The notes below the pieces were generated by a model. The model was not told the origin of the DNA. It saw only the letters and a program-made list of their open reading frames with translations, and made no database searches. Both the position numbers and the translations under genes were made by a program. A DNA stretch of 64,000 bases, taken from contig JAGCWA010000057.1 in the NCBI GenBank assembly GCA_017962085.1, positions 1-64,000 of the forward strand, written 5' to 3'. This document shows positions 1-64,000 of this stretch, piece by piece (the stretch's first letter is position 1; each line of letters begins with the position of its first letter). This DNA comes from Paludibacteraceae bacterium (lineage in GTDB: Bacteria; Bacteroidota; Bacteroidia; Bacteroidales; Paludibacteraceae).

Positions 1-825
1 CGCACATTCGTTTTTGTGCGGGAGATTGAGGAACTCTTGAAAAACAACCTGATTAAGGGTGGTGATTTGGACAATGCGATAGTTATATATGACAAGGAGA
101 TGAGCCAGGCGGATATAGACCGTTTGACTTCCTTATTGGGCATGGATCCAATATCTGTCTCCAGCCTTGGTTATTTGCAGAAGCGTCCGCTGGCGTTCGA
201 CAATTAGCCAGCACGTCACAAACTCTTGGATGTGATGGGTGATTTGGCATTGATCGGTAAGCCTATCAAGGGACGTGTGATTGCCCATTGCCCTGGACAT
301 AAGTTGAACACGGATTTCGCGAAGAAGGTTTATAAGAACCTGAAGCGTCAGGAGGTGATCATCCCTCATTATGATCCGACGGTTCCGCCGTTGATGGACA
401 TAAACAAGATCAAGCAACTGTTGCCGCATCGTTGGCCAATGCTCTTGATTGATAGGATTATCGAGGTGAAGGAGCGCGGTGTTGTGGGCGTGAAGAATGT
501 CTCTGGAAACGAGAACTTCTTCTGCGGTCACTTCCCTGAGGAGCCAGTCATGCCGGGTGTGCTTTTGGTTGAGGCCATGGCGCAGACGGGTGGTATCTTG
601 GTGTTAAGCAAGTTGGACGATCCTGACAAGTATTCCACCTATTTCCTTTCTATAGATAAGGTGAAGTTCAGAAACAAGGTGGTGCCGGGAGACACCGTTA
701 TTTTCAAATTGGATTTGTTGACGGATATCCGTAGAGGGTGTGCCTATATGAAGGGGTATGCCATTGTGGCGGAGAAGATTGTGGCGGAGGCTGAGTTCCT
801 TGCCCAAGTTGTGAAGAATAAGTAA
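1..825 (+). pseudogene. lpxC-fabZ: lpxC-fabZ fusion (5' partial), interrupted by in-frame TAG
   Basis: This is the distal part of the bifunctional UDP-3-O-acyl-GlcNAc deacetylase / 3-hydroxyacyl-ACP dehydratase typical of Bacteroidota; its 5' end lies outside the window. Frame 1 is open from base 1 to an amber codon at 205-207. It then continues in the same frame with PARHKLLDVMGDLALIG, the conserved LpxC segment whose His and Asp bind the catalytic zinc, then SGH-like CPGHKLN, then a full FabZ domain, ending at TAA 823-825. Homologous fusions, from memory, carry Glu (GAG) at the TAG position, so a single G-to-T change explains it. LpxC is normally essential, so the stop is a sequencing or assembly error, a read-through site, or a real lesion compensated elsewhere. 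TAG is an ordinary stop in this genome (nqrA ends in TAG; an RF1 gene is present). Confidence 0.85.
394..825 (+). CDS. fabZ: FabZ domain of the fusion, 3-hydroxyacyl-ACP dehydratase
   Basis: This is the C-terminal hot-dog domain of the fusion, about 143 residues from the ATG at 394 (MDINKIKQLLPHRWPMLLID). It dehydrates 3-hydroxyacyl-ACP in cytoplasmic type II fatty acid synthesis. The catalytic His and Glu appear in the segments CGHFPEEPVMPG and LLVEAMAQTGG. In an intact gene it is translated as part of LpxC-FabZ. If the amber at 205 is real, ATG 226 or ATG 394 could allow re-initiation of a FabZ-only product, because 394 coincides with the start of stand-alone FabZ proteins. There is no obvious Shine-Dalgarno site before 394, so independent translation is speculative. 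Confidence 0.75.
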   Translation: MDINKIKQLLPHRWPMLLIDRIIEVKERGVVGVKNVSGNENFFCGHFPEEPVMPGVLLVEAMAQTGGILVLSKLDDPDKYSTYFLSIDKVKFRNKVVPGDTVIFKLDLLTDIRRGCAYMKGYAIVAEKIVAEAEFLAQVVKNK

Positions 826-840
826 TTGAATTAGTATTTT

Positions 841-1620
841 ATGGTACAAGAAATGTCATTTATCCATCCGGAGGCCAAAATCGGAAAGGATGTGGAGATT
901 GGCCCGTTCGTATACATCGATAGGGATGTTGAGATTGGTGATGGATGCCAGATTATGGCGCATGCGACTATTTTGAGCGGTGCGCGGATCGGCAAGAACG
1001 TGAAGATTTTTCCTAATGCGGTCATTTCCGCTATCCCACAGGACTTGAAGTTCAAGGGGGAGGAGACTACGGCTGTCATTGGCGACAATACGACTATCCG
1101 TGAATGTGCTACGGTGAATCGAGGAACTGCGTCTAAGGGAACGACTATCGTCGGCTCGAATTGTTTGATCATGGCTTATGCCCATATCGCCCATGATTGC
1201 AGGGTGGCGAATAATGTGATCATCGGTAACGCCTCGCAGATTGCGGGTGAGGTTCAGATTGATGATTGGGCTATCCTTTCAGGAAGTGTGTTGGTACATC
1301 AATTCTCTCATATTGGTGCTCATGTAATAATACAAGGTGGTTCCCGTGTCGGGAAGGACGTGCCTCCGTACGTGACGGCGGGTAGGGATCCTTTGAGTTA
1401 TGCGGGACTTAATCTTGTCGGTTTGCGCCGTCGAGGATTCTCCAACGATCAGATCCGTGAAATACAAGAAATATATCGCATCTTGTACCAATCTGGCTTG
1501 AACATGACGCAGGCGACGGAGAAGATATATTCCGAGATTCCTGATTCGGCAGAGAAGGAGACGGTGGTCTCTTTCCTGAAGTCGGCGGAGCGCGGTATCA
1601 TTCGAGGCTATTTCGATTAA
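841..1620 (+). CDS. lpxA: acyl-ACP--UDP-N-acetylglucosamine O-acyltransferase
   Basis: LpxA performs the first step of lipid A synthesis, moving a 3-hydroxyacyl chain from ACP to UDP-GlcNAc in the cytoplasm. The protein is 259 aa, normal for the family. It is a left-handed beta-helix of hexapeptide repeats (IG/VG/IA patterns from residue 13 to about 180) followed by a helical C-terminal domain. The AHIAHDC motif at 114-120 contains the catalytic His (H118, equivalent to E. coli H125). The IPQDLKF segment is typical. The start at 841 gives MVQEMSFIHPEA; ATG 853 (MSFIHPEA) fits the family equally well. It lies 15 bp after lpxC-fabZ, so the two are probably co-transcribed, and nqrA follows after only 27 bp. 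Confidence 0.97.
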   Translation: MVQEMSFIHPEAKIGKDVEIGPFVYIDRDVEIGDGCQIMAHATILSGARIGKNVKIFPNAVISAIPQDLKFKGEETTAVIGDNTTIRECATVNRGTASKGTTIVGSNCLIMAYAHIAHDCRVANNVIIGNASQIAGEVQIDDWAILSGSVLVHQFSHIGAHVIIQGGSRVGKDVPPYVTAGRDPLSYAGLNLVGLRRRGFSNDQIREIQEIYRILYQSGLNMTQATEKIYSEIPDSAEKETVVSFLKSAERGIIRGYFD

Positions 1621-1647
1621 GAAGAATATAAAATAAATTATTGATTT

Positions 1648-3003
1648 ATGTCAGAAGTGATTAGAATTAAAAAGGGTCTGGACATTAATTTGAAGGGAAA
1701 GGCGAATGAGGTTTTCTCTAAGGCGCAGATGCCTGATGTCTTTTCTGTCAGACCTGACGATTTCCATGGCATCAAACCAAAAACCATTGTCAAGGATGGG
1801 GATTCTGTGAAGGTCGGAAGTGTTTTGTTCTATGACAAAGCGAATCCAGACTTGAAGGTTGTCTCTCCTGTCAGTGGCCAGGTGATTGCCGTGAACAGGG
1901 GTGAAAGGCGCAAGGTGCTGGACATCCGGATCAAGTCGGACGGTAATTTCGAATCTGAGCCATTCGAGAAGTGTAAACCGTCTTCCATGAGCCAAGAGCA
2001 GGTGAAGAAAGCTCTTCTCGATGCCGGTTTTTTCGCTTTCATCAAGCAACGTCCGTATGACGTGATCGCCAACCCGAATGATGCGCCTAAGGCTGTCTTC
2101 ATCTCCGGTTTCGACACGGCTCCGTTGGCTCCTAACTATGACTTCATCATGGTGGGCCGCGAGGAGGAGTTCCAATTGGGTGTTGATGCTTTGGCGAAGC
2201 TTTCAGGGGCTAAGGTTCATGTGGGTATCAATGTGGACAATGCCTCTAAGTTGTTCAAACTGACGAAGGGTATCGAGATCCACGAGTTCCAAGGTCCTCA
2301 TCCTGCAGGAAATGTGGGTGTGCAGATTCACCATGTGGATCCTATCAACAAGGGGGAAATCGTTTGGACGATCAATGCCCAGGATGTGGCCATGATCGGA
2401 AAGGCCTTCATGACGGGTGTCCTCAGCTTCTCACGTTCTATCGTTCTGGCTGGTTCTTCCGTAAAGAATCCTTGCTATTGCAAGATGATTTACGGTGCCT
2501 CCATCTCAAACATCGTGGCGAACAATATTGAGGGCGACAATGTGCGTTACATCAGCGGTAATCCGTTGACGGGCACGCAGATTCCTGCCGACGGTTTCTT
2601 GGGCGCTTTCGATTCCCAAGTGACGGTTATCCCTGAGGGAGACAAGAACAACGAGTTCTTGGGTTGGATCATGCCTCGTCTGAAGAAGTTCAGCGTTAGC
2701 CGTTCTTACTTCTCTTGGTTGCTTGGTAGCGGCAGGGAGTATGAGATCGATACGAACGTGAATGGTGGCGAGCGTGCCTTCATCATGTCGGGCGAGTATG
2801 ACAAGGTGTTCCCGATGGATATCTATCCTGAGTTCCTCGTGAAGGCTATCCTCGCTCGTGACATCGATAAGATGGAGCAGTTGGGTATCTACGAGGTGGC
2901 ACCGGAGGATTTCGCTCTGTGCGAGTTCGTATGTACTTCTAAGATTGAGACGCAACGAATCGTGCGCGAGGGGTTGGATTACCTGCGCAAGGAGTTGGCT
3001 TAG
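1648..3003 (+). CDS. nqrA: Na+-translocating NADH:quinone reductase subunit A
   Basis: This is the first gene of a complete nqrABCDEF operon. NqrA is the peripheral cytoplasmic subunit of the sodium-pumping NADH:quinone oxidoreductase and lies close to the quinone site. The 451-aa product has the family N-terminus (IRIKKGLDINLKGK) and a lipoyl-like barrel segment (VVSPVSGQVIAVNRGERRKV). Length is normal. It ends in TAG, evidence that amber is a standard stop here. The gap to lpxA is 27 bp with no terminator, so transcription may run in from the lipid A genes. Confidence 0.96.
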   Translation: MSEVIRIKKGLDINLKGKANEVFSKAQMPDVFSVRPDDFHGIKPKTIVKDGDSVKVGSVLFYDKANPDLKVVSPVSGQVIAVNRGERRKVLDIRIKSDGNFESEPFEKCKPSSMSQEQVKKALLDAGFFAFIKQRPYDVIANPNDAPKAVFISGFDTAPLAPNYDFIMVGREEEFQLGVDALAKLSGAKVHVGINVDNASKLFKLTKGIEIHEFQGPHPAGNVGVQIHHVDPINKGEIVWTINAQDVAMIGKAFMTGVLSFSRSIVLAGSSVKNPCYCKMIYGASISNIVANNIEGDNVRYISGNPLTGTQIPADGFLGAFDSQVTVIPEGDKNNEFLGWIMPRLKKFSVSRSYFSWLLGSGREYEIDTNVNGGERAFIMSGEYDKVFPMDIYPEFLVKAILARDIDKMEQLGIYEVAPEDFALCEFVCTSKIETQRIVREGLDYLRKELA

Positions 3004-3034
3004 TGAATGTGTAATAAATTAAAATGATATAAAA

Positions 3035-4225
3035 TTGAAAGCGTTAAGAAATTTTCTCGACAAAGTGAAACCGTCTTTTGAGGAAGGCGGAAAATTTCAC
3101 GCATTTCGCTCTGTGTTCGACGGATTCGAGACCTTCTTGTTCGTCCCTAACACAACAGCGAAGAGAGGAAGCCACATTCATGACTGCATCGACTCCAAGC
3201 GTGCGATGTCAATGGTCGTGATAGCGTTGATACCAGCTCTTTTGTTTGGTATGTACAACGTTGGTTTCCAACACTATTTAGTGCATGGTGAGGAGGCCTC
3301 TTTCTGGGCGACGTTCTTGTTCGGCTTCTTGGCAGTGTTGCCTAAGATCGTCGTTGCGTACGCCGTCGGTTTGGGTATCGAGTTCGTCGTTGCTCAATGG
3401 AGAGGTGAGGAGATCCAGGAGGGTTTCCTTGTTTCCGGTATGTTGATTCCTTTGATCGTCCCTGTTGAGTGCCCATTGTGGATTCTCGCGGTTGCGACTG
3501 CTTTCGCGGTGATATTCGCAAAGGAGGTATTCGGTGGTACTGGATATAATGTCTTTAATGTGGCGCTGATCACGCGTGCCTTCTTGTTCTTCGCTTACCC
3601 TGTCAAGATGTCTGGTGACGCTGTATGGGTGGCAAAGGATGCTTTGTGTGGCGGTGTTGGCAGCGAGAACGCATTGTTGGACGGTGTGACGGGTGCTACC
3701 CCTCTCGGACAAGTCTCTACGGGAGCTACTGAGATCACGGATGCGCTCGGTTCCGCTATGTCCCCAATGGATATGGTCACGGGCCTTTACCCAGGTTCTA
3801 TCGGTGAGACCAGCGTGATCGCCATCGGCATCGGTGCCATCATCCTTTTGTGGACGGGCATCGCAAGCTGGAAGACGATGTTGTCTGTCTTCGCGGGTGG
3901 TATCCTGACGGCTTTGATGTTCAATTCGATCGGTGCGAACGAAGTGATGAATTTGCCTTGGTACGAGCACATCCTTTTGGGTGGCTTCTGCTTCGGTGCG
4001 GTCTTCATGGCTACTGACCCTGTCACTTCCCCTAGGACGGAGTGCGGTAAGTACATCTATGGATTCCTGATCGGTTTCGTCGCCATTGTTATCCGTTGCT
4101 TGAACCCAGGTTATCCGGAGGGTATGATGTTGGCTATTCTGCTGATGAACCTCTTCGCTCCGTTGATCGACCACTGCTTCGTTCAGGCTAATGTCAAGAG
4201 AAGGTTGAAACGTGCTAATAGATAA
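3035..4225 (+). CDS. nqrB: Na+-translocating NADH:quinone reductase subunit B
   Basis: NqrB is a large integral membrane subunit that carries covalent FMN and forms part of the Na+ path. The 396-aa protein has about ten hydrophobic helices. DGVTGATP at residues 217-223 matches the flavinylation consensus, with Thr222 the expected attachment site. The reading frame begins with TTG at 3035 (KALRNFLDKVKPSFEEGG). This matches homologues from their first residue. The nearby ATG at 3024 is out of frame and runs into a stop after two codons. TTG is therefore the likely start, possibly lowering translation. Flavin attachment needs an ApbE transferase, not encoded in this window. Confidence 0.95.
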   Translation: MKALRNFLDKVKPSFEEGGKFHAFRSVFDGFETFLFVPNTTAKRGSHIHDCIDSKRAMSMVVIALIPALLFGMYNVGFQHYLVHGEEASFWATFLFGFLAVLPKIVVAYAVGLGIEFVVAQWRGEEIQEGFLVSGMLIPLIVPVECPLWILAVATAFAVIFAKEVFGGTGYNVFNVALITRAFLFFAYPVKMSGDAVWVAKDALCGGVGSENALLDGVTGATPLGQVSTGATEITDALGSAMSPMDMVTGLYPGSIGETSVIAIGIGAIILLWTGIASWKTMLSVFAGGILTALMFNSIGANEVMNLPWYEHILLGGFCFGAVFMATDPVTSPRTECGKYIYGFLIGFVAIVIRCLNPGYPEGMMLAILLMNLFAPLIDHCFVQANVKRRLKRANR

Positions 4226-4245
4226 TCATTAATATCGAATAAGTC

Positions 4246-4932
4246 ATGAATACAAATAGTAATAGTTATACTATCATCTATGCTTCGGTAATGGTGATTA
4301 TCGTGGCATTCCTATTGGCCTTTGTCTCTTCTTCCTTGAAGGAAAGACAGGACACTAACGTGAAATTGGATAAGATGAAACAAATCCTTTCCTCTTTGAA
4401 CATTTCCGAGGATGAGTTGAAGCAAGACGCTGAGGCCGCTTATAACAAGTATGTTGTGGCGGATCAAATCATTGACATCAATGGTAACGTGGTTGCGGAG
4501 AATGGTGGATTTGAGGTTCCTTCAAAAAGCCTGAAAGATGCTGATTTGGAGCAGGTTCCTTTGTATGTCTGCAAGGTGAACGGAGAGACCAAGTATGTTG
4601 CTCCGTTGTATGGTGCGGGTCTTTGGGGTCCGATTTGGGGCTACATCAGCTTTAACAGCGACAAGAAGACCGTATATGGCACCTACTTCTCCCATGAGGG
4701 TGAAACTCCGGGTTTGGGTGCTGAAATCACGACGGAGGCTTTCCAATCCAGCTTCGAAGGCAAGCAATTGCAAGAGGGTGGTGATGTGAAGATCTCTGTG
4801 GTGAAGAACGGTAAGGTGACCAATTCCTCATGCGAGGTGGATGGTATCTCCGGTGGTACGATCACCTCTAAGGGTGTTGATGCGATGTTGCATGATTGCT
4901 TGAAAAGGTACGCTAATTTTTTCAATAAATAA
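4246..4932 (+). CDS. nqrC: Na+-translocating NADH:quinone reductase subunit C
   Basis: NqrC has one N-terminal membrane helix (about residues 8-29) and a periplasmic FMN-binding domain. DGISGGTITS at 199-208 is the flavinylation motif, with Thr205 the predicted FMN attachment residue. The motif has Gly where many proteobacterial sequences have Ala (SGAT). At 228 aa it is slightly shorter than proteobacterial NqrC. The segment SHEGETPGLGAEI is also characteristic. It sits 20 bp after nqrB and 12 bp before nqrD. Confidence 0.95.
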   Translation: MNTNSNSYTIIYASVMVIIVAFLLAFVSSSLKERQDTNVKLDKMKQILSSLNISEDELKQDAEAAYNKYVVADQIIDINGNVVAENGGFEVPSKSLKDADLEQVPLYVCKVNGETKYVAPLYGAGLWGPIWGYISFNSDKKTVYGTYFSHEGETPGLGAEITTEAFQSSFEGKQLQEGGDVKISVVKNGKVTNSSCEVDGISGGTITSKGVDAMLHDCLKRYANFFNK

Positions 4933-4944
4933 GGAGGATACGGT

Positions 4945-5589
4945 ATGGATTTATTTTCAAAGAAAAATAAGGAGACGTTCTTTACCCCTCTTTGGGTAAA
5001 CAACCCAGTCGCCACGCAGGTGTTGGGTATTTGTTCCGCATTGGCCGTGACTTCTAAGTTGGAGCCAGCTTTGGTGATGGGTATTTCCGTTACCATCATT
5101 GTGGCTTTGGCGAATGTGGTGATTTCATTGTTGCGTAATACGATACCGAATCGTATCCGTATCATCGTTCAGTTGGTGGTTGTGGCTACGTTGGTGACCA
5201 TCGTGAGCCAGGTGTTGAAGGCATTCGCGTACGATGTGAGCGTGCAGCTCTCCGTTTATGTGGGTCTGATCATCACGAACTGTATCCTCATGGGCCGTTT
5301 GGAGGCATTCGCTATGCAGAACAAACCATGGGAGTCATTCCTTGATGGTGTCGGAAGCGGCTTGGGTTATGCCTTGATCCTCGTGATCGTGGGATTCTTC
5401 AGAGAGCTTCTCGGTTCTGGTACATTATTGAACTTCCGTGTGATTCCTGAATGTCTGTACGTGAAGGAAGGCGGTTTCTATATGAACAACGGCTTGATGG
5501 TGTTGCCTCCGATGGCGCTCATCATCTTGGCTTGCGTCATTTGGTTCCAGCGTGCGAAGAACCCTGATTTGCAGGAAAAGAACAATTAA
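4945..5589 (+). CDS. nqrD: Na+-translocating NADH:quinone reductase subunit D
   Basis: NqrD is an integral membrane subunit related to RnfE that, with NqrE, forms the symmetric core binding an intramembrane Fe-S centre. The 214-aa product has six hydrophobic segments and the family pattern NPVATQVLGICSALAVT near the N-terminus. An unusually good Shine-Dalgarno sequence (AAGGAGG at 4931-4937, 7 nt spacer) precedes the ATG, which is rare in this phylum and fixes the start. Confidence 0.95.
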   Translation: MDLFSKKNKETFFTPLWVNNPVATQVLGICSALAVTSKLEPALVMGISVTIIVALANVVISLLRNTIPNRIRIIVQLVVVATLVTIVSQVLKAFAYDVSVQLSVYVGLIITNCILMGRLEAFAMQNKPWESFLDGVGSGLGYALILVIVGFFRELLGSGTLLNFRVIPECLYVKEGGFYMNNGLMVLPPMALIILACVIWFQRAKNPDLQEKNN

Positions 5590-5609
5590 TTCCCTAAAAG
5601 AGTATTGAA

Positions 5610-6206
5610 ATGGAATATTTGAGTTTATTTGTAAAGTCCATTTTCGTGGACAATATGATTTTCGCCTACTTCTTGGGAATGTGTTCCTATTTGGCGGTGT
5701 CGAAGAATGTGAAGACCGCATTGGGATTGGGTGTGGCCGTTACGTTCGTGTTGTTGGTGACTGTTCCTGTCAACTACTGCTTGGAGAACTACGTGTTGGC
5801 TCCTGATGCGATTGTCGAGGGCGTTGATTTGAGCTTCTTGAGCTTCATCCTCTTCATCGCGGTCATCGCCGGTATCGTTCAGATCGTGGAGATGGCGGTG
5901 GAGAAATTCAGTCCGTCGTTGTACGCTTCATTGGGTATATTCTTGCCGTTGATCGCAGTGAACTGCGCCATCATGGGTGCCAGCCTCTTCATGCAACAGA
6001 GACATTTCGAGGGCATCGGTGAGGCGACGGTTTATGCGTTCGGTTCCGGTATCGGTTGGTTGATAGCGATCGTGGCTTTGGCCGCTATCCGTGAGAAGTT
6101 GTCTTATTCGAATGTGCCTGCGCCTCTTCGTGGCTTGGGTATCACTTTCATCACGGTGGGTCTGATGGCCATGGCATTTATGTGTTTCTCTGGTTTAACC
6201 ATTTAA
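5610..6206 (+). CDS. nqrE: Na+-translocating NADH:quinone reductase subunit E
   Basis: NqrE is a membrane subunit related to RnfA, the partner of NqrD. The 198-aa protein has six predicted membrane helices and begins [16 protein letters not shown], with the conserved [19 protein letters not shown] segment; both match NqrE proteins end to end. Its cysteines (GMCSYL near residue 25 and NCAIMG near 113) are the expected ligands of the intramembrane Fe-S centre. It lies 20 bp downstream of nqrD and 18 bp upstream of nqrF. Confidence 0.95.
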
Positions 6207-6224
6207 TAGTAAGGAATATTTACG

Positions 6225-7493
6225 ATGGATGTAACTTTAATTTTAACAAGTATTGGAGTATTCCTTGTCATTATTTTGGCTTTGGTTATACTCTTGCTCG
6301 TCGCCAAGAATTTTTTGGTTTCTTCCGGCGCGGCTAAAATCACTATCAATGGTGATAGTGAGGTGGAGGTTGAGACGGGCTCTTCTTTGCTCAACACGTT
6401 GGCTGTGAATGGTGTCCATTTGCCTTCCGCTTGTGGTGGTAAGGGCTCTTGCGGTCAGTGTAAGTGCCAGGTCTTGGAGGGTGGAGGAGAGATCCTCGAC
6501 TCTGAGAAGGGCCATTTCACACGTAAGGAGCAGATGAACCACTGGCGTTTGGGTTGCCAAACGAAGGTCAAGGGTGATATGACCATCAAGGTTCCTGAGT
6601 CTGTCATGGGCGTTAAGGAATGGGAGTGTACTGTCATCGGCAACAGAAACGTCGCCAGCTTCATCAAGGAGTTCAAGGTGGCTCTTCCTAAGGGCGAACA
6701 CATGGACTTCATCCCAGGTTCTTACGCACAGATCCGTATCCCTGAGTATGATATCAACTACGCTGATTTCGACCGTGATTTGATCGGCGACCTTTATGTA
6801 CCTACTTGGGAGAAGTTCGGTATCTTCGGACTCCACCAAAAGAACACGGATCCTACTATTCGTGCTTATTCCATGGCGAACTACCCTGACGAGGGTGATA
6901 TCATCACATTGACTGTCCGTATCGCTACGCCTCCGTTCAAGCCGAAACCGGAAGTGGGCTTCATGGACGTGCCTTGTGGTATCGCTTCTACTTATATCTT
7001 TAGCTTGAAACCAGGCGACAAGGTGATGATGTCTGGTCCTTATGGTGATTTCCACCCAATCTTCGATTCTAAGCGTGAGATGATTTGGGTCGGTGGTGGT
7101 GCCGGTATGGCTCCGCTCCGTGCGCAGATCATGCACATGTTGAAGACGCTCCATACTACGGATCGTGAGATGCATTACTTCTACGGTGCCCGTGCTATCG
7201 ACGAGGTCTTCTTCATGGAGGACTTTTTGGAGATGGAGAAGGAATTCCCTAACTTCCACTTCCACTTGGCGCTTGACCGTCCGGATCCTAAGGCGGATAG
7301 CCTTGGCGTGAAGTATACGGCTGGATTCATCGCTCCTGTTATGGGTGATACTTACCTCAAGCAACACGATGCGCCAGAGGACATCGAATACTACTTGTGC
7401 GGTCCGCCGATGATGGCGAAGACAGTGCTCGATTTGCTTCATAGCCTCGGCGTAGAGGATGATATGATCCACTTCGATAACTTCGGTGCTTAA
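6225..7493 (+). CDS. nqrF: Na+-translocating NADH:quinone reductase subunit F
   Basis: NqrF is the NADH-oxidising input subunit. Residues 5-30 form a membrane anchor. Residues 36-125 are a plant-type 2Fe-2S ferredoxin domain with Cys70, Cys76, Cys79 and Cys111. The rest is a ferredoxin reductase-like FAD/NADH module, with the flavin motif RAYSMAN at 213-219, the nucleotide motif GGGAGMAP at 290-297 and a C-terminal CGPPMM segment. The length of 422 aa is normal. It is the last gene of the operon and is followed by a strong hairpin terminator. Confidence 0.96.
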   Translation: MDVTLILTSIGVFLVIILALVILLLVAKNFLVSSGAAKITINGDSEVEVETGSSLLNTLAVNGVHLPSACGGKGSCGQCKCQVLEGGGEILDSEKGHFTRKEQMNHWRLGCQTKVKGDMTIKVPESVMGVKEWECTVIGNRNVASFIKEFKVALPKGEHMDFIPGSYAQIRIPEYDINYADFDRDLIGDLYVPTWEKFGIFGLHQKNTDPTIRAYSMANYPDEGDIITLTVRIATPPFKPKPEVGFMDVPCGIASTYIFSLKPGDKVMMSGPYGDFHPIFDSKREMIWVGGGAGMAPLRAQIMHMLKTLHTTDREMHYFYGARAIDEVFFMEDFLEMEKEFPNFHFHLALDRPDPKADSLGVKYTAGFIAPVMGDTYLKQHDAPEDIEYYLCGPPMMAKTVLDLLHSLGVEDDMIHFDNFGA

Positions 7494-7516
7494 TTCCTTC
7501 GGGAATCTAAATAGTT

Positions 7517-7550
7517 AAAGGGGCATGTCCGGCGGACATGCCTCTTTTTT
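7517..7550 (+). terminator. Rho-independent terminator of the nqr operon
   Basis: GGCATGTCC (7522-7530) pairs perfectly with GGACATGCC (7534-7542) around a 3-nt loop. The stem is extended by A-T pairs and followed by six T residues. It lies 24 bp after the nqrF stop. Confidence 0.9.
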
Positions 7551-7739
7551 ATCTCGTGGAGAGTGGCATATTTGACGGTCAACGGAGGATTGGCTTGGAA
7601 TTTGTTGCGGAAATGCTTGTTTGTTTGTCCGGTTTTTCATAAATTGGATAACGAATGTTAATGAATGCAGCATGAAATTGCGCATGGAAACCGAATTGAA
7701 AAATATAGTTTTTGTATGTTTAACTTAAATTTGATGCCT

Positions 7740-8450
7740 ATGAAGAGGTTATGGTTTACATTCTTGTGTTTGGCGGGTGTACTCATGTTCCCTGCTTGTG
7801 GGGACGATGACGATTCGAATGACAATGCTAATGGTAATGGCACCCAAGATGATTTGAATGTTGTTTATGAGGATGTGACACAAAATCCTCAGGTGATGGC
7901 CGAGGAGAACGAAATTCAGAGTGGTAAATTGTTTACGATTGAAAGTGGAAGTGTGACCTACAACGATGGTACGGTGCTTTCTTTTGTGGATTATGGGAGG
8001 AAGTTCCAATTGGATTTCCAAGAACGATTCTCATCCATGATTTGGGACGGTGTCTGTCTGTACACGTTGTATCATGATAATAAAACTTATACTGTGGTCA
8101 ATGGCAATAATGTACTTCCATATGCGCTTGGTAAAGTGAGGCCGTATGTATTCAATGAAGTCCTTTGGGAATTGACGTACAAACAGTCGGAGAAATATGA
8201 TGGCTATGTGCCGGAGGATTATCTTGTTAAGAGTGAGATTATCGCAGGGAAGAGCGTGAAACTATATGGAGAAAAGAAAGAAGATGGCACCCAACAATTT
8301 ATGGGTGGCTGGAATAGAATCTTGTTTTATAATGGTGACGCTGATAGTAGTAGCCCTAATACTCTTGTCGCAGTCTCCATCAAAGAATCGTACTCGGGTT
8401 CGTTCACTATGCCGAGCGGCTATACCACGGCATTGTCTTTCGGTTTTTGA
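7740..8450 (+). CDS. hypothetical surface lipoprotein
   Basis: I do not recognise this 236-aa protein. From ATG 7740 it reads MKRLWFTFLCLAGVLMFPACGDDDDS: a lipoprotein signal peptide ending in a lipobox Cys, then an acidic run resembling the Bacteroidota lipoprotein export signal that sends proteins to the outer face of the outer membrane. A low-complexity Asn/Gly/Asp linker follows, then a Tyr-rich, probably beta-strand domain. ATG 7734 is two codons upstream and equally possible. Longer upstream starts would place extra residues ahead of the signal peptide. The gene stands alone between two terminators, and no function is suggested by its neighbours. Confidence 0.75.
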   Translation: MKRLWFTFLCLAGVLMFPACGDDDDSNDNANGNGTQDDLNVVYEDVTQNPQVMAEENEIQSGKLFTIESGSVTYNDGTVLSFVDYGRKFQLDFQERFSSMIWDGVCLYTLYHDNKTYTVVNGNNVLPYALGKVRPYVFNEVLWELTYKQSEKYDGYVPEDYLVKSEIIAGKSVKLYGEKKEDGTQQFMGGWNRILFYNGDADSSSPNTLVAVSIKESYSGSFTMPSGYTTALSFGF

Positions 8451-8476
8451 CCTTTACGGATTGATGATATAAAGGG

Positions 8477-8503
8477 AAAGGAGGGTTGAACGCCCTCCTT
8501 TTC
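8477..8503 (+). terminator. Rho-independent terminator after the lipoprotein gene
   Basis: AAAGGAGGG (8477-8485) pairs with CCCTCCTTT (8493-8501) around a 7-nt loop and runs into T residues. It lies between the lipoprotein gene and the convergent cysK, and could also limit transcription coming from the minus strand. Confidence 0.8.
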
Positions 8504-8559
8504 TGTTGTATGGTCCGTGGCTTACTGCCCAACGGATTGTTGTTCTCTGGTGTGGAATT

Positions 8560-9465
8560 TTAATCAGCGAACTGATCAAACATCTTCGTGCTGAGGTATT
8601 TCTCCGCTCTGTCGGGGAAGACCACCACAATGTTTCCTTTGTCTATCTTTTCAGCGGTTTTAATGGCCGCCAACATGGCCGCACCACTACTCATGCCAGC
8701 GAAGATACCCTCTTCCGCGATGATTCGGCGTGCCATGGAAATGGCCTCTTCGCTTTCCACCATGATCTGCACATCGATACGGGAAGGATTGTAGATGGCG
8801 GGCACGATAGCCTCTTCCATGTTTTTTAATCCTTGAATATAATGTCCCTTGATAGGATGGGCGCAAACCACTTTGATGTCTGGTTTGTGTTGCTTCAGAA
8901 ATTTGGATATGCCCATGATGGTGCCTGATGTGCCTAACGCACAGACGAGATAGTCTATCTTGCCTTCCATTTGGTTCCATATCTCGGTGGCGGTTCCTTC
9001 GTAGTGCGCTTGGTAGTTGGCCGCATTGGAGAATTGGTCGGGCATGAAGTATTTGTCCGGGTTCTCGTTGACTAATTTATGGGCCAAGCGAATTGCTCCG
9101 TCAGTTCCCTCTTCCGCAGGCGTTAGGATGACTTTGCCTCCGTAGGAGCGGATGATCTTGCGTCGTTCGATGGAGACGGCGGAACTCATCACGATTTCCA
9201 CTTTATAGCCTTTCACGATGCCTGCGATGGCCAGACCTATACCTGTATTACCGGAGGTGGGTTCGATGATTGTTTTTCCTGGCGTCAACTTGCCTTCTTT
9301 CTCCGCTTGTTCGACCATTTGGATGGCGATGCGGTCTTTGATACTTCCTGTCGGGTTGAATCCTTCTACCTTGGCAAAAATATTCACGTTAGGGTTCGGA
9401 CACAATCGATTAATCTTAACCAACGGAGTGTTTCCGATGGCTTCTAATATATTGTTACACGTCAT
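8560..9465 (-). CDS. cysK: cysteine synthase (O-acetylserine sulfhydrylase)
   Basis: This PLP enzyme makes L-cysteine from O-acetylserine and sulfide in the cytoplasm. Lys43 in the NPTGSIKDR motif is the Schiff-base lysine. TSGNTG (70-75) and a GTSGT motif bind substrate and the PLP phosphate, and SSGAAMLAA is near the C-terminus. The 301-aa length is typical. The GTSGT motif is GTGGT in classic CysK, so CysM or an O-phosphoserine-using variant is possible. It is 20 bp downstream of prfA on the same strand and probably shares its transcript. Confidence 0.9.
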   Translation of the reverse strand: MTCNNILEAIGNTPLVKINRLCPNPNVNIFAKVEGFNPTGSIKDRIAIQMVEQAEKEGKLTPGKTIIEPTSGNTGIGLAIAGIVKGYKVEIVMSSAVSIERRKIIRSYGGKVILTPAEEGTDGAIRLAHKLVNENPDKYFMPDQFSNAANYQAHYEGTATEIWNQMEGKIDYLVCALGTSGTIMGISKFLKQHKPDIKVVCAHPIKGHYIQGLKNMEEAIVPAIYNPSRIDVQIMVESEEAISMARRIIAEEGIFAGMSSGAAMLAAIKTAEKIDKGNIVVVFPDRAEKYLSTKMFDQFAD

Positions 9466-9485
9466 AATTGCGTATGAATGGTTGT

Positions 9486-10595
9486 CTATAATTCACTTTC
9501 TTTTAATCGCTCCGCATTCTCGGCCACGATCAGTTTGTCGATGATCTCCTGGATATCTCCTCCGACAATGGCTTGCAGGTTGTAGAGCGTGAGGTTGATG
9601 CGGTGGTCGGTCACACGTCCTTGCGGATAGTTGTAGGTGCGGATTTTCGCCGAACGGTCGCCCGTGGAGACCATGGTCTTCCTTCTCGCCGCGATGTCGT
9701 CTATATATTTCTGGTGCTCCCTGTCGTATATCCTGGTACGCAGGCGGGAGAGTGCGCGTTCCTTGTTCTTCGGCTGGTCGCGTGTCTCCGTACATTCGAT
9801 GAGGATTTCCTCAGACTCGCCTGTGATCGGGTTCTTCCAGATGTAGCGGAGACGTACGCCTGATTCCACTTTGTTGACGTTCTGTCCGCCGGCACCACCT
9901 GAACGGAAGGTATCCCACTTGATCTCTCCCTCGTTGATCTGCACGTCGAATTCATCCGCCTCTGGCAGTACGGCCACGGTCGCGGCGGAGGTGTGCACGC
10001 GTCCTTGGGTCTCTGTGGCAGGCACACGTTGCACGCGGTGTACGCCAGACTCGTATTTCAGTGTTCCGTAGACATTCTCGCCCGTGACGTTGAAGATGAT
10101 CTCCTTGTAGCCACCGACGGTTCCTTCGTTGAAACTGGAGACGCTCACTTGCCAACCCTTCATTTCACAGTATTTCGCATACATCTTGAAGAGGTCTCCG
10201 GCGAACAGCGCAGCCTCGTCGCCTCCTGTTCCGCCACGGATCTCCACGACAGCGTTCTTGCAGTCCTCAGGGTCTGAAGGAATCAGGAGAAGCTTGATGT
10301 TCTCCTCCATCTCTGGAATCTTTGGCTCTAGGTCGTCCAACTCCATTTTGGCCATCTCCTTCATCTCCGCATCGTTCTCTGTTTCAAGGATTTCCTTCGC
10401 CTGCTGGATGTTGGATAATGCGCTCTGATATTCTTTCTTGGCGTTCATAATCAACTCCAAATCGTGGTACTCCTTGTTGAGTTTCACGTATCTTTTCATG
10501 TCCGCGATGACGGCGGGGTCGGTTATGAGTGTGGATATTTCCTGGAATTTATGTTCCAGTCCCTCCAGTTTTTCCAACAAAGAATTTTCAGCCAT
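9486..10595 (-). CDS. prfA: peptide chain release factor 1
   Basis: RF1 reads UAA and UAG in the ribosomal A site and triggers peptide release. The 369-aa protein has the GGQ motif (residues 236-238 in SGGAGGQNVNK), the RF1-type tripeptide PAT (192-194 in RVPATETQGR), and the acidic EIRGGTGGDEAALFA segment. Its presence shows that UAG is used for termination in this genome, which bears on the in-frame TAG in lpxC-fabZ. In many Bacteroidota genomes, from memory, prfA lies beside purM; here purM is 12.7 kb away with accessory genes between. Confidence 0.96.
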   Translation of the reverse strand: MAENSLLEKLEGLEHKFQEISTLITDPAVIADMKRYVKLNKEYHDLELIMNAKKEYQSALSNIQQAKEILETENDAEMKEMAKMELDDLEPKIPEMEENIKLLLIPSDPEDCKNAVVEIRGGTGGDEAALFAGDLFKMYAKYCEMKGWQVSVSSFNEGTVGGYKEIIFNVTGENVYGTLKYESGVHRVQRVPATETQGRVHTSAATVAVLPEADEFDVQINEGEIKWDTFRSGGAGGQNVNKVESGVRLRYIWKNPITGESEEILIECTETRDQPKNKERALSRLRTRIYDREHQKYIDDIAARRKTMVSTGDRSAKIRTYNYPQGRVTDHRINLTLYNLQAIVGGDIQEIIDKLIVAENAERLKESEL

Positions 10596-10801
10596 ATATG
10601 TTTTAATCTTTTGATTCAGAGATTATTGCCTTTTCGTTGCGGCATTGACGACTTGTTTGGTGCCGCTTCCGAAATTTTACGCGAATTTAATGCTAATTCT
10701 TTAATTTCCCAAGTGCTCTTTGAAAGGGTGTCGTGCGGATTCTTAAAGACGCTCTCCTTTGAATATTTTTAGTTATTCTGTTTTGGTTGTCCGTTTTTTC
10801 T

Positions 10802-10809
10802 TATTTTTG
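10802..10809 (+). promoter_or_regulatory. Bacteroidota -7 element (TATTTTTG)
   Basis: A perfect TAnnTTTG match lies 51 bp upstream of the lipoprotein start at 10861. The best -33 candidate is TTTG at 10782-10785, a 16-bp spacing that is shorter than the usual 19 or so, hence the moderate confidence. Confidence 0.5.
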
Positions 10810-10860
10810 CGTTTGTTAGGTATTAAATGTTTCCATAATTCAGGTAATCCATTTATTCTT

Positions 10861-11856
10861 ATGAGAAAAAAAGGTTTATTTTTTGCTTTAATGATGGCCG
10901 GCGGACTCTTTACCGCTTGCGATTCGAGTACTGTTAGTGTTAATAATCAAGGAGATAATATGAAGGATTCAACGTGTGGATTGGGCTGCGAGGTGGCGGT
11001 CGATTCAATTGTGCGGGTGGGAGAGGGCCCGATATGGGACTATAAGTTTAATCGTTTGCTATGGATTGACACGCAAGGCAGCCTGATGATCTATACGCCT
11101 AGCGACGGAAAGAATCGTGAGATCAAATTGCCGAAGATGATCGGCACGGTGGTTCCTTATCTTGAGGATACCGTGGTGGTCGGACTAGAGGATGGTATCT
11201 ACGAACTGGCATTGTCTTCCGGTGCGTTGAAGTTCCTCTGCGACCCTGAGGGCAGGGAAGCGGGCAATCGTTACAATGACGGGAAATGCGATGGGAACGG
11301 TCATTTGTGGGTCGGTTCGATGGATAAGGACTGCACGCCGCTGAAGGCTTCGTTTTTCCGCGTGGACTCGAACGGGTCGGGTAGGAAAGTGTTGGGCGAC
11401 GTCACCATCTCGAATGGTGTGGCATGGTCGTTGGATGGCAAGACGATGTATTACCAGGACACTCCTACACGGAAGGTGTCGGCTTTCGACTTCGACGTAG
11501 AGGCGGGAGAGATTTCCAACCGCAGGGAGGTTATCTCTCTTCCGGAAGAGCTTGGTACGCCTGATGGCAATACGATCGATGCGGAGGGTATGCTTTGGGT
11601 GGCCAATTGGGGCGCCGCGTGTGTGACCCGCTGGAATCCGCAGACGGGTGAGCTCCTGCAACGGATCGATGTGCCTGCGTTGAATGTGACGGCGATGGCC
11701 TTTGGTGGCGAAAATCTGGACGAACTATACATCACGACGGCATCGTTGTATATGCCTGATGGTTGCGCCGCTCAATACCCTGAGGCGGGAAAGATGTTCG
11801 TGGTTAAACCGGGTGTGAAGGGTATAAAGAGTAATTATTGGAAGCAGGAACGATAA
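10861..11856 (+). CDS. SMP-30/gluconolactonase/LRE-like lipoprotein
   Basis: From ATG 10861 the product is 331 aa: MRKKGLFFALMMAGGLFTAC, a lipoprotein signal peptide with lipobox Cys20, then a six-bladed beta-propeller of the SMP-30/gluconolaconase family. Family motifs visible are VGEGPIWD, the metal-site region NRYNDGKCDGNGHLWVGSM, ISNGVAWSLDGKTMYYQDT and PDGNTIDAEGMLWVANWG. Relatives hydrolyse sugar lactones with a divalent metal; the substrate here is unknown. The predicted location is periplasmic or surface membrane-anchored, unlike the cytosolic eukaryotic SMP-30. In-frame starts up to 10759 exist but would precede the signal peptide and lie upstream of the -7 element. Confidence 0.85.
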   Translation: MRKKGLFFALMMAGGLFTACDSSTVSVNNQGDNMKDSTCGLGCEVAVDSIVRVGEGPIWDYKFNRLLWIDTQGSLMIYTPSDGKNREIKLPKMIGTVVPYLEDTVVVGLEDGIYELALSSGALKFLCDPEGREAGNRYNDGKCDGNGHLWVGSMDKDCTPLKASFFRVDSNGSGRKVLGDVTISNGVAWSLDGKTMYYQDTPTRKVSAFDFDVEAGEISNRREVISLPEELGTPDGNTIDAEGMLWVANWGAACVTRWNPQTGELLQRIDVPALNVTAMAFGGENLDELYITTASLYMPDGCAAQYPEAGKMFVVKPGVKGIKSNYWKQER

Positions 11857-11880
11857 AGACATCGGTTCGGCGGATAGTGT

Positions 11881-11915
11881 ATGCGCCCGACCTTCTTCGG
11901 CCGGGCGCATCTTTT
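11881..11915 (+). terminator. Rho-independent terminator after the SMP-30-like gene
   Basis: ATGCGCCCG (11881-11889) pairs perfectly with CGGGCGCAT (11902-11910), followed by CTTTT. It sits 24 bp past the stop codon and ahead of the convergent cotH gene. Confidence 0.85.
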
Positions 11916-12042
11916 AGAGTGATAAACTGATGCGCCTTGGTAGCTTTGCGCATCTCCTTTCATGTTGAAGAGTAATTATTGTTTATTAGATGGTTATTAA
12001 GATTATGCTTGCAAAATATGTCTGGTTTTTGTTTGTCATTTT

Positions 12043-14907
12043 TTAGAGGGCCGGTGAGCTTTTTGCTCCTGCCTTGATTATTTTTTTCGTCTGAATGGTT
12101 CCTGCCGTGTTGATCGTCACGTAGTATACGCCTGCCGGAAGTGCGCTGAGGTCTTTCTTGTAGTGTTTGTCGCTGACCTGCTCCTCAAGCATGGTGATGC
12201 CACTGAGGGAGACGATCCTGACGCTTTCGATCTCCTCGCCGCTGTTGATCTCCACGATGTCTGACACGATGGTAGGGTAGAGGATGATTGTGTTAGCAAG
12301 GGACAATGATTCACCCGTTAGCTCACTCTCCAATTCCTCTGCTGCCTTATCGCCTAGGAATTCCCGGAGTTGCTCTTTGATGACCTCCGGACGGTTCATC
12401 GCATACTCCTTGATGGATTTTGCCGCACTAGTGGCCGTTTGCCCTTTGGTGGCGCAGAACTCCTCGTCGATCATGGTGGTGATGCTGTCGAACACCGTCG
12501 CGATTCTCTCTTGGGAGAAGGTCGTTTCGAGCTGCTCCATGAAGCGGAGGTAGAACTTCTTCTTGAACTCTGGGTTTTTGCTCAGGTTGGCGAATATCTT
12601 CGTCATCCAGTCTTTCTTGGTCGCCCAGTTGTAGGATGCGTTTTCTCCTTGGCACCACTTAATCATGTTGGTCTTGTAGTTCTTGTAGTTGTATAGACCC
12701 AAGCCGTAATCCATGTCGAAGAGAATCCATCGGAATTTGGAGCCTTCCTTCTTTTCCCTCCATATCTTGGTGTTGTTGCCTGGCCAATCCATGTTCACCA
12801 TGAATTGCTGGATGATCTGGTAGTCTATGTACTCGTCCATATCCATTCTCTCGCATGCGCCGGCGAAATAGTTCTCGTCTTCCGGATTGCTCTCGGAGAG
12901 ATAATCCACCAGTTCGTTGTATGCTTCCAAGTCTCCTTTGCTGGCGTAGATGCCTTTCTGGTCGGAGATGACCACCAAGTCGATGTCATCCTCGTCGATG
13001 CCGTAGTTGGAGGTGACGTAGTCCGCATTGGTGCGCTCGTTCAGGTTCATCAGTCCCATGTACTTGCCGTTGAGGTAGTAGGCGACAGGCTGATAGGCTT
13101 GGTAGTCTATGTTCATGCCGATGGCGAAGGTCTGCATGATGCCGTCCCTGAAACGGAGTCCCTTGTGGTCGCTTCCTCCGTTGCGCAGATGAATGGTCTT
13201 GTGGTTGATGTCCGGCTTGGAGGCGAAGAAGGCGTAGTCGTAGTATTCCTTGCCTGTCTGTTTGGATGTCTTCAGCGAGAGGGATTTGATGGTCTCCGTG
13301 ATGGAGCATCCTCCGACGATGGAGGATTCCACCTCGCGTGACACCTCCTGCTTCCCGTCCACGATATACTCAAAGTTGAGCGGGCGTTGCCAATCCTGGT
13401 TGTAGTTGCCGTAACCGCTGCAGTTCTTGTCGCCCTGTATACCGTTCTTTCCTGTGATGTATATGCCTATCATGTCATCGTAGAAGTAGGCGTTCTCCAC
13501 GGTGAGGGAGACGATTGGGATGGTCATTCCGCCACACTTCACGTGAGTGTCGTCGCTGAAGATGTACGAGTGGGTGGTGATGGCGCTGGTGAGCTTATTG
13601 GCATGGAAGGCGCGTGCCCGCACGCAGGTGTTCTTCCCGATTGAGATGAGGGAGTCGTAGCGGGTGCCGGTTGTCTTGTTTGGCTCACTTCCGTCGATGG
13701 TGTAGTAGATTTCCGCCCCCTTCGTGTCGCAGGTGAGGGCGAGCTTGAATGCGCCCTCCTTTATGCCTCCGGCCTCGCTGAAGTTGACGGTCTCGCATCT
13801 GTCGTCTTCCGTCAATGTCTCGAATGCTTGGTTGTTGGCTTGGCGCGGAGAGGGGTCCATGTAACCGATCGCCCCGGATTCGTCGCGTCCGAATGAGATG
13901 TGTGCGTCCATTTTGCCGTAGGCGATGGAGTCGATGATGACGCCCTCCCTGCTGCTGATGAGGATGTATCCTCCGTCCGCATCCAGTTTGTAAGGCGAGT
14001 GTGCGTTTTTCTTGTCTTTACCTGTCTGCCCGTCGAACCAAAGCAGGTTGCGGCTGTCGGGTTCCAAGTAGTAGTCTTGTTGGATCTCCCATTCCCATTT
14101 GAGGGAGTATTTCCCTTTCTTTTTCAGCTTGTAGTGGGTGATGGTGTAGGATTTCAGGTTCTCTCGGCATGTTCCGCTGTTCGCGAACTCCACAAAGCCG
14201 GAGAAGTTATAGTAGTCGCTATCCATGTAGGTGGATAGGTTGCATGGCATGATTTCGCTGATGCTGATTGCGGGAACGTAGTCGCTCTCTTTCTCGAATA
14301 CGGCGGTGAAGGAATGGTCTTCCGTGACGCCATTCATGCGGATTGTGTTACCCTCCGTCACGTCCGCCTCGTCACCCTCCCAGTGGGAGAAATGGTAGCC
14401 GCAGTTAGGTGTTGCCGTGAATGTTACCGTGTCGGACGGAACGAATTGGTTGCCTTGTTTGTTGGACGAAACGGATCCTCCGTTCTCATCGCTCACGTTC
14501 ACGTTGATGGTGTAGGTGATGAGTTCGAAGATGGCGGTCAGGCGTAGTTCGTGCGGAAGGCCCTCGATCGTGATGGTCGCTTGGTCGGAGTAGTCCCTGT
14601 CACCGCTTCTCCATTTGACGAACCGGTATCCCTCGTTCGCTGTGGCTACGAAGGTGGCGGTGTCGTTCCGCTTCAGCTCCTCTTTGTCGCAAGTGACGCT
14701 ACCTCCCGAAGTGGGAGATATGGTGAGTGTTAGACGTACGTTCTCCTCTTTCCCTGGCTCCTCTTTGCCGGGTTCTTCTCTCCCTGGTTCCCTTTCAGGT
14801 CCTCCGCCTTCTGGTCCGCCGCCAGGTTGCTGTGCGAAGATCGTTGTGCATTGGATGCAAAACACAACCATAAGAAACATTCTGATGATGCTCATTCCCC
14901 TATCCAT
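12043..14907 (-). CDS. CotH-domain surface protein with type IX secretion signal
   Basis: The start at 14907 gives MDRGMSIIRMFLMVVFCIQC and a signal peptide ending near FAQ; ATG 14895 is also possible. After the signal comes a low-complexity Gly/Pro/Glu stretch with EPGKE repeats. Next are two InlB/Flg_new-type beta repeats (each ending in a TAIFE/TAVFE motif), a lamin-tail-like domain (ISEIMPCNLS...), and a chitobiase C-terminal-like domain (AEIYYTIDGSEPNK). A CotH domain follows (MNLNERTNADYV, then FMVNMDWPGNNTK and RWILFDMDYGLG). A C-terminal domain of the type IX type A class ends in PAGVYYVTI...KKIIKAG. CotH domains of spore proteins are atypical kinases; surface CotH in Bacteroidota is uncharacterised. 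It is probably secreted and surface-attached. About 954 aa. Confidence 0.88.
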   Translation of the reverse strand: MDRGMSIIRMFLMVVFCIQCTTIFAQQPGGGPEGGGPEREPGREEPGKEEPGKEENVRLTLTISPTSGGSVTCDKEELKRNDTATFVATANEGYRFVKWRSGDRDYSDQATITIEGLPHELRLTAIFELITYTINVNVSDENGGSVSSNKQGNQFVPSDTVTFTATPNCGYHFSHWEGDEADVTEGNTIRMNGVTEDHSFTAVFEKESDYVPAISISEIMPCNLSTYMDSDYYNFSGFVEFANSGTCRENLKSYTITHYKLKKKGKYSLKWEWEIQQDYYLEPDSRNLLWFDGQTGKDKKNAHSPYKLDADGGYILISSREGVIIDSIAYGKMDAHISFGRDESGAIGYMDPSPRQANNQAFETLTEDDRCETVNFSEAGGIKEGAFKLALTCDTKGAEIYYTIDGSEPNKTTGTRYDSLISIGKNTCVRARAFHANKLTSAITTHSYIFSDDTHVKCGGMTIPIVSLTVENAYFYDDMIGIYITGKNGIQGDKNCSGYGNYNQDWQRPLNFEYIVDGKQEVSREVESSIVGGCSITETIKSLSLKTSKQTGKEYYDYAFFASKPDINHKTIHLRNGGSDHKGLRFRDGIMQTFAIGMNIDYQAYQPVAYYLNGKYMGLMNLNERTNADYVTSNYGIDEDDIDLVVISDQKGIYASKGDLEAYNELVDYLSESNPEDENYFAGACERMDMDEYIDYQIIQQFMVNMDWPGNNTKIWREKKEGSKFRWILFDMDYGLGLYNYKNYKTNMIKWCQGENASYNWATKKDWMTKIFANLSKNPEFKKKFYLRFMEQLETTFSQERIATVFDSITTMIDEEFCATKGQTATSAAKSIKEYAMNRPEVIKEQLREFLGDKAAEELESELTGESLSLANTIILYPTIVSDIVEINSGEEIESVRIVSLSGITMLEEQVSDKHYKKDLSALPAGVYYVTINTAGTIQTKKIIKAGAKSSPAL

Positions 14908-15328
14908 GATATAAATATTACTATAAGTTTTATGGCTTAAATATATGCCGACACTATCCATACATGGTGGATAATGTTCTTCTCCCTATCATAAAAATAT
15001 ACGATATGCAATCAATTGACTCACATCATATTAGTCCGCCATTTATAAAATGTCATATGAAACAAATATACACATCCTATAGATTATAGACGTAGCAAAT
15101 GTAAAAAATCCCCTTGTCAACTGAAAATATTTTTCAACGAATATTTGTTGGGTTTCGGCGAAGATGTAAAATTTTAAGGTGAAAATATGGAGCAATAATC
15201 GTTAACTGTGTATGCGATTGAATGAGTTCGTACAATTATTCTTTCCCCTTTTGCTATCTTTTCTTTGGTCAATCCTACAACTCCTTCCATTCATATAAAG
15301 GAAGAGTTCACCTACACCCTTATTGAAA
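14908..15328. other. AT-rich intergenic region between cotH and hsdR
   Basis: This 421-bp stretch has no coding region I can support. It contains the upstream region of cotH (minus strand) and the 3' flank of the restriction operon. Two minus-strand TAnnTTTG matches lie in it (15063-15070 and 15096-15103). No clear hairpin terminator for hsdR is visible between 15200 and 15328. Confidence 0.6.
15063..15103 (-). promoter_or_regulatory. candidate -7 elements for cotH
   Basis: Read on the minus strand, 15070-15063 is TATATTTG and 15103-15096 is TACATTTG; both match TAnnTTTG. Neither has a TTTG at ideal spacing, so I cannot choose between them. They would give leaders of about 150-190 nt. Confidence 0.4.
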
Positions 15329-18300
15329 TCATTTGTTATATTCCGAAGGGGGCTCGGCAGCCATTGAGGATTGACCCTCTTCTCCTTGGCTATAGTGGAA
15401 GTTTGTCGCTCGCACACTATTCATTTCTTCCTCATAATCCTCATTTTCCTTGAAATTCTCAACCTGCTCCATCACTTCACGAAACACCTCCGGTATGTAC
15501 CGAGGAGGATAACCGTTCTTGACCAAACAAATCTTGATATCCAGTTTTAGTTGTTCCCTGACACGCTCATTATTGAGCCAATCGGCAAAGGACGATTTTG
15601 CATCAATGATATCTCGAATCTTGCATGCCAGACTCTTACACTTATCGTTGACAACAATACCATCCACCTCCTTGTCTTCTCCATATTCGAAGTTGTTCTT
15701 GTCGCGGAGATGGATAAGAATGTCGTAAAAGGCTTTCTCTTCAAAGGTTAGTCCCAACTTACGGAAACTCTCACGGTCTGCCTGCATTCCTTTTAGGATG
15801 TTCAAAGCCTGCTCGGTGGCATTCTTGATAATACTTTCCGCAGTGGCTTCCTGTGTTGCACCAGCCTCTTGTTCTGACAGGAATTTACGTCTGTCGTGAT
15901 ACTCCTGAATGGTGGCTTCCAGCATTTCCTGAAACTTCTTTGAGGCCACCTGATTGGTCTTGCCATATTCTGTGATTTGCTTACGAAGAAGTTTTATCAG
16001 CGTTTCCAGTTTTGAAGCAGGCATTTTGATGTCTTCAAGCCTTTCCGTGAACTCTGGTCCGAAAATATCCATTTCCTCACCCTCTTCAAGAATGCTCTCC
16101 ACATTATTATATTTCAATGCTTCCTCCACCATCTTTGCTACACGTCGATTCATGGTATCGGTATCAGGTGCATCAGTACCATTCATCTTATATACCATAC
16201 CAGCAATAGCCATGAAGCATTGTGCCAATGCCGACTCCTCCTCGCTGAGTTCTCCTGAAGGTTGACAAAGGTCGTAAGCTTTTCGCATCCTCTTCACATT
16301 TTGCAGGAAATAGGTCTTGAAAGTAACTTTCTTTGTTTTCTTTCCATCCTTGCTGACAGAGTTGAAGTTCTCGTTTGACGAGAATACAAACTCCGCAGCC
16401 TTTGCCAACAGAATGTATCTGGTTGCAGGATCGGTATCAGGATTCAGGAATGGAGTCAGGTCATAATTTTTGAACAATGCCTTCAAAATCTCCATGTACT
16501 CACGGAAGATGAGAGTAGCCTGTTCTATGTCATCTTCGGTTAATGCAACGGAATTGTCGCCACCATACATCTTTCTGGCTTCCATCATCTGGTCGCGAAT
16601 ACCGATATAGTCTACGATCAAACCATACTCCTTGCCGGGGAATTTTCGGTTGGCACGGCTGATGGTTTGTATCAACGAATGTTTCTGCAACGGCTTATCG
16701 TTATACATGTAGGTAAGACATTCCACATCGAATCCCGTTATCCACATATCCACAACAATCACGATTCGGAAATTAGAATGTACCTGTTTGAAGGCAGCAT
16801 CCAACTCTTCCGACCGCTGGTCATTCTTAACGCCTCCCAGATAGTCGTACATATCCGCCGCATCATTACTTCCCACGCTGGCTACCATTGCAATAGTCGG
16901 CATTTCCTTCAGTTCTTTCATCTCTTCTGGCGATACTTTGACACCTTCCGGAATCTTCTTTTCATCAAACCATTCAGGGTAATGAGACTTGAACTTCAGC
17001 AACAAGTCGTAAGCAATCTTTCTGTTTGAGCAGACAATCATGGCTTTCTGCACTCTGTCTGGGTCGTTGGCAACGGAAGATACATAGTGGTCATGTATAT
17101 CAACGGCAAGTTTTTCAAGACGATCTGACTCTCCAAGAATAACCTCTAATGAGCTCATGGCTTTCTTACTCTTTACTATATCTTCTTTGGTAGAGCCTTC
17201 CTCGGCACACTTGGCATAATAGGCTTCAATCTCCTTGGCCTTTTCCGCATTCAACAACACCTTGGCTATTCTTGGGTGATACTTAATAGGCACGGTTATT
17301 CCGTCTGCGACAGCCTGATCCATCGTGTAGCGATCTATCTCATCGCCAAAAGTCTGGTAGGTTTCGGCAATAGGCGTTCCTGTAAATCCGACGAAAGTTG
17401 CGTTTGGCAATGCCTCTCTCAACACACTTGCGTATGGTTTTGATAGCATAGCCTTCATGTTTTCGTCAGCATCTTCGCTAAACTGTATACGCTTTGATCC
17501 TTCTATTTGTGTTCTGTGAGCCTCATCACTGAAACATATAATGTTGGATCGTTGATTGATAAGACCGATCGGATCATCTTTTCTATCACAGAATTTTTGG
17601 ATTGTACAGATAAAAAAGCCTCCACTTTCACGAGCTTTCAGCTCCTCACGAAGTTTCTTGCGGTTTTTCACGACAGACACTTCTCCAAGGCCAAGAAACT
17701 CGGTACTCTTGGTAAACAATTTGGCTCCCTGCTTCTGCAGGTCTTCCCTGTCGACAATCATCAGAATGGTTGGCGAACCAATTTCTTCGGCACAACGCAT
17801 GGAGAGTTGACGGGCAAGGAATGCCATCGTATAGGTCTTCCCACAACCAGTCGCACCGAAATATGTGCCACCCTTACCGCTCTTTGTTTTTACAGACTTT
17901 ACAATACTTTCTCTTAGTAGGCGAGTGGCGAAAAACTGGGGATAACGGCACACGATTTCTTTTTCTTCGCTGTCGAAATTCTCATCCTGAAAATAAATGT
18001 AATCCCTGAATATTTCAAGGAAACGATCAGGACGATATACCCCTTTCACCATAGTACGCACCTCCTCAAAAGGCATTGTTGAAACCTTATCTCCATCCTC
18101 CACACGACGCCAGGCGTAGAAATGTTCATAAGGAGTACGTACAGTACCCAAACGTGTTTTCACGCCATCACTTATGCAAGCTAATGGACAATAATGAAGC
18201 AAGCTGGGGATATCTCTCCAATAACGGACATTTATCTGTTCCCAAGCGTCATGAATAGTAGCGTTGGCATCTGCAGGATTTTTCAGTTCAATCACACATA

Positions 18301-18760
18301 CAGGCATGCCATTTAGAAACAACAAGACATCAGGGCGACGGTTCTTTTTCTCTCCATTATTATTGTATTCTACAGTAAATTGGTTGACAACCCGAAAGAT
18401 GTTATTTTCTGGAGTTTCAAAGTCAATCAGACGGACAATTGTTGGACTACCATCCATATCAACGGCAGAAATACCATTCACCATCCACTTATAGACTTTA
18501 TGCAATGTGGCAAAATCAGAATCGGCACCCACTAGTCTGACGTTATCTGCTATTCTTTGCAGTTCCTCGTCCTTCACGTTCTTGTAATTATCCTTTAAGA
18601 ACTGTAGCAGGTCTTCCATGTTGAGCACTTCCTTTCTGTTGGCTCTGGTTATAGAGTCACCATAAAGGTATTGCCATCCTTCTCGTTCAAGGAAAGCAAT
18701 GAGAGCATTCTCGTAATCGCTCTCCACGAAGTGGCCGTTGATGTTCTTTAATTTTGCCAT
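15329..18760 (-). CDS. hsdR: type I restriction enzyme, restriction/translocase subunit
   Basis: HsdR is the ATP-driven translocase and endonuclease of a type I restriction-modification complex. The 1143-aa protein starts MAKLKNINGH. It has a PD-(D/E)xK nuclease domain (Asp144 in RRPDVLLF, Glu158-Lys160 in VIELKNP). A superfamily 2 helicase follows, with Walker A GATGCGKT at 302-309, DEAH at 412-415 and the FTGTPI motif near 460, then a helical C-terminal region that binds the methylase. No frameshift is seen, so it looks active. It is the last gene of the minus-strand operon, separated from the GxxExxY gene by a 92-bp hairpin repeat ending 8 bp before its start codon. Confidence 0.96.
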   Translation of the reverse strand: MAKLKNINGHFVESDYENALIAFLEREGWQYLYGDSITRANRKEVLNMEDLLQFLKDNYKNVKDEELQRIADNVRLVGADSDFATLHKVYKWMVNGISAVDMDGSPTIVRLIDFETPENNIFRVVNQFTVEYNNNGEKKNRRPDVLLFLNGMPVCVIELKNPADANATIHDAWEQINVRYWRDIPSLLHYCPLACISDGVKTRLGTVRTPYEHFYAWRRVEDGDKVSTMPFEEVRTMVKGVYRPDRFLEIFRDYIYFQDENFDSEEKEIVCRYPQFFATRLLRESIVKSVKTKSGKGGTYFGATGCGKTYTMAFLARQLSMRCAEEIGSPTILMIVDREDLQKQGAKLFTKSTEFLGLGEVSVVKNRKKLREELKARESGGFFICTIQKFCDRKDDPIGLINQRSNIICFSDEAHRTQIEGSKRIQFSEDADENMKAMLSKPYASVLREALPNATFVGFTGTPIAETYQTFGDEIDRYTMDQAVADGITVPIKYHPRIAKVLLNAEKAKEIEAYYAKCAEEGSTKEDIVKSKKAMSSLEVILGESDRLEKLAVDIHDHYVSSVANDPDRVQKAMIVCSNRKIAYDLLLKFKSHYPEWFDEKKIPEGVKVSPEEMKELKEMPTIAMVASVGSNDAADMYDYLGGVKNDQRSEELDAAFKQVHSNFRIVIVVDMWITGFDVECLTYMYNDKPLQKHSLIQTISRANRKFPGKEYGLIVDYIGIRDQMMEARKMYGGDNSVALTEDDIEQATLIFREYMEILKALFKNYDLTPFLNPDTDPATRYILLAKAAEFVFSSNENFNSVSKDGKKTKKVTFKTYFLQNVKRMRKAYDLCQPSGELSEEESALAQCFMAIAGMVYKMNGTDAPDTDTMNRRVAKMVEEALKYNNVESILEEGEEMDIFGPEFTERLEDIKMPASKLETLIKLLRKQITEYGKTNQVASKKFQEMLEATIQEYHDRRKFLSEQEAGATQEATAESIIKNATEQALNILKGMQADRESFRKLGLTFEEKAFYDILIHLRDKNNFEYGEDKEVDGIVVNDKCKSLACKIRDIIDAKSSFADWLNNERVREQLKLDIKICLVKNGYPPRYIPEVFREVMEQVENFKENEDYEEEMNSVRATNFHYSQGEEGQSSMAAEPPSEYNK

Positions 18761-18768
18761 AATTATCG

Positions 18769-18860
18769 TTTTTTCTCGCTGATTTCGTTTTTTTTCTCGC
18801 TGATTTCGCAGATTACGCAGATAAAAAAATCTGTGAAATCTGCGCTATCTGCGAGAGATT
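18769..18860. repeat. 92-bp hairpin repeat, copy A (between GxxExxY gene and hsdR)
   Basis: It differs from copy B (19251-19342) at about two positions and has the same orientation. It contains two tandem copies of a 19-20 bp T-run/CTCGCTGATTTCG unit. These are followed by imperfect inverted arms built from GCAGATTACGCAGAT and ATCTGTGAAATCTGCG, facing each other around an A-run, so the transcript could fold into a long hairpin. It starts 8 bp from the hsdR start codon and ends right at the stop codon of the GxxExxY gene. Similar repeats next to GxxExxY genes are, from memory, common in Bacteroidota. Confidence 0.9.
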
Positions 18861-19238
18861 TTATAATCCGTTCACTATTCTAACAATATCTTTTGACAAG
18901 TCGGTTGTGTTGAAGTTTACTAGCAACCCAACTTTCTTGCCAGATATTTTCAGATAGGTGAGCAGTTGTTTCTTATGTACGTCTTTCAACAGCTCGACCG
19001 ATTTCAGTTCTATTATCACTTTATCTTCTACCAAGATATCTAGTCTGAAGTCCACTGGAAGCAAATGACCATCGTAATATACATCCAGTTTTTTTTGACT
19101 CTCCACTTGTAACCCATCTTCGCGCAGTTGATAAAGTAGCGCGGCTTCATAGACAGATTCCAAAAGTCCTGGACCAAGTTCGTTGTACACTTTGAAAATC
19201 GCTCCCCTGATTTTGTATGTTATATCGTTCTCATTCAT
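18861..19238 (-). CDS. GxxExxY protein (PD-(D/E)xK superfamily)
   Basis: A 125-aa protein named for its motif, seen here as Gly24, Glu27 and Tyr30 in GLLESVY. A nuclease-like core follows: Asp67 in DFRLDILVEDK and Glu77-Leu-Lys79 in IIELKSVE match the PD-(D/E)xK fold (PDDEXK_3 family). The biochemical role is unknown to me; a DNA or RNA nuclease function is only an inference from the fold. It lies inside the hsd operon between hsdS and hsdR, bracketed by two nearly identical 92-bp repeats, which suggests it was inserted together with one repeat. The start codon is 12 bp from copy B. Confidence 0.88.
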   Translation of the reverse strand: MNENDITYKIRGAIFKVYNELGPGLLESVYEAALLYQLREDGLQVESQKKLDVYYDGHLLPVDFRLDILVEDKVIIELKSVELLKDVHKKQLLTYLKISGKKVGLLVNFNTTDLSKDIVRIVNGL

Positions 19239-19250
19239 TTCTCATTTACT

Positions 19251-19342
19251 TTTTTTCTCGCTGATTTCGTTTTTTTTCTCGCTGATTTCGCTGATTACGC
19301 AGATAAAAAAATCTGTGAAATCTGCGTTATCTGCGAGAGATT
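19251..19342. repeat. 92-bp hairpin repeat, copy B (between hsdS and GxxExxY gene)
   Basis: This is the same element and orientation as copy A, about 90 of 92 bases identical by eye; the differences seen are an A/T change in the CAGATT/CTGATT arm and a C/T change in the second arm. Its inner end runs into the hsdS stop codon at 19341-19343, and its outer end is 12 bp from the GxxExxY start. High identity implies recent duplication or gene conversion. Confidence 0.9.
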
Positions 19343-20453
19343 AAGTTAAACTTCCCCTTATCAACACCGGGCATATATTTTTGAGCTGTTCTTTTAGTGC
19401 CTCTGCTATACGTTGGCGCTCGATATAACACTTATGTATATTGACTATCTCACGTTGAACTGAAATGTCTGGGATTGGGATTTCCACATCATTCATATCA
19501 TCCATCGTGAACACCTCTCTTGCACTACCCCATGAATTGAAACGTGCGTAGCGGTCAAACTCTGGACGGTCGAAGAACATAAAAAGGTATTCTGGTAAAA
19601 GCTTTGATGTATCTTTGCTCTTGAAAGTTGTATATATGGAAGAGACAAGGATTGGCTCTCTATCACGATTCAATGCAATAGCCATCTTATCACCTCTCCT
19701 TGAAGTGTCAGGTACATATACAAAAGTGTTTGCTTCTACAACCTTGTATGATGTAAGACTTACACCATTCATGTCTGCTTTGGTATCAATAAAAGATTTC
19801 TCTGTTGATATTCCTTTAACACTATTCAACTTTAATCGATTATCCGAATTCCTTTTATCGTATTGTTCAATGAACTCTCCAATTTTCAATTTTTGATTTT
19901 CAACTTTCAATTTATCCAAGTATCCATCGCAAACAAGTTTCAATTCTTCCACTTTGCTTTGATAGGCAGCAAGATTGTTTTGGAGTGCCAAATAAACATC
20001 AACGTATTTACGCTGCTGCTCGATAGAGGGAAGAGTGATGTCAAAATCAACAAATCTTTCCCAATCCAAGTTTGAGCGAATGCTTCCATCGCTACAGAAA
20101 GCACCAAAACGGTCTTTTTCTTTCGATAGAAAAAGCATGAAAAAATACTCTGGAATGACAAGATCTTCCCGAATAACTTCAAAAGTCGTATATGCAGGAG
20201 ATACGATTATTGGTTCTTCTCCATCATACATGCTTATTCGTATACATTCATCTCTTCCTGTCTGCATTCCACTAAATACAAAACGTTTCTTACGAACCAC
20301 CTTATACTTCGATTCGTCAAGCCCTTCTGTATTAGCCCATGTCGGCATAAACTCTTTATTGATATTCAACCCGTAAAAGTTGGTATAACCATAAGAATTA
20401 CGCTCGTCACAAACAGAAATTAATTTGCTTATCTTATACATACTCAATCCCAT
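19341..20453 (-). CDS. hsdS: type I restriction-modification specificity subunit
   Basis: HsdS recognises the two halves of the DNA target and bridges the methylase subunits. From 20453 (MGLSMYKISK) it is 370 aa, starting 4 bp after the DUF1016 stop. It has two target-recognition domains, each followed by a helical spacer (YVDVYLALQNNLAAYQSKVEEL; EIVNIHKCYIERQRIAEAL). The two recognition domains resemble each other: YKVV, then I-hydrophobic-S...YTTF occurs in both. They may therefore share ancestry and see related half-sites. The join between the halves is coded by a low-complexity DNA repeat at 19881-19913. No second hsdS or recombinase is nearby, so phase variation is not suggested. Confidence 0.9.
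   Translation of the reverse strand: MGLSMYKISKLISVCDERNSYGYTNFYGLNINKEFMPTWANTEGLDESKYKVVRKKRFVFSGMQTGRDECIRISMYDGEEPIIVSPAYTTFEVIREDLVIPEYFFMLFLSKEKDRFGAFCSDGSIRSNLDWERFVDFDITLPSIEQQRKYVDVYLALQNNLAAYQSKVEELKLVCDGYLDKLKVENQKLKIGEFIEQYDKRNSDNRLKLNSVKGISTEKSFIDTKADMNGVSLTSYKVVEANTFVYVPDTSRRGDKMAIALNRDREPILVSSIYTTFKSKDTSKLLPEYLFMFFDRPEFDRYARFNSWGSAREVFTMDDMNDVEIPIPDISVQREIVNIHKCYIERQRIAEALKEQLKNICPVLIRGSLT
19881..19913. repeat. low-complexity TTTTCAA-type repeat inside hsdS
   Basis: Four imperfect copies of a TTTTCAA/TTTTGA heptamer-like unit encode the KLKVENQKLKIGE stretch linking the first spacer helix to the second recognition domain. The same kind of repeat is, from memory, frequent in Bacteroidota genomes. 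Being in frame, it lengthens the linker, which in known type I enzymes sets the gap between half-sites. Confidence 0.65.
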
Positions 20454-20457
20454 AGCC

Positions 20458-21612
20458 TTACTCTTCCTCCTCTTCATTATTTTGTAAACGGAATATTTCT
20501 TTTTGTTGTTCTATTTCACGTGCCAAAACTTCCTTTGACGGCATATAGGTAAGATACTTTGAAGCATACATCTGCTTGTTGGTGGCAAGAGTAGAAAAAC
20601 GTGCCACATCGGCATTTGTCTCTGAACAAAGAATTATTCCGATTGCTGGATTATCGCCTTCGGGACGCTTGTAGGTGTCAAAAAGTTTAAGATACATATC
20701 CATTTGACCCACATCCTCATAAGACACTTTGGTGGTCTTGAGGTCAACCAAAACGAAACATTTCAATAGATAGTTATAGAATACGAGATCAATGTAGTAA
20801 TCATTGTCTTCCGTATGTATGTGCATTTGCCTATCAACCAAAGCATACCCTTTGCCCATCTCCATCAGAAAATGTTCCAAGTGATCAAGAATGGCTTGCT
20901 CCAGTTTGCTTTCTGTGAATGCTTCCCGATGTTTAAGCCCCAGAAACTCAACAAGCATAGGGTTCTTGACAAAGGTTGATTTCTCGTTCTCATAATCAGC
21001 TGTCAAACGGCACATCTCGTCAATCACTTCTTGTCTCTGTGACTTTGGGGTTTGAGCAAGGCGATAGTAATATTGAGAATCAATATTGCGCTTCAGCGTG
21101 CGATAGTCCCATTGTTGCGTGGCAGCCTCATGCATATACCAAAAGCGTGCATCAGGATCAGCCACACGTATCAGTCTTTCATAATGACTCCATGAAAGCT
21201 GAACTGGCATTGCGATTCCATTGTCGGAAGATTCGGCAGGCATTGTCTGCCGAATCTGTCTAAGTCTCGATTTGAATTCGGCAGGCATTGTCTGCTGAAT
21301 TTGCAAGTCGCTGAATGTCAAGTAGAACTTGCGAAAACTCTTTATCTGTGTTTCGGAGAAGCCTTGTCCAAACTCTTTTGTAAGAACTTGGGATGCCAGT
21401 TCTACAACGTGCTTGCCGTATTCCGCACGAATCTTTCCCTGTTGTTCCTGCTCTACAATACGTCTGCCGATAAGCCAATTTTGCGCAACCTGCATTAAAT
21501 TAGCCATACGGTAGCTGGCGTCTCTGGCAGCAGAGACGATTGTCCGAAGGTCGTTTACAAAAATTGTCTCTTTACCTTCTTGGTTATGCAGCGTTATATT
21601 CTCCATAGTCAT
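20458..21612 (-). CDS. DUF1016 (YhcG-type) PD-(D/E)xK nuclease family protein
   Basis: This 384-aa protein has an N-terminal DUF1016 region (RMANLMQVAQNWLIGRRIVEQEQQG...YGKHVVELASQVLT) and a C-terminal nuclease-like domain. The latter includes GYALVDRQMHIHTEDNDYYIDLVFYN and, downstream, FVLVDLKTTK; the Asp and Asp-Lys residues there fit a PD-(D/E)xK site. Related genes are often found inside type I restriction operons, but their role is unclear. Its start overlaps hsdM by 4 bp (ATGA) and hsdS follows directly, so translation is coupled. An in-frame insertion with two QTMPAE repeats lies at about residues 105-127, encoded by palindromic 25-bp repeats. Confidence 0.85.
   Translation of the reverse strand: MTMENITLHNQEGKETIFVNDLRTIVSAARDASYRMANLMQVAQNWLIGRRIVEQEQQGKIRAEYGKHVVELASQVLTKEFGQGFSETQIKSFRKFYLTFSDLQIQQTMPAEFKSRLRQIRQTMPAESSDNGIAMPVQLSWSHYERLIRVADPDARFWYMHEAATQQWDYRTLKRNIDSQYYYRLAQTPKSQRQEVIDEMCRLTADYENEKSTFVKNPMLVEFLGLKHREAFTESKLEQAILDHLEHFLMEMGKGYALVDRQMHIHTEDNDYYIDLVFYNYLLKCFVLVDLKTTKVSYEDVGQMDMYLKLFDTYKRPEGDNPAIGIILCSETNADVARFSTLATNKQMYASKYLTYMPSKEVLAREIEQQKEIFRLQNNEEEEE
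21231..21300. repeat. paired 25-bp palindromic repeats inside the DUF1016 gene
   Basis: The unit at 21231-21255 recurs at 21276-21300 with one difference, 45 bp (15 codons) apart. Each unit is itself an inverted repeat (TTCGGCAG ... CTGCCGAA around a short loop). On the minus strand it codes I-x-QTMPAE twice. The insertion keeps the frame and lies between the DUF1016 region and the SWSHY motif. Confidence 0.8.
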
Positions 21613-23225
21613 ACCTTCTCTTTGTTTATGCTATAGCCAATGCCTTTAAACGCCTCTTCAAGCATCTTTTGAGATTCCTTCTCACGTTGTATAAGTTCTT
21701 TCATCTCCTGCTGAATGCGAGCCATCTCCTTGGGATAGTCTATCTCCAAATCGTGGTCAATGAACTCGATGTACTTGCTTGGCACCAACGTCCAATTGTT
21801 CTGTTCAATCTCGTCAATGCTCACGCTGCGATATAGCTCTGGCACAGCAAAGTTGTTGCCATCAATACCTTCTGACTGCCACTGATGATAGATATCTGCC
21901 ACACGCTGAATCTGTTCCGCAACGAGTTGTACCTTCTTCTTCTGTTCGCCCTTGACAGGGTTCTCGGTCCATTGCCGCAAGTCCATAAAGAGAATTTCGT
22001 GCTCCCTATTACGGAGTTCACGACCATGATATTTTCGATCCTTCTTATTTTGGTTCAGGATCCAAAAAGTGACGCTGATATCCGTTGTGATAAAAAGTTC
22101 TCTTGGCAAGATGATAATGGCTTCCACTTTGTCGTTTTCTATCAACTTCTTGCGGATTTCAAGGGCATCGGTATCTCCCAAGGCACCATTGGCCAACAAG
22201 AATCCTGCAACACCCGAAAGAGGCTTCAGGTGAGAAAGCATGTGAAGAATCCAGGCATAGTTGGCGTTGCTCTCTGGAGGAGTAGCATAGTCTGTCCAGC
22301 GAGAGTCATTCTTCAGATTATCATTCCACCATCCCTTCAAGTTGAAAGGAGGATTAGCCATAATATAGTCGAAGTACAAACCTTTGTGAAGGTCATTGGT
22401 GAAAGAGGAATCGCTTTCAGAACCCAAATTATGACTGATGCCGCGCAGAGCGAGGTTCATCTTTGCCAGACGATAGGTGGCAGCCTCCTTCTCCTGACCA
22501 TATACGTTGATACGGCTAATGTCACCTTGTTTGGCTTTCACAAGGTCGGTACTCTGAATGAACATACCGCCAGAGCCACAACACGGATCATATAATGTGC
22601 CATCGAACGGCTCGATAACAGTAGCGATGAGCTGAACGACATCATGTGGGGTATAGAATTCACCTTCCTCCTTTGTCGCATTGACGGCAAACTCTTTCAA
22701 GAAATACTCATACACGCGGCCAATCAGGTCTTTCTCTTCACCAAACGTCTTATGGCTGATTTTGTTGACCTCGTCCACAATCTTCTTCATGTCGTTGGCT
22801 CCAAGATTGCGCTGGGTGAATGTACCTTCCACAAAACAACCCTTCAGCGTAGGATTCGTTTCGCCGATACTGCGCAGAGCAGTATCAAGAGCCACATTCA
22901 ACTGTGGAGCTGCCGTGTTGATGATGGTTGACCAACGAGCCTCTACTGGCAAATCGAAAGTACCATCTGCAAAAGTAGCATCATCAAAGAAAGCCTTGAT
23001 AATTTCCTCATTGTCAGGGTTTAAGCCTTCCTCAATGAGCCGCTTACGAAGCGATGCTACGCCATCCTCGTATTTCTCACCCATAAAGCGGAGGAACACG
23101 AGAGTAAGCATCATATCGCGTTTTTCAAAGAACGATCCTGAGTTCTTCGCCTGTCTCAATATATCCCTGCACTTGAAAAGAATATTGTCAAGATTGAGAG
23201 TTTCTTCTTTTGCTTTCTTTGCCAT
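21609..23225 (-). CDS. hsdM: type I restriction-modification DNA methyltransferase
   Basis: HsdM methylates adenine N6 at the target defined by HsdS. From 23225 (MAKKAKEETLNLDN) it is 538 aa; an ATG 15 bp upstream gives five extra residues and fits less well. Present are the N-terminal helical domain (ILRQAKNSGSFFEKRDMMLTLVFLRF), the AdoMet motif LYDPCCGSGGMF (DPCCGSGG at 213-220) and the catalytic NPPF (291-294). It is the first gene of the operon. Confidence 0.96.
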   Translation of the reverse strand: MAKKAKEETLNLDNILFKCRDILRQAKNSGSFFEKRDMMLTLVFLRFMGEKYEDGVASLRKRLIEEGLNPDNEEIIKAFFDDATFADGTFDLPVEARWSTIINTAAPQLNVALDTALRSIGETNPTLKGCFVEGTFTQRNLGANDMKKIVDEVNKISHKTFGEEKDLIGRVYEYFLKEFAVNATKEEGEFYTPHDVVQLIATVIEPFDGTLYDPCCGSGGMFIQSTDLVKAKQGDISRINVYGQEKEAATYRLAKMNLALRGISHNLGSESDSSFTNDLHKGLYFDYIMANPPFNLKGWWNDNLKNDSRWTDYATPPESNANYAWILHMLSHLKPLSGVAGFLLANGALGDTDALEIRKKLIENDKVEAIIILPRELFITTDISVTFWILNQNKKDRKYHGRELRNREHEILFMDLRQWTENPVKGEQKKKVQLVAEQIQRVADIYHQWQSEGIDGNNFAVPELYRSVSIDEIEQNNWTLVPSKYIEFIDHDLEIDYPKEMARIQQEMKELIQREKESQKMLEEAFKGIGYSINKEKV

Positions 23226-23295
23226 ACTGTTATCTTTCAATTTTCAGTCACAATGTATTGTGCTTATATTTTTTGTAAATATACGATTTATAATG

Positions 23296-23332
23296 AGAAA
23301 AAGGTGCGCCCCTTTAAGAAACGCACCTTCAT
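23296..23332 (-). terminator. Rho-independent terminator of purM
   Basis: Read on the minus strand, AAGGTGCG pairs with CGCACCTT (23322-23329 and 23301-23308), followed by a T-run. It lies about 20 bp past the purM stop and separates purM from hsdM. Confidence 0.85.
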
Positions 23333-23352
23333 TCCATTATATTTTCCCTCTT

Positions 23353-24519
23353 TTAGTACTCGAACCTTCCGAATTCGCTCTCGATGACCAGCTGCGTCTT
23401 GTCTGACTTCTCCACGAAGCCGACGATCTGTGCGTCGATGCCGAACGATTGGGAGATGCGGATGATATCCTCCGCCTTCTCCTTCGGCAAATAGATCTCG
23501 AAGCGATGACCCATGTTGAACACCTTGTACATCTCTTGCCAGTCTGTGCCGGACTGTTCCTGGATGGTCTTGAACAATGGAGGAACAGGGAACATATTGT
23601 TCTTCGTGATCTTCACGTTCTCCACGAAATGGAGCACCTTGGTCTGCGCACCGCCGGAGCAGTGTATCATGCCGTGGATGGAAGAACGGTGGGTGTCGAG
23701 TATTTTCTTGATGACCGGCGCATAGGTGCGGGTAGGGGAAAGAACCATCTTTCCTGCGTTGACAGGGCAGTTTTCAACCGCATCCGTCAATTTCAGCTTG
23801 CCTGAGTAGACCAGTTCGTCTGGAACCGCCGCATCGAAGCTCTCCGGGTATTTCTTAGCCAAGTATTTTGCGAATACATCGTGGCGGGCGGAGGTCAGTC
23901 CGTTGCTGCCCATACCCCCGTTGTACTCCTTCTCGTAGGTGGCTTGTCCGTAGGAGGCGAGTCCCACGATGACGTCACCCGCCTGGATATTGGCGTTGTC
24001 GATCACGTCGGCGCGTTTCATGCGGCAAGTGACGGTGCTGTCCACGATGATGGTGCGGACCAAGTCGCCCACGTCCGCGGTCTCGCCGCCTGTCGCGTAG
24101 ACACCCACGCCCATCTTGCGGAGTTCCGCTAAGAGCTCGTCCGTTCCGTTGATGATGGCCGAGATGACCTCACCGGGCACCAGCAATTTGTTACGTCCGA
24201 TGGTGGAGGAAACCAGGATGTTGTCCGTCGCACCCACGCAAAGCAGGTCGTCGATGTTCATGATCAGCGCGTCTTGGGCGATTCCCTTCCAAACGGAGAG
24301 GTCTCCCGTCTCTTTCCAATAGAGGTAGGCGAGAGATGATTTCGTGCCTGCACCGTCCGCATGCATGATGTTGCAGTACGCTGGGTCACCCCCTAAGATA
24401 TCAGGGATAATCTTGCAGAACGCTTTAGGGAAAATACCTTTGTCGATGTTTTTGATCGCGTTGTGTACATCCTCCTTGCTGGCCGACACTCCACGCAGAT
24501 TGTAACGTTGATCGCTCAT
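23353..24519 (-). CDS. purM: phosphoribosylformylglycinamidine cyclo-ligase (AIR synthase)
   Basis: PurM closes the imidazole ring of AIR with ATP in purine synthesis. The 388-aa product begins MSDQRYNLRGVSASKEDVHNAIK and has the family motifs HADGAGTKSSLAY, IAQDALIMNIDDLLCVGA, GGETADV and MGHRFEIYLP. It is longer than E. coli PurM (345 aa), as in other Bacteroidota. It has its own upstream -7 element and terminator. Codon use is GC-richer than in the adjacent hsd operon, marking the island boundary. Confidence 0.94.
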   Translation of the reverse strand: MSDQRYNLRGVSASKEDVHNAIKNIDKGIFPKAFCKIIPDILGGDPAYCNIMHADGAGTKSSLAYLYWKETGDLSVWKGIAQDALIMNIDDLLCVGATDNILVSSTIGRNKLLVPGEVISAIINGTDELLAELRKMGVGVYATGGETADVGDLVRTIIVDSTVTCRMKRADVIDNANIQAGDVIVGLASYGQATYEKEYNGGMGSNGLTSARHDVFAKYLAKKYPESFDAAVPDELVYSGKLKLTDAVENCPVNAGKMVLSPTRTYAPVIKKILDTHRSSIHGMIHCSGGAQTKVLHFVENVKITKNNMFPVPPLFKTIQEQSGTDWQEMYKVFNMGHRFEIYLPKEKAEDIIRISQSFGIDAQIVGFVEKSDKTQLVIESEFGRFEY

Positions 24520-24595
24520 AATATGTATATTATTTTATTTTTTATTCATCCTCACATTGCCTAGCCGTGCGTTTCCCGCTCCGAAAAAGGCACCA

Positions 24596-24603
24596 CAAAG
24601 TTA
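24596..24603 (-). promoter_or_regulatory. purM: -7 element for purM (TAACTTTG)
   Basis: The reverse complement of 24596-24603 is TAACTTTG, a match to TAnnTTTG located 77 bp upstream of the purM start. No TTTG at ideal spacing is seen. Confidence 0.5.
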
Positions 24604-24932
24604 CGTAAAAAAACGACAAAGCGTTCTTTGCTTTTCTATTTATACTTGATTCCTCCGCGAAGTTCTTCGGATTAACTTGTATTTTATTTATAATCAATTA
24701 TTTGTAATTTTAGGTAATCGTTTTTGGGGGAAAACGGAACGGTTGTTTGGGGAGGAGAAGGTATGGGGATAGATTGCATGGAAGAATGAAAAAGTTAGCG
24801 AAGGGTGATTTGTTTGGCGGAATCCTTAATCGTGTGGGTGGTTTTTTCGTGTTGTCTGATGGGGTTGCATAGATTTTTGTTTGGACGGATGAGTTTGTGG
24901 GAATTTTTTGTGTGTTATTTGGATTTTGATAT

Positions 24933-24940
24933 TATTTTTG
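24933..24940 (+). promoter_or_regulatory. -7 element for paaK (TATTTTTG)
   Basis: TATTTTTG lies 30 bp upstream of the ATG at 24971. A TTTG at 24907-24910 is 22 bp upstream. This also argues against translation starts before about 24945. Confidence 0.6.
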
Positions 24941-24970
24941 CAAAGTATAACAAAAGTATTAGGTAAGAAA

Positions 24971-26275
24971 ATGATCTGGAACGAGACGGTAGAATGTATG
25001 GACCGGCAACGCCTGAGGGATTTGCAGAGTGTCCGATTGAAGAGGGTGGTCGAAAGGGTGTATCACAACTGTGAGCCATATCGCAAACGAATGCAGGAGG
25101 CAGGTGTGTCACCGAGTGATATTAACGGCATAGAGGACATCGCAAAGTTGCCCTTTACCTCTAAGCAGGATCTGCGCGACTATTATCCATATGGTTTGCT
25201 CTCTTCTCCATTGTCTGAAATCGTCCGTATTCACGCCTCTTCCGGTACGACTGGAAAGCCGATTGTGGTCGGTCTGACCCGTAATGACCTCTCCGTTTGG
25301 TCGGAGGTGGGTGCCCGTTGCCTGACAGCGTTCGGATTGGGAAAGAACGATACAGTCCAGGTGGCTTATGGCTACGGATTGTTCACCGGTGGTTTGGGTG
25401 CCCATGCTGCGGTGGAGAATATCGGTGGTACGGTGATTCCTATCTCCAGTGGTAATACCCAGAAACAGATTTTGATGATGCGTGACCTTGGTGCGAAAGC
25501 GCTCGCCTGCACGCCTTCTTACGCAATGTATTTGGCGGAGGCGATGGAGGCATCCGGCTACCCAAGAGAGGACTTCCAACTGCGTGTCGGTGTCTTCGGC
25601 GCGGAGCCTTGGACGGAGGAGATGCGTCGCACCATCGAGGCGAAATTGAACATTAAAGCATATGACATATATGGTTTGACGGAGATCATGGGTCCGGGCG
25701 TGGGCTACGAGTGCGAATGCCAGCATGGTACCCACCTGAACGAGGACCACTTCTTCCCGGAAATCGTGGATCCTGAGACGGGCGAACCGTTGCCGGAAGG
25801 TTCCCATGGCGAGTTGGTGTTCACGACACTGACCAAGGAGGGTATGCCTCTGATCCGTTTCCGCACGCATGACCTCACCGCTCTTCACTATGAGAAGTGC
25901 AAGTGCGGACGTACGTTGGTGCGCATGGATAAGATCATGGGCAGGTGCGACGATATGTTGATCATCAGGGGTGTGAATGTCTTCCCTTCACAGATCGAGT
26001 CTGTCCTTTGCGAGGCGGAGGAGTTCGAACCGCACTTCTTCATCACGGTCGACCGTGTGAACAACACGGATACCTTCGAGGTGAAGGTGGAGGTTAAGCC
26101 AGAGTATTACAAGGATGATATGAAGGGTATGTTGGAGTTGAAGAAGTCCATCACCCATAAGATTCAGAACGTGATAGGCATCATGCCTGACGTCAAGCTG
26201 GTGGAGCCTCGTTCCATCGAGAGAAGCGAGGGCAAGGTGAAACGTGTGCTTGACAAACGTGTGTTTAAAAACTAA
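24971..26275 (+). CDS. paaK: phenylacetate-CoA ligase family protein
   Basis: An adenylate-forming enzyme of 434 aa that activates an aryl or 2-oxo acid as an acyl-CoA. The AMP-binding loop SSGTTGKP is at 90-97. YDIYGLTEIMGPGV and the C-terminal RCDDMLIIRGVNVFPSQIE are typical of PaaK. No paa catabolic genes are present. In anaerobic gut Bacteroidota this gene usually stands with an ACT-domain gene, as here, and may act in arylacetate use for aromatic amino acid synthesis (inference). I chose ATG 24971 because it matches the family N-terminus and follows the -7 element. Confidence 0.9.
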   Translation: MIWNETVECMDRQRLRDLQSVRLKRVVERVYHNCEPYRKRMQEAGVSPSDINGIEDIAKLPFTSKQDLRDYYPYGLLSSPLSEIVRIHASSGTTGKPIVVGLTRNDLSVWSEVGARCLTAFGLGKNDTVQVAYGYGLFTGGLGAHAAVENIGGTVIPISSGNTQKQILMMRDLGAKALACTPSYAMYLAEAMEASGYPREDFQLRVGVFGAEPWTEEMRRTIEAKLNIKAYDIYGLTEIMGPGVGYECECQHGTHLNEDHFFPEIVDPETGEPLPEGSHGELVFTTLTKEGMPLIRFRTHDLTALHYEKCKCGRTLVRMDKIMGRCDDMLIIRGVNVFPSQIESVLCEAEEFEPHFFITVDRVNNTDTFEVKVEVKPEYYKDDMKGMLELKKSITHKIQNVIGIMPDVKLVEPRSIERSEGKVKRVLDKRVFKN

Positions 26276-26300
26276 TGGTATTTTTAATTCTATTTTGATT

Positions 26301-26735
26301 ATGGCTAATGATAATATGATAGTGAAGCAACTCTCCGTGTTCTTGGAGAACAAGACAGGTCGGTTGAATCATGTGGCTGAGATATTAGGTAAGGAAGGTA
26401 TTAACATGACGGCTTTCAGCGTGGCTGACAACTCCGACTTCGGCATCCTCCGTGTGATTGTGCACGAGCCGGAACGTGCCGCCAAGATTCTTCGTGATCA
26501 CCTTTTCGCGGTCTCTCTTACGGATGTTATTTGCTTGAAGATCAGCAATAAGGCTGGTTCTCTCTCCTCTGTCCTCTCCATTTTGGAGAAGGAGGATATC
26601 TACATCGAGTATATGTACGCCTTTTCCGAGGGCGACGATGCGAATGTGGTGATTCGTCCGGACAAGTTCGAGGAGTGCTTGGCTGCTCTGAAGAAGAATA
26701 ATATCGTGATGTGGAATCGCGAGCAGATTGTCTAA
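26301..26735 (+). CDS. tandem ACT-domain protein
   Basis: A 144-aa protein with two ACT domains: residues about 5-70 (VKQLSVFLENKTGRLNHVAEILG) and about 72-140 (CLKISNKAGSLSSVLSILEKED). ACT domains bind amino acids and regulate enzymes. It starts at ATG 26301, 25 bp after paaK; the pairing suggests it senses an aromatic or branched amino acid and adjusts the ligase or its expression. This is inference from context. Confidence 0.88.
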   Translation: MANDNMIVKQLSVFLENKTGRLNHVAEILGKEGINMTAFSVADNSDFGILRVIVHEPERAAKILRDHLFAVSLTDVICLKISNKAGSLSSVLSILEKEDIYIEYMYAFSEGDDANVVIRPDKFEECLAALKKNNIVMWNREQIV

Positions 26736-26736
26736 T

Positions 26737-26780
26737 GGGTTGGAAGAGGGCGTTCATTCACCCTCTTCAACCTGTTTTTG
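26737..26780 (+). terminator. terminator after the ACT-domain gene
   Basis: GGTTGGAAGAGGG pairs with CCCTCTTCAACC with one bulged G, around a 10-nt loop, then TGTTTTTG. It sits immediately after the stop codon and before the DUF2238 start. Confidence 0.8.
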
Positions 26781-26793
26781 TATCCTCCTTGGG

Positions 26794-27453
26794 ATGATGG
26801 TTTTTTCGGTGGAATCGGGTTTATTAAAGGATAAGGACTTCCGCATGTATTTGTGGGTCTTGCTGTTGTGCGTGCTAACTGTTTTCGGCTCGTATGATCC
26901 TACAGTGTGGCTTTTGGAGGTGGCTCCTGCCTTGTTGGGAATCCTCACTATCCTTATTCTGATAGCCAGAGGGGTGCATTTCCCGCCGTTCCTGAATGCC
27001 ATCTTCATCTTCCATGCGTTCATCCTTACGGTGGGTGGCTATTTCTCGTATGCGAGGGTGCCGCTGTTTAATCCTGACGATTTCTTAGGACAAACATTAG
27101 GGTGGACCCGCAACAATTATGACAAATTGGGCCATTTCATGCAGGGTTTTACCCCTTATTTGGCTTGTAGGCAACTGCTTGCGGTGAGGGGTGTGAGACA
27201 GACGGGTTTCTTCCCGATCTTCCTTGCGGTGAGTGTCTCCCTCGCGGTGAGCGCGCTCTATGAGTTGATTGAGTATTCCACATGCGTTTTCTCTGTGGAT
27301 GGCGCTGATGATTTTGTGGGGTCGCAGGGAGATCCGTTCGATACGCAGACTGATATGTTGGGCGCATTCATCGGGGCTTTGGCCGCTGTCTTTATTTTCC
27401 TGAAATTCCGTTGGAGGACAAACTTAAATTCTTGTGATGAGACTGGTTGCTAA
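26794..27453 (+). CDS. DUF2238 family membrane protein (YjdF-like)
   Basis: From ATG 26794 the product is 219 aa with about six membrane helices. It contains the family's conserved polar segments: NNYDKLGHFMQGFTPYLACR, SALYELIEYS and DDFVGSQGDPFDTQTDMLGAFIGA. The conserved Asp, His, Glu and Gln residues within the membrane region are characteristic of the family, whose function is unknown to me. Its 3' end overlaps the next gene by 17 bp. Confidence 0.85.
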   Translation: MMVFSVESGLLKDKDFRMYLWVLLLCVLTVFGSYDPTVWLLEVAPALLGILTILILIARGVHFPPFLNAIFIFHAFILTVGGYFSYARVPLFNPDDFLGQTLGWTRNNYDKLGHFMQGFTPYLACRQLLAVRGVRQTGFFPIFLAVSVSLAVSALYELIEYSTCVFSVDGADDFVGSQGDPFDTQTDMLGAFIGALAAVFIFLKFRWRTNLNSCDETGC

Positions 27454-29617
27454 TATATTTTTATCTTTTTCATTACTTATGGGGGTAATGACGGACGCGT
27501 GGGCTTCTGACTCCGATTCTTTGTCCGCTTCTGCTCCCATTCCATCGGTAAATACCGACACATTGCCTTCTGCCTCAGAGAAGGATTCCGTCGCTAAATT
27601 GGATTCTGTCGTTGCCCGTAAGGCGGTTAAGGATTCCTCCTTCGTGCCTTTGAAAGATAGGCGCATCTATGGGTGGCGTTCGGACGGGGCGTTGGGTTTC
27701 CGCCGTGTGACGGAAATGGACACTACGATGGATCGGTTCTATATCAATAACCATCCCCTAAGGCATACGATTAATCTACAGACATTGGGTAACTTGGGTT
27801 CTCCGTCTCAGTCCGCCATATTCGCGGATCGGGCGAACAAGACGGATTTCTTGTTCTTCCGCCCTTACCAGAACTATTACAAGTCTATGCGTGATCTTGT
27901 TTACTACAACACGAAAGACCCATTCTCCATCTTAGAATATTACGGTGGCGGTACCCACAACAGGGATAACCGTTTCATCGATGGTTTGTTTACCGTGAAT
28001 GCTAATTCCAAACTGAATTTCGGGCTCTACGGGGATTGGACCAAAGCCTATGGCCCGTATATCTCCCTCTCCACGAAATACCATAATTCGGGCTTCTTCT
28101 CTTCCTACGTGGGGGGTGGTTTCGAGTATATGGCGGCGGTTTCGTTCAATGGCTTCGAATCGTACGAAAATGGCGGTTTCATCGATGATAGATACATCAC
28201 AGACCCGAAGAACACGGGCAATATGGACCCGGTGAACGTGCCGGTCTATTTCACGGATAATTCTTGGGATAAGGTGCATAATTGGAATGCTTACGTGAAC
28301 CTCAAGAAACATTTCGGATTCGACCGTGAGGTGCCTGTCACGAAGGATTCTTCCACTTACGAGTTTGTGCCGGTCACCTCCATCGTCTATACGTTCGATA
28401 TGGAGAGCGATTGGCGCCGCTATATCGTCAACAACCTGAATAGCGGAGGAGTTAAGGCGGACAGTTTCTATCGTGCGTATGGATTGAACGATAAGTTCCT
28501 CTGCGACTCGTTGCATACGATGGATTCGACCCGTTTCTGGCGGTTGAACCAAAGGTTGGGTGTCACCCTGAATGAGGAATTTAACCGTTTGATGAGGTTT
28601 GGCTTGGCTGGCTATCTCGCTTTCGATGTGAAAAAATATACGTATTGGGACAAGGAGAAATCTTTGGCTTCCGGACCGACGACTCACGAGAATGACTCGC
28701 TGGGCTTCTTGCTGAACCCTCGATATAGTGTGACTTACAGACGGAAGATGGGTGTCGGAGCCAAACTGTCCAAACATACGGGAGAGGCCTTCACCTACGA
28801 TTTCTTCGGTGAATACTACTTCCTGGACGAAAAGGAGAAGGCGGGTAGCATTAATCTCGGTGGAACACTCTCCAGCAAGGCGAACTGGGGCAAACAGCGT
28901 GTGGAGATCGAGGCGAACGCCAGGTATGACCGTGAATGCCCTGATTTCTTCGAGGAATATTACTTTTCGAACCATATTGCTTGGCAGAGGGATTTCGATT
29001 ATAAGAATACGTTGTCGGTCGACGGATCTCTTCGTTTCCCTTCGTTCTCTTTCTATGAGAAATTGGGTCTTTCCGCCACTGTGGTGCTGAAGAACCTTTC
29101 GAATTATATCTATTGGGACAAACATGCTTTGCCTCAGCAATATGACGGAACCATCCAACTGCTTTCTTTCTCGCTTGCGGAGCGCGCGAGCGTATGGCAC
29201 CTGCATTGGGACAATGATCTGGTGTTCCAAAAATGCAGCGAAGAGGATGTGTTGCCTCTCCCTGCGCTGAACTGGTATTCCACCGCCTATCTGCGCTTCG
29301 ACAAGTTGTTCCATGTGCTCAATTTGCAAATCGGTGTGGATGCTCGCTGGAACTCGGCTTATTACGCGACGAACTATATGCCGGCTACCGGTCAGTTCTT
29401 CTTGCAGGACCCGGATAGCGAGTCTTATCAAAAGTATGGCGACTATATGTTCATGAACGCATACCTGAATTTCCAACTGAAACGGGTGCGCTTCTATTTG
29501 CAAATGAACCATTTGAATAAGTTGTGGACCAATAAACATAATTACTTGTATATGCGTGGTTATGCGATGGATCCGTCTTATTTGAAGTTCGGTTTGTCCG
29601 CTATCTTGGGACATTGA
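27437..29617 (+). CDS. putative outer-membrane porin (Bacteroidota family)
   Basis: A 726-aa protein with a signal peptide (MRLVANIFLSFSLLMGVMTDAWAS), then a Ser/Asp-rich stretch to about residue 60. A beta-barrel-like region rich in alternating aromatic and polar residues follows and ends in FGLSAILGH. It resembles the 'putative porin' family of Bacteroidota (PF14121-like), including the IYGWRSDGALG and FLFFRPYQNYY segments. The cargo is unknown. ATG 27437 is preferred over the GTG three bases upstream. Confidence 0.8.
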   Translation: MRLVANIFLSFSLLMGVMTDAWASDSDSLSASAPIPSVNTDTLPSASEKDSVAKLDSVVARKAVKDSSFVPLKDRRIYGWRSDGALGFRRVTEMDTTMDRFYINNHPLRHTINLQTLGNLGSPSQSAIFADRANKTDFLFFRPYQNYYKSMRDLVYYNTKDPFSILEYYGGGTHNRDNRFIDGLFTVNANSKLNFGLYGDWTKAYGPYISLSTKYHNSGFFSSYVGGGFEYMAAVSFNGFESYENGGFIDDRYITDPKNTGNMDPVNVPVYFTDNSWDKVHNWNAYVNLKKHFGFDREVPVTKDSSTYEFVPVTSIVYTFDMESDWRRYIVNNLNSGGVKADSFYRAYGLNDKFLCDSLHTMDSTRFWRLNQRLGVTLNEEFNRLMRFGLAGYLAFDVKKYTYWDKEKSLASGPTTHENDSLGFLLNPRYSVTYRRKMGVGAKLSKHTGEAFTYDFFGEYYFLDEKEKAGSINLGGTLSSKANWGKQRVEIEANARYDRECPDFFEEYYFSNHIAWQRDFDYKNTLSVDGSLRFPSFSFYEKLGLSATVVLKNLSNYIYWDKHALPQQYDGTIQLLSFSLAERASVWHLHWDNDLVFQKCSEEDVLPLPALNWYSTAYLRFDKLFHVLNLQIGVDARWNSAYYATNYMPATGQFFLQDPDSESYQKYGDYMFMNAYLNFQLKRVRFYLQMNHLNKLWTNKHNYLYMRGYAMDPSYLKFGLSAILGH

Positions 29618-29647
29618 TTCTGTTTTTAGATTTAAGGAGGGATATTT

Positions 29648-31651
29648 ATGAATGCTGACCAGCAACGAATATTATCTTTGCGTGAGGAGTTGAATCGTCA
29701 CAATTACGATTATTATGTCTTGTCCAACCCTACCATCTCTGATTTCGAGTTTGATCAGAAAATGAGGGAGTTGCAGGACTTGGAGGCTCTCCATCCGGAG
29801 TTGGATGACCCGAATTCCCCGTCCCGACGTGTGGGAAGTGACCTTTCCATCGAGTTTAAGCAGGTGAAACACCAATATCCGATGCTCTCCTTGGGCAACA
29901 CCTATTCCCAGTCTGAAGTGGCGGATTTCTTCGATCGTGTCAGTCGTGGCTTGGGCGGTGCGCCATTTGAGATCGTCTGCGAGCTGAAGTATGATGGCAC
30001 CTCCATTTCTTTGGTCTATGAAGAGGGTAGGCTCGTGCGCGCGGTGACCCGTGGCGACGGTGAAAAGGGGGATGATGTGACCGAAAATGTTCGGACAATC
30101 CGCACAATTCCTTTGATTCTTTCGGGCGACGGATATCCGTCCAATTTCGAGATACGCGGCGAAATCCTTATGCCTTGGGCTTCGTTCGAGGAACTGAACC
30201 GTAAGCGCGCGGAGCAGGAGGAACCTCTCTTCGCTAACCCAAGAAATGCCGCTTCTGGTTCCCTGAAACAACAGAACTCTAAAATCGTGGCGGAACGTAA
30301 ATTGGATTCTTATCTCTACTATCTGTTGGGCGAGGAATTGCCTGCGGATACCCACTACGATAATTTACAGGCCGCCAAGTCTTGGGGCTTCAAGGTCTCG
30401 GACGCCATGCGTAAGTGCCGCACCCTGCAGGAGGTGTTCGATTTCATCAACTACTGGGATACTGAGCGGAAGAACCTCCCTGTGGCGACGGATGGTATTG
30501 TACTGAAAGTTAACTCTATAGCTCAGCAAAAAGAGCTCGGATATACCTCCAAGACCCCAAGGTGGGCGATCGCCTACAAGTTCCAGGCGGAGCGGGCATG
30601 CACCCGACTGAACTCCATCTCCTATCAGGTGGGTAGGACGGGCGCGATTACGCCTGTCGCCAATTTGGACCCTGTCCAGTTGTCCGGAACGGTGGTGAAG
30701 CGCGCTTCCTTGCATAATGCCGATTTCATCGAGAGTCTTGACCTTCATATAGGGGATATGGTCTACGTCGAAAAAGGCGGTGAAATCATCCCTAAGATTG
30801 TGGGCGTTGATATGGATGCGCGGTCAAATAGCGGTGAAAAGGCCCTTTTTGTGGATGTTTGTCCTGAATGTGGCGCCAAGTTGGTCCGCATGGAGGGGGA
30901 AGCCGCCCATTACTGCCCAAATGATGAGGCTTGTCCGCCTCAAATCAAAGGGAAAATGGAGCATTTCGTTAGCCGTAAGGCGATGAACATCAACATCGGC
31001 GAGGAGAGCATAGATTATTTTTATAAAAAGGGTCTGTTGAAGGATTCGTCGGACTTCTATACGTTGAAGGAGACCGATCTTTCCGGTCTGGAGAGATGGG
31101 GCGCCCAAAGCGCTAAGAATCTGGTGGATAGTATCGCTGATTCCAAAAATGTGCCTTTCGACCGTGTTTTATTCGCCTTGGGTATCCGCTATGTGGGGGC
31201 CACGACCGCTAAGAAGTTGGCGACCGAACTGCGTTGCATAGAGGAGATCGAGACGGCCAGCTTCGACAGGTTGGTGCAGGTCGATGAGATCGGTGACCGT
31301 ATCGCTTTGAGCATCATGGATTATTTCCGTAATCCGAAGAATGTGGCTTTCGTCAATCGTCTGAAGGAGGCTGGTCTCCAATTTGCGATGAAGGACGAGG
31401 AGAACCGTCTGAGCGACTCGTTAGGAGGCAAAAGTTTCGTCATCAGCGGAACGTTCGAGCGTCATTCGAGGGATGAACTCAAGGAGCTTATCGAGCGTCA
31501 TGGAGGCAAAAACGTCTCCTCCATCTCCTCGAAAACCGATTATCTTTTGGCGGGCGCGAATATGGGTCCCGCTAAGTTGGAAAAGGCTCAAAAGTTAAAT
31601 ATTAAGATGATTTCGGAGTCAGATTTCGAAAAAATGATTGCGGAAGTCTGA
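29648..31651 (+). CDS. ligA: NAD-dependent DNA ligase
   Basis: LigA seals nicks in replication and repair using NAD+. The 667-aa protein has the Ia domain and adenylation domain with Lys114 in CELKYDGTS. An OB fold follows, then a four-Cys zinc finger (VCPECGAKL...[11 protein letters not shown]), helix-hairpin-helix repeats, and a C-terminal BRCT domain ([29 protein letters not shown]). A perfect AAGGAGG at 29634-29640 lies 7 nt before the ATG, an unusually strong ribosome site for this phylum. Confidence 0.97.
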
Positions 31652-31658
31652 AAATGAC

Positions 31659-31666
31659 TATATTTG
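31659..31666 (+). promoter_or_regulatory. -7 element (TATATTTG) for the DUF6913 gene
   Basis: TATATTTG follows an ATTG at 31637-31640 with an 18-bp spacer. It lies 8 bp beyond the ligA stop and 25 bp before the ATG at 31691, so this gene has its own promoter. Confidence 0.65.
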
Positions 31667-31690
31667 CACATCCGTTGTACGGACGTATTA

Positions 31691-32236
31691 ATGAATGGAC
31701 TCATGTTTTTTGAACTGAAAAGGAAATACATCGATAGTTGCGCCAAGTCTTTCGTGAAAAAGATGAAGCAGCCACGTGATAAAAGGTTCATCAATTGGAA
31801 CGACGTGAAGAGCGTCGTCATATTGTTGGACGCTGAACATATCAATCATGCCAAGTTGGCGAAATTATACCAGATGGTCTCCGATAAAAAGGCGAAAATA
31901 TGGTGTATGATTCCCAAGTACGATCCTCGTACGGGCGATTCCGAGAAAGTATTCTTTTTTGACACGAAATCCATTTCTTTTTTGGAGAAGCCGAATAATA
32001 TCATTACGGGAAAGTTCGTCTCCGATTCGTTCGATATCTTGATCGATTTGACGAGGAAGGAGTCTCTCCCCCTTAAGTATCTGGCTACCATATCTTCAGC
32101 CCATTGCAAATGTGGCTTGGATAGGCCTTTTTACGATTTCTACGATCTGCGGATGTCCATGCAGGGCAACCCGACGGAAGAACAATTGTTGGAACAAGTA
32201 TTATTTTACCTTAAGACAATAGGGACAAAGGCATAA
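31691..32236 (+). CDS. DUF6913 family protein, unknown function
   Basis: A small (181 aa) soluble protein restricted, to my knowledge, to Bacteroidota. Notable segments are SVVILLDAEHINHAKLAKLY, a SFDILIDLTRKESLPLKYLA strand-helix region, and the Cys-containing SSAHCKCGLDR. ATG 31691 is preferred; ATG 31703 is the alternative. It often neighbours dapA in this phylum, as here, but no reaction is known to me. Confidence 0.75.
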   Translation: MNGLMFFELKRKYIDSCAKSFVKKMKQPRDKRFINWNDVKSVVILLDAEHINHAKLAKLYQMVSDKKAKIWCMIPKYDPRTGDSEKVFFFDTKSISFLEKPNNIITGKFVSDSFDILIDLTRKESLPLKYLATISSAHCKCGLDRPFYDFYDLRMSMQGNPTEEQLLEQVLFYLKTIGTKA

Positions 32237-32241
32237 TTTTG
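32234..32241 (+). promoter_or_regulatory. dapA: -7 element (TAATTTTG) for dapA
   Basis: TAATTTTG matches TAnnTTTG and lies 38 bp before the dapA ATG, overlapping the end of the upstream gene. A weaker TATCTTCG is 9 bp downstream. No well-spaced TTTG is seen. Confidence 0.5.
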
Positions 32242-32279
32242 TTATCTTCGCGCCCGAAAGGAAAGTTTTGAGATAGTCT

Positions 32280-33173
32280 ATGGTACAGACGAAGTTTACA
32301 GGTTTGGGAATCGCTTTGATAACCCCATTCAAAGAGGATGAGAGTGTCGATTATGATGCGCTTGGTAGGTTGTTGGACTATCAGTTGCAGAATGGAATCG
32401 ACTATTTGGTCGTGTTGGGTACTACGGCTGAAACGCCGACATTGACTGATGATGAGAAAAAAAATATCATCCGATTTGTGCAGAATAAGGTGAAGGGCTC
32501 AGTGCCTATTGTATTGGGCTTGGGTGGTAATTGCACCAGGGCGGTTGTCGAAAAGCTTAAAAACGACGATTTCACCGGCATTGATGCGATCCTTTCCGTT
32601 GTGCCTTATTATAACAAACCTTCTCAAGAGGGTATGTACCAACATTATAAGGCGATTGCCGAGGCTTCTCCGTTGCCGATCATCATGTATAACATACCTG
32701 GTAGGACAGGCGTTAATATGCAGGTCGATACCACCGTCCGCCTGGCACGTGATTTCGATAAGATCATAGCCATCAAGGAGGCGAGTGGCAATATGGACCA
32801 AATCAACGATATCATCAAAAGAAAACCTAAGGATTTCATGGTCATTTCGGGCGATGACGGCATCACCTATCCGTTAATCACGATGGGGGCGCAGGGCGTT
32901 ATCTCCGTCATCGGAAACGCCTTCCCTAAGGAGTTCGGACGTATGGTGCGACTCTCATTACAAGGTGATTACGAATCCGCTAGACAGATCCACCAGAAGT
33001 TCACGGACCTTTTCGATCTCTTGTTCGTGGACGGTAACCCGGCGGGAGCTAAGTGTATGCTCTCCTTGATGGGTTATATTCAGAATAAACTCCGTTTGCC
33101 ACTTGTGCCGACACGTATGGTGACCTACGATAAAATCCGCGAGGTGTTGAACGGATTGAATATCAAATGTTAG
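32280..33173 (+). CDS. dapA: 4-hydroxy-tetrahydrodipicolinate synthase
   Basis: DapA condenses pyruvate with aspartate semialdehyde, the first committed step to diaminopimelate and lysine. The TIM-barrel protein is 297 aa, with the Schiff-base Lys166 (IAIKEASGN), Tyr137 (IMYNIPGRTG) and the GTTAETPTL loop (TTGE in most DapA, ATTA-like variants in this phylum). truA follows 21 bp downstream on the same strand. Confidence 0.95.
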   Translation: MVQTKFTGLGIALITPFKEDESVDYDALGRLLDYQLQNGIDYLVVLGTTAETPTLTDDEKKNIIRFVQNKVKGSVPIVLGLGGNCTRAVVEKLKNDDFTGIDAILSVVPYYNKPSQEGMYQHYKAIAEASPLPIIMYNIPGRTGVNMQVDTTVRLARDFDKIIAIKEASGNMDQINDIIKRKPKDFMVISGDDGITYPLITMGAQGVISVIGNAFPKEFGRMVRLSLQGDYESARQIHQKFTDLFDLLFVDGNPAGAKCMLSLMGYIQNKLRLPLVPTRMVTYDKIREVLNGLNIKC

Positions 33174-33194
33174 CGTTTCCATCGGATTTTTTCC

Positions 33195-33923
33195 ATGCGT
33201 TACTTGATATGTTTTTCATATAAGGGAACTAACTATCATGGATGGCAAATTCAACCGAATGAGGTGACCGTCCAATCTGTCCTTACCGAATCCTTGTCGT
33301 TGGTCTTACGCCATGAAATTGAGTTGGTGGGGGCGGGTAGAACCGATGCGGGTGTCCATGCCAAACGGATGTTCGCACACTTCGATTTTGACGGTGAAAT
33401 CGCTGATTTTGAATCACTCTCGAATAAATTGAATAGCCTTTTGCCTTGCGATATATCCGTGTTCGGTGTGAAAAGGGTGGCGGATGATTTCCACGCTCGT
33501 TTTGACGCTAAGTCGAGAACGTACAAGTATTACATTTCCAGAAGGAAAAATCCATTTTTGAGCGATTTATCCGCTAAAATGACCTTTCCCCTTGATGTGG
33601 ATAGGATGAACGAGGCGGCTAAGGCGCTCTTCGATTACACCGATTTCACCAGCTTCAGCAAGGTCCATACGGACGTGAAGACGAATAATTGCAAAATTAT
33701 GCGGGCGGAGTGGACGTTTGAGGAGGATTGCCTCATCTTTACGATCCAGGCTGACCGCTTCCTCCGAAATATGGTGAGGGCTATCGTCGGTACGATGTTG
33801 GAGGTGGGGAAGGGTAAACTGGACGTGTGTGGCTTCCGTCGCATCATTGAGGAGAAGAACCGCTGTTCGGCTGGTACCTCCGCCCCCGCGGAAGGCCTAT
33901 TTTTATGTGACGTGGAATATTAA
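33195..33923 (+). CDS. truA: tRNA pseudouridine38-40 synthase
   Basis: TruA modifies uridines 38-40 in the tRNA anticodon arm. The 242-aa protein has the catalytic Asp51 in [11 protein letters not shown] and the family N-terminus [18 protein letters not shown]. It ends 11 bp before the first polysaccharide gene, with no terminator between, so part of the polysaccharide cluster may be fed by the dapA-truA transcript. Confidence 0.95.
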
Positions 33924-33934
33924 TTGCTTCGCTT

Positions 33935-35071
33935 ATGGAACAGATTCCCATGGTTGACTTGAAAAGTCAGTATTTGAAAATAAAGGACGAGGTGGACGCT
34001 GCCATTCAGGAGGTCTTGGATTCGACCGCCTTCGTGAGGGGTGAGGCTGTTTCCCGTTTCCAACGTCACTTTGAGGAATATCTGGGCGTGAAACATGTCA
34101 TCCCGGTGGGGAATGGTACGGATGCGTTGCAAATCGCACTGATGTCTTTGGGTTTACGTCCTGGCGATGAGGTCATTACGCCCACTTTCACGTTCGTCGC
34201 CACTGTTGAGGTCGTCGCTTTGTTGGGGCTCACGCCTGTCTTTGTGGACGTTGATCCGTACACTTTCTGTATGACGCCCGAGGCTGTGGAAAGGGCGATT
34301 ACACCGAAGACGAAGGCGATTGTTCCAGTCCATTTGTTCGGACAGAACGCGGAGATGGAGGCGATTCTTAAAATTGCGGAAAATCATCATATATTTGTGG
34401 TTGAGGATGCTTGCCAATCGATTGGCTCAGTATATAAATTCTCCGATGGAATCGTTAAAAAATCGGGTTGTATGGGCCATTTCGGATGTACCTCCTTCTT
34501 CCCTTCCAAAAATTTGGGATGCTTTGGGGATGGCGGCGCGTTGTTTACCGACGATGACGATTTGGCGGATGTCGCCCGTTGCATGGCGAACCATGGAATG
34601 AAGGTGCGTTATCACTATGATCGGGTGGGGGTGAACTCCCGCTTGGATAGTCTGCAGGCTGCCATTCTGGATGTGAAATTGAGGCATTTGGATGAATATA
34701 TATCGCACAGAATGGCTTCTGCCTCCGTGTACGATAAGGGCTTGTCGGACATTCCTCAGGTGGTCATTCCCCGTAAATCTTCCCGGTCGACCCATTCCTA
34801 CCATCAGTACACGATTCAGGTGCCTGCGGGAAAAAGGGACTCTTTGCAAAAAATTTTGCGGGAGAATGGCATCCCCTCTATGATATATTATCCAATTCCA
34901 TTACATTTGCAAAAGGCTTACGGTCATTATGGCTATAAGTCGGGTGATTTCCCTGTGGCGGAACGCTTGTCCAGGGAGGTTTTGTCTTTGCCGATGCATT
35001 CGGAGCTACAGGATGATGTGTCGGCTTTTATCCTGCAAAAAATACAAGAATTTTTTGCGGAAAGCGTATGA
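33935..35071 (+). CDS. DegT/DnrJ/EryC1 aminotransferase, WbpE-like
   Basis: A PLP sugar aminotransferase of 378 aa. The PLP lysine is Lys192 in the SFFPSKNLG motif; GTDALQIAL and EDACQSIGS are also family motifs. The FPSKNLG form and the neighbouring acetyltransferase and oxidoreductase genes point to the WbpE/WlbC class, which makes UDP-2-acetamido-3-amino-2,3-dideoxy-glucuronate. It begins the polysaccharide cluster. Confidence 0.85.
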   Translation: MEQIPMVDLKSQYLKIKDEVDAAIQEVLDSTAFVRGEAVSRFQRHFEEYLGVKHVIPVGNGTDALQIALMSLGLRPGDEVITPTFTFVATVEVVALLGLTPVFVDVDPYTFCMTPEAVERAITPKTKAIVPVHLFGQNAEMEAILKIAENHHIFVVEDACQSIGSVYKFSDGIVKKSGCMGHFGCTSFFPSKNLGCFGDGGALFTDDDDLADVARCMANHGMKVRYHYDRVGVNSRLDSLQAAILDVKLRHLDEYISHRMASASVYDKGLSDIPQVVIPRKSSRSTHSYHQYTIQVPAGKRDSLQKILRENGIPSMIYYPIPLHLQKAYGHYGYKSGDFPVAERLSREVLSLPMHSELQDDVSAFILQKIQEFFAESV

Positions 35072-35126
35072 CCTGATTGCAGGTCTTTGGTAAGATTTGT
35101 TTTTTGTAAATAATAACAGTAGAAGT

Positions 35127-36269
35127 ATGGCAGTGAAGAGAAGTATTGTGATTACGGGAGGTGCTGGTTTTATCGGCTCCCATGTTGTCCGTTTGTTCGT
35201 GAATAAATATCCTGATTATAAAATAATTAACCTGGATAAGCTTACTTATGCGGGTAATTTGGCGAACCTGAAGGATGTGGAGAATAAACCGAACTACAAG
35301 TTTGTGAAGATGGATATCTGCGATTTCGACGCATTCTACAAACTGATGCAGGATGAGAAGGTTGATGGAATTATCCATCTCGCGGCGGAAAGCCATGTGG
35401 ACCGCTCCATCAAAGACCCGTTCACGTTCGCGAAAACCAATGTGTTAGGTACTCTTTCCCTTTTGCAGGCCGCTAAGTCCTATTGGGAGTCCTTGCCGGA
35501 AAAATACGAGGGAAAACGCTTCTACCATATCTCGACCGATGAGGTGTATGGCGCTTTGCAGATGACTCATCCGGAGGGTATCGAACCTCCGTTCTCGACC
35601 ACTGCCTCTAGTTCCGAGCACCATTTGGCGTACGGTGAGGATTTCTTCTATGAGACGACCAAGTATACCCCTCACTCTCCATACTCCGCTTCGAAGGCTG
35701 GTTCCGACCACTTTGTGCGCGCTTTCCATGACACGTACGGTATGCCTACCATCGTGACGAACTGTTCGAACAACTATGGCCCATATCAGTTTCCTGAGAA
35801 GCTGATTCCTCTGTTTATCAATAATATACGTCATAAAAAACCATTGCCGGTGTATGGTAAGGGGGAGAATGTGCGCGATTGGCTTTTCGTCGAGGATCAT
35901 GCCCGCGCCATTGATACGATTTTCCACCAGGGTAAGGTGGCTGAGACCTACAATATCGGCGGTTTTAATGAGTGGAAGAACATCGACATCATCAAGGTGG
36001 TGATCAATACGGTTGACCGCTTGCTGGGACGCAAGGAGGGGGAAGATATGAACTTAATCACCTATGTGACAGACCGTTTGGGCCATGACGCCCGTTATGC
36101 CATCGACTCCACTAAGTTGCAGAAGGAATTGGGTTGGGAACCAAGTCTGCAATTCGAGGAGGGTATCGAGAAAACTGTGAAGTGGTACCTCGATAACCAA
36201 GAGTGGATGGATAACATCACCAGCGGTGAGTATGAGAAATATTACGAGGATATGTACAAGGGCAAATAA
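35127..36269 (+). CDS. rfbB: dTDP-glucose 4,6-dehydratase
   Basis: Converts dTDP-glucose to dTDP-4-keto-6-deoxyglucose, the entry to many 6-deoxysugars. From ATG 35127 it is 380 aa. The Rossmann motif is TGGAGFIGSH; the catalytic region has TDEVYG and YSASKAGSD. No rfbA, rfbC or rfbD lies in the window, so the product probably feeds the WecE-like transaminase at 45126 rather than rhamnose. The protein is about 20 residues longer than E. coli RfbB. Confidence 0.93.
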   Translation: MAVKRSIVITGGAGFIGSHVVRLFVNKYPDYKIINLDKLTYAGNLANLKDVENKPNYKFVKMDICDFDAFYKLMQDEKVDGIIHLAAESHVDRSIKDPFTFAKTNVLGTLSLLQAAKSYWESLPEKYEGKRFYHISTDEVYGALQMTHPEGIEPPFSTTASSSEHHLAYGEDFFYETTKYTPHSPYSASKAGSDHFVRAFHDTYGMPTIVTNCSNNYGPYQFPEKLIPLFINNIRHKKPLPVYGKGENVRDWLFVEDHARAIDTIFHQGKVAETYNIGGFNEWKNIDIIKVVINTVDRLLGRKEGEDMNLITYVTDRLGHDARYAIDSTKLQKELGWEPSLQFEEGIEKTVKWYLDNQEWMDNITSGEYEKYYEDMYKGK

Positions 36270-36328
36270 TCGCCCTTGTAATGATTTGATTAGACATCGC
36301 AAAAAGGGGGAAAAAGCATCGGAGATGT

Positions 36329-36359
36329 TTTGTTATATTCTCAATTTATAGTACATTTG
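36329..36359 (+). promoter_or_regulatory. polysaccharide operon promoter, TTTG-N19-TACATTTG
   Basis: TTTG at 36329-36332 and TACATTTG at 36352-36359 are 19 bp apart, a textbook Bacteroidota primary sigma factor promoter. It is expected to start transcription near 36366 and to drive the genes from 36573 on. Confidence 0.8.
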
Positions 36360-36503
36360 CATACTTCTTTGGGGTGGGGGGCTTGTGGCTCGCTTCCCCA
36401 TTGAAAGGGTATTCTTTGTGGGTATGTACTTCTTCATTTCATCTTTGTTCGTTCTGAGAGAAATGTCGAATTATACCCGAGAAATATTTGGAATTGTCTG
36501 TAA

Positions 36504-36537
36504 GTGAGTGATTTATGTTGACATATATGTTACTCAC
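36504..36537 (+). promoter_or_regulatory. hairpin in the polysaccharide leader
   Basis: GTGAGT (36504-36509) pairs with ACTCAC (36532-36537), with an inner ATGT/ACAT pair. It ends 36 bp before the next start codon and has no T-run, so it is not a simple terminator. A regulatory role is a guess. Confidence 0.4.
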
Positions 36538-36572
36538 GATAACGAAGTTTTTGCCTAAACTTATCCGATAAC

Positions 36573-37142
36573 ATGTCTTTTATTCATGAAACAGCTGTCG
36601 TTGACGAGGGTTCCGTGATTGGTGAGAACGTGAAAGTCTGGCATTTTTCCCACATCATGGCGGGCGCCTGCATTGGCGATAACTGCAATATTGGGCAGAA
36701 TGTGGTCGTTTCGCCGGACGTGAAAATCGGCAATAATGTGAAAATCCAAAATAACGTTTCTGTCTATACGGGCGTTATTTGCGAGGACGATGTCTTTTTG
36801 GGGCCTTCCATGGTGTTTACCAACGTCATCAATCCGAGAAGTTTCGTGAGTCGTAAGGCTGAGTTTAAAACGACTATGGTCAGGAAAGGGGCTTCGATTG
36901 GAGCGAATGCGACGATTGTCTGTGGCGTTGAAATCGGTGCTTACGCGATGGTGGGCGCTGGTACGGTGGTGACGAAGGATGTGAAGCCTTTCGCCCTGAT
37001 GGTAGGCAACCCTGGCAGACAAATTGGTTGGGTGAGCGAATATGGTCATCGTTTGTCCTTCGACGAAACGGGGAAGGCGGTTTGTCCGGAAACGCATTCC
37101 TCCTACGAATTGAAGAATGGATTGGTGAGAAAAATCGATTGA
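36573..37142 (+). CDS. hexapeptide N-acetyltransferase, WbpD/WlbB-like
   Basis: A left-handed beta-helix acetyltransferase of 189 aa (MSFIHETAVVDEGSVIGENV; repeated IG/VG hexapeptides). The NPRSFVSRKAEFKTTMVRKGASIGAN segment and the C-terminal GNPGRQIGWVSEYG are typical of the WbpD/WlbB class. These acetylate the 3-amino group of UDP-GlcNAc3NA with acetyl-CoA. It is 4 bp upstream of the WbpB-like gene. Confidence 0.88.
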   Translation: MSFIHETAVVDEGSVIGENVKVWHFSHIMAGACIGDNCNIGQNVVVSPDVKIGNNVKIQNNVSVYTGVICEDDVFLGPSMVFTNVINPRSFVSRKAEFKTTMVRKGASIGANATIVCGVEIGAYAMVGAGTVVTKDVKPFALMVGNPGRQIGWVSEYGHRLSFDETGKAVCPETHSSYELKNGLVRKID

Positions 37143-37146
37143 TTTC

Positions 37147-38169
37147 ATGGTTAGATTTGCTGTAGTTGGTTATGGTCACATCGGGAAACGTCATGCGGAG
37201 ATGATCCGTAGGAATCCTGATGCCGAATTGGTGGCTGTATGCGACGTTTTGCCGAAGGAGAAGGTGGATTTCACGGATGACCTTCCGTTTTTCTCCTCCA
37301 TCGAGGATTTGTTGGCCTCCGATGTGCAATTCGATGTGGTGAACATCTGTACGCCGAATTTCTTCCACGCTCCGTATGCGTTGATGGTTTTGGACAAGCG
37401 GCATCACGTGGTGATCGAGAAACCTATCGCGCTCAGCAAGGCGGATGCGGAGAAACTGGTCAGTAAGTCCTTGGAGGTCTCCAGGAAAGTTTTTTGCGTG
37501 ATGCAGAACCGTTACTCTCCTCCTTCCGTATGGTTGAAGCAGATGATGACGGAGAAACGGTTGGGCAAGATCTTCATGGTCCAGCTGAACTGTTTCTGGA
37601 ACCGTGACGAACGTTACTACAAAAAGGGAAATTGGCACGGGGATGGCCGTCTGGACGGCGGAACGCTCTTCACTCAGTTCTCCCATTTCATCGATATCAT
37701 GTATTGGCTATTCGGCGATATCACCAACATTGTCGGACATTTCAACGACTTCTCCCACAAGGATCTGACCGATTTTGAGGATAGCGGGGTTGTTACGTTC
37801 GACTTCATGAATGGTGGCATGGGATGCTTGAATTACTCCACTGCCGTGTGGGACACTAATCTGGAGAGCAGCATCACCATCGTGGGCGAAAAGGGAACGG
37901 TCAAGGTGGCCGGTCAGTACATGAACGAGGTGGTCTATTGCCATGTGCAGGACTATGTGATGCCTGAGTTGGCGCCGAGCAACCCACCGAACGACTATGG
38001 CGCATATAAGGGTTCCGCCCAAAACCATCACCTGGTCATTAAGAATGTGATAGATACTTTACAAAACGATAATTCCATCACAACCAATGTGTTGGAAGGC
38101 TTAAAGGTGGTCGACATCATCGAACGGATCTATGCGGTCCGTGATGGTGTTTGGTCAAAACATGTTTAA
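37147..38169 (+). CDS. Gfo/Idh/MocA oxidoreductase, WbpB-like
   Basis: An NAD-dependent sugar dehydrogenase of 340 aa with Rossmann motif [10 protein letters not shown] and the EKP motif ([17 protein letters not shown]). Together with the WbpE- and WbpD-like genes it would oxidise C3 of UDP-N-acetylglucosaminuronate on the path to UDP-2,3-diacetamido-2,3-dideoxy-glucuronate. The [21 protein letters not shown] segment is typical of this subfamily. Confidence 0.85.
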
Positions 38170-38171
38170 TC

Positions 38172-39515
38172 ATGAGGGATTTTAAGGATTTGCGGATTGC
38201 TGTTGCGGGAACTGGATATGTGGGGTTGAGTATCGCCACATTGTTGGCTCAGCATCATGCTGTTGTCGCTGTGGATGTGATTCCGGAAAAGGTCGATTTG
38301 ATTAATAATCGTAAGTCGCCGATTCAAGATGATTATATCGAAAAATATTTGGCAGAAAAGCCTTTGAATCTGAAAGCCACGCTGGATGGGGCTTCCGCCT
38401 ATAGGGAGGCTGACTTCGTTGTGATTGCCGCTCCGACGAATTATGACCCTGTGAAGAATTATTTCGACACGAGTCATGTGGAGGAGGTGATCGACCTTGT
38501 CTTGTCGGTTAACCCGGATGCGGTGATGGTGATCAAATCAACCATTCCTGTCGGGTATACCCGTAATTTGTATGTTCGCTATGCGAAGAGGTTCGCTGAG
38601 ACTCCAACCCTACGCGGAAAAAAATTCAATCTGTTGTTTTCTCCCGAGTTTTTGCGTGAGAGCAAGGCTTTGTACGATAACTTGTACCCATCCCGTATCA
38701 TTGTGGGATATCCTAAAATCATCGACACGCCAGCCTTTAAGGATGAGAACGATGCGATTATGGCGGTGGCGAATCCCCAAGCGGAGGAACATGCGAGAAT
38801 CTTTGCTGAACTCTTGCGTGAGGGGGCGCTCAAAGAAGATATCGATACGCTCTTCATGGGCATGAAGGAGGCGGAGGCGGTGAAGCTTTTCGCGAATACC
38901 TACTTGGCGCTTCGTGTCAGCTATTTCAATGAGTTGGATACTTATGCGGAGGTGAAGGGATTGGATGCGCAGGCGATCATCCAGGGTGTTGGTTTGGACC
39001 CTCGTATCGGCATGCATTACAACAATCCTTCTTTCGGTTATGGAGGATATTGCTTGCCGAAGGATACGAAACAACTCTTGGCGAACTATACCGACGTGCC
39101 GCAAAACATGATGACCGCCATCGTGGAGAGTAACCGCACCCGTAAGGATTTCATCGCGGATCAGGTGCTTCGCAAGGCGGGTTATTACGACTATAGCAAT
39201 CAAAATGGCTATAACCAGTGCCATGAGAAACCTGTCACCATCGGTGTTTATCGCTTGACGATGAAGTCCAATTCCGACAATTTCCGCCAAAGTTCCATCC
39301 AAGGCGTGATGAAGAGGGTGAAGGCGAAGGGCGCGAATGTCATCATATACGAGCCGACGTTGGTGGATGGCTCCACATTTTTCGGGAGTTTGGTGGTGAA
39401 CGATTTGTCGGTGTTCAAGGCACAATCCCAAGCCATCATCGCTAACCGATACGACGCTTGCTTGGATGACGTGGAGCAGAAGGTTTATACGAGAGATTTG
39501 TTTAGGAGGGATTGA
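38172..39515 (+). CDS. ugd: UDP-glucose 6-dehydrogenase
   Basis: Oxidises UDP-glucose to UDP-glucuronate with NAD+. From ATG 38172 it is 447 aa, with GTGYVGLS near the N-terminus, the catalytic Cys in [20 protein letters not shown], and [19 protein letters not shown]. It matches E. coli Ugd closely except for two insertions (about residues 190-210 and 340-355). By sequence it is a UDP-glucose rather than a WbpA-type UDP-GlcNAc enzyme, yet its neighbours need a UDP-GlcNAc 6-dehydrogenase; either its specificity differs or WbpA is encoded elsewhere. Confidence 0.88.
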
Positions 39516-39534
39516 TATTCGATTTGATTGAGAT

Positions 39535-41049
39535 ATGGCTGATGGTAAACGTATAGTAAAAAACACGGGCTTCCTGTATATCCGGATGCTGCTCGTTATG
39601 GGTGTCTCTTTGTTCACCTCAAGAGTGATTTTGGATAAGTTGGGTGTGGGTGATTATGCGCTCTATACGGTGGTCGGAGGTATTGTGGGTATGTTGTCGT
39701 TCCTGAACGGCACGTTGAGTATTGGCACATCCAGGTTTCTGACGTATGAGTTGGGAGCCGGTAATAAAGAGCGGCTGAAGGATACGTTCGTGACCACTTT
39801 TTATACTCATCTTATTCTTGCTTCCCTTATTTTGTTGGTGATGGAGACAGGAGGAATGTGGTACTTGTACAATAAGTTGGTCGCCCCTCCTGAAAGGATG
39901 GATGCCTGTTTCATTGTTTTCCAATTGTCCATCTTCACGATGATGGTTTCTATCACGCAGGTTCCGTATACTGCATCCATTATGTCTCATGAGAAAATGG
40001 GTGTTTATGCGTATGTGAGCATTTTCGAGGCGTTGGCGAAATTGGGGGTGTGTTACATGATCGTTGTGACGGAATACGATAGATTAATCGTATATGCCTC
40101 TTTGATCGCTTTGGTTCAAGTTGTTGTTGCATTTACGTATAGATTCTATTGCATACATCAATTCGGGGAGTGCCGTTTGTCGTTATCCTTCGACAAGTCT
40201 ATTTTTAAAGATCTTCTTGGATTCTCCGGATGGAATGTCATTGCTAATCTGACGGAAACACTGAAAATACAGGGCGTTTTGATTCTGATGAACATGTTCC
40301 TGCAACCTTTTGTCGTGGCGTCTCAGGCGATTGCGAATCAGGTGGCTCAGGCTATGATGCAGTTTGTGGACAATATACGTGTCGCCATTAATCCTCAGGT
40401 CATTAAATCTTATGCGGCGGGGGATTATGAAGCGTCAAAGAAACTGACTTTACAGTCCGCCACTTACGTGTATGATGTGTTGCTGTTGTTAGGTCTTCCG
40501 TTAATTCTTTTAGTTAGGCCAATCCTGAATGTTTGGTTGGTGGAGGTTCCTGAATATGCTGCGATTTTTGTCCAATTTACAATTGTTACCCGTATTATAT
40601 CGAATTTTTCCGCTGCTTTCTATATGCCGATGGTGGCCTCGGGCAAGGTGAAGAAGAATTCGATCGCTGCATTGTTTTTAGGCGTTGGACAATTTATCTT
40701 GATGTATTTCTTATTGAAAATGGGCTATGGAGCAATGGTTGTCTTATATTTGCCATTAATTGCGTCTTTCATTTTTGCTTTTATTGTAAAGCCTTATATT
40801 CTGATAAAGGATATTGACTATAAGTTAAAGGAAATACTTCCGTGTTATATGTCTTGTCTTAAGGTGACATTGTTGGCCTGTACTTTGTCTTTACCAGCTG
40901 TGTTGTTTTTGAATGACGAGTTTTATAACTGTGTTATTAAGTTGTTTGTCTCAGTTATGAGTGTTGGTGTCTCTTCTTATGTTTTTATGGAGAAGACGGA
41001 AAGAAAGAAAATATTTGAGATATTGAAGAAAAAATTGAATATAAAATGA
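39535..41049 (+). CDS. wzx: polysaccharide repeat-unit flippase (Wzx-like)
   Basis: A 504-aa inner-membrane protein with 12-14 hydrophobic helices and the MATE-like N-terminus NTGFLYIRMLLVMGVSLFTSRVIL...VGDYALYTVVGGIVG. It probably flips the lipid-linked repeat unit to the periplasm. Its last codons overlap the ATP-grasp start (ATGA). Confidence 0.88.
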   Translation: MADGKRIVKNTGFLYIRMLLVMGVSLFTSRVILDKLGVGDYALYTVVGGIVGMLSFLNGTLSIGTSRFLTYELGAGNKERLKDTFVTTFYTHLILASLILLVMETGGMWYLYNKLVAPPERMDACFIVFQLSIFTMMVSITQVPYTASIMSHEKMGVYAYVSIFEALAKLGVCYMIVVTEYDRLIVYASLIALVQVVVAFTYRFYCIHQFGECRLSLSFDKSIFKDLLGFSGWNVIANLTETLKIQGVLILMNMFLQPFVVASQAIANQVAQAMMQFVDNIRVAINPQVIKSYAAGDYEASKKLTLQSATYVYDVLLLLGLPLILLVRPILNVWLVEVPEYAAIFVQFTIVTRIISNFSAAFYMPMVASGKVKKNSIAALFLGVGQFILMYFLLKMGYGAMVVLYLPLIASFIFAFIVKPYILIKDIDYKLKEILPCYMSCLKVTLLACTLSLPAVLFLNDEFYNCVIKLFVSVMSVGVSSYVFMEKTERKKIFEILKKKLNIK

Positions 41050-42155
41050 AAAAAGTAGCGATAATAGGTGCAAATGATTTCCAAAACCAGTTAATAAATA
41101 AGGCAAAAGAGTGCGGTTACGAAACTTTTGTGTTTGCATGGGAGAGTGGTGCGGTTGGCAAGCAAAATGCGGATCATTTTTTTCCGATAAGTATTGTTGA
41201 CAAAGAGCTAATATTAAGGAAATGCCAGAAAATTGGAATTGATGCAATTTGTTCTATTGCATCTGATTTGGCGGTTATTACGGTAAATTATGTTGCCGAG
41301 AAAATGAATCTTCATGCCAATTCAATAGAATGTTCTTTGATAGCCACAAATAAATTCAGGATGCGAAATGCGTTTTTAGAAAATGGTGATCCAATTCCGA
41401 TGTTTCGCATTGCAGAGGAAAACGGAGGATTTGACATCTCAGGAATGAAATTCCCTTTAATTGTTAAGCCGACCGATAGAAGTGGTAGCCGGGGCATTAT
41501 GAAAATATCCGATGCTTCTCAAATTGAATCTGCAGTTCGTGTTGCTTGTCATGAGTCTTTTGAACATAAAGCACTGATTGAGGAATTTGTAGAAGGCAAG
41601 GAGTATAGTGTTGAATGTATTTCTTTCCATGGTGAGCATACTTTTCTTGCTGTTACGGAAAAAATCACAACGGGATCCCCTCATTTTATAGAGACAGGAC
41701 ATATCCAGCCTGTCCTATTGGATGAAGAAAGGCTGGAAAACATAAAAAGAATTATTTTTCATGCTCTCGATAGCCTGAAAATCACAGATGGGGCAAGTCA
41801 TTCGGAAATTAAAATTGACGGGTATGGAAACGTGAAAATTATTGAGATTGGCTCTCGTATGGGTGGGGATTGTATTGGTTCTGATCTGGTCAGGATATCA
41901 ACAGGTTACGATTTCACAAAAATGGTTATTGATGTCGCTTTGGGTAACATGCCTGTTTTCGAACGTGTTGTAAAGCCAAGGAAGGCGGTTGTTCGGTTTA
42001 TTTTTAGCCCTAAGGATATTGAAGAATGTGAAGATATGCTTTGTGATGGATGGGAGTTGGAACGAAAATTCATTGAACAAGATTTTGATGGACATACAAT
42101 TACGGACAGTAGTAATCGTTATGGGTATTATATTTTAAAGGGTGAATATTTGTAA
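41046..42155 (+). CDS. ATP-grasp ligase (first of two)
   Basis: A 369-aa carboxylate-amine or carboxylate-thiol ligase of the ATP-grasp superfamily. It has a pre-ATP-grasp Rossmann-like N-terminus (AIIGANDFQNQLINKA), nucleotide segments PLIVKPTDRSGSRGI and LIEEFVEGKEYSVE, and the metal-binding IIEIGSRMGGD. Related enzymes link amino acids or peptides; in a sugar operon it may amidate a uronic acid or attach an amino acid (inference). The DNA is distinctly AT-rich relative to flanking genes. Overlaps wzx by 4 bp; 3 bp from the next ligase. Confidence 0.82.
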   Translation: MKKVAIIGANDFQNQLINKAKECGYETFVFAWESGAVGKQNADHFFPISIVDKELILRKCQKIGIDAICSIASDLAVITVNYVAEKMNLHANSIECSLIATNKFRMRNAFLENGDPIPMFRIAEENGGFDISGMKFPLIVKPTDRSGSRGIMKISDASQIESAVRVACHESFEHKALIEEFVEGKEYSVECISFHGEHTFLAVTEKITTGSPHFIETGHIQPVLLDEERLENIKRIIFHALDSLKITDGASHSEIKIDGYGNVKIIEIGSRMGGDCIGSDLVRISTGYDFTKMVIDVALGNMPVFERVVKPRKAVVRFIFSPKDIEECEDMLCDGWELERKFIEQDFDGHTITDSSNRYGYYILKGEYL

Positions 42156-42158
42156 GAT

Positions 42159-43352
42159 ATGGCTAAACAAAAGAAGATTTTAATCCTAGGTGGAGGACAG
42201 GCTCAAATTGAGTTGATTAAAGCCGCTTTAGAACTAGGATGTTATACTATTGTTGCAGGTATAGAGGGAAATTACCTAGGATATGCGTTAGCTAACAAGG
42301 TCTGTCATGTCGATATTTTTAATAAGGAAGCTATTTTGAAAATCGCACAAGATGAAGAAGTAGACGGTGTTTCGATGGTTTGCTCTGATTTCGGGTTGCA
42401 ATCGTTAGGTTATGTAAATGACAAACTATCTTTGTCTGGTATGTCTGAATCGTCTGCAATTGTTTCCTCCGATAAATATAAAATGAAGTTGGCTTTGACG
42501 AAAGCTGGGGTTAATACTCCTAAATTCGCCATCGTTGAAACTGACGAAGATGTTGAAAGAGCATTAAGTATGATGTCCTTTCCTCTTATTGTAAAAGCTG
42601 TGGATTTACAGGGTAGTCGAGGTATATATATTTGTAGATCCGAATCGGAAATATATGAAAACTATAAAAAGTCAATCTCAGAGTCTCGACATAACTATTG
42701 TATCATAGAGGAATTCATAGAGGGTGAAGAGTTTGGAGCGCAGGCTTTTGTTTATGAACAAGACGTGCTGTTTGTTTTGCCTCATGGTGATAATGTCAAA
42801 AAAAATGGTATTGTTAATATCCCAATTGGACATTATATGCCGTTGCCTTCTGATATGGTAAGTAATGAAGCGGTCGTCTCTTTGGTGAAAAACGCAATAA
42901 AAGCTCTTGGCTTTAATAATACAGCAGTAAATGTTGATTTAATTGTTAAGGATGGCACCCCTTATATTATTGAATTGACAGGAAGAGCAGGTGCTAATTA
43001 TTTGCCTGAAATGACTGGCGCATATTGGGGTATTGACTATTATAAGATGATTCTTCTCTGTGCGATGGGTGAATCTCCCCGAAAATATTTTGATGGTCGT
43101 TTGGGTGGCTATGATGCCATTGCGACAAGAATGTTGTACTCAAAAGAGAGTGGCGTTGTTAAAAATATATCATATAACAACTCATCCAATATAAGGAATA
43201 TTGAGTTGTTTGTGAAAAAAGGGGATGTGGTAAATAAATTTTCAAATTCAAGAGATTGTGTGGGGAGGATTTTATGTGTGGGAAAGACGGTTAGCGAATG
43301 TGCAACTAATATTGATGAATTTGTTGATAATTTTAAAATTGAATTGGAATAA
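42159..43352 (+). CDS. ATP-grasp ligase (second of two)
   Basis: A 397-aa ATP-grasp protein, related to but clearly divergent from its neighbour. It shows [19 protein letters not shown] at the N-terminus, [35 protein letters not shown] and [17 protein letters not shown]. The substrate is unknown. It shares the AT-rich composition of its neighbours and its stop overlaps the next start (TAATG), so the three genes 41046-44065 look like one acquired module. Confidence 0.82.
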
Positions 43353-44065
43353 TGAAGAATACTGTTAGAATTCATGAATCAGCGGTTGTAAATAATTGCG
43401 CTTTTGAAAATGGAACTAAAATTTGGAAGAATGTTTTTGCTGTAAATGTTAAAACTCGTCCTAATGTTAGTATTGGTGATGAAACAAGAATTGAGGATTG
43501 TGAGTTGGGAGAATTCGTGAATCTTCAACGCTATGGCATGATTTATCATACTAAGATAGGCAGGTATACTTATACAGGACGAAATTTTGTTGCTTGGCAT
43601 TGTAATATTGGCTCTTTTTGCTCTATCTCATGGAATGTCTCAATCGGAGGTGGCAATCATGATTATCATCGTGTGACTTCGAGCGCATTCTTGTATTCTG
43701 ATATTTTTGATTTGAAAGGTGATAATGAAGGTTATAATAGATTTGATGATGTTTGTGAGATTGGAAATGATGTTTGGATAGGGTGTAATGCTGTCATTTG
43801 CAGAGGCGTTAAAGTTGGTGACGGTGCGGTTATTGGTTCAGGTGCAGTTGTTACTAAAGATGTGGAACCATATTCTATTGTCGTAGGAGTGCCTGCGAAA
43901 AAAATCAAGTACCGATTCCCGGAAGATATTAGGAACCGTTTGTTAGCGTTACAATGGTGGAATTTGCCGAGTGATATTATAAAGGAAAATTATAAATTGT
44001 TCAATTCAAATCCATCTCAAAATATTGTGGAAAAGCTTGAACGCTTAGTTGATAGTTTGCACTAA
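43352..44065 (+). CDS. CatB-like hexapeptide acyltransferase
   Basis: A 237-aa left-handed beta-helix transferase: N-terminal repeats ([11 protein letters not shown]...), the catalytic-region His in [17 protein letters not shown], and the [31 protein letters not shown]-terminal motif typical of the xenobiotic acetyltransferase subfamily. It likely acetylates a sugar or amino group on the polysaccharide precursor; the dTDP-Fuc4N made by RfbB/WecE is one candidate. AT-rich like the two ligases before it. Confidence 0.82.
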
Positions 44066-44100
44066 CATAATATCCTTTTCCCCTTTTTGCGGATTCCTAT

Positions 44101-45123
44101 ATGACCAAACAGCAAACGACTGAATTGAAAGGTATTGCGTTATTGCTTCTGCTTTGGCACCACCTTTTTTACAAATCAATCGGACTATACTACGATTGGC
44201 ATCAGATCGTTAACGTTAGTGGAATGACAAGCAAGTGTTGTGTCGCTTTGTTCGTTATTCTGTCGGGGTATGGTTTGATGGTATCTTGCGGGAAAGAACT
44301 AAACCTGAAAACCTTTTTTGTCAAAAGATTCACCAAACTCTATCTGAACTATTGGCTTATATGGTTGCTGTTTGTCCCTGTCGGTGTTTTGTTCTTTGGC
44401 AGAACATTCGACGTTGTCTACGGGGATGCGGTAATGCCTAATATGTTGCTGGATTTTTTCGGTTTGCTGAATTGTAGGATGCTTTATGGATACAATGCCA
44501 CATGGTGGTTCTATAGTTGTATTATCCTTCTTTATCTCTCTTTTCCGTTACTGAGATGGATACGGTTGAAGAGTAAAGTGGCTTTCTATATCGTTATGGT
44601 GTTGGCTATAGGACTCGGAATGCATCCGACTCACGGCTATTTCTTATATCCGATCAAGTATTATCTGTTTCCTTTCTGTTTAGGTATGGAAATGGCGGTT
44701 TCTGGTTCGAGGCTTCGTGAAGTCGGCCTTTCGGACCCAATGAAATTTGTTTTGTCATTTCTGTTTCTTGCATTGTGCGTAACGGTCAGGATCTGTACGC
44801 AACGTTATGTGTTGATGATAGATTCGTTGATCGCTTTTTTCATCATTATCAGCTACTTGACCCTCTCTTTAAAACCGGAAGAGGGATTTGTCCGAAAGGG
44901 TTTGGGGTTCTTAGGAAAGCATAGTTTTAACATCTTTCTTTTCCATACTTTCATTTTTAGTTTGTATTTTAAAGAATACACTTATAGTTTTGGCTATCCG
45001 ATTGCGATTTTTTTTATACTTTTGCTCGAGTGTCTTGGGATATCTGTTTTTATAGAGTTCTTGAAGCACATTTTGGGAGTGAATAAGTTAGAATCGTTTA
45101 TTTTGAAAACAGTAGAGGGTTAG
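44101..45123 (+). CDS. acyltransferase family 3 membrane protein
   Basis: A 340-aa integral membrane protein with about ten helices and the family N-terminus (KGIALLLLLWHHLFYKS, with the conserved His pair region). Family 3 acyltransferases O-acetylate sugars in or at the inner membrane. It is one of two in the cluster (the other at 58313). Ends in TAG. Confidence 0.85.
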   Translation: MTKQQTTELKGIALLLLLWHHLFYKSIGLYYDWHQIVNVSGMTSKCCVALFVILSGYGLMVSCGKELNLKTFFVKRFTKLYLNYWLIWLLFVPVGVLFFGRTFDVVYGDAVMPNMLLDFFGLLNCRMLYGYNATWWFYSCIILLYLSFPLLRWIRLKSKVAFYIVMVLAIGLGMHPTHGYFLYPIKYYLFPFCLGMEMAVSGSRLREVGLSDPMKFVLSFLFLALCVTVRICTQRYVLMIDSLIAFFIIISYLTLSLKPEEGFVRKGLGFLGKHSFNIFLFHTFIFSLYFKEYTYSFGYPIAIFFILLLECLGISVFIEFLKHILGVNKLESFILKTVEG

Positions 45124-45125
45124 AT

Positions 45126-46262
45126 ATGATTCCATTTAATAAACCTTTCCTATCAGGGAAAGAGACTCATTATATGTATCAGGCGGTGTACACGGGTAAA
45201 TTGTCCGGTAATGGTCGTTTCACCAAGTTGTGCCAAAATTATTTCACGGAACGGTACGGCTTCAAAAAGTGCTTGCTTACGACTTCGGGTACGGATGCTT
45301 TGGAGATGTGTGCGATGCTTTGCGACCTGAAACCGGGTGACGAGGTCATCGTTCCTTCCTACACTTTTGTGTCGACTGCCTTGGCTTTCCTTCGTGAGGG
45401 CGCCAACGTGGTGTTCGCGGATTCCATGGATTCTAATCCGAATATCGATGCGGACAAACTGGAGTCTCTTATCACACCGAAGACAAAGGTGATTGCCCCT
45501 GTCCATTATGCGGGTGTCGCATGTGACATGGATGTGATTATGGCTCTGGCGAAGAAATATAACCTTATCGTTGTCGAGGATGCCGCTCAGGCAGTAGACT
45601 CTTTCTATAAGGGGAAAGCGCTTGGCGGAGTGGGGCATCTTGGTGCCTTCTCTTTCCATGAGACGAAAAACATTACGGCCGGAGGTGAGGGCGGTTTGCT
45701 CGTGATCAATGATGAGCGTTTCGAGCGTCGTTCCGAAATCTTGTGGGAAAAGGGTACGAATCGTGCTGAGTTCTTCCGTGGCGCAGTCAACAAATATGGA
45801 TGGGTGGACATGGGGTCTTCATTTCTTCCTGCGGAGATAAACGCAGCTTTCCTTTGGGCTCAGTTGGAGAACCTCGATATGATACAGGATCGTCGTAAAA
45901 GCATTTGGAACCAGTATTACGATGGACTTAAGGATTTGGAGAAGAGGGGATGCTTCAAACTTCCTCAAATTCCTGATTATGCGACTAACAATGGTCACAT
46001 GTTTTACTTGATATGCCGTAATTTGGAGGAACGTACTGCCTTGATAAAGTGTCTGAAAGACAATGAGGTCACTGCTCCTTTCCATTATTTGAGCCTGCAT
46101 AAGAGCGATTTTTATCGTTCCCATTCATCGTATATCCCTGAGTTGCCTAATTGCGACAGATATGCTGATTGCTTGGTTAGGTTGCCGATGTATTACGAAT
46201 TGGAGACGGAACAGGTTCAAAAAGTCATTTCCTTAATCATAGGATTTTATAATGCAATATAA
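45126..46262 (+). CDS. wecE: dTDP-4-amino-4,6-dideoxygalactose transaminase (WecE/RffA-like)
   Basis: A PLP aminotransferase of 378 aa that closely resembles E. coli WecE from its first residues (MIPFNKPFLSG...), with Lys181 in the FSFHETKNITAGGEGG motif and REF-like KGTNRAEFFRGAVNKYGWVDMGSS. It would turn dTDP-4-keto-6-deoxyglucose from RfbB into dTDP-Fuc4N. It overlaps the next gene by 11 bp. Confidence 0.9.
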   Translation: MIPFNKPFLSGKETHYMYQAVYTGKLSGNGRFTKLCQNYFTERYGFKKCLLTTSGTDALEMCAMLCDLKPGDEVIVPSYTFVSTALAFLREGANVVFADSMDSNPNIDADKLESLITPKTKVIAPVHYAGVACDMDVIMALAKKYNLIVVEDAAQAVDSFYKGKALGGVGHLGAFSFHETKNITAGGEGGLLVINDERFERRSEILWEKGTNRAEFFRGAVNKYGWVDMGSSFLPAEINAAFLWAQLENLDMIQDRRKSIWNQYYDGLKDLEKRGCFKLPQIPDYATNNGHMFYLICRNLEERTALIKCLKDNEVTAPFHYLSLHKSDFYRSHSSYIPELPNCDRYADCLVRLPMYYELETEQVQKVISLIIGFYNAI

Positions 46263-47520
46263 AAAGAAGAGGATACTCATTATTTCTTCTGCTGATCCGT
46301 TGAAGGGCCCCGGCTTGCTTGCTTTGGATATGTACAAGTCTTTATTGCAGGCTGGCGCCGATGTCGATTTGTTGACAAAAAATCCTGTGGATGGTCATCC
46401 TGAAGTCCTTTATGTCGAGGAAAAAAGCTCGATTCTGGAAAAAATCAGAATAAAAATCCGTTCTAGATTCTTAAAGCAGGAGAAGGGCTATTTCTTTTTT
46501 TACAAGAAGGAGACGAATCCTCCTATTTCAACCCAAAAGGTTCTTGCTAAAATCACGAAACCATATGATATGGTTTGCGTGCTTTTTTGGCAGGATATGT
46601 TGTCTTTTAAGACAATCAATGATATCTATGAGAAACTGAAGTGCAGAATCGTTTTTCGTTGTGTGGATTATTCTCCAATGTCTGGCGGGTGTCATTTCAC
46701 CGGGTCTTGTGAGCGTTATCAGATTGGATGTGGCGCATGTCCCGCGATCGGATCCACGGATGAAAATGATTTTACTGCCTGGAACGTAAAATATAGGAAG
46801 CAGGTCTATGATCATGTGAAGCCTATTGTCTTCGGCAACAGCTATATGCAAGGATTCTATAATAAATCCTTCTTGCTCAAGGATGTGCGCAAGGTGCTTA
46901 GTTGGCCGATTATCGACGTTGATACCTTTAAGCCTTTGGATAGTTCTTTGTTGAGGGCGAAATACGGCATTGCGGATCATATACGTTTTATCATTTTCTT
47001 TGGTTGCCAAAGCTTGACGGATCCGAGGAAGGGTATGAATCTGTTGGTGGAGTCTCTGAAGATTTTTGCGGATCAACTAACGGAAGATCAGCGCAGCGGT
47101 GTGCTTTTAATGGCTGCGGGTCGCGATTTCTCGGCGTTAGCTCCTTTGTTACCCTTCGAATCGAAGGATTTCGGGTATGTGAATTCTAGCGTGTTGCCGG
47201 ATTTGTATTCCATGGCGGATGTTTTTGTCTGCCCTTCGGTGAATGACGCTGGTCCTATGATGGTGAACCAGTCCTTGTGTTGCGGCACTCCTGTCGTCGG
47301 ATTTGAGATGGGCGCGTGCTTACAGGCGGTTAAAGGCCATGGTACTGGTTATTGCGCTCAGTTGAACGATGTGGTTGATTTGGCGAATGGCATTCGTTGG
47401 GTGTATAGTTTGCCTCAACCGGAACGGAGTGAATTGAGTGCTCATTGTCGTGAATTTGCTGTGCTACATCATTCTTACCGCGCATTCTCAGACCAATTAT
47501 TGAGTTTTGTGGATGATTAA
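46252..47520 (+). CDS. glycosyltransferase, GT4-like
   Basis: A 422-aa GT-B glycosyltransferase. A Cys-rich block (GGCHFTGSCERYQIGCGACPAIGS, residues about 135-158) and the C-terminal ADVFVCPSVNDAGPMMVNQSLCCGTPVVGF with its E-x7-E-like region mark the WcaC/WcaL-type GT4 family. The donor and acceptor sugars are not predictable. Cytoplasmic or peripheral at the inner membrane. Confidence 0.87.
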   Translation: MQYKKKRILIISSADPLKGPGLLALDMYKSLLQAGADVDLLTKNPVDGHPEVLYVEEKSSILEKIRIKIRSRFLKQEKGYFFFYKKETNPPISTQKVLAKITKPYDMVCVLFWQDMLSFKTINDIYEKLKCRIVFRCVDYSPMSGGCHFTGSCERYQIGCGACPAIGSTDENDFTAWNVKYRKQVYDHVKPIVFGNSYMQGFYNKSFLLKDVRKVLSWPIIDVDTFKPLDSSLLRAKYGIADHIRFIIFFGCQSLTDPRKGMNLLVESLKIFADQLTEDQRSGVLLMAAGRDFSALAPLLPFESKDFGYVNSSVLPDLYSMADVFVCPSVNDAGPMMVNQSLCCGTPVVGFEMGACLQAVKGHGTGYCAQLNDVVDLANGIRWVYSLPQPERSELSAHCREFAVLHHSYRAFSDQLLSFVDD

Positions 47521-47568
47521 ATAGGGCTCCGTTATTTCGGACTATAGATTTCAATTGTTTGTTTTTTA

Positions 47569-48186
47569 ATGATTGACGCTTTTTTTAAGATACTGAATAA
47601 GATATTCCCGCTTTCTCTATTCTCCACGTTGAAGCGATATAAAGTCAAGGTTTATTCAAGGTGGATAAAGCATGAGTTCGGGAGTTGTAAGGCGCATTGT
47701 ATGTTCCGTGGGTTTAAAACACTTGTCGGAGCTGAGTACATGTCGATAGGAGAGCATGTGATTGTCGGGGATAATGTCGTGTTTGAGTCCTATGCTAAGT
47801 ATGGTGCGGACAAATTTAATCCGCATGTGGAAATCGGGGACGGGACTTCTATTGGTGATGACAGCCACATAACATGTATTAATTGTGTTAAGATAGGAAA
47901 AAATGTGCTGATCGGTCGAAAGGTGATGATTTCGGACAACGCACATGGCGTTTCTGATTTCGAACAGATGAATATTCATCCATTGTCGCGCCCGCTTTAT
48001 TCCAAGGGAGAGGTTGTGATTGAGGATGATGTGTGGATAGGCGAAATGGCCTGTATTATGCCCGGTGTGAGGATTGGACGAGGTTCTGTGATTGGAGCAG
48101 GTGCTGTTGTGACAAAGAGTATGCCCCCTTATTGTGTGGTGGGAGGAGTGCCTGCGGTTGTCATAAAAAATTTGTCTTCGAAGTAA
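47569..48186 (+). CDS. hexapeptide O-acetyltransferase (WcaF/VatD-like)
   Basis: A 205-aa beta-helix acetyltransferase with an amphipathic basic N-terminus, the ISDNAHGVSDF active-site segment (His-containing) and the C-terminal GAGAVVTKSMPPYCVVGGVPAVVIK motif. It likely O-acetylates a sugar residue. Its stop overlaps the start of the polymerase (TAATG). Confidence 0.86.
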   Translation: MIDAFFKILNKIFPLSLFSTLKRYKVKVYSRWIKHEFGSCKAHCMFRGFKTLVGAEYMSIGEHVIVGDNVVFESYAKYGADKFNPHVEIGDGTSIGDDSHITCINCVKIGKNVLIGRKVMISDNAHGVSDFEQMNIHPLSRPLYSKGEVVIEDDVWIGEMACIMPGVRIGRGSVIGAGAVVTKSMPPYCVVGGVPAVVIKNLSSK

Positions 48187-49589
48187 TGCAGTTGTTCATT
48201 GCCATAGTTCGCTTTTTCCCTCTACTGATTTTTTTCATGACGTTCGTTTCATTGAAATGGGCGATAGCGTTGTATATCTTTTTCTCTTTTTTGGTTCCTT
48301 CTGTTAGTTTGCCGATTCTTCCCTTCTCATTGCTAACACTGGTCATGGTGCTAAGAATCGTGTATGAGATAATTTCCCGAAAAAAGAATCCTGATTTTCG
48401 TCCTTTGATCCCTTATGCGTTTCTTATGACATTCCAGTTGCTGATGATTCCTTTTCAGTCTAACGGAATGCCTCAAAGCTTGCAATTTTCCTCATGGCGA
48501 ATAGAACTGCTCACGGGAATGTTCGTGCCAGTTATCTTATGGTGGGTCGTCTCCTCCGATAGAAGTTCGCCCCGACTGATTTTGGGGCTGTTTTGCGTCA
48601 TGATTGCTATCACCGGTTTGTATGGCTTGTTCCTTACGCAAACCGTTGGTGTCAATCCGTATATCACGTTCATAAACTTGCTTGAGGGAAGGACGGATTT
48701 TATGGAGGATTGGCTGTCTGCGGATGATCGATTGTTCGGTCGTTCGTCATCCATGTTTGATCACCCGATGCGTTGGGGATTTTTCCTGGATATGTCGCTG
48801 TGCTTTTTATTGGCGGTAAAAAATAAGTTGAAAAAATGGCTGTTCGTTTTTTTAGTTGCGTTGGTGATGATTAACATCGTGGTGTGTGGTGTCAGAACAT
48901 CATTAGCGACCTCCATGGTGGTTTGGGGGTATTATATGTTCAGGAACATGTCTTTCCGAACGATTCTCTATGCTTTTTTATCGTTCGTTTTACTCTTGGT
49001 TATCGTATATTCCAATGATAGTTTGCTGAACTATGTCGCTTCCATATTCGATTTGTCTGGTAATAAGACGGATGTGTATGGGTCTTCCTTGGAAATGCGT
49101 CTTACGCAGTTTGGCGCAGTTTTTTCTGTCATAAGAGATCATGAAATGCTTGGTAATGGTTATGGATGGGTCTCTTATTACCTATCGGTGTATGGGAATC
49201 ACCCAGTCTTGTATGCGTTTGAAAGCCTTTTGTACGTCATATTGTGCCAGTCAGGTTTTATAGGGTTGTTCTTGTGGATTATATTTGGTGTGCTTTCTCT
49301 GGCCGTCCCTAGAATGGTCCTTACGAACAAAAAGAAATGTATAGTGACGGATTGCATATTTTTCGCATATATAATCTATTGCCTGCTTACAGGTGATTAT
49401 GCGTTTATGCGCATGTATTATGTTTTTTATGTGTCTATTATTGGCATATATTATATGGAAGAGAAAAACAGAAAAGAAAAAGTGTTATTTTTGTTGTCTG
49501 TAATATATAAAAAATTTAGGCGATATGGCATGGAAGCCTCAAGTGATAGCGTTTTATCTTCCTCAGTTCCATCCGTTCAAGGAAAATGA
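48186..49589 (+). CDS. wzy: O-antigen/capsule polymerase, Wzy-like
   Basis: A 467-aa membrane protein with about 10-12 helices and a large periplasmic loop between later helices (about residues 320-380), the pattern of the O-antigen ligase/Wzy class. A longer in-frame start would add a Cys-rich stretch coded within the preceding gene, so I place the start at 48186. The final 65 bp overlap the WbsX gene in another frame. Confidence 0.8.
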   Translation: MQLFIAIVRFFPLLIFFMTFVSLKWAIALYIFFSFLVPSVSLPILPFSLLTLVMVLRIVYEIISRKKNPDFRPLIPYAFLMTFQLLMIPFQSNGMPQSLQFSSWRIELLTGMFVPVILWWVVSSDRSSPRLILGLFCVMIAITGLYGLFLTQTVGVNPYITFINLLEGRTDFMEDWLSADDRLFGRSSSMFDHPMRWGFFLDMSLCFLLAVKNKLKKWLFVFLVALVMINIVVCGVRTSLATSMVVWGYYMFRNMSFRTILYAFLSFVLLLVIVYSNDSLLNYVASIFDLSGNKTDVYGSSLEMRLTQFGAVFSVIRDHEMLGNGYGWVSYYLSVYGNHPVLYAFESLLYVILCQSGFIGLFLWIIFGVLSLAVPRMVLTNKKKCIVTDCIFFAYIIYCLLTGDYAFMRMYYVFYVSIIGIYYMEEKNRKEKVLFLLSVIYKKFRRYGMEASSDSVLSSSVPSVQGK

Positions 49590-50625
49590 GGAATGGTGGG
49601 GTAGAGGATTTACTGAATGGACAAATGTAGGAAAGGCGACTCCTCTTTTTAGAGGTCACTACCAGCCGAGGGTTCCTGCGGATTTAGGGTATTATGATTT
49701 AAGAATACCGGAGGTCAGGAATCGGCAGGCGGAGTTGGCCAAGGAGGCAGGTGTCTCCGCTTTTTGTTATTGGCATTATTGGTTCGGAAATGGGAAGCAA
49801 CTCATGGAGATGCCTCTGCAGGAGGTCGTCCGGTTGGGTGAACCTCAGTTCCCGTTCTGCTTGGGTTGGGCAAACCATTCCTGGGAGCGTAAGAACTGGA
49901 ACGCCGATGTGAGCAGGGTTTCCAAGGAAATGCTGATAGAACAGTCGTATACGGGGGACGAGGATATAAAGAACCATTTCTATACGATGTTGCCTGCCTT
50001 TAAAGATGAAAGGTATTACAAGGTCGATTCAAAACTTCTCTTCCTTTTTTATGCGGTGGCTGATATTCCGGATGTTGACCGGTTTATGTCAATCTGGCAA
50101 TCATTGGCGAAGGAAAATGGTTTGCCGGGTTTCTATTTTGTCTCTCATGTGAAGATGAAAAGCTTGATTGACGAACCTGCATATAATAAGACGGATGCGA
50201 AGAACCTATCTCTGTTGATGGAACCATGGAATAACCAGGATGGTTTTAAGGCGAAGGTGAAACGCTTTGTTAATAACCATTTCCTGCGTCGTCCTTTGTT
50301 CACGATGAATTATGCGAAGGCGATGAATATGTATGATTCTGAATTGTTCGAAAGGGAAGATGTTTTCCCGACAATAGTGCCGAATTGGGATCATTCTCCG
50401 AGGTTAGGTAGTGGTGCGACTATTCTATACAACTCCACTCCCGAATTGTTCAAGGAACATGCAAAGATGGTATTCCAACGTATTAAGAATAAGCCGGAGA
50501 ACCGTCAGATCGTTTTCCTTCGCTCTTGGAATGAATGGGCGGAGGGAAATTATATGGAACCGGATTTGAAGTTCGGAAAAGGATATATTGAGGCTCTGAG
50601 GTCAGCGATAGAGGAATGTAGATAA
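49525..50625 (+). CDS. WbsX family glycosyltransferase (GH99-like)
   Basis: A 366-aa protein beginning MAWKPQVIAFYLPQFHPFKENEEWWG, the signature of WbsX, a family with a glycoside-hydrolase-99-like fold found in surface polysaccharide clusters and proposed to be glycosyltransferases. The GFTEWTNVGKA, CYWHYWFGNG and RSWNEWAEGNYMEPD segments are typical. The start lies inside the 3' end of wzy. Confidence 0.88.
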   Translation: MAWKPQVIAFYLPQFHPFKENEEWWGRGFTEWTNVGKATPLFRGHYQPRVPADLGYYDLRIPEVRNRQAELAKEAGVSAFCYWHYWFGNGKQLMEMPLQEVVRLGEPQFPFCLGWANHSWERKNWNADVSRVSKEMLIEQSYTGDEDIKNHFYTMLPAFKDERYYKVDSKLLFLFYAVADIPDVDRFMSIWQSLAKENGLPGFYFVSHVKMKSLIDEPAYNKTDAKNLSLLMEPWNNQDGFKAKVKRFVNNHFLRRPLFTMNYAKAMNMYDSELFEREDVFPTIVPNWDHSPRLGSGATILYNSTPELFKEHAKMVFQRIKNKPENRQIVFLRSWNEWAEGNYMEPDLKFGKGYIEALRSAIEECR

Positions 50626-50634
50626 GGGAAAGGA

Positions 50635-51723
50635 ATGAAGAAAATCGTTTGGATAACAGCGGACTATTTTATTGATGTTGATTTCCAGATAGTCCCGTAT
50701 ATGAAAGAGGTTCTAGGTATGGATATACAATGGAAAGTTATCCGTACGAACAAAAACATATACGTGGATAAGTCGTTGGATTGTGAAATATATGAGTTGA
50801 GCCATAAAAGTATGGATCCTCGTGTGTTGTTTGATTATAAAAGGATCTTCTCGGATGTTGTCGCAGATGATATTAGCCTTGTATATTCGGATTTTGTTGG
50901 CTTCCCGTATTATTACTTTTACCTTTTCCATAAGATCGACAGGAAAAAAATAATACATGCGGCGCATAATATAATCCCTTATTCGGGGTGGCCTCATAAA
51001 CGATTGATGACAAAATACTTGAATTTTGTTTTCTCGTATGGAAAGAATTTCCATATTTTCAGCAAGCATCTGGTCGATTATTTCTGTTCGAGATTCTCCG
51101 ATAAATCCATTATGCTTTGCCCAATGACGGTGAAAAGTTATGGAAATGACATAACAGACGAATTCCATATAGATGAATCCAAACTGAACTTGCTTTTCTT
51201 TGGCAACGTTAAATTAAATAAACGGTTGGATTTAGCCATTAGCGCAATAAAACAGTTGCCTTCCGGAATAAAGGAGAATGTCTCCCTGTTGATCGCGGGT
51301 AAATGTGATGATGCGTCGGAATATCTTACGCAGATAGGTGATTGTAAGTCGATTACGCCCTATTTTAAACGTGTGGATGATAAATTTGTGCCTGAATTAT
51401 TCACCAAATGTGATTATTTGTTGCTCCCTTATTCGAATGTCGCGCAGAGTGGACCGCACATGATCGCATATGCGTACAATATGCCTGTGATAGCTTCTGA
51501 TATTGATGGCTTCTCGGAACATGTGGAAGATGGGCAAGTCGGTTTCTTGTTTCAGGCGAATAATGTCGATTCACTGGTTAACACGATCGTGGAAGCCTAT
51601 GAATCAAGGGGCGACAAGTATGCGGAGATGAAACGTAAGCTGAAGGAAAAAGTTGACGGAACATATAGCGTTGAAAGTGTTGCTTCCAAGTATTTGAATT
51701 ATTTTAAGTCGATTTGTAAATGA
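50635..51723 (+). CDS. glycosyltransferase, GT4-like
   Basis: A 362-aa GT-B protein: LLFFGNVKLNKRLDLAISAIKQLPS opens the C-terminal domain, and YLLLPYSNVAQSGPHMIAYAYNMPVIASDIDGFSEHVEDGQVGFL carries the donor-binding Glu region. The N-terminal domain is divergent. Donor unknown. It overlaps the next gene by 4 bp. Confidence 0.82.
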   Translation: MKKIVWITADYFIDVDFQIVPYMKEVLGMDIQWKVIRTNKNIYVDKSLDCEIYELSHKSMDPRVLFDYKRIFSDVVADDISLVYSDFVGFPYYYFYLFHKIDRKKIIHAAHNIIPYSGWPHKRLMTKYLNFVFSYGKNFHIFSKHLVDYFCSRFSDKSIMLCPMTVKSYGNDITDEFHIDESKLNLLFFGNVKLNKRLDLAISAIKQLPSGIKENVSLLIAGKCDDASEYLTQIGDCKSITPYFKRVDDKFVPELFTKCDYLLLPYSNVAQSGPHMIAYAYNMPVIASDIDGFSEHVEDGQVGFLFQANNVDSLVNTIVEAYESRGDKYAEMKRKLKEKVDGTYSVESVASKYLNYFKSICK

Positions 51724-52691
51724 TCAGATTTCTTAAACAATCCAAGATCATCTTGTTTTTTAGAATACTGTTGGAAAAACTCGTTGAGAGCGTTGTTTAT
51801 GCTAAATATATAGCCAATGGTGGAAGAAACAAGGATAAGGACAAGTTTCGCACGGATTTGGACATCCGAACGCATGCGTTGGAAAAAGGCATGTCGATCG
51901 GTTCTGTGAAGGTGGGATTCGGGAAGGAGAAGGCCGCAAGTATTATTGCTGATTTGAAGAAATTCCTAAGTATAGGTGGAGATAAAGAGGTTGTGTCCAA
52001 TTATTGTGGCATTTTATGGAAGTATGTTTCCTTCAATGAGGAATTAGGTGCTGATATGTCCGACATAAAGTCTTCAATCGAGGCGTTGGAAAAGAGTGAG
52101 GGACTAGAAAGAGTGGACTGCGGCGGTATTATTAGGAAGAATCGTCAGGAGTTGCTTTCCTCTTTGGATTCTTCATTCCCCGTTTTCTCGCAAACGCGGT
52201 ATTCTGTCAGGGATTTCGGGAAGGATCCTGTTAGTATATCTGTGTTGGAACGTGCGTTGGAAATGTGCGAAAAGACGCCTTCCGCATGTAATAGACAACC
52301 TTGGAAAGTATATATATACAAAAGCGATGCTATACGGGAAAAGTTGTTCGAACTTCAGAAAGGCTGCAATGGCTTTTACAAAGACATGCAATATGGGGTG
52401 TTGATCTGTGGTGATTTATGCGCCTATAATATAAACGAGTTGCATCAATTGTATGTGGATGGCGGAATGTATGCGATGAATTTTTTATATTCGTTGCATA
52501 GTTTGGGCGTTGCGGCAATTCCTTTGACGATGGGACACAAACCATCGGTGATAAAAGGAATAAAGAAGAGTTTGGGACTTAAGGAGAGTTATTTCCCTGT
52601 GCTTTTGATTGGCGTTGGGTCATATCCTGATAATTATAAGGTCGCTGTTTCCCATCGAATGGATTACCGTAAATATACGAGTTTGGTATGA
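51720..52691 (+). CDS. nitroreductase-fold flavoprotein in polysaccharide cluster
   Basis: A 323-aa protein. The N-terminal 110 residues are helical and unrecognised (DLDIRTHALEKGMSIGSVKVGFGKEKAASII). The C-terminal part is a nitroreductase domain: TRYSVRDFGKDPVS, CEKTPSACNRQPWKVYIY and VDGGMYAMNFLYSLHSLGVAAIPL bind FMN. The substrate is unknown. It overlaps the pyruvyl transferase start by 4 bp, so the two are coupled; a redox step on the pyruvylated or amino sugar is possible but unproven. Confidence 0.83.
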   Translation: MIRFLKQSKIILFFRILLEKLVESVVYAKYIANGGRNKDKDKFRTDLDIRTHALEKGMSIGSVKVGFGKEKAASIIADLKKFLSIGGDKEVVSNYCGILWKYVSFNEELGADMSDIKSSIEALEKSEGLERVDCGGIIRKNRQELLSSLDSSFPVFSQTRYSVRDFGKDPVSISVLERALEMCEKTPSACNRQPWKVYIYKSDAIREKLFELQKGCNGFYKDMQYGVLICGDLCAYNINELHQLYVDGGMYAMNFLYSLHSLGVAAIPLTMGHKPSVIKGIKKSLGLKESYFPVLLIGVGSYPDNYKVAVSHRMDYRKYTSLV

Positions 52692-53818
52692 AAATTGGAA
52701 TCTTGACTTATTACGGAGATTTGAACTTCGGCACAAATTTACAGGCGTATTCCACGTATTTGATGGTCAAGTCTCTTCATGAACATGATGAGGTGGAGAT
52801 TATACCATTCCATGGGTTTTATAATTTCAACAAACCCTTCAAAAGCACTTCGATAAAAAGTGTTTTGCGTGATTGTGAGCGAATTAGGAAGTATGCCGAG
52901 TTCCGAAAGAAATATTTGAATATAAAAAATGACCGTACGATACGCGATGTGAAAAAGGCTATTTCTTATATCAACGGTAGGGGATATGACCGGATTTATG
53001 TTGGCGCGGACACGGTGTTGGAATTGGATCGCCTGAAAAAGGGTGAGGATGGGCTTTCTGCATATTGGCTATTGAATGTTAAGTCGCAGAAAATTGTCTT
53101 GGCAGCATCCGTGAAGAATCTTGATTATGATTCGTTGTCGGCTAAACAGTTGGAGGAGATGCGTGTCGCCGTCTCCCAGTTTTCCCATATTGCCGTCAGA
53201 GACCACGCTTCTTACGCTTTATTCCGCCATTTCTCATCGGAGGATAAGCTAAGTTATATTCCTGATCCAACCTTCTCATTCGATATTGACTATCGCTATG
53301 TTGATGCATATCTGAAGAAACGGAAGTTGTCGATTCCGGAGAAATCCGTTTTTGTCCATACTTGTGGCGACGATAATTGGATGATGCACATTACCGACCA
53401 GTTGCATTCGTTGGGATATGTGGTGTATTCACCGCGGCCGGTTGCGTGGTGCGATGTTAGTTTGAATGACATGGGACCGTTGGAGCAGATGGGGATATAT
53501 AGCAAGTTTAGTTTTGTCATAACACATAGATTCCATGATGGCGTTTTCTGTTTGAAAAATGCTGTCCCATTTTTCATGTATGTGAAATCTCGGGGTAATC
53601 TTGTCTCCTCCTTAGGAGACTCCAAGCAGGTCTCCCTTTTGCGAGACTTCGATTTATACCCAAATTCTTTTATCGGTTATGTGGATGATGGAATTTCTGT
53701 TTTGAACATGGAGGAAAGAATAGATTCGTTGTTGAACTTTTATCGGAATTACAATCTGGAGGAAAGATTAAATCGTTGTAAGTTAGTCTATTCCGATTAT
53801 TTGAAATCTACTATATGA
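52688..53818 (+). CDS. polysaccharide pyruvyl transferase family protein
   Basis: A 376-aa protein of the CsaB/WcaK family, with ILTYYGDLNFGTNLQAYST at the N-terminus and SKFSFVITHRFHDGVFCLKNAVPFFMYV near the C-terminus. Family members add a ketal-linked pyruvate from phosphoenolpyruvate to a sugar. It is overlapped at both ends by neighbours (ATGA), implying tightly coupled translation. Confidence 0.87.
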   Translation: MKIGILTYYGDLNFGTNLQAYSTYLMVKSLHEHDEVEIIPFHGFYNFNKPFKSTSIKSVLRDCERIRKYAEFRKKYLNIKNDRTIRDVKKAISYINGRGYDRIYVGADTVLELDRLKKGEDGLSAYWLLNVKSQKIVLAASVKNLDYDSLSAKQLEEMRVAVSQFSHIAVRDHASYALFRHFSSEDKLSYIPDPTFSFDIDYRYVDAYLKKRKLSIPEKSVFVHTCGDDNWMMHITDQLHSLGYVVYSPRPVAWCDVSLNDMGPLEQMGIYSKFSFVITHRFHDGVFCLKNAVPFFMYVKSRGNLVSSLGDSKQVSLLRDFDLYPNSFIGYVDDGISVLNMEERIDSLLNFYRNYNLEERLNRCKLVYSDYLKSTI

Positions 53819-55590
53819 GGCTAAATCGGTGTATATCGGCATCTCTGTTTTTCGTCGTGATGTTCCTTTGCGTGTCATGTTTTAATGAGGCGTCATTTCT
53901 GCATGATGGAAACGTGTACAAGGTGACAGGCCTCCATGATTTGAAAGGTGACACATGTTCGTTTAATGAACATTCCGTCTTGAATGTTCATGATGGTGTT
54001 ATTAGCAATTCCGTTTTGGTGGGAGAACATGTCCGCGTCCAATCAAATGAAAACAGTGGCTTTGAGAATGTGAAATTCCCTGATTCCTGGCGTTTTTCTG
54101 TGGCGCGTCCCGAGTGGTTCGGTGCAAAGGGAGATGGTGTTACCGATGACAGAGAGAGTATCAGGAAATGTATGGCTCGCGCAGATACGGTTTTGTTCAC
54201 GGAAGGGAAAAGGTATTTGATTAATTCGAGGACAGACAATTGGGGCGCTTTCTATTGTAGCCGTGATTTGGTTGTGGATGGAAATAATGCTACTTTGGTC
54301 GTCAACCAAGGTTTTTACGATGGATATTCGGGAGGCACAATGGTCTTGTTTTATGAGAAATTCCAATCGGGTATGCTTCGTTCATCTTATCGGAATCTGA
54401 ATATAGAGGTTAACCTGACGGATACGTACGCTAAGAGCGATGGAAATTTTTATGTGTTTAGGACATATGCCCAAAACACCTCTTTTGAAAATGTGAATGT
54501 CGCCAATCTCGGAAGGAAAAACAATGTAAACGTAATTACGGTTGAAAGTGTTGATAATCTTTCGGTTAAGGGGTGCCGTTTTGACAATTGCGGAGGAAGT
54601 AAGAGGGGCGGAATGATATGGTTGATGATGATGGAAAAACTGAAGTCGGATGTCTCCCAGGTCTCTATTTCCGATTGTAAGTTCATTAAGGATTCTGGCG
54701 ACGAGTTTATTTGTCTGTCATCCCATAAAGATAACAAGCAGGATTGCCGTATTAATTTCAGTGTGGATAACTGTTCTTTTGAATCGAAAAACAGAGTGAG
54801 GGGGGCCAACTTCTTCATCTTGTATGATTATAGGGAAGATGCGAATCTGAATTATTCGGTTGAAGGTAAGATAAGAGGATGTAGTTTCGTCTCTAAACGG
54901 TGTGAGTCCGATCCGTTATCAGGATGTCCATTGTTGGTGCCTAACAAGGGAAAGAATATAAATGCGCAGTGGAATGTTACTTTTGAAAAATGTGACATAA
55001 AGTATGAAAATGACTATGTGCATTATCATGGGTTTGAGGGTAAGTGGCATAATATCTATTGTGTAGGGGTGCTGAATGCCCAACTGAGGAATCCCGACAT
55101 GTATCGTGTCACGATGAAGGATTGTAATATTACTACTCAAAACGGGGTCATAGATGGATACCGTGGCGGATTTTCGGGAACATATACATTTGATAATTGT
55201 AAGATTAAGTGTGCGGCAATGAGATTGGGAAATGCAAATCCGGACTTGGCGATCGCGAATGTCACTCTGAATAATTGTAAGGTGGACTCGAAATTCCCGT
55301 ATTCCTGTGGAGGAAACGAGCGTTGGCAATCATGTGACATTACCTCGGAGGGTAAGAACTTTTTTGTCTCTTTCTTTCCGACCAAACGAAACGTGAAAAA
55401 GTTCACGGATTGTACTTTTAACAAAAAGAAGATAGTGCTGGATGTGAAATATGACGGGGAAAACATAAAAAAAGCCAAATATTGTTTTTACCCTACGAGG
55501 ATATACAAGAATCAGGTCGTCCCAATTTGTGGCATAACGACCAATTCATTTTTGATGTCAAATGTTAAAGTGGAGGAAATAGTATATTAG
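53815..55590 (+). CDS. beta-helix lipoprotein (pectate-lyase-like fold)
   Basis: A 591-aa protein with a lipoprotein signal peptide (MRLNRCISASLFFVVMFLCVSC, lipobox Cys near 22). It has the segment RPEWFGAKGDGVTDDRESIRKCM, which opens many pectate-lyase-superfamily proteins, and a long right-handed beta-helix with repeated C-x-F/I-x-N turns. It may modify or degrade the polysaccharide, or act as a tail-spike-like binding protein; the catalytic residues are not clear. Its presence inside the biosynthetic operon suggests it acts on its own product. Confidence 0.8.
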   Translation: MRLNRCISASLFFVVMFLCVSCFNEASFLHDGNVYKVTGLHDLKGDTCSFNEHSVLNVHDGVISNSVLVGEHVRVQSNENSGFENVKFPDSWRFSVARPEWFGAKGDGVTDDRESIRKCMARADTVLFTEGKRYLINSRTDNWGAFYCSRDLVVDGNNATLVVNQGFYDGYSGGTMVLFYEKFQSGMLRSSYRNLNIEVNLTDTYAKSDGNFYVFRTYAQNTSFENVNVANLGRKNNVNVITVESVDNLSVKGCRFDNCGGSKRGGMIWLMMMEKLKSDVSQVSISDCKFIKDSGDEFICLSSHKDNKQDCRINFSVDNCSFESKNRVRGANFFILYDYREDANLNYSVEGKIRGCSFVSKRCESDPLSGCPLLVPNKGKNINAQWNVTFEKCDIKYENDYVHYHGFEGKWHNIYCVGVLNAQLRNPDMYRVTMKDCNITTQNGVIDGYRGGFSGTYTFDNCKIKCAAMRLGNANPDLAIANVTLNNCKVDSKFPYSCGGNERWQSCDITSEGKNFFVSFFPTKRNVKKFTDCTFNKKKIVLDVKYDGENIKKAKYCFYPTRIYKNQVVPICGITTNSFLMSNVKVEEIVY

Positions 55591-55598
55591 ATTCAAAT

Positions 55599-56783
55599 AT
55601 GAGGGTTCTACTTTCCAATAAATTTTATTATCGCCGAGGTGGAGACTGCATCTATATGATGGAGTTGGAGCGTTTGTTAAAATCCAAGGGACATGATGTG
55701 GCGATTTTTGCCATGGATTATCCTGAAAATCAAGCTTCGGAATGGAGCCAGTATTGGCCGTCGAACATGTCTGTGATAAAGGCTTTCTCCCGTCCGTTTG
55801 GAGACTCGGAGGTGAAAAGAAAATTCAGTGCGTTGCTGGATGATTTCAAGCCGGATGTGGTCCATCTCAATAATATTCACACGCAATTGTCTCCTGTTAT
55901 TGCGGAGATTGCGCACGACAGGGGCATCCGTGTCGTATGGACATTGCATGATTCCAAGTTGGTATGCCCGTGTTATACCTGTATGCGAGACGGGAAATGG
56001 TGTACGGAGTGCTTCACTGACAAAAAAGCGGTGGTTAGGCACCGTTGCATGCCAGGAAGTTTGCCTGGGGCTATTGTCGGATATTTAGAGGCGAAGAAGT
56101 GGAACAAGGAAAGGTTGCAGAAGTCATGCGACTTATTCCTGCCTCCAAGTCAGTTCATGGCAGATACGTGTATACAGGGTGGATATGATGCGGAGAAGTT
56201 TCGGGTGCTATGCAACTTTATTGACATAAAAAAAGTGGAGAACCCATCGTTTGAAAAATCCGATTATTACGTGTATTTAGGCAGATTGACGAAGGTGAAA
56301 GGAATAGAGACTCTTTGCCGCGTCGCTGCGGAATTGCCATATAAACTTATTGTGATTGGCGGTGGTGACCTGGAAACGGAGTTGAGAAAGAATTATGAAG
56401 GGAAATCCATTGAATTCCTTGGTCAGAAAAACTGGGATGAAATCCGTCCTGTTTTGGAATCTGCACGGTTCATGGTGATACCATCGGAGTGGAGTGAGAA
56501 CAATCCGTTGACAGTTATAGAGTCGCTGGCGTTAGGAACTCCTGTGCTGGGGGCTGATATAGGAGGTATACCAGAACTTATAGACGAAGGAAAATCTGGT
56601 ATGGTGTTCGATAGTGGTAATTCTTCGGATTTGAGGCGTAAGATAGAAGAGATGTGGAGCCACCCTTTTGATTATAAGACTATCGCAAATACTGCCCAGG
56701 AACGCTATTCATCGGATCGGTATGTGGATGATGTGGTCCACATATACAAGAATGTGAATGTGAGAAATCATTTAAGACCGTAA
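55599..56783 (+). CDS. glycosyltransferase, GT4-like
   Basis: A 394-aa GT-B enzyme with N-terminal NKFYYRRGGDCIYMMELERLL, a Cys-rich loop (CPCYTCMRDGKWCTECFTDK, about 125-145) and C-terminal FMVIPSEWSENNPLTVIESLALGTPVLGADIGG with the E-x7-E motif. The last codons form one arm of the terminator that follows. Confidence 0.9.
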   Translation: MRVLLSNKFYYRRGGDCIYMMELERLLKSKGHDVAIFAMDYPENQASEWSQYWPSNMSVIKAFSRPFGDSEVKRKFSALLDDFKPDVVHLNNIHTQLSPVIAEIAHDRGIRVVWTLHDSKLVCPCYTCMRDGKWCTECFTDKKAVVRHRCMPGSLPGAIVGYLEAKKWNKERLQKSCDLFLPPSQFMADTCIQGGYDAEKFRVLCNFIDIKKVENPSFEKSDYYVYLGRLTKVKGIETLCRVAAELPYKLIVIGGGDLETELRKNYEGKSIEFLGQKNWDEIRPVLESARFMVIPSEWSENNPLTVIESLALGTPVLGADIGGIPELIDEGKSGMVFDSGNSSDLRRKIEEMWSHPFDYKTIANTAQERYSSDRYVDDVVHIYKNVNVRNHLRP

Positions 56784-56803
56784 TTTTTTGCGGTCTTTTT
56801 TTA
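56774..56803 (+). terminator. terminator with embedded promoter -33 element
   Basis: AAGACCG (56774-56780) pairs with CGGTCTT (56791-56797), followed by a T-run. The loop contains TTTG (56787-56790), which is exactly 19 bp upstream of TAACTTTG (56810-56817). One site thus ends the upstream transcript and starts the next. Confidence 0.85.
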
Positions 56804-56817
56804 TTTGCTTAACTTTG
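56787..56817 (+). promoter_or_regulatory. promoter of radical SAM gene, TTTG-N19-TAACTTTG
   Basis: Both elements match the consensus with ideal 19-bp spacing, and the expected start near 56824 leaves a leader of about 20 nt before the ATG at 56843. Confidence 0.8.
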
Positions 56818-56842
56818 CAGGCGGATTGGATGCAATGTTATT

Positions 56843-58051
56843 ATGGCAGAAAAAAAACTAAACGGAACGGTAATTGTAACTTATCGGTGCAACGCTCGTT
56901 GCTCGATGTGCAATCGATATAAAGCTCCTTCCAAGGCGGAAGAGGAAATTTCATTAGAGACTATTAAGAAACTCCCTAGGATGTATTTCACGAACATTAC
57001 GGGAGGTGAGCCTTTTATCCGCACTGATTTGAAGGATGTTGTGAGGGAATTGTATAAGATTAGTGATCGCATTGTGATCTCAACGAATGGTTTTTTCACG
57101 GACCGCATCCTCGATTTATGCAAGGAATTCCCGCAGATCGGAATCCGTATCTCCATAGAGGGGTTGGAGCAGACGAACAATGAAATAAGAGGCTTGAACG
57201 ATGGTTATCAACGTGGTTATACCACATTGAAGAAACTTCGGGAGATGGGGATGAAGGATGTCGGTTTCGGTATGACTGTTCAGGATAAGAATGCGCCGGA
57301 CCTTGTCCCTTTGTATAATATCTCTAATGAAATGGGAATGGAGTTCGCTACGGCATCATTGCATAATTCCTTCTATTTCGTTGAATCGAAGAATATTATC
57401 CATGACCGTCCGATGGTGGCGAAGAACTTCGAGGATTTGGTGAACGAGCTTTTGAAGAGCAATTCCCCTAAGAAGTGGTTCCGAGCATATTTTAACCATG
57501 GACTGATTAACTATATATATGGGCAAAAACGTCTTTTGCCTTGTGATATGTCCTTCGACACTTTCTTTATCGATCCGTATGGGGATGTGATGCCTTGCAA
57601 TGGCACGAAAGATAAGGAGGTGATGGGCAATCTTAATCGTCAGACATGGGATGAACTATGGAATTCCCCTGAGGCGGAGGTTGTGCGTAAGAAAGTCCGT
57701 TGTTGCAATCGTAATTGCTGGATGATCGGCTCTGTTTCCCCTGCCATGCATAAGTATATCAGCACTCCATTGTTATGGGTGGCGAAGCATAAGGTGAAGT
57801 CATTGTTGGGAATGAAGTATTCGATGTTTGAGAATCCGATCTGTTGCGATTATCGGGACGGGAAGGTCTCAAAGGCGGATTTGGATAAGTTGTCGACTTG
57901 CGATTTGAATGCTGAGATAAACGATGGACTATCCGACGATAGTAAAGAGGCTTTGAAGGGGAAGCGTGGGGAGGATATCGTAAATGCGGATGTGGAGTCT
58001 CAAGGATATGAGGGGACGAAGGATAGTTCGGATCGTTCCGTTGAAATCTGA
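56843..58051 (+). CDS. radical SAM/SPASM protein
   Basis: A 402-aa protein. The radical SAM [4Fe-4S] cluster is bound by Cys16, Cys20 and Cys23 (CNARCSMC), followed by the GGEPFIR SAM-contact loop and IVISTNGFF. A C-terminal SPASM-like region has the cysteines in LLPCDMSF, VMPCNGTK and RCCNRNCWM, which could hold an auxiliary cluster. The last 40 or so residues are hydrophilic and not conserved-looking. Relatives modify peptides or sugars; sugar dehydrogenation or epimerisation is possible here. It has its own promoter, so it may not be tied to the operon. Confidence 0.85.
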   Translation: MAEKKLNGTVIVTYRCNARCSMCNRYKAPSKAEEEISLETIKKLPRMYFTNITGGEPFIRTDLKDVVRELYKISDRIVISTNGFFTDRILDLCKEFPQIGIRISIEGLEQTNNEIRGLNDGYQRGYTTLKKLREMGMKDVGFGMTVQDKNAPDLVPLYNISNEMGMEFATASLHNSFYFVESKNIIHDRPMVAKNFEDLVNELLKSNSPKKWFRAYFNHGLINYIYGQKRLLPCDMSFDTFFIDPYGDVMPCNGTKDKEVMGNLNRQTWDELWNSPEAEVVRKKVRCCNRNCWMIGSVSPAMHKYISTPLLWVAKHKVKSLLGMKYSMFENPICCDYRDGKVSKADLDKLSTCDLNAEINDGLSDDSKEALKGKRGEDIVNADVESQGYEGTKDSSDRSVEI

Positions 58052-58312
58052 TGGACATTTGGTGAAATCTGTAAAAGATCTATAGCGACGGGGGGAATAC
58101 TTCGGATATTATATCTGAGATGATCGGTGTGCGCATGCTCCTACGTTAGAGGCGAGGATGTTTCATTTGTTGTCTTGTGAATAGACGTGGGCATAGTGTG
58201 AATGATGAGATTTTTGTGTTTCCTCAACGAACCCTTTGAAACGATTATTCTGCTTTAAGTGGATTTTGATCTGTTGAGGGTGTGATTTTGTATTTTTACG
58301 ATAAGAAATAAT
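58052..58312. other. intergenic region between radical SAM and acyltransferase genes
   Basis: About 260 bp with no supported coding region or clear terminator. A weak promoter-like TATTTTTA at 58291-58298, with TTTG at 58265-58268 (22 bp spacing), lies 15-22 bp before the next ATG. Confidence 0.5.
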
Positions 58313-59365
58313 ATGGGATCTGTATCGAATGACATATGTGCAGAGAATGGCGCCATGAACGAATCTTCAGGGGGGAATATGTGTGGGAAAAAGAAAATCG
58401 AATGGCTGTCTGTCCTTCAAGGTTTTAGTATGTTATTGGTGGTTATTGGTCATGTGTCGTTGACGAATATACCACGTGATCCCAATACTCCTATAGCATC
58501 TGAATTGGAAAGGATAATATACTCGTTCCATATGCCTTTATTTATATTTATTTCAGGGTGGCTTTTTTATTTTACGTGCATTCGAAAAGAGAAAACCTAT
58601 GCTGAAGTTATCAAGGCGAAGATAAAAAGATTAGGGCTTCCGTTCTTGGCGTTTACAATGTTGGCTCTTGCCCTGAAACTCGTCTTTCCTTCTCTGATGA
58701 ATAGGCCTGTCACGACGCAAGAACTGATAGATACGTTCCTTTTTTTTAGGTCAAATCCTTTGGGGGAGATGTGGTTCATTGTAGTGTTGCTTGTCCTTAT
58801 GATGTTGTATCCGCTTTATTGCTACGTGGTTAAATCTAAATGGTTGGTGGCTTTCGTGGCATGGGCTTTCAGTATAATTGTCTGTGTTTGTCCTACTTCA
58901 TTGACATATTTCCAGTTGAATCGAGTGTGTCATATGGCACCATTTTTTGTCGCGGGTATCTTGTGTTGCCGATATGGGTGGCACAAGTGGTTGGAGAACT
59001 TTAGGGCATTGGGCATTAGCTTCTTTATGTTTTTGTTGTGGAATATTATGCGACTGATGTTCGATCCTATGGGGCTTTTTTCTGTTACTGCGGGTATTGT
59101 CTTCTCGTTTTCTCTTTGCTTGAATTTGGCAAAGCGTTGGCCTTCGTTGTTTCGCTCATTCCGGGATTATACATTCCAAATATTTCTGATGGGGATTTTC
59201 TTTCAGATGGTTGTCCGATGGGTATATGTTAGAATGGGATGTGATTGGATGTTCGTCCCGTTTTGGTTGTTGAGTGTTGTGATAGGAGTGTTTGTTCCGG
59301 TGGCGATAGCGAAATTGGTTGAGAAGAAAGCTCCCAATTTCATCCGTTTATGTATGGGGCTATGA
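58313..59365 (+). CDS. acyltransferase family 3 membrane protein (second)
   Basis: A 350-aa integral membrane protein with about ten helices. The soluble start (about 25 residues) leads to IEWLSVLQGFSMLLVVIGHVSL, where the conserved His (GHVS) and the later RLGLPFLAFT segment are typical of acyltransferase 3. It probably O-acetylates a sugar of the polysaccharide. Confidence 0.85.
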   Translation: MGSVSNDICAENGAMNESSGGNMCGKKKIEWLSVLQGFSMLLVVIGHVSLTNIPRDPNTPIASELERIIYSFHMPLFIFISGWLFYFTCIRKEKTYAEVIKAKIKRLGLPFLAFTMLALALKLVFPSLMNRPVTTQELIDTFLFFRSNPLGEMWFIVVLLVLMMLYPLYCYVVKSKWLVAFVAWAFSIIVCVCPTSLTYFQLNRVCHMAPFFVAGILCCRYGWHKWLENFRALGISFFMFLLWNIMRLMFDPMGLFSVTAGIVFSFSLCLNLAKRWPSLFRSFRDYTFQIFLMGIFFQMVVRWVYVRMGCDWMFVPFWLLSVVIGVFVPVAIAKLVEKKAPNFIRLCMGL

Positions 59366-59421
59366 TGTTTTCGGTTTGTACATGTCGTTAATGGGTAGCT
59401 GGATAAAAAAAAGAAGTGTTT

Positions 59422-60543
59422 ATGGCAAATAATATAGTGAAGAAGGTTGTAGTGACAGGGACGCGCGGTATTCCGAATATAATGGGTGGTGTGGAAACCC
59501 ATTGTGAGGAGCTTTTCCCTCTGGTTGCGGAGAAAGGATATGATGTCACGGTGATTCGCCGTTCCGAGTATGTGAAGGATGAGTTGTCTGAATGGAATGG
59601 TGTGAAGTTGGTGAATATTCCATCCCCTAAGAAGAAGAGATTCGAAGCGATCATTCATACTTTCAGGGCGGTAAATAGAGCCAAGAAGTTGGGCGCGGAT
59701 ATTATACATATCCATGCGATAGGTCCAGCCATTCTGACCCCATATGCGAAAGTGAGGGGCATGAAAGTCGTGTTCACGCACCATGGGCCAGACTATGACC
59801 GAGACAAGTGGGGAAAGTTAGCTAAGCTGATACTGAAAATAGGTGAGCAATTGGGCTGTCGTTTCGCGGATGAGGTGATTGTTATATCGGAGGTTATCAG
59901 GAAGTTGATCGCGGAGAAGTGCCGGCGAACGGATCGTGTCCATTTGATTTATAATGGGGTGCCGAACCCGGATTTCGTTGATTGTCCAGAATATTTCTCC
60001 GAGTTGGGAATCGAGTCGGAAAAATACGTGTTGGGCATGTGCCGTTTTGTTCCGGAAAAGAATCTTCATCATTTGGTGGAGGCATTTGCCTCTTTCAAAA
60101 ATAGACATCCGGAGAGTAATGTCCGTTTGGTTTTGGCCGGGGATGCGGATTTCGAAGATGATTATTCTAGGGAGCTCAAAAGGATGGCGAAGGAAAATAA
60201 TGTTGTCCTGACGGGGTTTGTTCGGGGAGAAAAGCTCCATTCGTTGTTGGCTCATGCGAGCTGTTTCGTGTTGCCTTCCTCTCATGAGGGTCTCCCCATT
60301 GCGCTATTAGAGGCGATGAGCTATCATTTGCCTGTTATTGTGAGTGATATTCCTGCGAATATGGAGGTGGGTTTGCCTCAAAACGCATATTTCAGAGTGG
60401 GTGATGTGGCTCAACTTTCGGAGAAGTTGGAGTCTCAGTTGACTGGAAATGCGCAAATACGGGTGCAGTATGACATGGAAAAGTATAAGTGGAGCTGCAT
60501 CGCCGATCAAGTTGTTTCCGTTTATAATCAGGTGTGTATATAA
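59422..60543 (+). CDS. glycosyltransferase, GT4 with DUF1972-type N-terminus
   Basis: From ATG 59422 it is 373 aa. VVVTGTRGIPNIMGGVETHCEELFPLV is the DUF1972-type start seen in rhamnosyl- and related transferases. The C-terminal domain has FVLPSSHEGLPIALLEAMSYHLPVIVSDI with the E-x7-E motif. A GTG 6 bp upstream is less likely. Adjacent to gmd/fcl, so GDP-fucose is a candidate donor, though DUF1972 relatives often use dTDP-rhamnose. Confidence 0.9.
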   Translation: MANNIVKKVVVTGTRGIPNIMGGVETHCEELFPLVAEKGYDVTVIRRSEYVKDELSEWNGVKLVNIPSPKKKRFEAIIHTFRAVNRAKKLGADIIHIHAIGPAILTPYAKVRGMKVVFTHHGPDYDRDKWGKLAKLILKIGEQLGCRFADEVIVISEVIRKLIAEKCRRTDRVHLIYNGVPNPDFVDCPEYFSELGIESEKYVLGMCRFVPEKNLHHLVEAFASFKNRHPESNVRLVLAGDADFEDDYSRELKRMAKENNVVLTGFVRGEKLHSLLAHASCFVLPSSHEGLPIALLEAMSYHLPVIVSDIPANMEVGLPQNAYFRVGDVAQLSEKLESQLTGNAQIRVQYDMEKYKWSCIADQVVSVYNQVCI

Positions 60544-60564
60544 TAATTTATGATTTAAAATACT

Positions 60565-61653
60565 ATGAAGACCGCTCTTATTACAGGTGTCACGGGTCAG
60601 GACGGCTCTTACCTGTCGGAATTCCTTCTGAGCAAAGGATATGATGTGCATGGGATCATTAGACGTTCATCCGTCGATTACCGTGAGCGTATCGCCCATC
60701 TGGAGGGCCAACCCAATTTCCATCTCCATTATGCGGATATGGGTGACTCCATGTCGTTGGTCAAGGTGGTTGGACGGGTGCGTCCTACGGAGATTTATAA
60801 TTTAGCGGCGCAGAGCCATGTCCAAGTTTCGTTTGACTCTCCCGAGTTTACTGCGGATGTTGATGCGACAGGCGTACTCCGTATCTTGGAGGCGGTGAGG
60901 GCTTGTGGATTGGAGAAGACATGCCGCATTTACCAGGCGTCCACGTCGGAACTTTACGGCAAAGTTGAGGAGGTGCCTCAGAATGAGAACACTCCGTTCC
61001 ATCCGTATTCTCCCTATGCGGTAGCCAAACTGTATGGTTTTTGGATCGTGAAGGAGTATCGTGAGGCATACAATATGTTCTGTTGCTCTGGTATTTTGTT
61101 CAATCACGAAAGTGAAAGGCGCGGTGAGACGTTTGTTACTCGTAAAATCACGTTGGCGGCTGCCCGTATCTCTCAAGGAAAACAGGATTGCCTATATCTG
61201 GGTAACTTGGACAGTTTGCGCGACTGGGGGTATGCGAAGGATTATGTGGAGTGCATGTGGTTGATTCTACAGCATGAGACACCCGAGGACTTTGTGATTG
61301 CTACGGGTGTGCAGCATACGGTCCGTGAATTCGCTACCCTGGCTTTCCATTACGCGGGCATCGAATTGCGATGGGAAGGCTCAGGCGTGAACGAGAAGGG
61401 AATTGATGTGAAGACAGGGAAGGTGGTCGTCGCCGTATCGGAGGACTTCTATCGTCCGACGGATGTTGTTAACCTGTGGGGCGATCCTACGAAGGCGAAG
61501 GCTAAACTGGGTTGGAACCCGTCGAAAACAACTTTTGAACAGTTAGTGAAGCTGATGGTGGACCACGATGTGGCTAAAGTTGCGTCAGAGGGTGCTGCGG
61601 AAAAGGTTAGAATGAATTTGGCGGAATATTTGGAGAAAGGAATTGTGAAATGA
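60565..61653 (+). CDS. gmd: GDP-mannose 4,6-dehydratase
   Basis: Converts GDP-mannose to GDP-4-keto-6-deoxymannose. The 362-aa protein has the Rossmann motif [21 protein letters not shown], and the catalytic YAVAK region. Its stop overlaps the fcl start (ATGATG), so the two form the GDP-L-fucose pair. Confidence 0.95.
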
Positions 61654-62594
61654 TGGAGAAGAATTCGAAGATATATGTGGCGGGCCATCGGGGTATGGTT
61701 GGAAGCGCCATTGTGAGGGAATTGCAAAGACAAGGCTATTGCAATATCATCACCCGTACACACAAGGAGTTGGATTTGACAAGACAGGAGGCTGTCGAGA
61801 AATTCTTTGCGGAAGAAAAACCGGAGTACGTTTTCCTCGCTGCCGCTAAAGTAGGTGGTATTGTCGCTAATCAGTCTGCTTTGGCGGATTTTATGTACGA
61901 CAACATGATTTTAGAGATGAATGTGATCCACTCCGCTTGGAAGAATGGTTGTAAGAAGCTCGAGTTTTTAGGTAGCAGTTGCATTTATCCGCGCATGGCA
62001 CCGCAGCCAATGCCGGAGTCTTGTTTGCTCACGAGCGAGCTGGAGAAGACGAACGAGGCGTATGCGCTCGCTAAAATATCAGGCTTGAAATATTGTGAGT
62101 TCCTCAATAGGCAATATGGCACGGACTACATCAGCGTAATGCCCACCAACTTGTATGGACCTAATGACAATTACCATCCAGAGCATTCCCACGTGTTGCC
62201 AGCGTTGATCCGCAGGTTCCATGAGGCGAAGGTGGCAGGTTTGAAGGAGGTTACTTGTTGGGGCGATGGAAGTCCGCTGAGGGAGTTCTTGTTTGTCGAT
62301 GACCTGGCTAACCTTTGTGTCTTCCTTATGAACAATTACAGCGGAAATGAGACGGTGAATGCTGGCACAGGGAAGGAGTTGACCATTAAGGCGCTTACCG
62401 AGCTTGTGGCGAAGGTGGTTGGCTATGAGGGAGAGATTAAGTGGGACACCACACGTCCAAACGGTACGCCGAGAAAACTGTTGGATGTGAGCAAGGCAGA
62501 GAAGCTGGGGTGGAGATACAAGACCGAACTGGAGGATGGCATTAGGATCTCTTACGATGATTTCCTGAACAATCCGATGCGGGCGGAACGGTAA
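61650..62594 (+). CDS. fcl: GDP-L-fucose synthase
   Basis: A bifunctional 3,5-epimerase/4-reductase that finishes GDP-L-fucose with NADPH. The 314-aa protein has [12 protein letters not shown], the GSSCIYPR segment and the catalytic YALAK. It is the last gene of the polysaccharide cluster and is followed by a strong terminator. Confidence 0.95.
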
Positions 62595-62628
62595 AATGGC
62601 AGCAGGTTAAGCAATTGCTAAGAAGATA

Positions 62629-62668
62629 GGAAAGGAGGATGTCCCGAATGGGAAACCCTCCTTTTTAC
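62629..62668 (+). terminator. Rho-independent terminator of the polysaccharide cluster
   Basis: AAAGGAGG (62631-62638) pairs with CCTCCTTT (62657-62664), with an inner TCCC/GGGA stem, followed by T residues. It separates the cluster from the convergent tsaB. Confidence 0.88.
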
Positions 62669-62713
62669 GTTTATATCGATAGAGAACGGATGAGAAGTCC
62701 GCCTGAATCGTTT

Positions 62714-63412
62714 TTAGATCCCGAATTTGTTTTTGCTGACTGTGGCCACGAATTCTTTCAGATAGAAAGGCTCGAAGTAAGCCACATCCTTGAAATCCTT
62801 TTTGGCGAAACATTTCTCCGCCAAGTCCGCCATGTTCGATGCGAGCGGGTAGATACCGTCCACGAACGATATGTTTGGGTGGGTGAGCGTCTCCTTGCAT
62901 TTGGATGCGCCGTTTCCGAAACAGATGATCTTCTTCTCTTGAAGGATGTCGGCGTAGGAATTTTCGTCGATGATGTCCGCAGAGATTTCCCTTTTCAGGT
63001 TCAGTTCCCCATCGAACAATGCGGTGTATACCTCCATTCTTCTGGCGTCGATCATCGGGCATAGCCAAGTGTCGTTGCCAGGCTTGCCGTGCTGGGAGAT
63101 ATAGCCTTGCGCCATCACTTCAAGCGTGTTGATGGCGAGGAGAGGCACGTTTGCGCCGAAACATAAACCTTTCGCGGTTGACACACCGATACGAAGGCCC
63201 GTGTAGGAACCCGGACCGCAGCTGACGGCCACCGCATCCGCTTTGATGGATGATGAACGCATATGTTCGGTCAGTTCCTGAAGGAATTTCGCCAAAAGGG
63301 TGGAGTGGGTCATACCCTCGAAATTCTCTTTGCTCCACGACACTTTCCCGTCGATGGATAAAGCCACGGAACATATTTCCGTCGCGGTGTCAATCAATAT
63401 AATGTTCGCCAT
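62714..63412 (-). CDS. tsaB: tRNA threonylcarbamoyladenosine biosynthesis protein TsaB
   Basis: TsaB supports TsaD in making the t6A modification at tRNA position 37. From 63412 (MANIILIDTATEICSVAL) it is 232 aa, with the actin-fold motif VSCGPGSYTGLRIGVSTAKGL. An ATG 12 bp upstream gives four extra residues and fits less well. The C-terminus (EPFYLKEFVAT) matches the family. Confidence 0.93.
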   Translation of the reverse strand: MANIILIDTATEICSVALSIDGKVSWSKENFEGMTHSTLLAKFLQELTEHMRSSSIKADAVAVSCGPGSYTGLRIGVSTAKGLCFGANVPLLAINTLEVMAQGYISQHGKPGNDTWLCPMIDARRMEVYTALFDGELNLKREISADIIDENSYADILQEKKIICFGNGASKCKETLTHPNISFVDGIYPLASNMADLAEKCFAKKDFKDVAYFEPFYLKEFVATVSKNKFGI

Positions 63413-63575
63413 ATTTAAATTCAACTTGGAATGTGTCGCGAAAATACATTATTCGTCGCTTTCAAGGAAGAGATTCCGGATAGTTTTTTGAAAGAGTTTG
63501 GGTGACAAGGGGAAACACGTAGTCTCGAATCTGTTAAAAGAGGGGAGATGGGTGGGGAATTATATGAAATTTGAA

Positions 63576-63583
63576 TATATTTG
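63576..63583 (+). promoter_or_regulatory. -7 element (TATATTTG) for yicC
   Basis: TATATTTG lies 32 bp before the yicC ATG. No well-spaced TTTG is seen. Confidence 0.5.
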
Positions 63584-63614
63584 CATTGTTAATTTTCAAA
63601 AGAAAAAGAAGAAT

Positions 63615-64000
63615 ATGGTATTATCAATGACAGGGTTCGGCAAGGCAACTTGCACCGTTGGAACCAAGAAAATTACGATTGAAATTAAGTCGCTGAATGG
63701 CAAGCAATTAGATTTATCTTCCCGTGTGCCGAGTATGTATCGGGAGAAGGATTTGGAATTACGGAATCTTGTGAGTCAGCGTTTGGAGCGAGGAAAAGTT
63801 GAGTTTGGTGTTTTCTTAGAGAATTTGGGGACGGAGAGTTCCTCTCAGTTGAATGGACCAGTTATTCAGGCATATAGCAAGCAGATAAAGCAAATATCCC
63901 AGGAGTTGGATATTCCCCTTCCAGTAGATTGGTTTTCCGTGTTGTTGCGTCTGCCGGAGGCGATGAAGACAGAGTCCCAGGAGTTGGAAGAGGTAGAGTG
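63615..64000 (+). CDS. yicC: YicC family endoribonuclease, 5' part
   Basis: The frame is open from ATG 63615 to the window end (128 codons). It begins MVLSMTGFGKATCTVGTKKI, with EIKSLNGKQLDLSSRVPSMYR and LVSQRLERGKVEFGV, matching YicC from its first residue. YicC is an endoribonuclease linked to stress. The 3' part lies outside the window. The pairing with tsaB upstream on the other strand is common in Bacteroidota, from memory. Confidence 0.9.
   Translation, partial: MVLSMTGFGKATCTVGTKKITIEIKSLNGKQLDLSSRVPSMYREKDLELRNLVSQRLERGKVEFGVFLENLGTESSSQLNGPVIQAYSKQIKQISQELDIPLPVDWFSVLLRLPEAMKTESQELEEVE

What the first reader, a model, noticed from the sequence alone, without database searches (positions are those of the whole stretch)
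199..230. In-frame amber codon just before the LpxC zinc-site motif
The frame is open across the lpxC-fabZ fusion except for TAG at 205-207. The residues on both sides are conserved and align without gap, and the next codons encode the RHKLLD motif whose His and Asp bind the catalytic zinc. LpxC is normally essential in lipid A-producing bacteria. TAG is used as a normal stop elsewhere in the window and RF1 is encoded at 9486. So this is an error, a strain-specific lesion, or a genuine recoding/suppression event. If real, the strain would make lipooligosaccharide only by read-through.
Basis: partly seen in the sequence, partly recalled or inferred. Interest (0 to 1): 0.72.

Follow-up and report, generated by a model that had tools for sequence, protein, structure and literature searches.

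The report
Stop codon at an assembly seam
The stop codon in this essential cell-envelope gene lies near the end of one assembly fragment, and an overlapping fragment of the same genome reads an ordinary glutamate there, so it is very probably an assembly or read error (or a minority strain's variant), not a new way of reading the genetic code.

Summary
TAG at 205-207 is there, in frame with lpxC-fabZ, but is not a sound feature of the organism. Window base 1 is the first base of contig C34 in a 59-contig draft. Contig C49 ends in the same gene; the two ends overlap end to end over 573 bases with 7 differences, and C49 reads Glu at this codon. C49 holds lpxD and the start of lpxC, the window holds lpxA: one locus in relatives, cut by the assembly. 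Glu stands in 56 of 56 aligned relatives; 14 of 15 other genomes of the genus have the gene, none of these with a stop. The four silent differences are transitions; the three others, TAG included, are transversions. Six exact 141-base and two more long inexact contig-end overlaps fit a short-read metagenome assembly with mixed strains. None of 46 tRNA genes called reads UAG (set incomplete), RF1 is present, and TAG ends 5 of 50 long ORFs. Error is likeliest, a minority-strain variant next; recoding has no support. No reads were available.

The parts
1..825 (+). 3' part of the fused lpxC-fabZ gene, cut by the start of contig C34
   Evidence: Frame and Pfam LpxC and FabA-like matches; window starts at C34:1; rest of lpxC is on C49
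205..207 (+). In-frame TAG, where the overlapping contig C49 and the aligned relatives have Glu
   Evidence: Glu in 56 of 56 relatives
1..573 (+). End-to-end overlap with the start of contig C49 (C49:573-1, minus strand), 566 of 573 identical, no gap
48..48 (+). Silent C/T difference between the two contigs
78..78 (+). Silent G/A difference between the two contigs
93..93 (+). Silent C/T difference between the two contigs
318..318 (+). Silent C/T difference between the two contigs
439..439 (+). Transversion, Met here and Leu in C49; 54 relatives have Phe (38), Met (15) or Ile (1), so C49 looks the odd one
453..453 (+). Transversion, Asp here and Glu in C49; 53 of 54 relatives have Asp, so C49 looks the odd one
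841..1620 (+). lpxA, the gene that follows lpxC-fabZ in relatives
   Evidence: ORF; matched after lpxC in relatives; the name is recalled from the sequence, no family search was made of it
9486..10595 (-). prfA, release factor 1, itself ending in TAG
   Evidence: NCBIfam TIGR00019 471 bits, cut-off 423, and NF001859 491 bits, cut-off 400; stop codon

Best explanation
The TAG is one differing base in the end of a contig of a metagenome-type draft assembly, not a fixed feature of the organism's lpxC. The assembler broke the chromosome inside lpxC-fabZ, probably because closely related strains were mixed, and left two contigs whose ends overlap by 573 bases but were not merged. Each end carries silent differences and one or two doubtful bases of its own; in the window's end a doubtful base turns a Glu codon into TAG. 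Shown: the overlap, the differences, the intact reading in C49, the one-locus gene order in relatives. Inferred: strain mixture as the cause of the break, and which bases are wrong. Within this reading I think a sequencing or assembly error (about 0.65) likelier than a true variant of a minority strain (about 0.25, also listed as the first rival).
For: Window base 1 is a contig start. C34:1-573 and C49:573-1 overlap end to end with 7 mismatches, and C49 has Glu at the TAG codon. C49 holds the start of lpxC and lpxD upstream. Matches to lpxD, lpxC and lpxA lie in that order in 57 of 59 loci of relatives, three of them second copies of records in the named set; the other two, L236 and L243, begin inside lpxC. 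Four silent transitions and three transversions that change the protein; at 439 and 453 it is C49 that departs from relatives, 135 and 121 bases from its own end. Among 118 contig ends, 2 of them unreadable, six pairs share an exact 141-base end-to-end overlap, and two more long inexact ones are 96-97% alike: C1/C39, 330 bases, 10 substitutions; C40/C1, 823 bases, 29 substitutions and a gap. PMC7111523 (passages seen) reports perfect end overlaps set by the largest k-mer for two assemblers, fragmentation by coexisting strains, and local assembly errors.
Against: No reads could be mapped, so an error is not shown directly. The base lies 205 from the contig end, more than one 141-base k-mer inward. 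The rest of the window's frame is clean. A true nonsense variant of one strain would look the same in an assembly.
Confidence: 0.93

Rival explanations
1. A true nonsense variant in a minority strain of the same population: the window contig's end was assembled from that strain, in which lpxC-fabZ is broken. (This lies inside the best explanation, as its less likely half; the odds are not additive.)
For: The overlap holds four silent transitions that look like true strain differences, so two haplotypes probably were present.
Against: In this genome the gene is single apart from the overlap and is expected to be essential in lipid A producers (recalled). The change is a transversion, as are the two other protein-changing differences, which look wrong in C49.
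Confidence: 0.25
2. A real partial duplication of lpxC-fabZ: one full copy continuing from C49 and one decayed copy on C34.
For: Two sequences of the stretch exist in the assembly and they differ.
Against: The shared stretch runs exactly from one contig end to the other, with lpxD on one side and lpxA on the other, as in one locus of relatives. Each of the 14 other genomes of the genus that match (of 15) has the stretch once.
Confidence: 0.03
3. Recoding or suppression: TAG is read as an amino acid at this codon and the organism makes LpxC-FabZ by read-through.
For: The frame stays open and conserved after the stop.
Against: C49 has Glu, as have 56 of 56 aligned relatives. None of 46 tRNA genes called has a CUA anticodon, though the set is incomplete. 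RF1 is encoded and TAG ends 5 of 50 long ORFs.
Confidence: 0.01

Closest known systems
Bifunctional LpxC/FabZ fusion of Bacteroidota (NCBIfam NF009667, PRK13188.1)
   Same: LpxC then FabZ in one frame, gene order lpxD, lpxC/fabZ, lpxA. The fusion in Bacteroidetes is stated in PMC3087551 (passages seen).
   Different: The window's copy has one stop codon and begins at a contig end; C49's copy has no stop but ends inside FabZ at its own contig end.
Contig-end overlaps and local errors of metagenome-assembled genomes (PMC7111523, passages seen)
   Same: Exact end overlaps of one recurring length, longer inexact ones in genes, doubtful bases near ends.
   Different: The overlap here is longer than 141 bases and holds mismatches; the passages seen speak of perfect overlaps.
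Stop-codon recoding or amber suppression
   Same: An in-frame TAG with conserved sequence on both sides.
   Different: No suppressor tRNA seen, no conservation of the stop, and a sense codon in the overlapping contig.

Membership tests
LpxC-FabZ fusion protein (NF009667) | Match over the curated cut-off, with both domains in one frame | tested here: met
   C49 part, 381 aa: 550 bits, cut-off 465, although cut short in FabZ; both Pfam domains. The window's own copy was searched only as two pieces, before and after the stop
LpxC-FabZ fusion protein (NF009667) | lpxD before and lpxA after the gene (usual neighbours) | tested here: met
   lpxD on C49, lpxA on the window contig; that order in 57 of 59 loci of relatives
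Amber recoding or suppression | Stop codon conserved at the place in relatives | tested here: not met
   0 of 56 aligned loci; Glu in 56
Amber recoding or suppression | tRNA with a CUA anticodon | tested here: inconclusive
   0 of 46 ARAGORN genes at the places of 47 Rfam hits; one Gly gene is counted twice because it lies in a contig seam. The 47th hit is an interrupted tRNA-like locus read as Glu(ttc). The search scored 150 of 167 candidates and no Ala, His or Ile(GAT) tRNA was seen, so the set is incomplete
Amber recoding or suppression | TAG no longer a normal stop, or RF1 lost | tested here: not met
   RF1 present; TAG ends 5 of 50 long ORFs of the window, prfA among them
Assembly seam of a draft genome | Stretch at a contig end, repeated at the end of another contig of the same genome | tested here: met
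Assembly seam of a draft genome | Reads show the base unsupported or mixed | not testable with these tools
   No reads held

The most novel reading that the evidence does not exclude
A second strain in the same gut population stably carries an amber codon in lpxC-fabZ and thrives, either without lipid A or by read-through, beside a strain with an intact gene. (The wider odds of 0.25 for a true variant also cover short-lived mutants and strains that get by in ordinary ways.)
Probability: 0.02. Interest if true: 0.5.

Novelty: not a real feature. Interest (0 to 1): 0.04.

Why it matters
It matters mainly as a caution: an in-frame stop in an essential gene near a contig end should first be checked against the other contigs of the same assembly. 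Here that check was nearly enough. If the stop were real it would bear on whether members of the Bacteroidales can live without LpxC.

Tried and rejected
Second lpxC elsewhere in the genome: at E <= 0.001 only C49 and the window's own two pieces match PF03331. Suppressor tRNA: none with CUA among the 46 genes called; the hit that ARAGORN did not call in default mode is a tRNA-like locus with a 115-base insert, read as Glu(ttc) with the intron option. Stops flagged in LpxC of two other genomes of the order (G039 TAG, G044 TGA) lie outside the gene: one just before the start Met, one as the normal end. The one in-frame stop among the 56 named relatives (L242) is by its position the normal end of an unfused LpxC, with lpxA directly after it. 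G013 of the genus gave no match, and G054 of the order none; I did not find out why.

Papers: two searches concerned assembly ends and the lpxC-fabZ fusion, and of the papers listed I saw passages of PMC7111523 and PMC3087551. A third search concerned a side finding, and I saw only its listing. I made no search for earlier reports of this very stop codon.

Full report
What is in the sequence. Window 1-825 is the 3' part of a fused lpxC-fabZ gene in frame 1, with TAG at 205-207. The pieces before and after the stop both match Pfam LpxC, and the piece after it also the FabA-like family.

Where it lies. The window is bases 1-64000 of contig C34 (122,902 bases) in a draft of 3,373,114 bases and 59 contigs. 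So the gene is cut on its 5' side by the contig start, and the stop lies 205 bases from that end.

The other copy. A search of the same genome with the LpxC family finds C49:241-1125 (minus strand, 278 bits, no stop inside) besides two pieces in C34. C49:573-1 and C34:1-573 overlap from end to end: 566 of 573 bases identical, no gap. C49 reads a glutamate codon where the window has TAG. C49 runs on upstream into the rest of lpxC and into lpxD; the window contig runs on downstream into lpxA. Matches to lpxD, lpxC and lpxA lie in that order in 57 of 59 loci of relatives; three of the 59 are second copies of records in the named set, and the two exceptions, L236 and L243, begin inside lpxC. So C49 and C34 are most simply neighbours, and the stretch is one gene seen twice.

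The seven differences. Window 48, 78, 93 and 318 are transitions and silent. 205, 439 and 453 are transversions and change the protein. At 205, 56 of 56 aligned loci have Glu. At 439, 54 relatives have Phe (38), Met (15) or Ile (1); the window has Met and C49 has Leu. At 453, 53 of 54 have Asp; the window has Asp and C49 has Glu. So each contig carries doubtful bases in its own terminal part: C34 at base 205, C49 at bases 121 and 135. This is what true strain differences plus errors near contig ends would give. The loci are the 56 named ones, found by peptide patterns, with records very near the window's own genome possibly left out; the nearest (91-97% identical in protein) are uncultured Paludibacteraceae or Bacteroidales, those with a named source being from yak omasum, buffalo rumen and sheep rumen.

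Relatives in whole genomes. An LpxC-FabZ match was found in 59 of 61 genomes, the own one included; G013 and G054 had none. Of 15 other genomes of the genus 14 have it, with no stop inside. Two more distant genomes were flagged with a stop, but both stops lie outside the gene. With the window's DNA as query 15 of 16 genomes of the genus match, the own one included, and only the own genome has two places.

Signs of the assembly. I compared 1500 bases from each of the 118 contig ends with each other; the two ends of one contig were unreadable. Six pairs share an exact end-to-end overlap of 141 bases. I read this as the mark of a de Bruijn assembly with k = 141, as in MEGAHIT (recalled; PMC7111523, passages seen, states the rule for IDBA-UD and metaSPAdes; a relative's record bears a k141-style contig name). 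Further pairs overlap exactly by 62 to 137 bases. Two long inexact overlaps, end to end to within one base, resemble the lpxC one: C1/C39, 330 bases, 10 substitutions (6 transitions, 4 transversions), in what looks like the EF-Tu gene; and C40/C1, 823 bases, 29 substitutions (23 transitions, 6 transversions) and one gap, in and around what looks like a Skp/OmpH-like gene (both names recalled from the translations). Less similar end overlaps (C52/C53 and C7/C17, 82-91%) and many same-direction or internal matches look like repeats, and I did not count them. Thus the lpxC seam is one of three of its kind here.

Chance. Of 1719 single substitutions in the overlap 62 give a stop; of 1146 transversions, 56.

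Recoding. Rfam finds 47 tRNA hits in the genome, with 150 of 167 candidates scored. ARAGORN genes at those places, one of them seen twice in a contig seam, none with anticodon CUA. Ala, His and Ile(GAT) tRNAs are not among them, so the set is incomplete and absence is not proof. RF1 is confirmed by two NCBIfam models. TAG ends 5 of 50 long ORFs of the window, prfA among them (the list is mechanical and includes the 199-aa piece of this gene). Nothing found supports read-through.

Verdict. The stop is real as letters of the contig and very probably not a property of the organism: most likely an error, less likely a minority-strain variant. Reads would settle which.

Noticed in passing
G000:C50:24589-24789 (minus), locus L244: A tRNA-like locus with a 115-base insert in the anticodon loop (two similar segments of about 38 bases inside), read by ARAGORN's intron mode as Glu(ttc), between an RtcB RNA ligase gene and a 673-aa ORF with a sub-threshold RING-type match. 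The 201 bases are 98-99.5% identical in 5 of 15 other genomes of the genus, where the main aligned segments around it are 93-97% identical; the other 10 show only short matches. An RNA tied to RtcB repair is possible; a tRNA relic is the plain reading.
   Followed up: partly
G000 contigs C1, C39, C40 (ends): Two more contig seams in or around genes with long inexact end overlaps (330 and 823 bases), so genes at contig ends of this genome should be read with care.
   Followed up: partly
L241, L242: Two dairy-cattle Paludibacteraceae MAGs have an LpxC match that ends near residue 303-316 with lpxA directly after, that is, no FabZ fusion at this place.
   Followed up: no
G013 (same genus): No match to the LpxC-FabZ protein or to the window's lpxC-fabZ DNA in a genome given as 93% complete; perhaps a gap.
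   Followed up: no
window 1648-7493: A run of six ORFs on the plus strand that look like the Na+-translocating NADH:quinone reductase operon (name recalled from the translations, no family search made).
   Followed up: no
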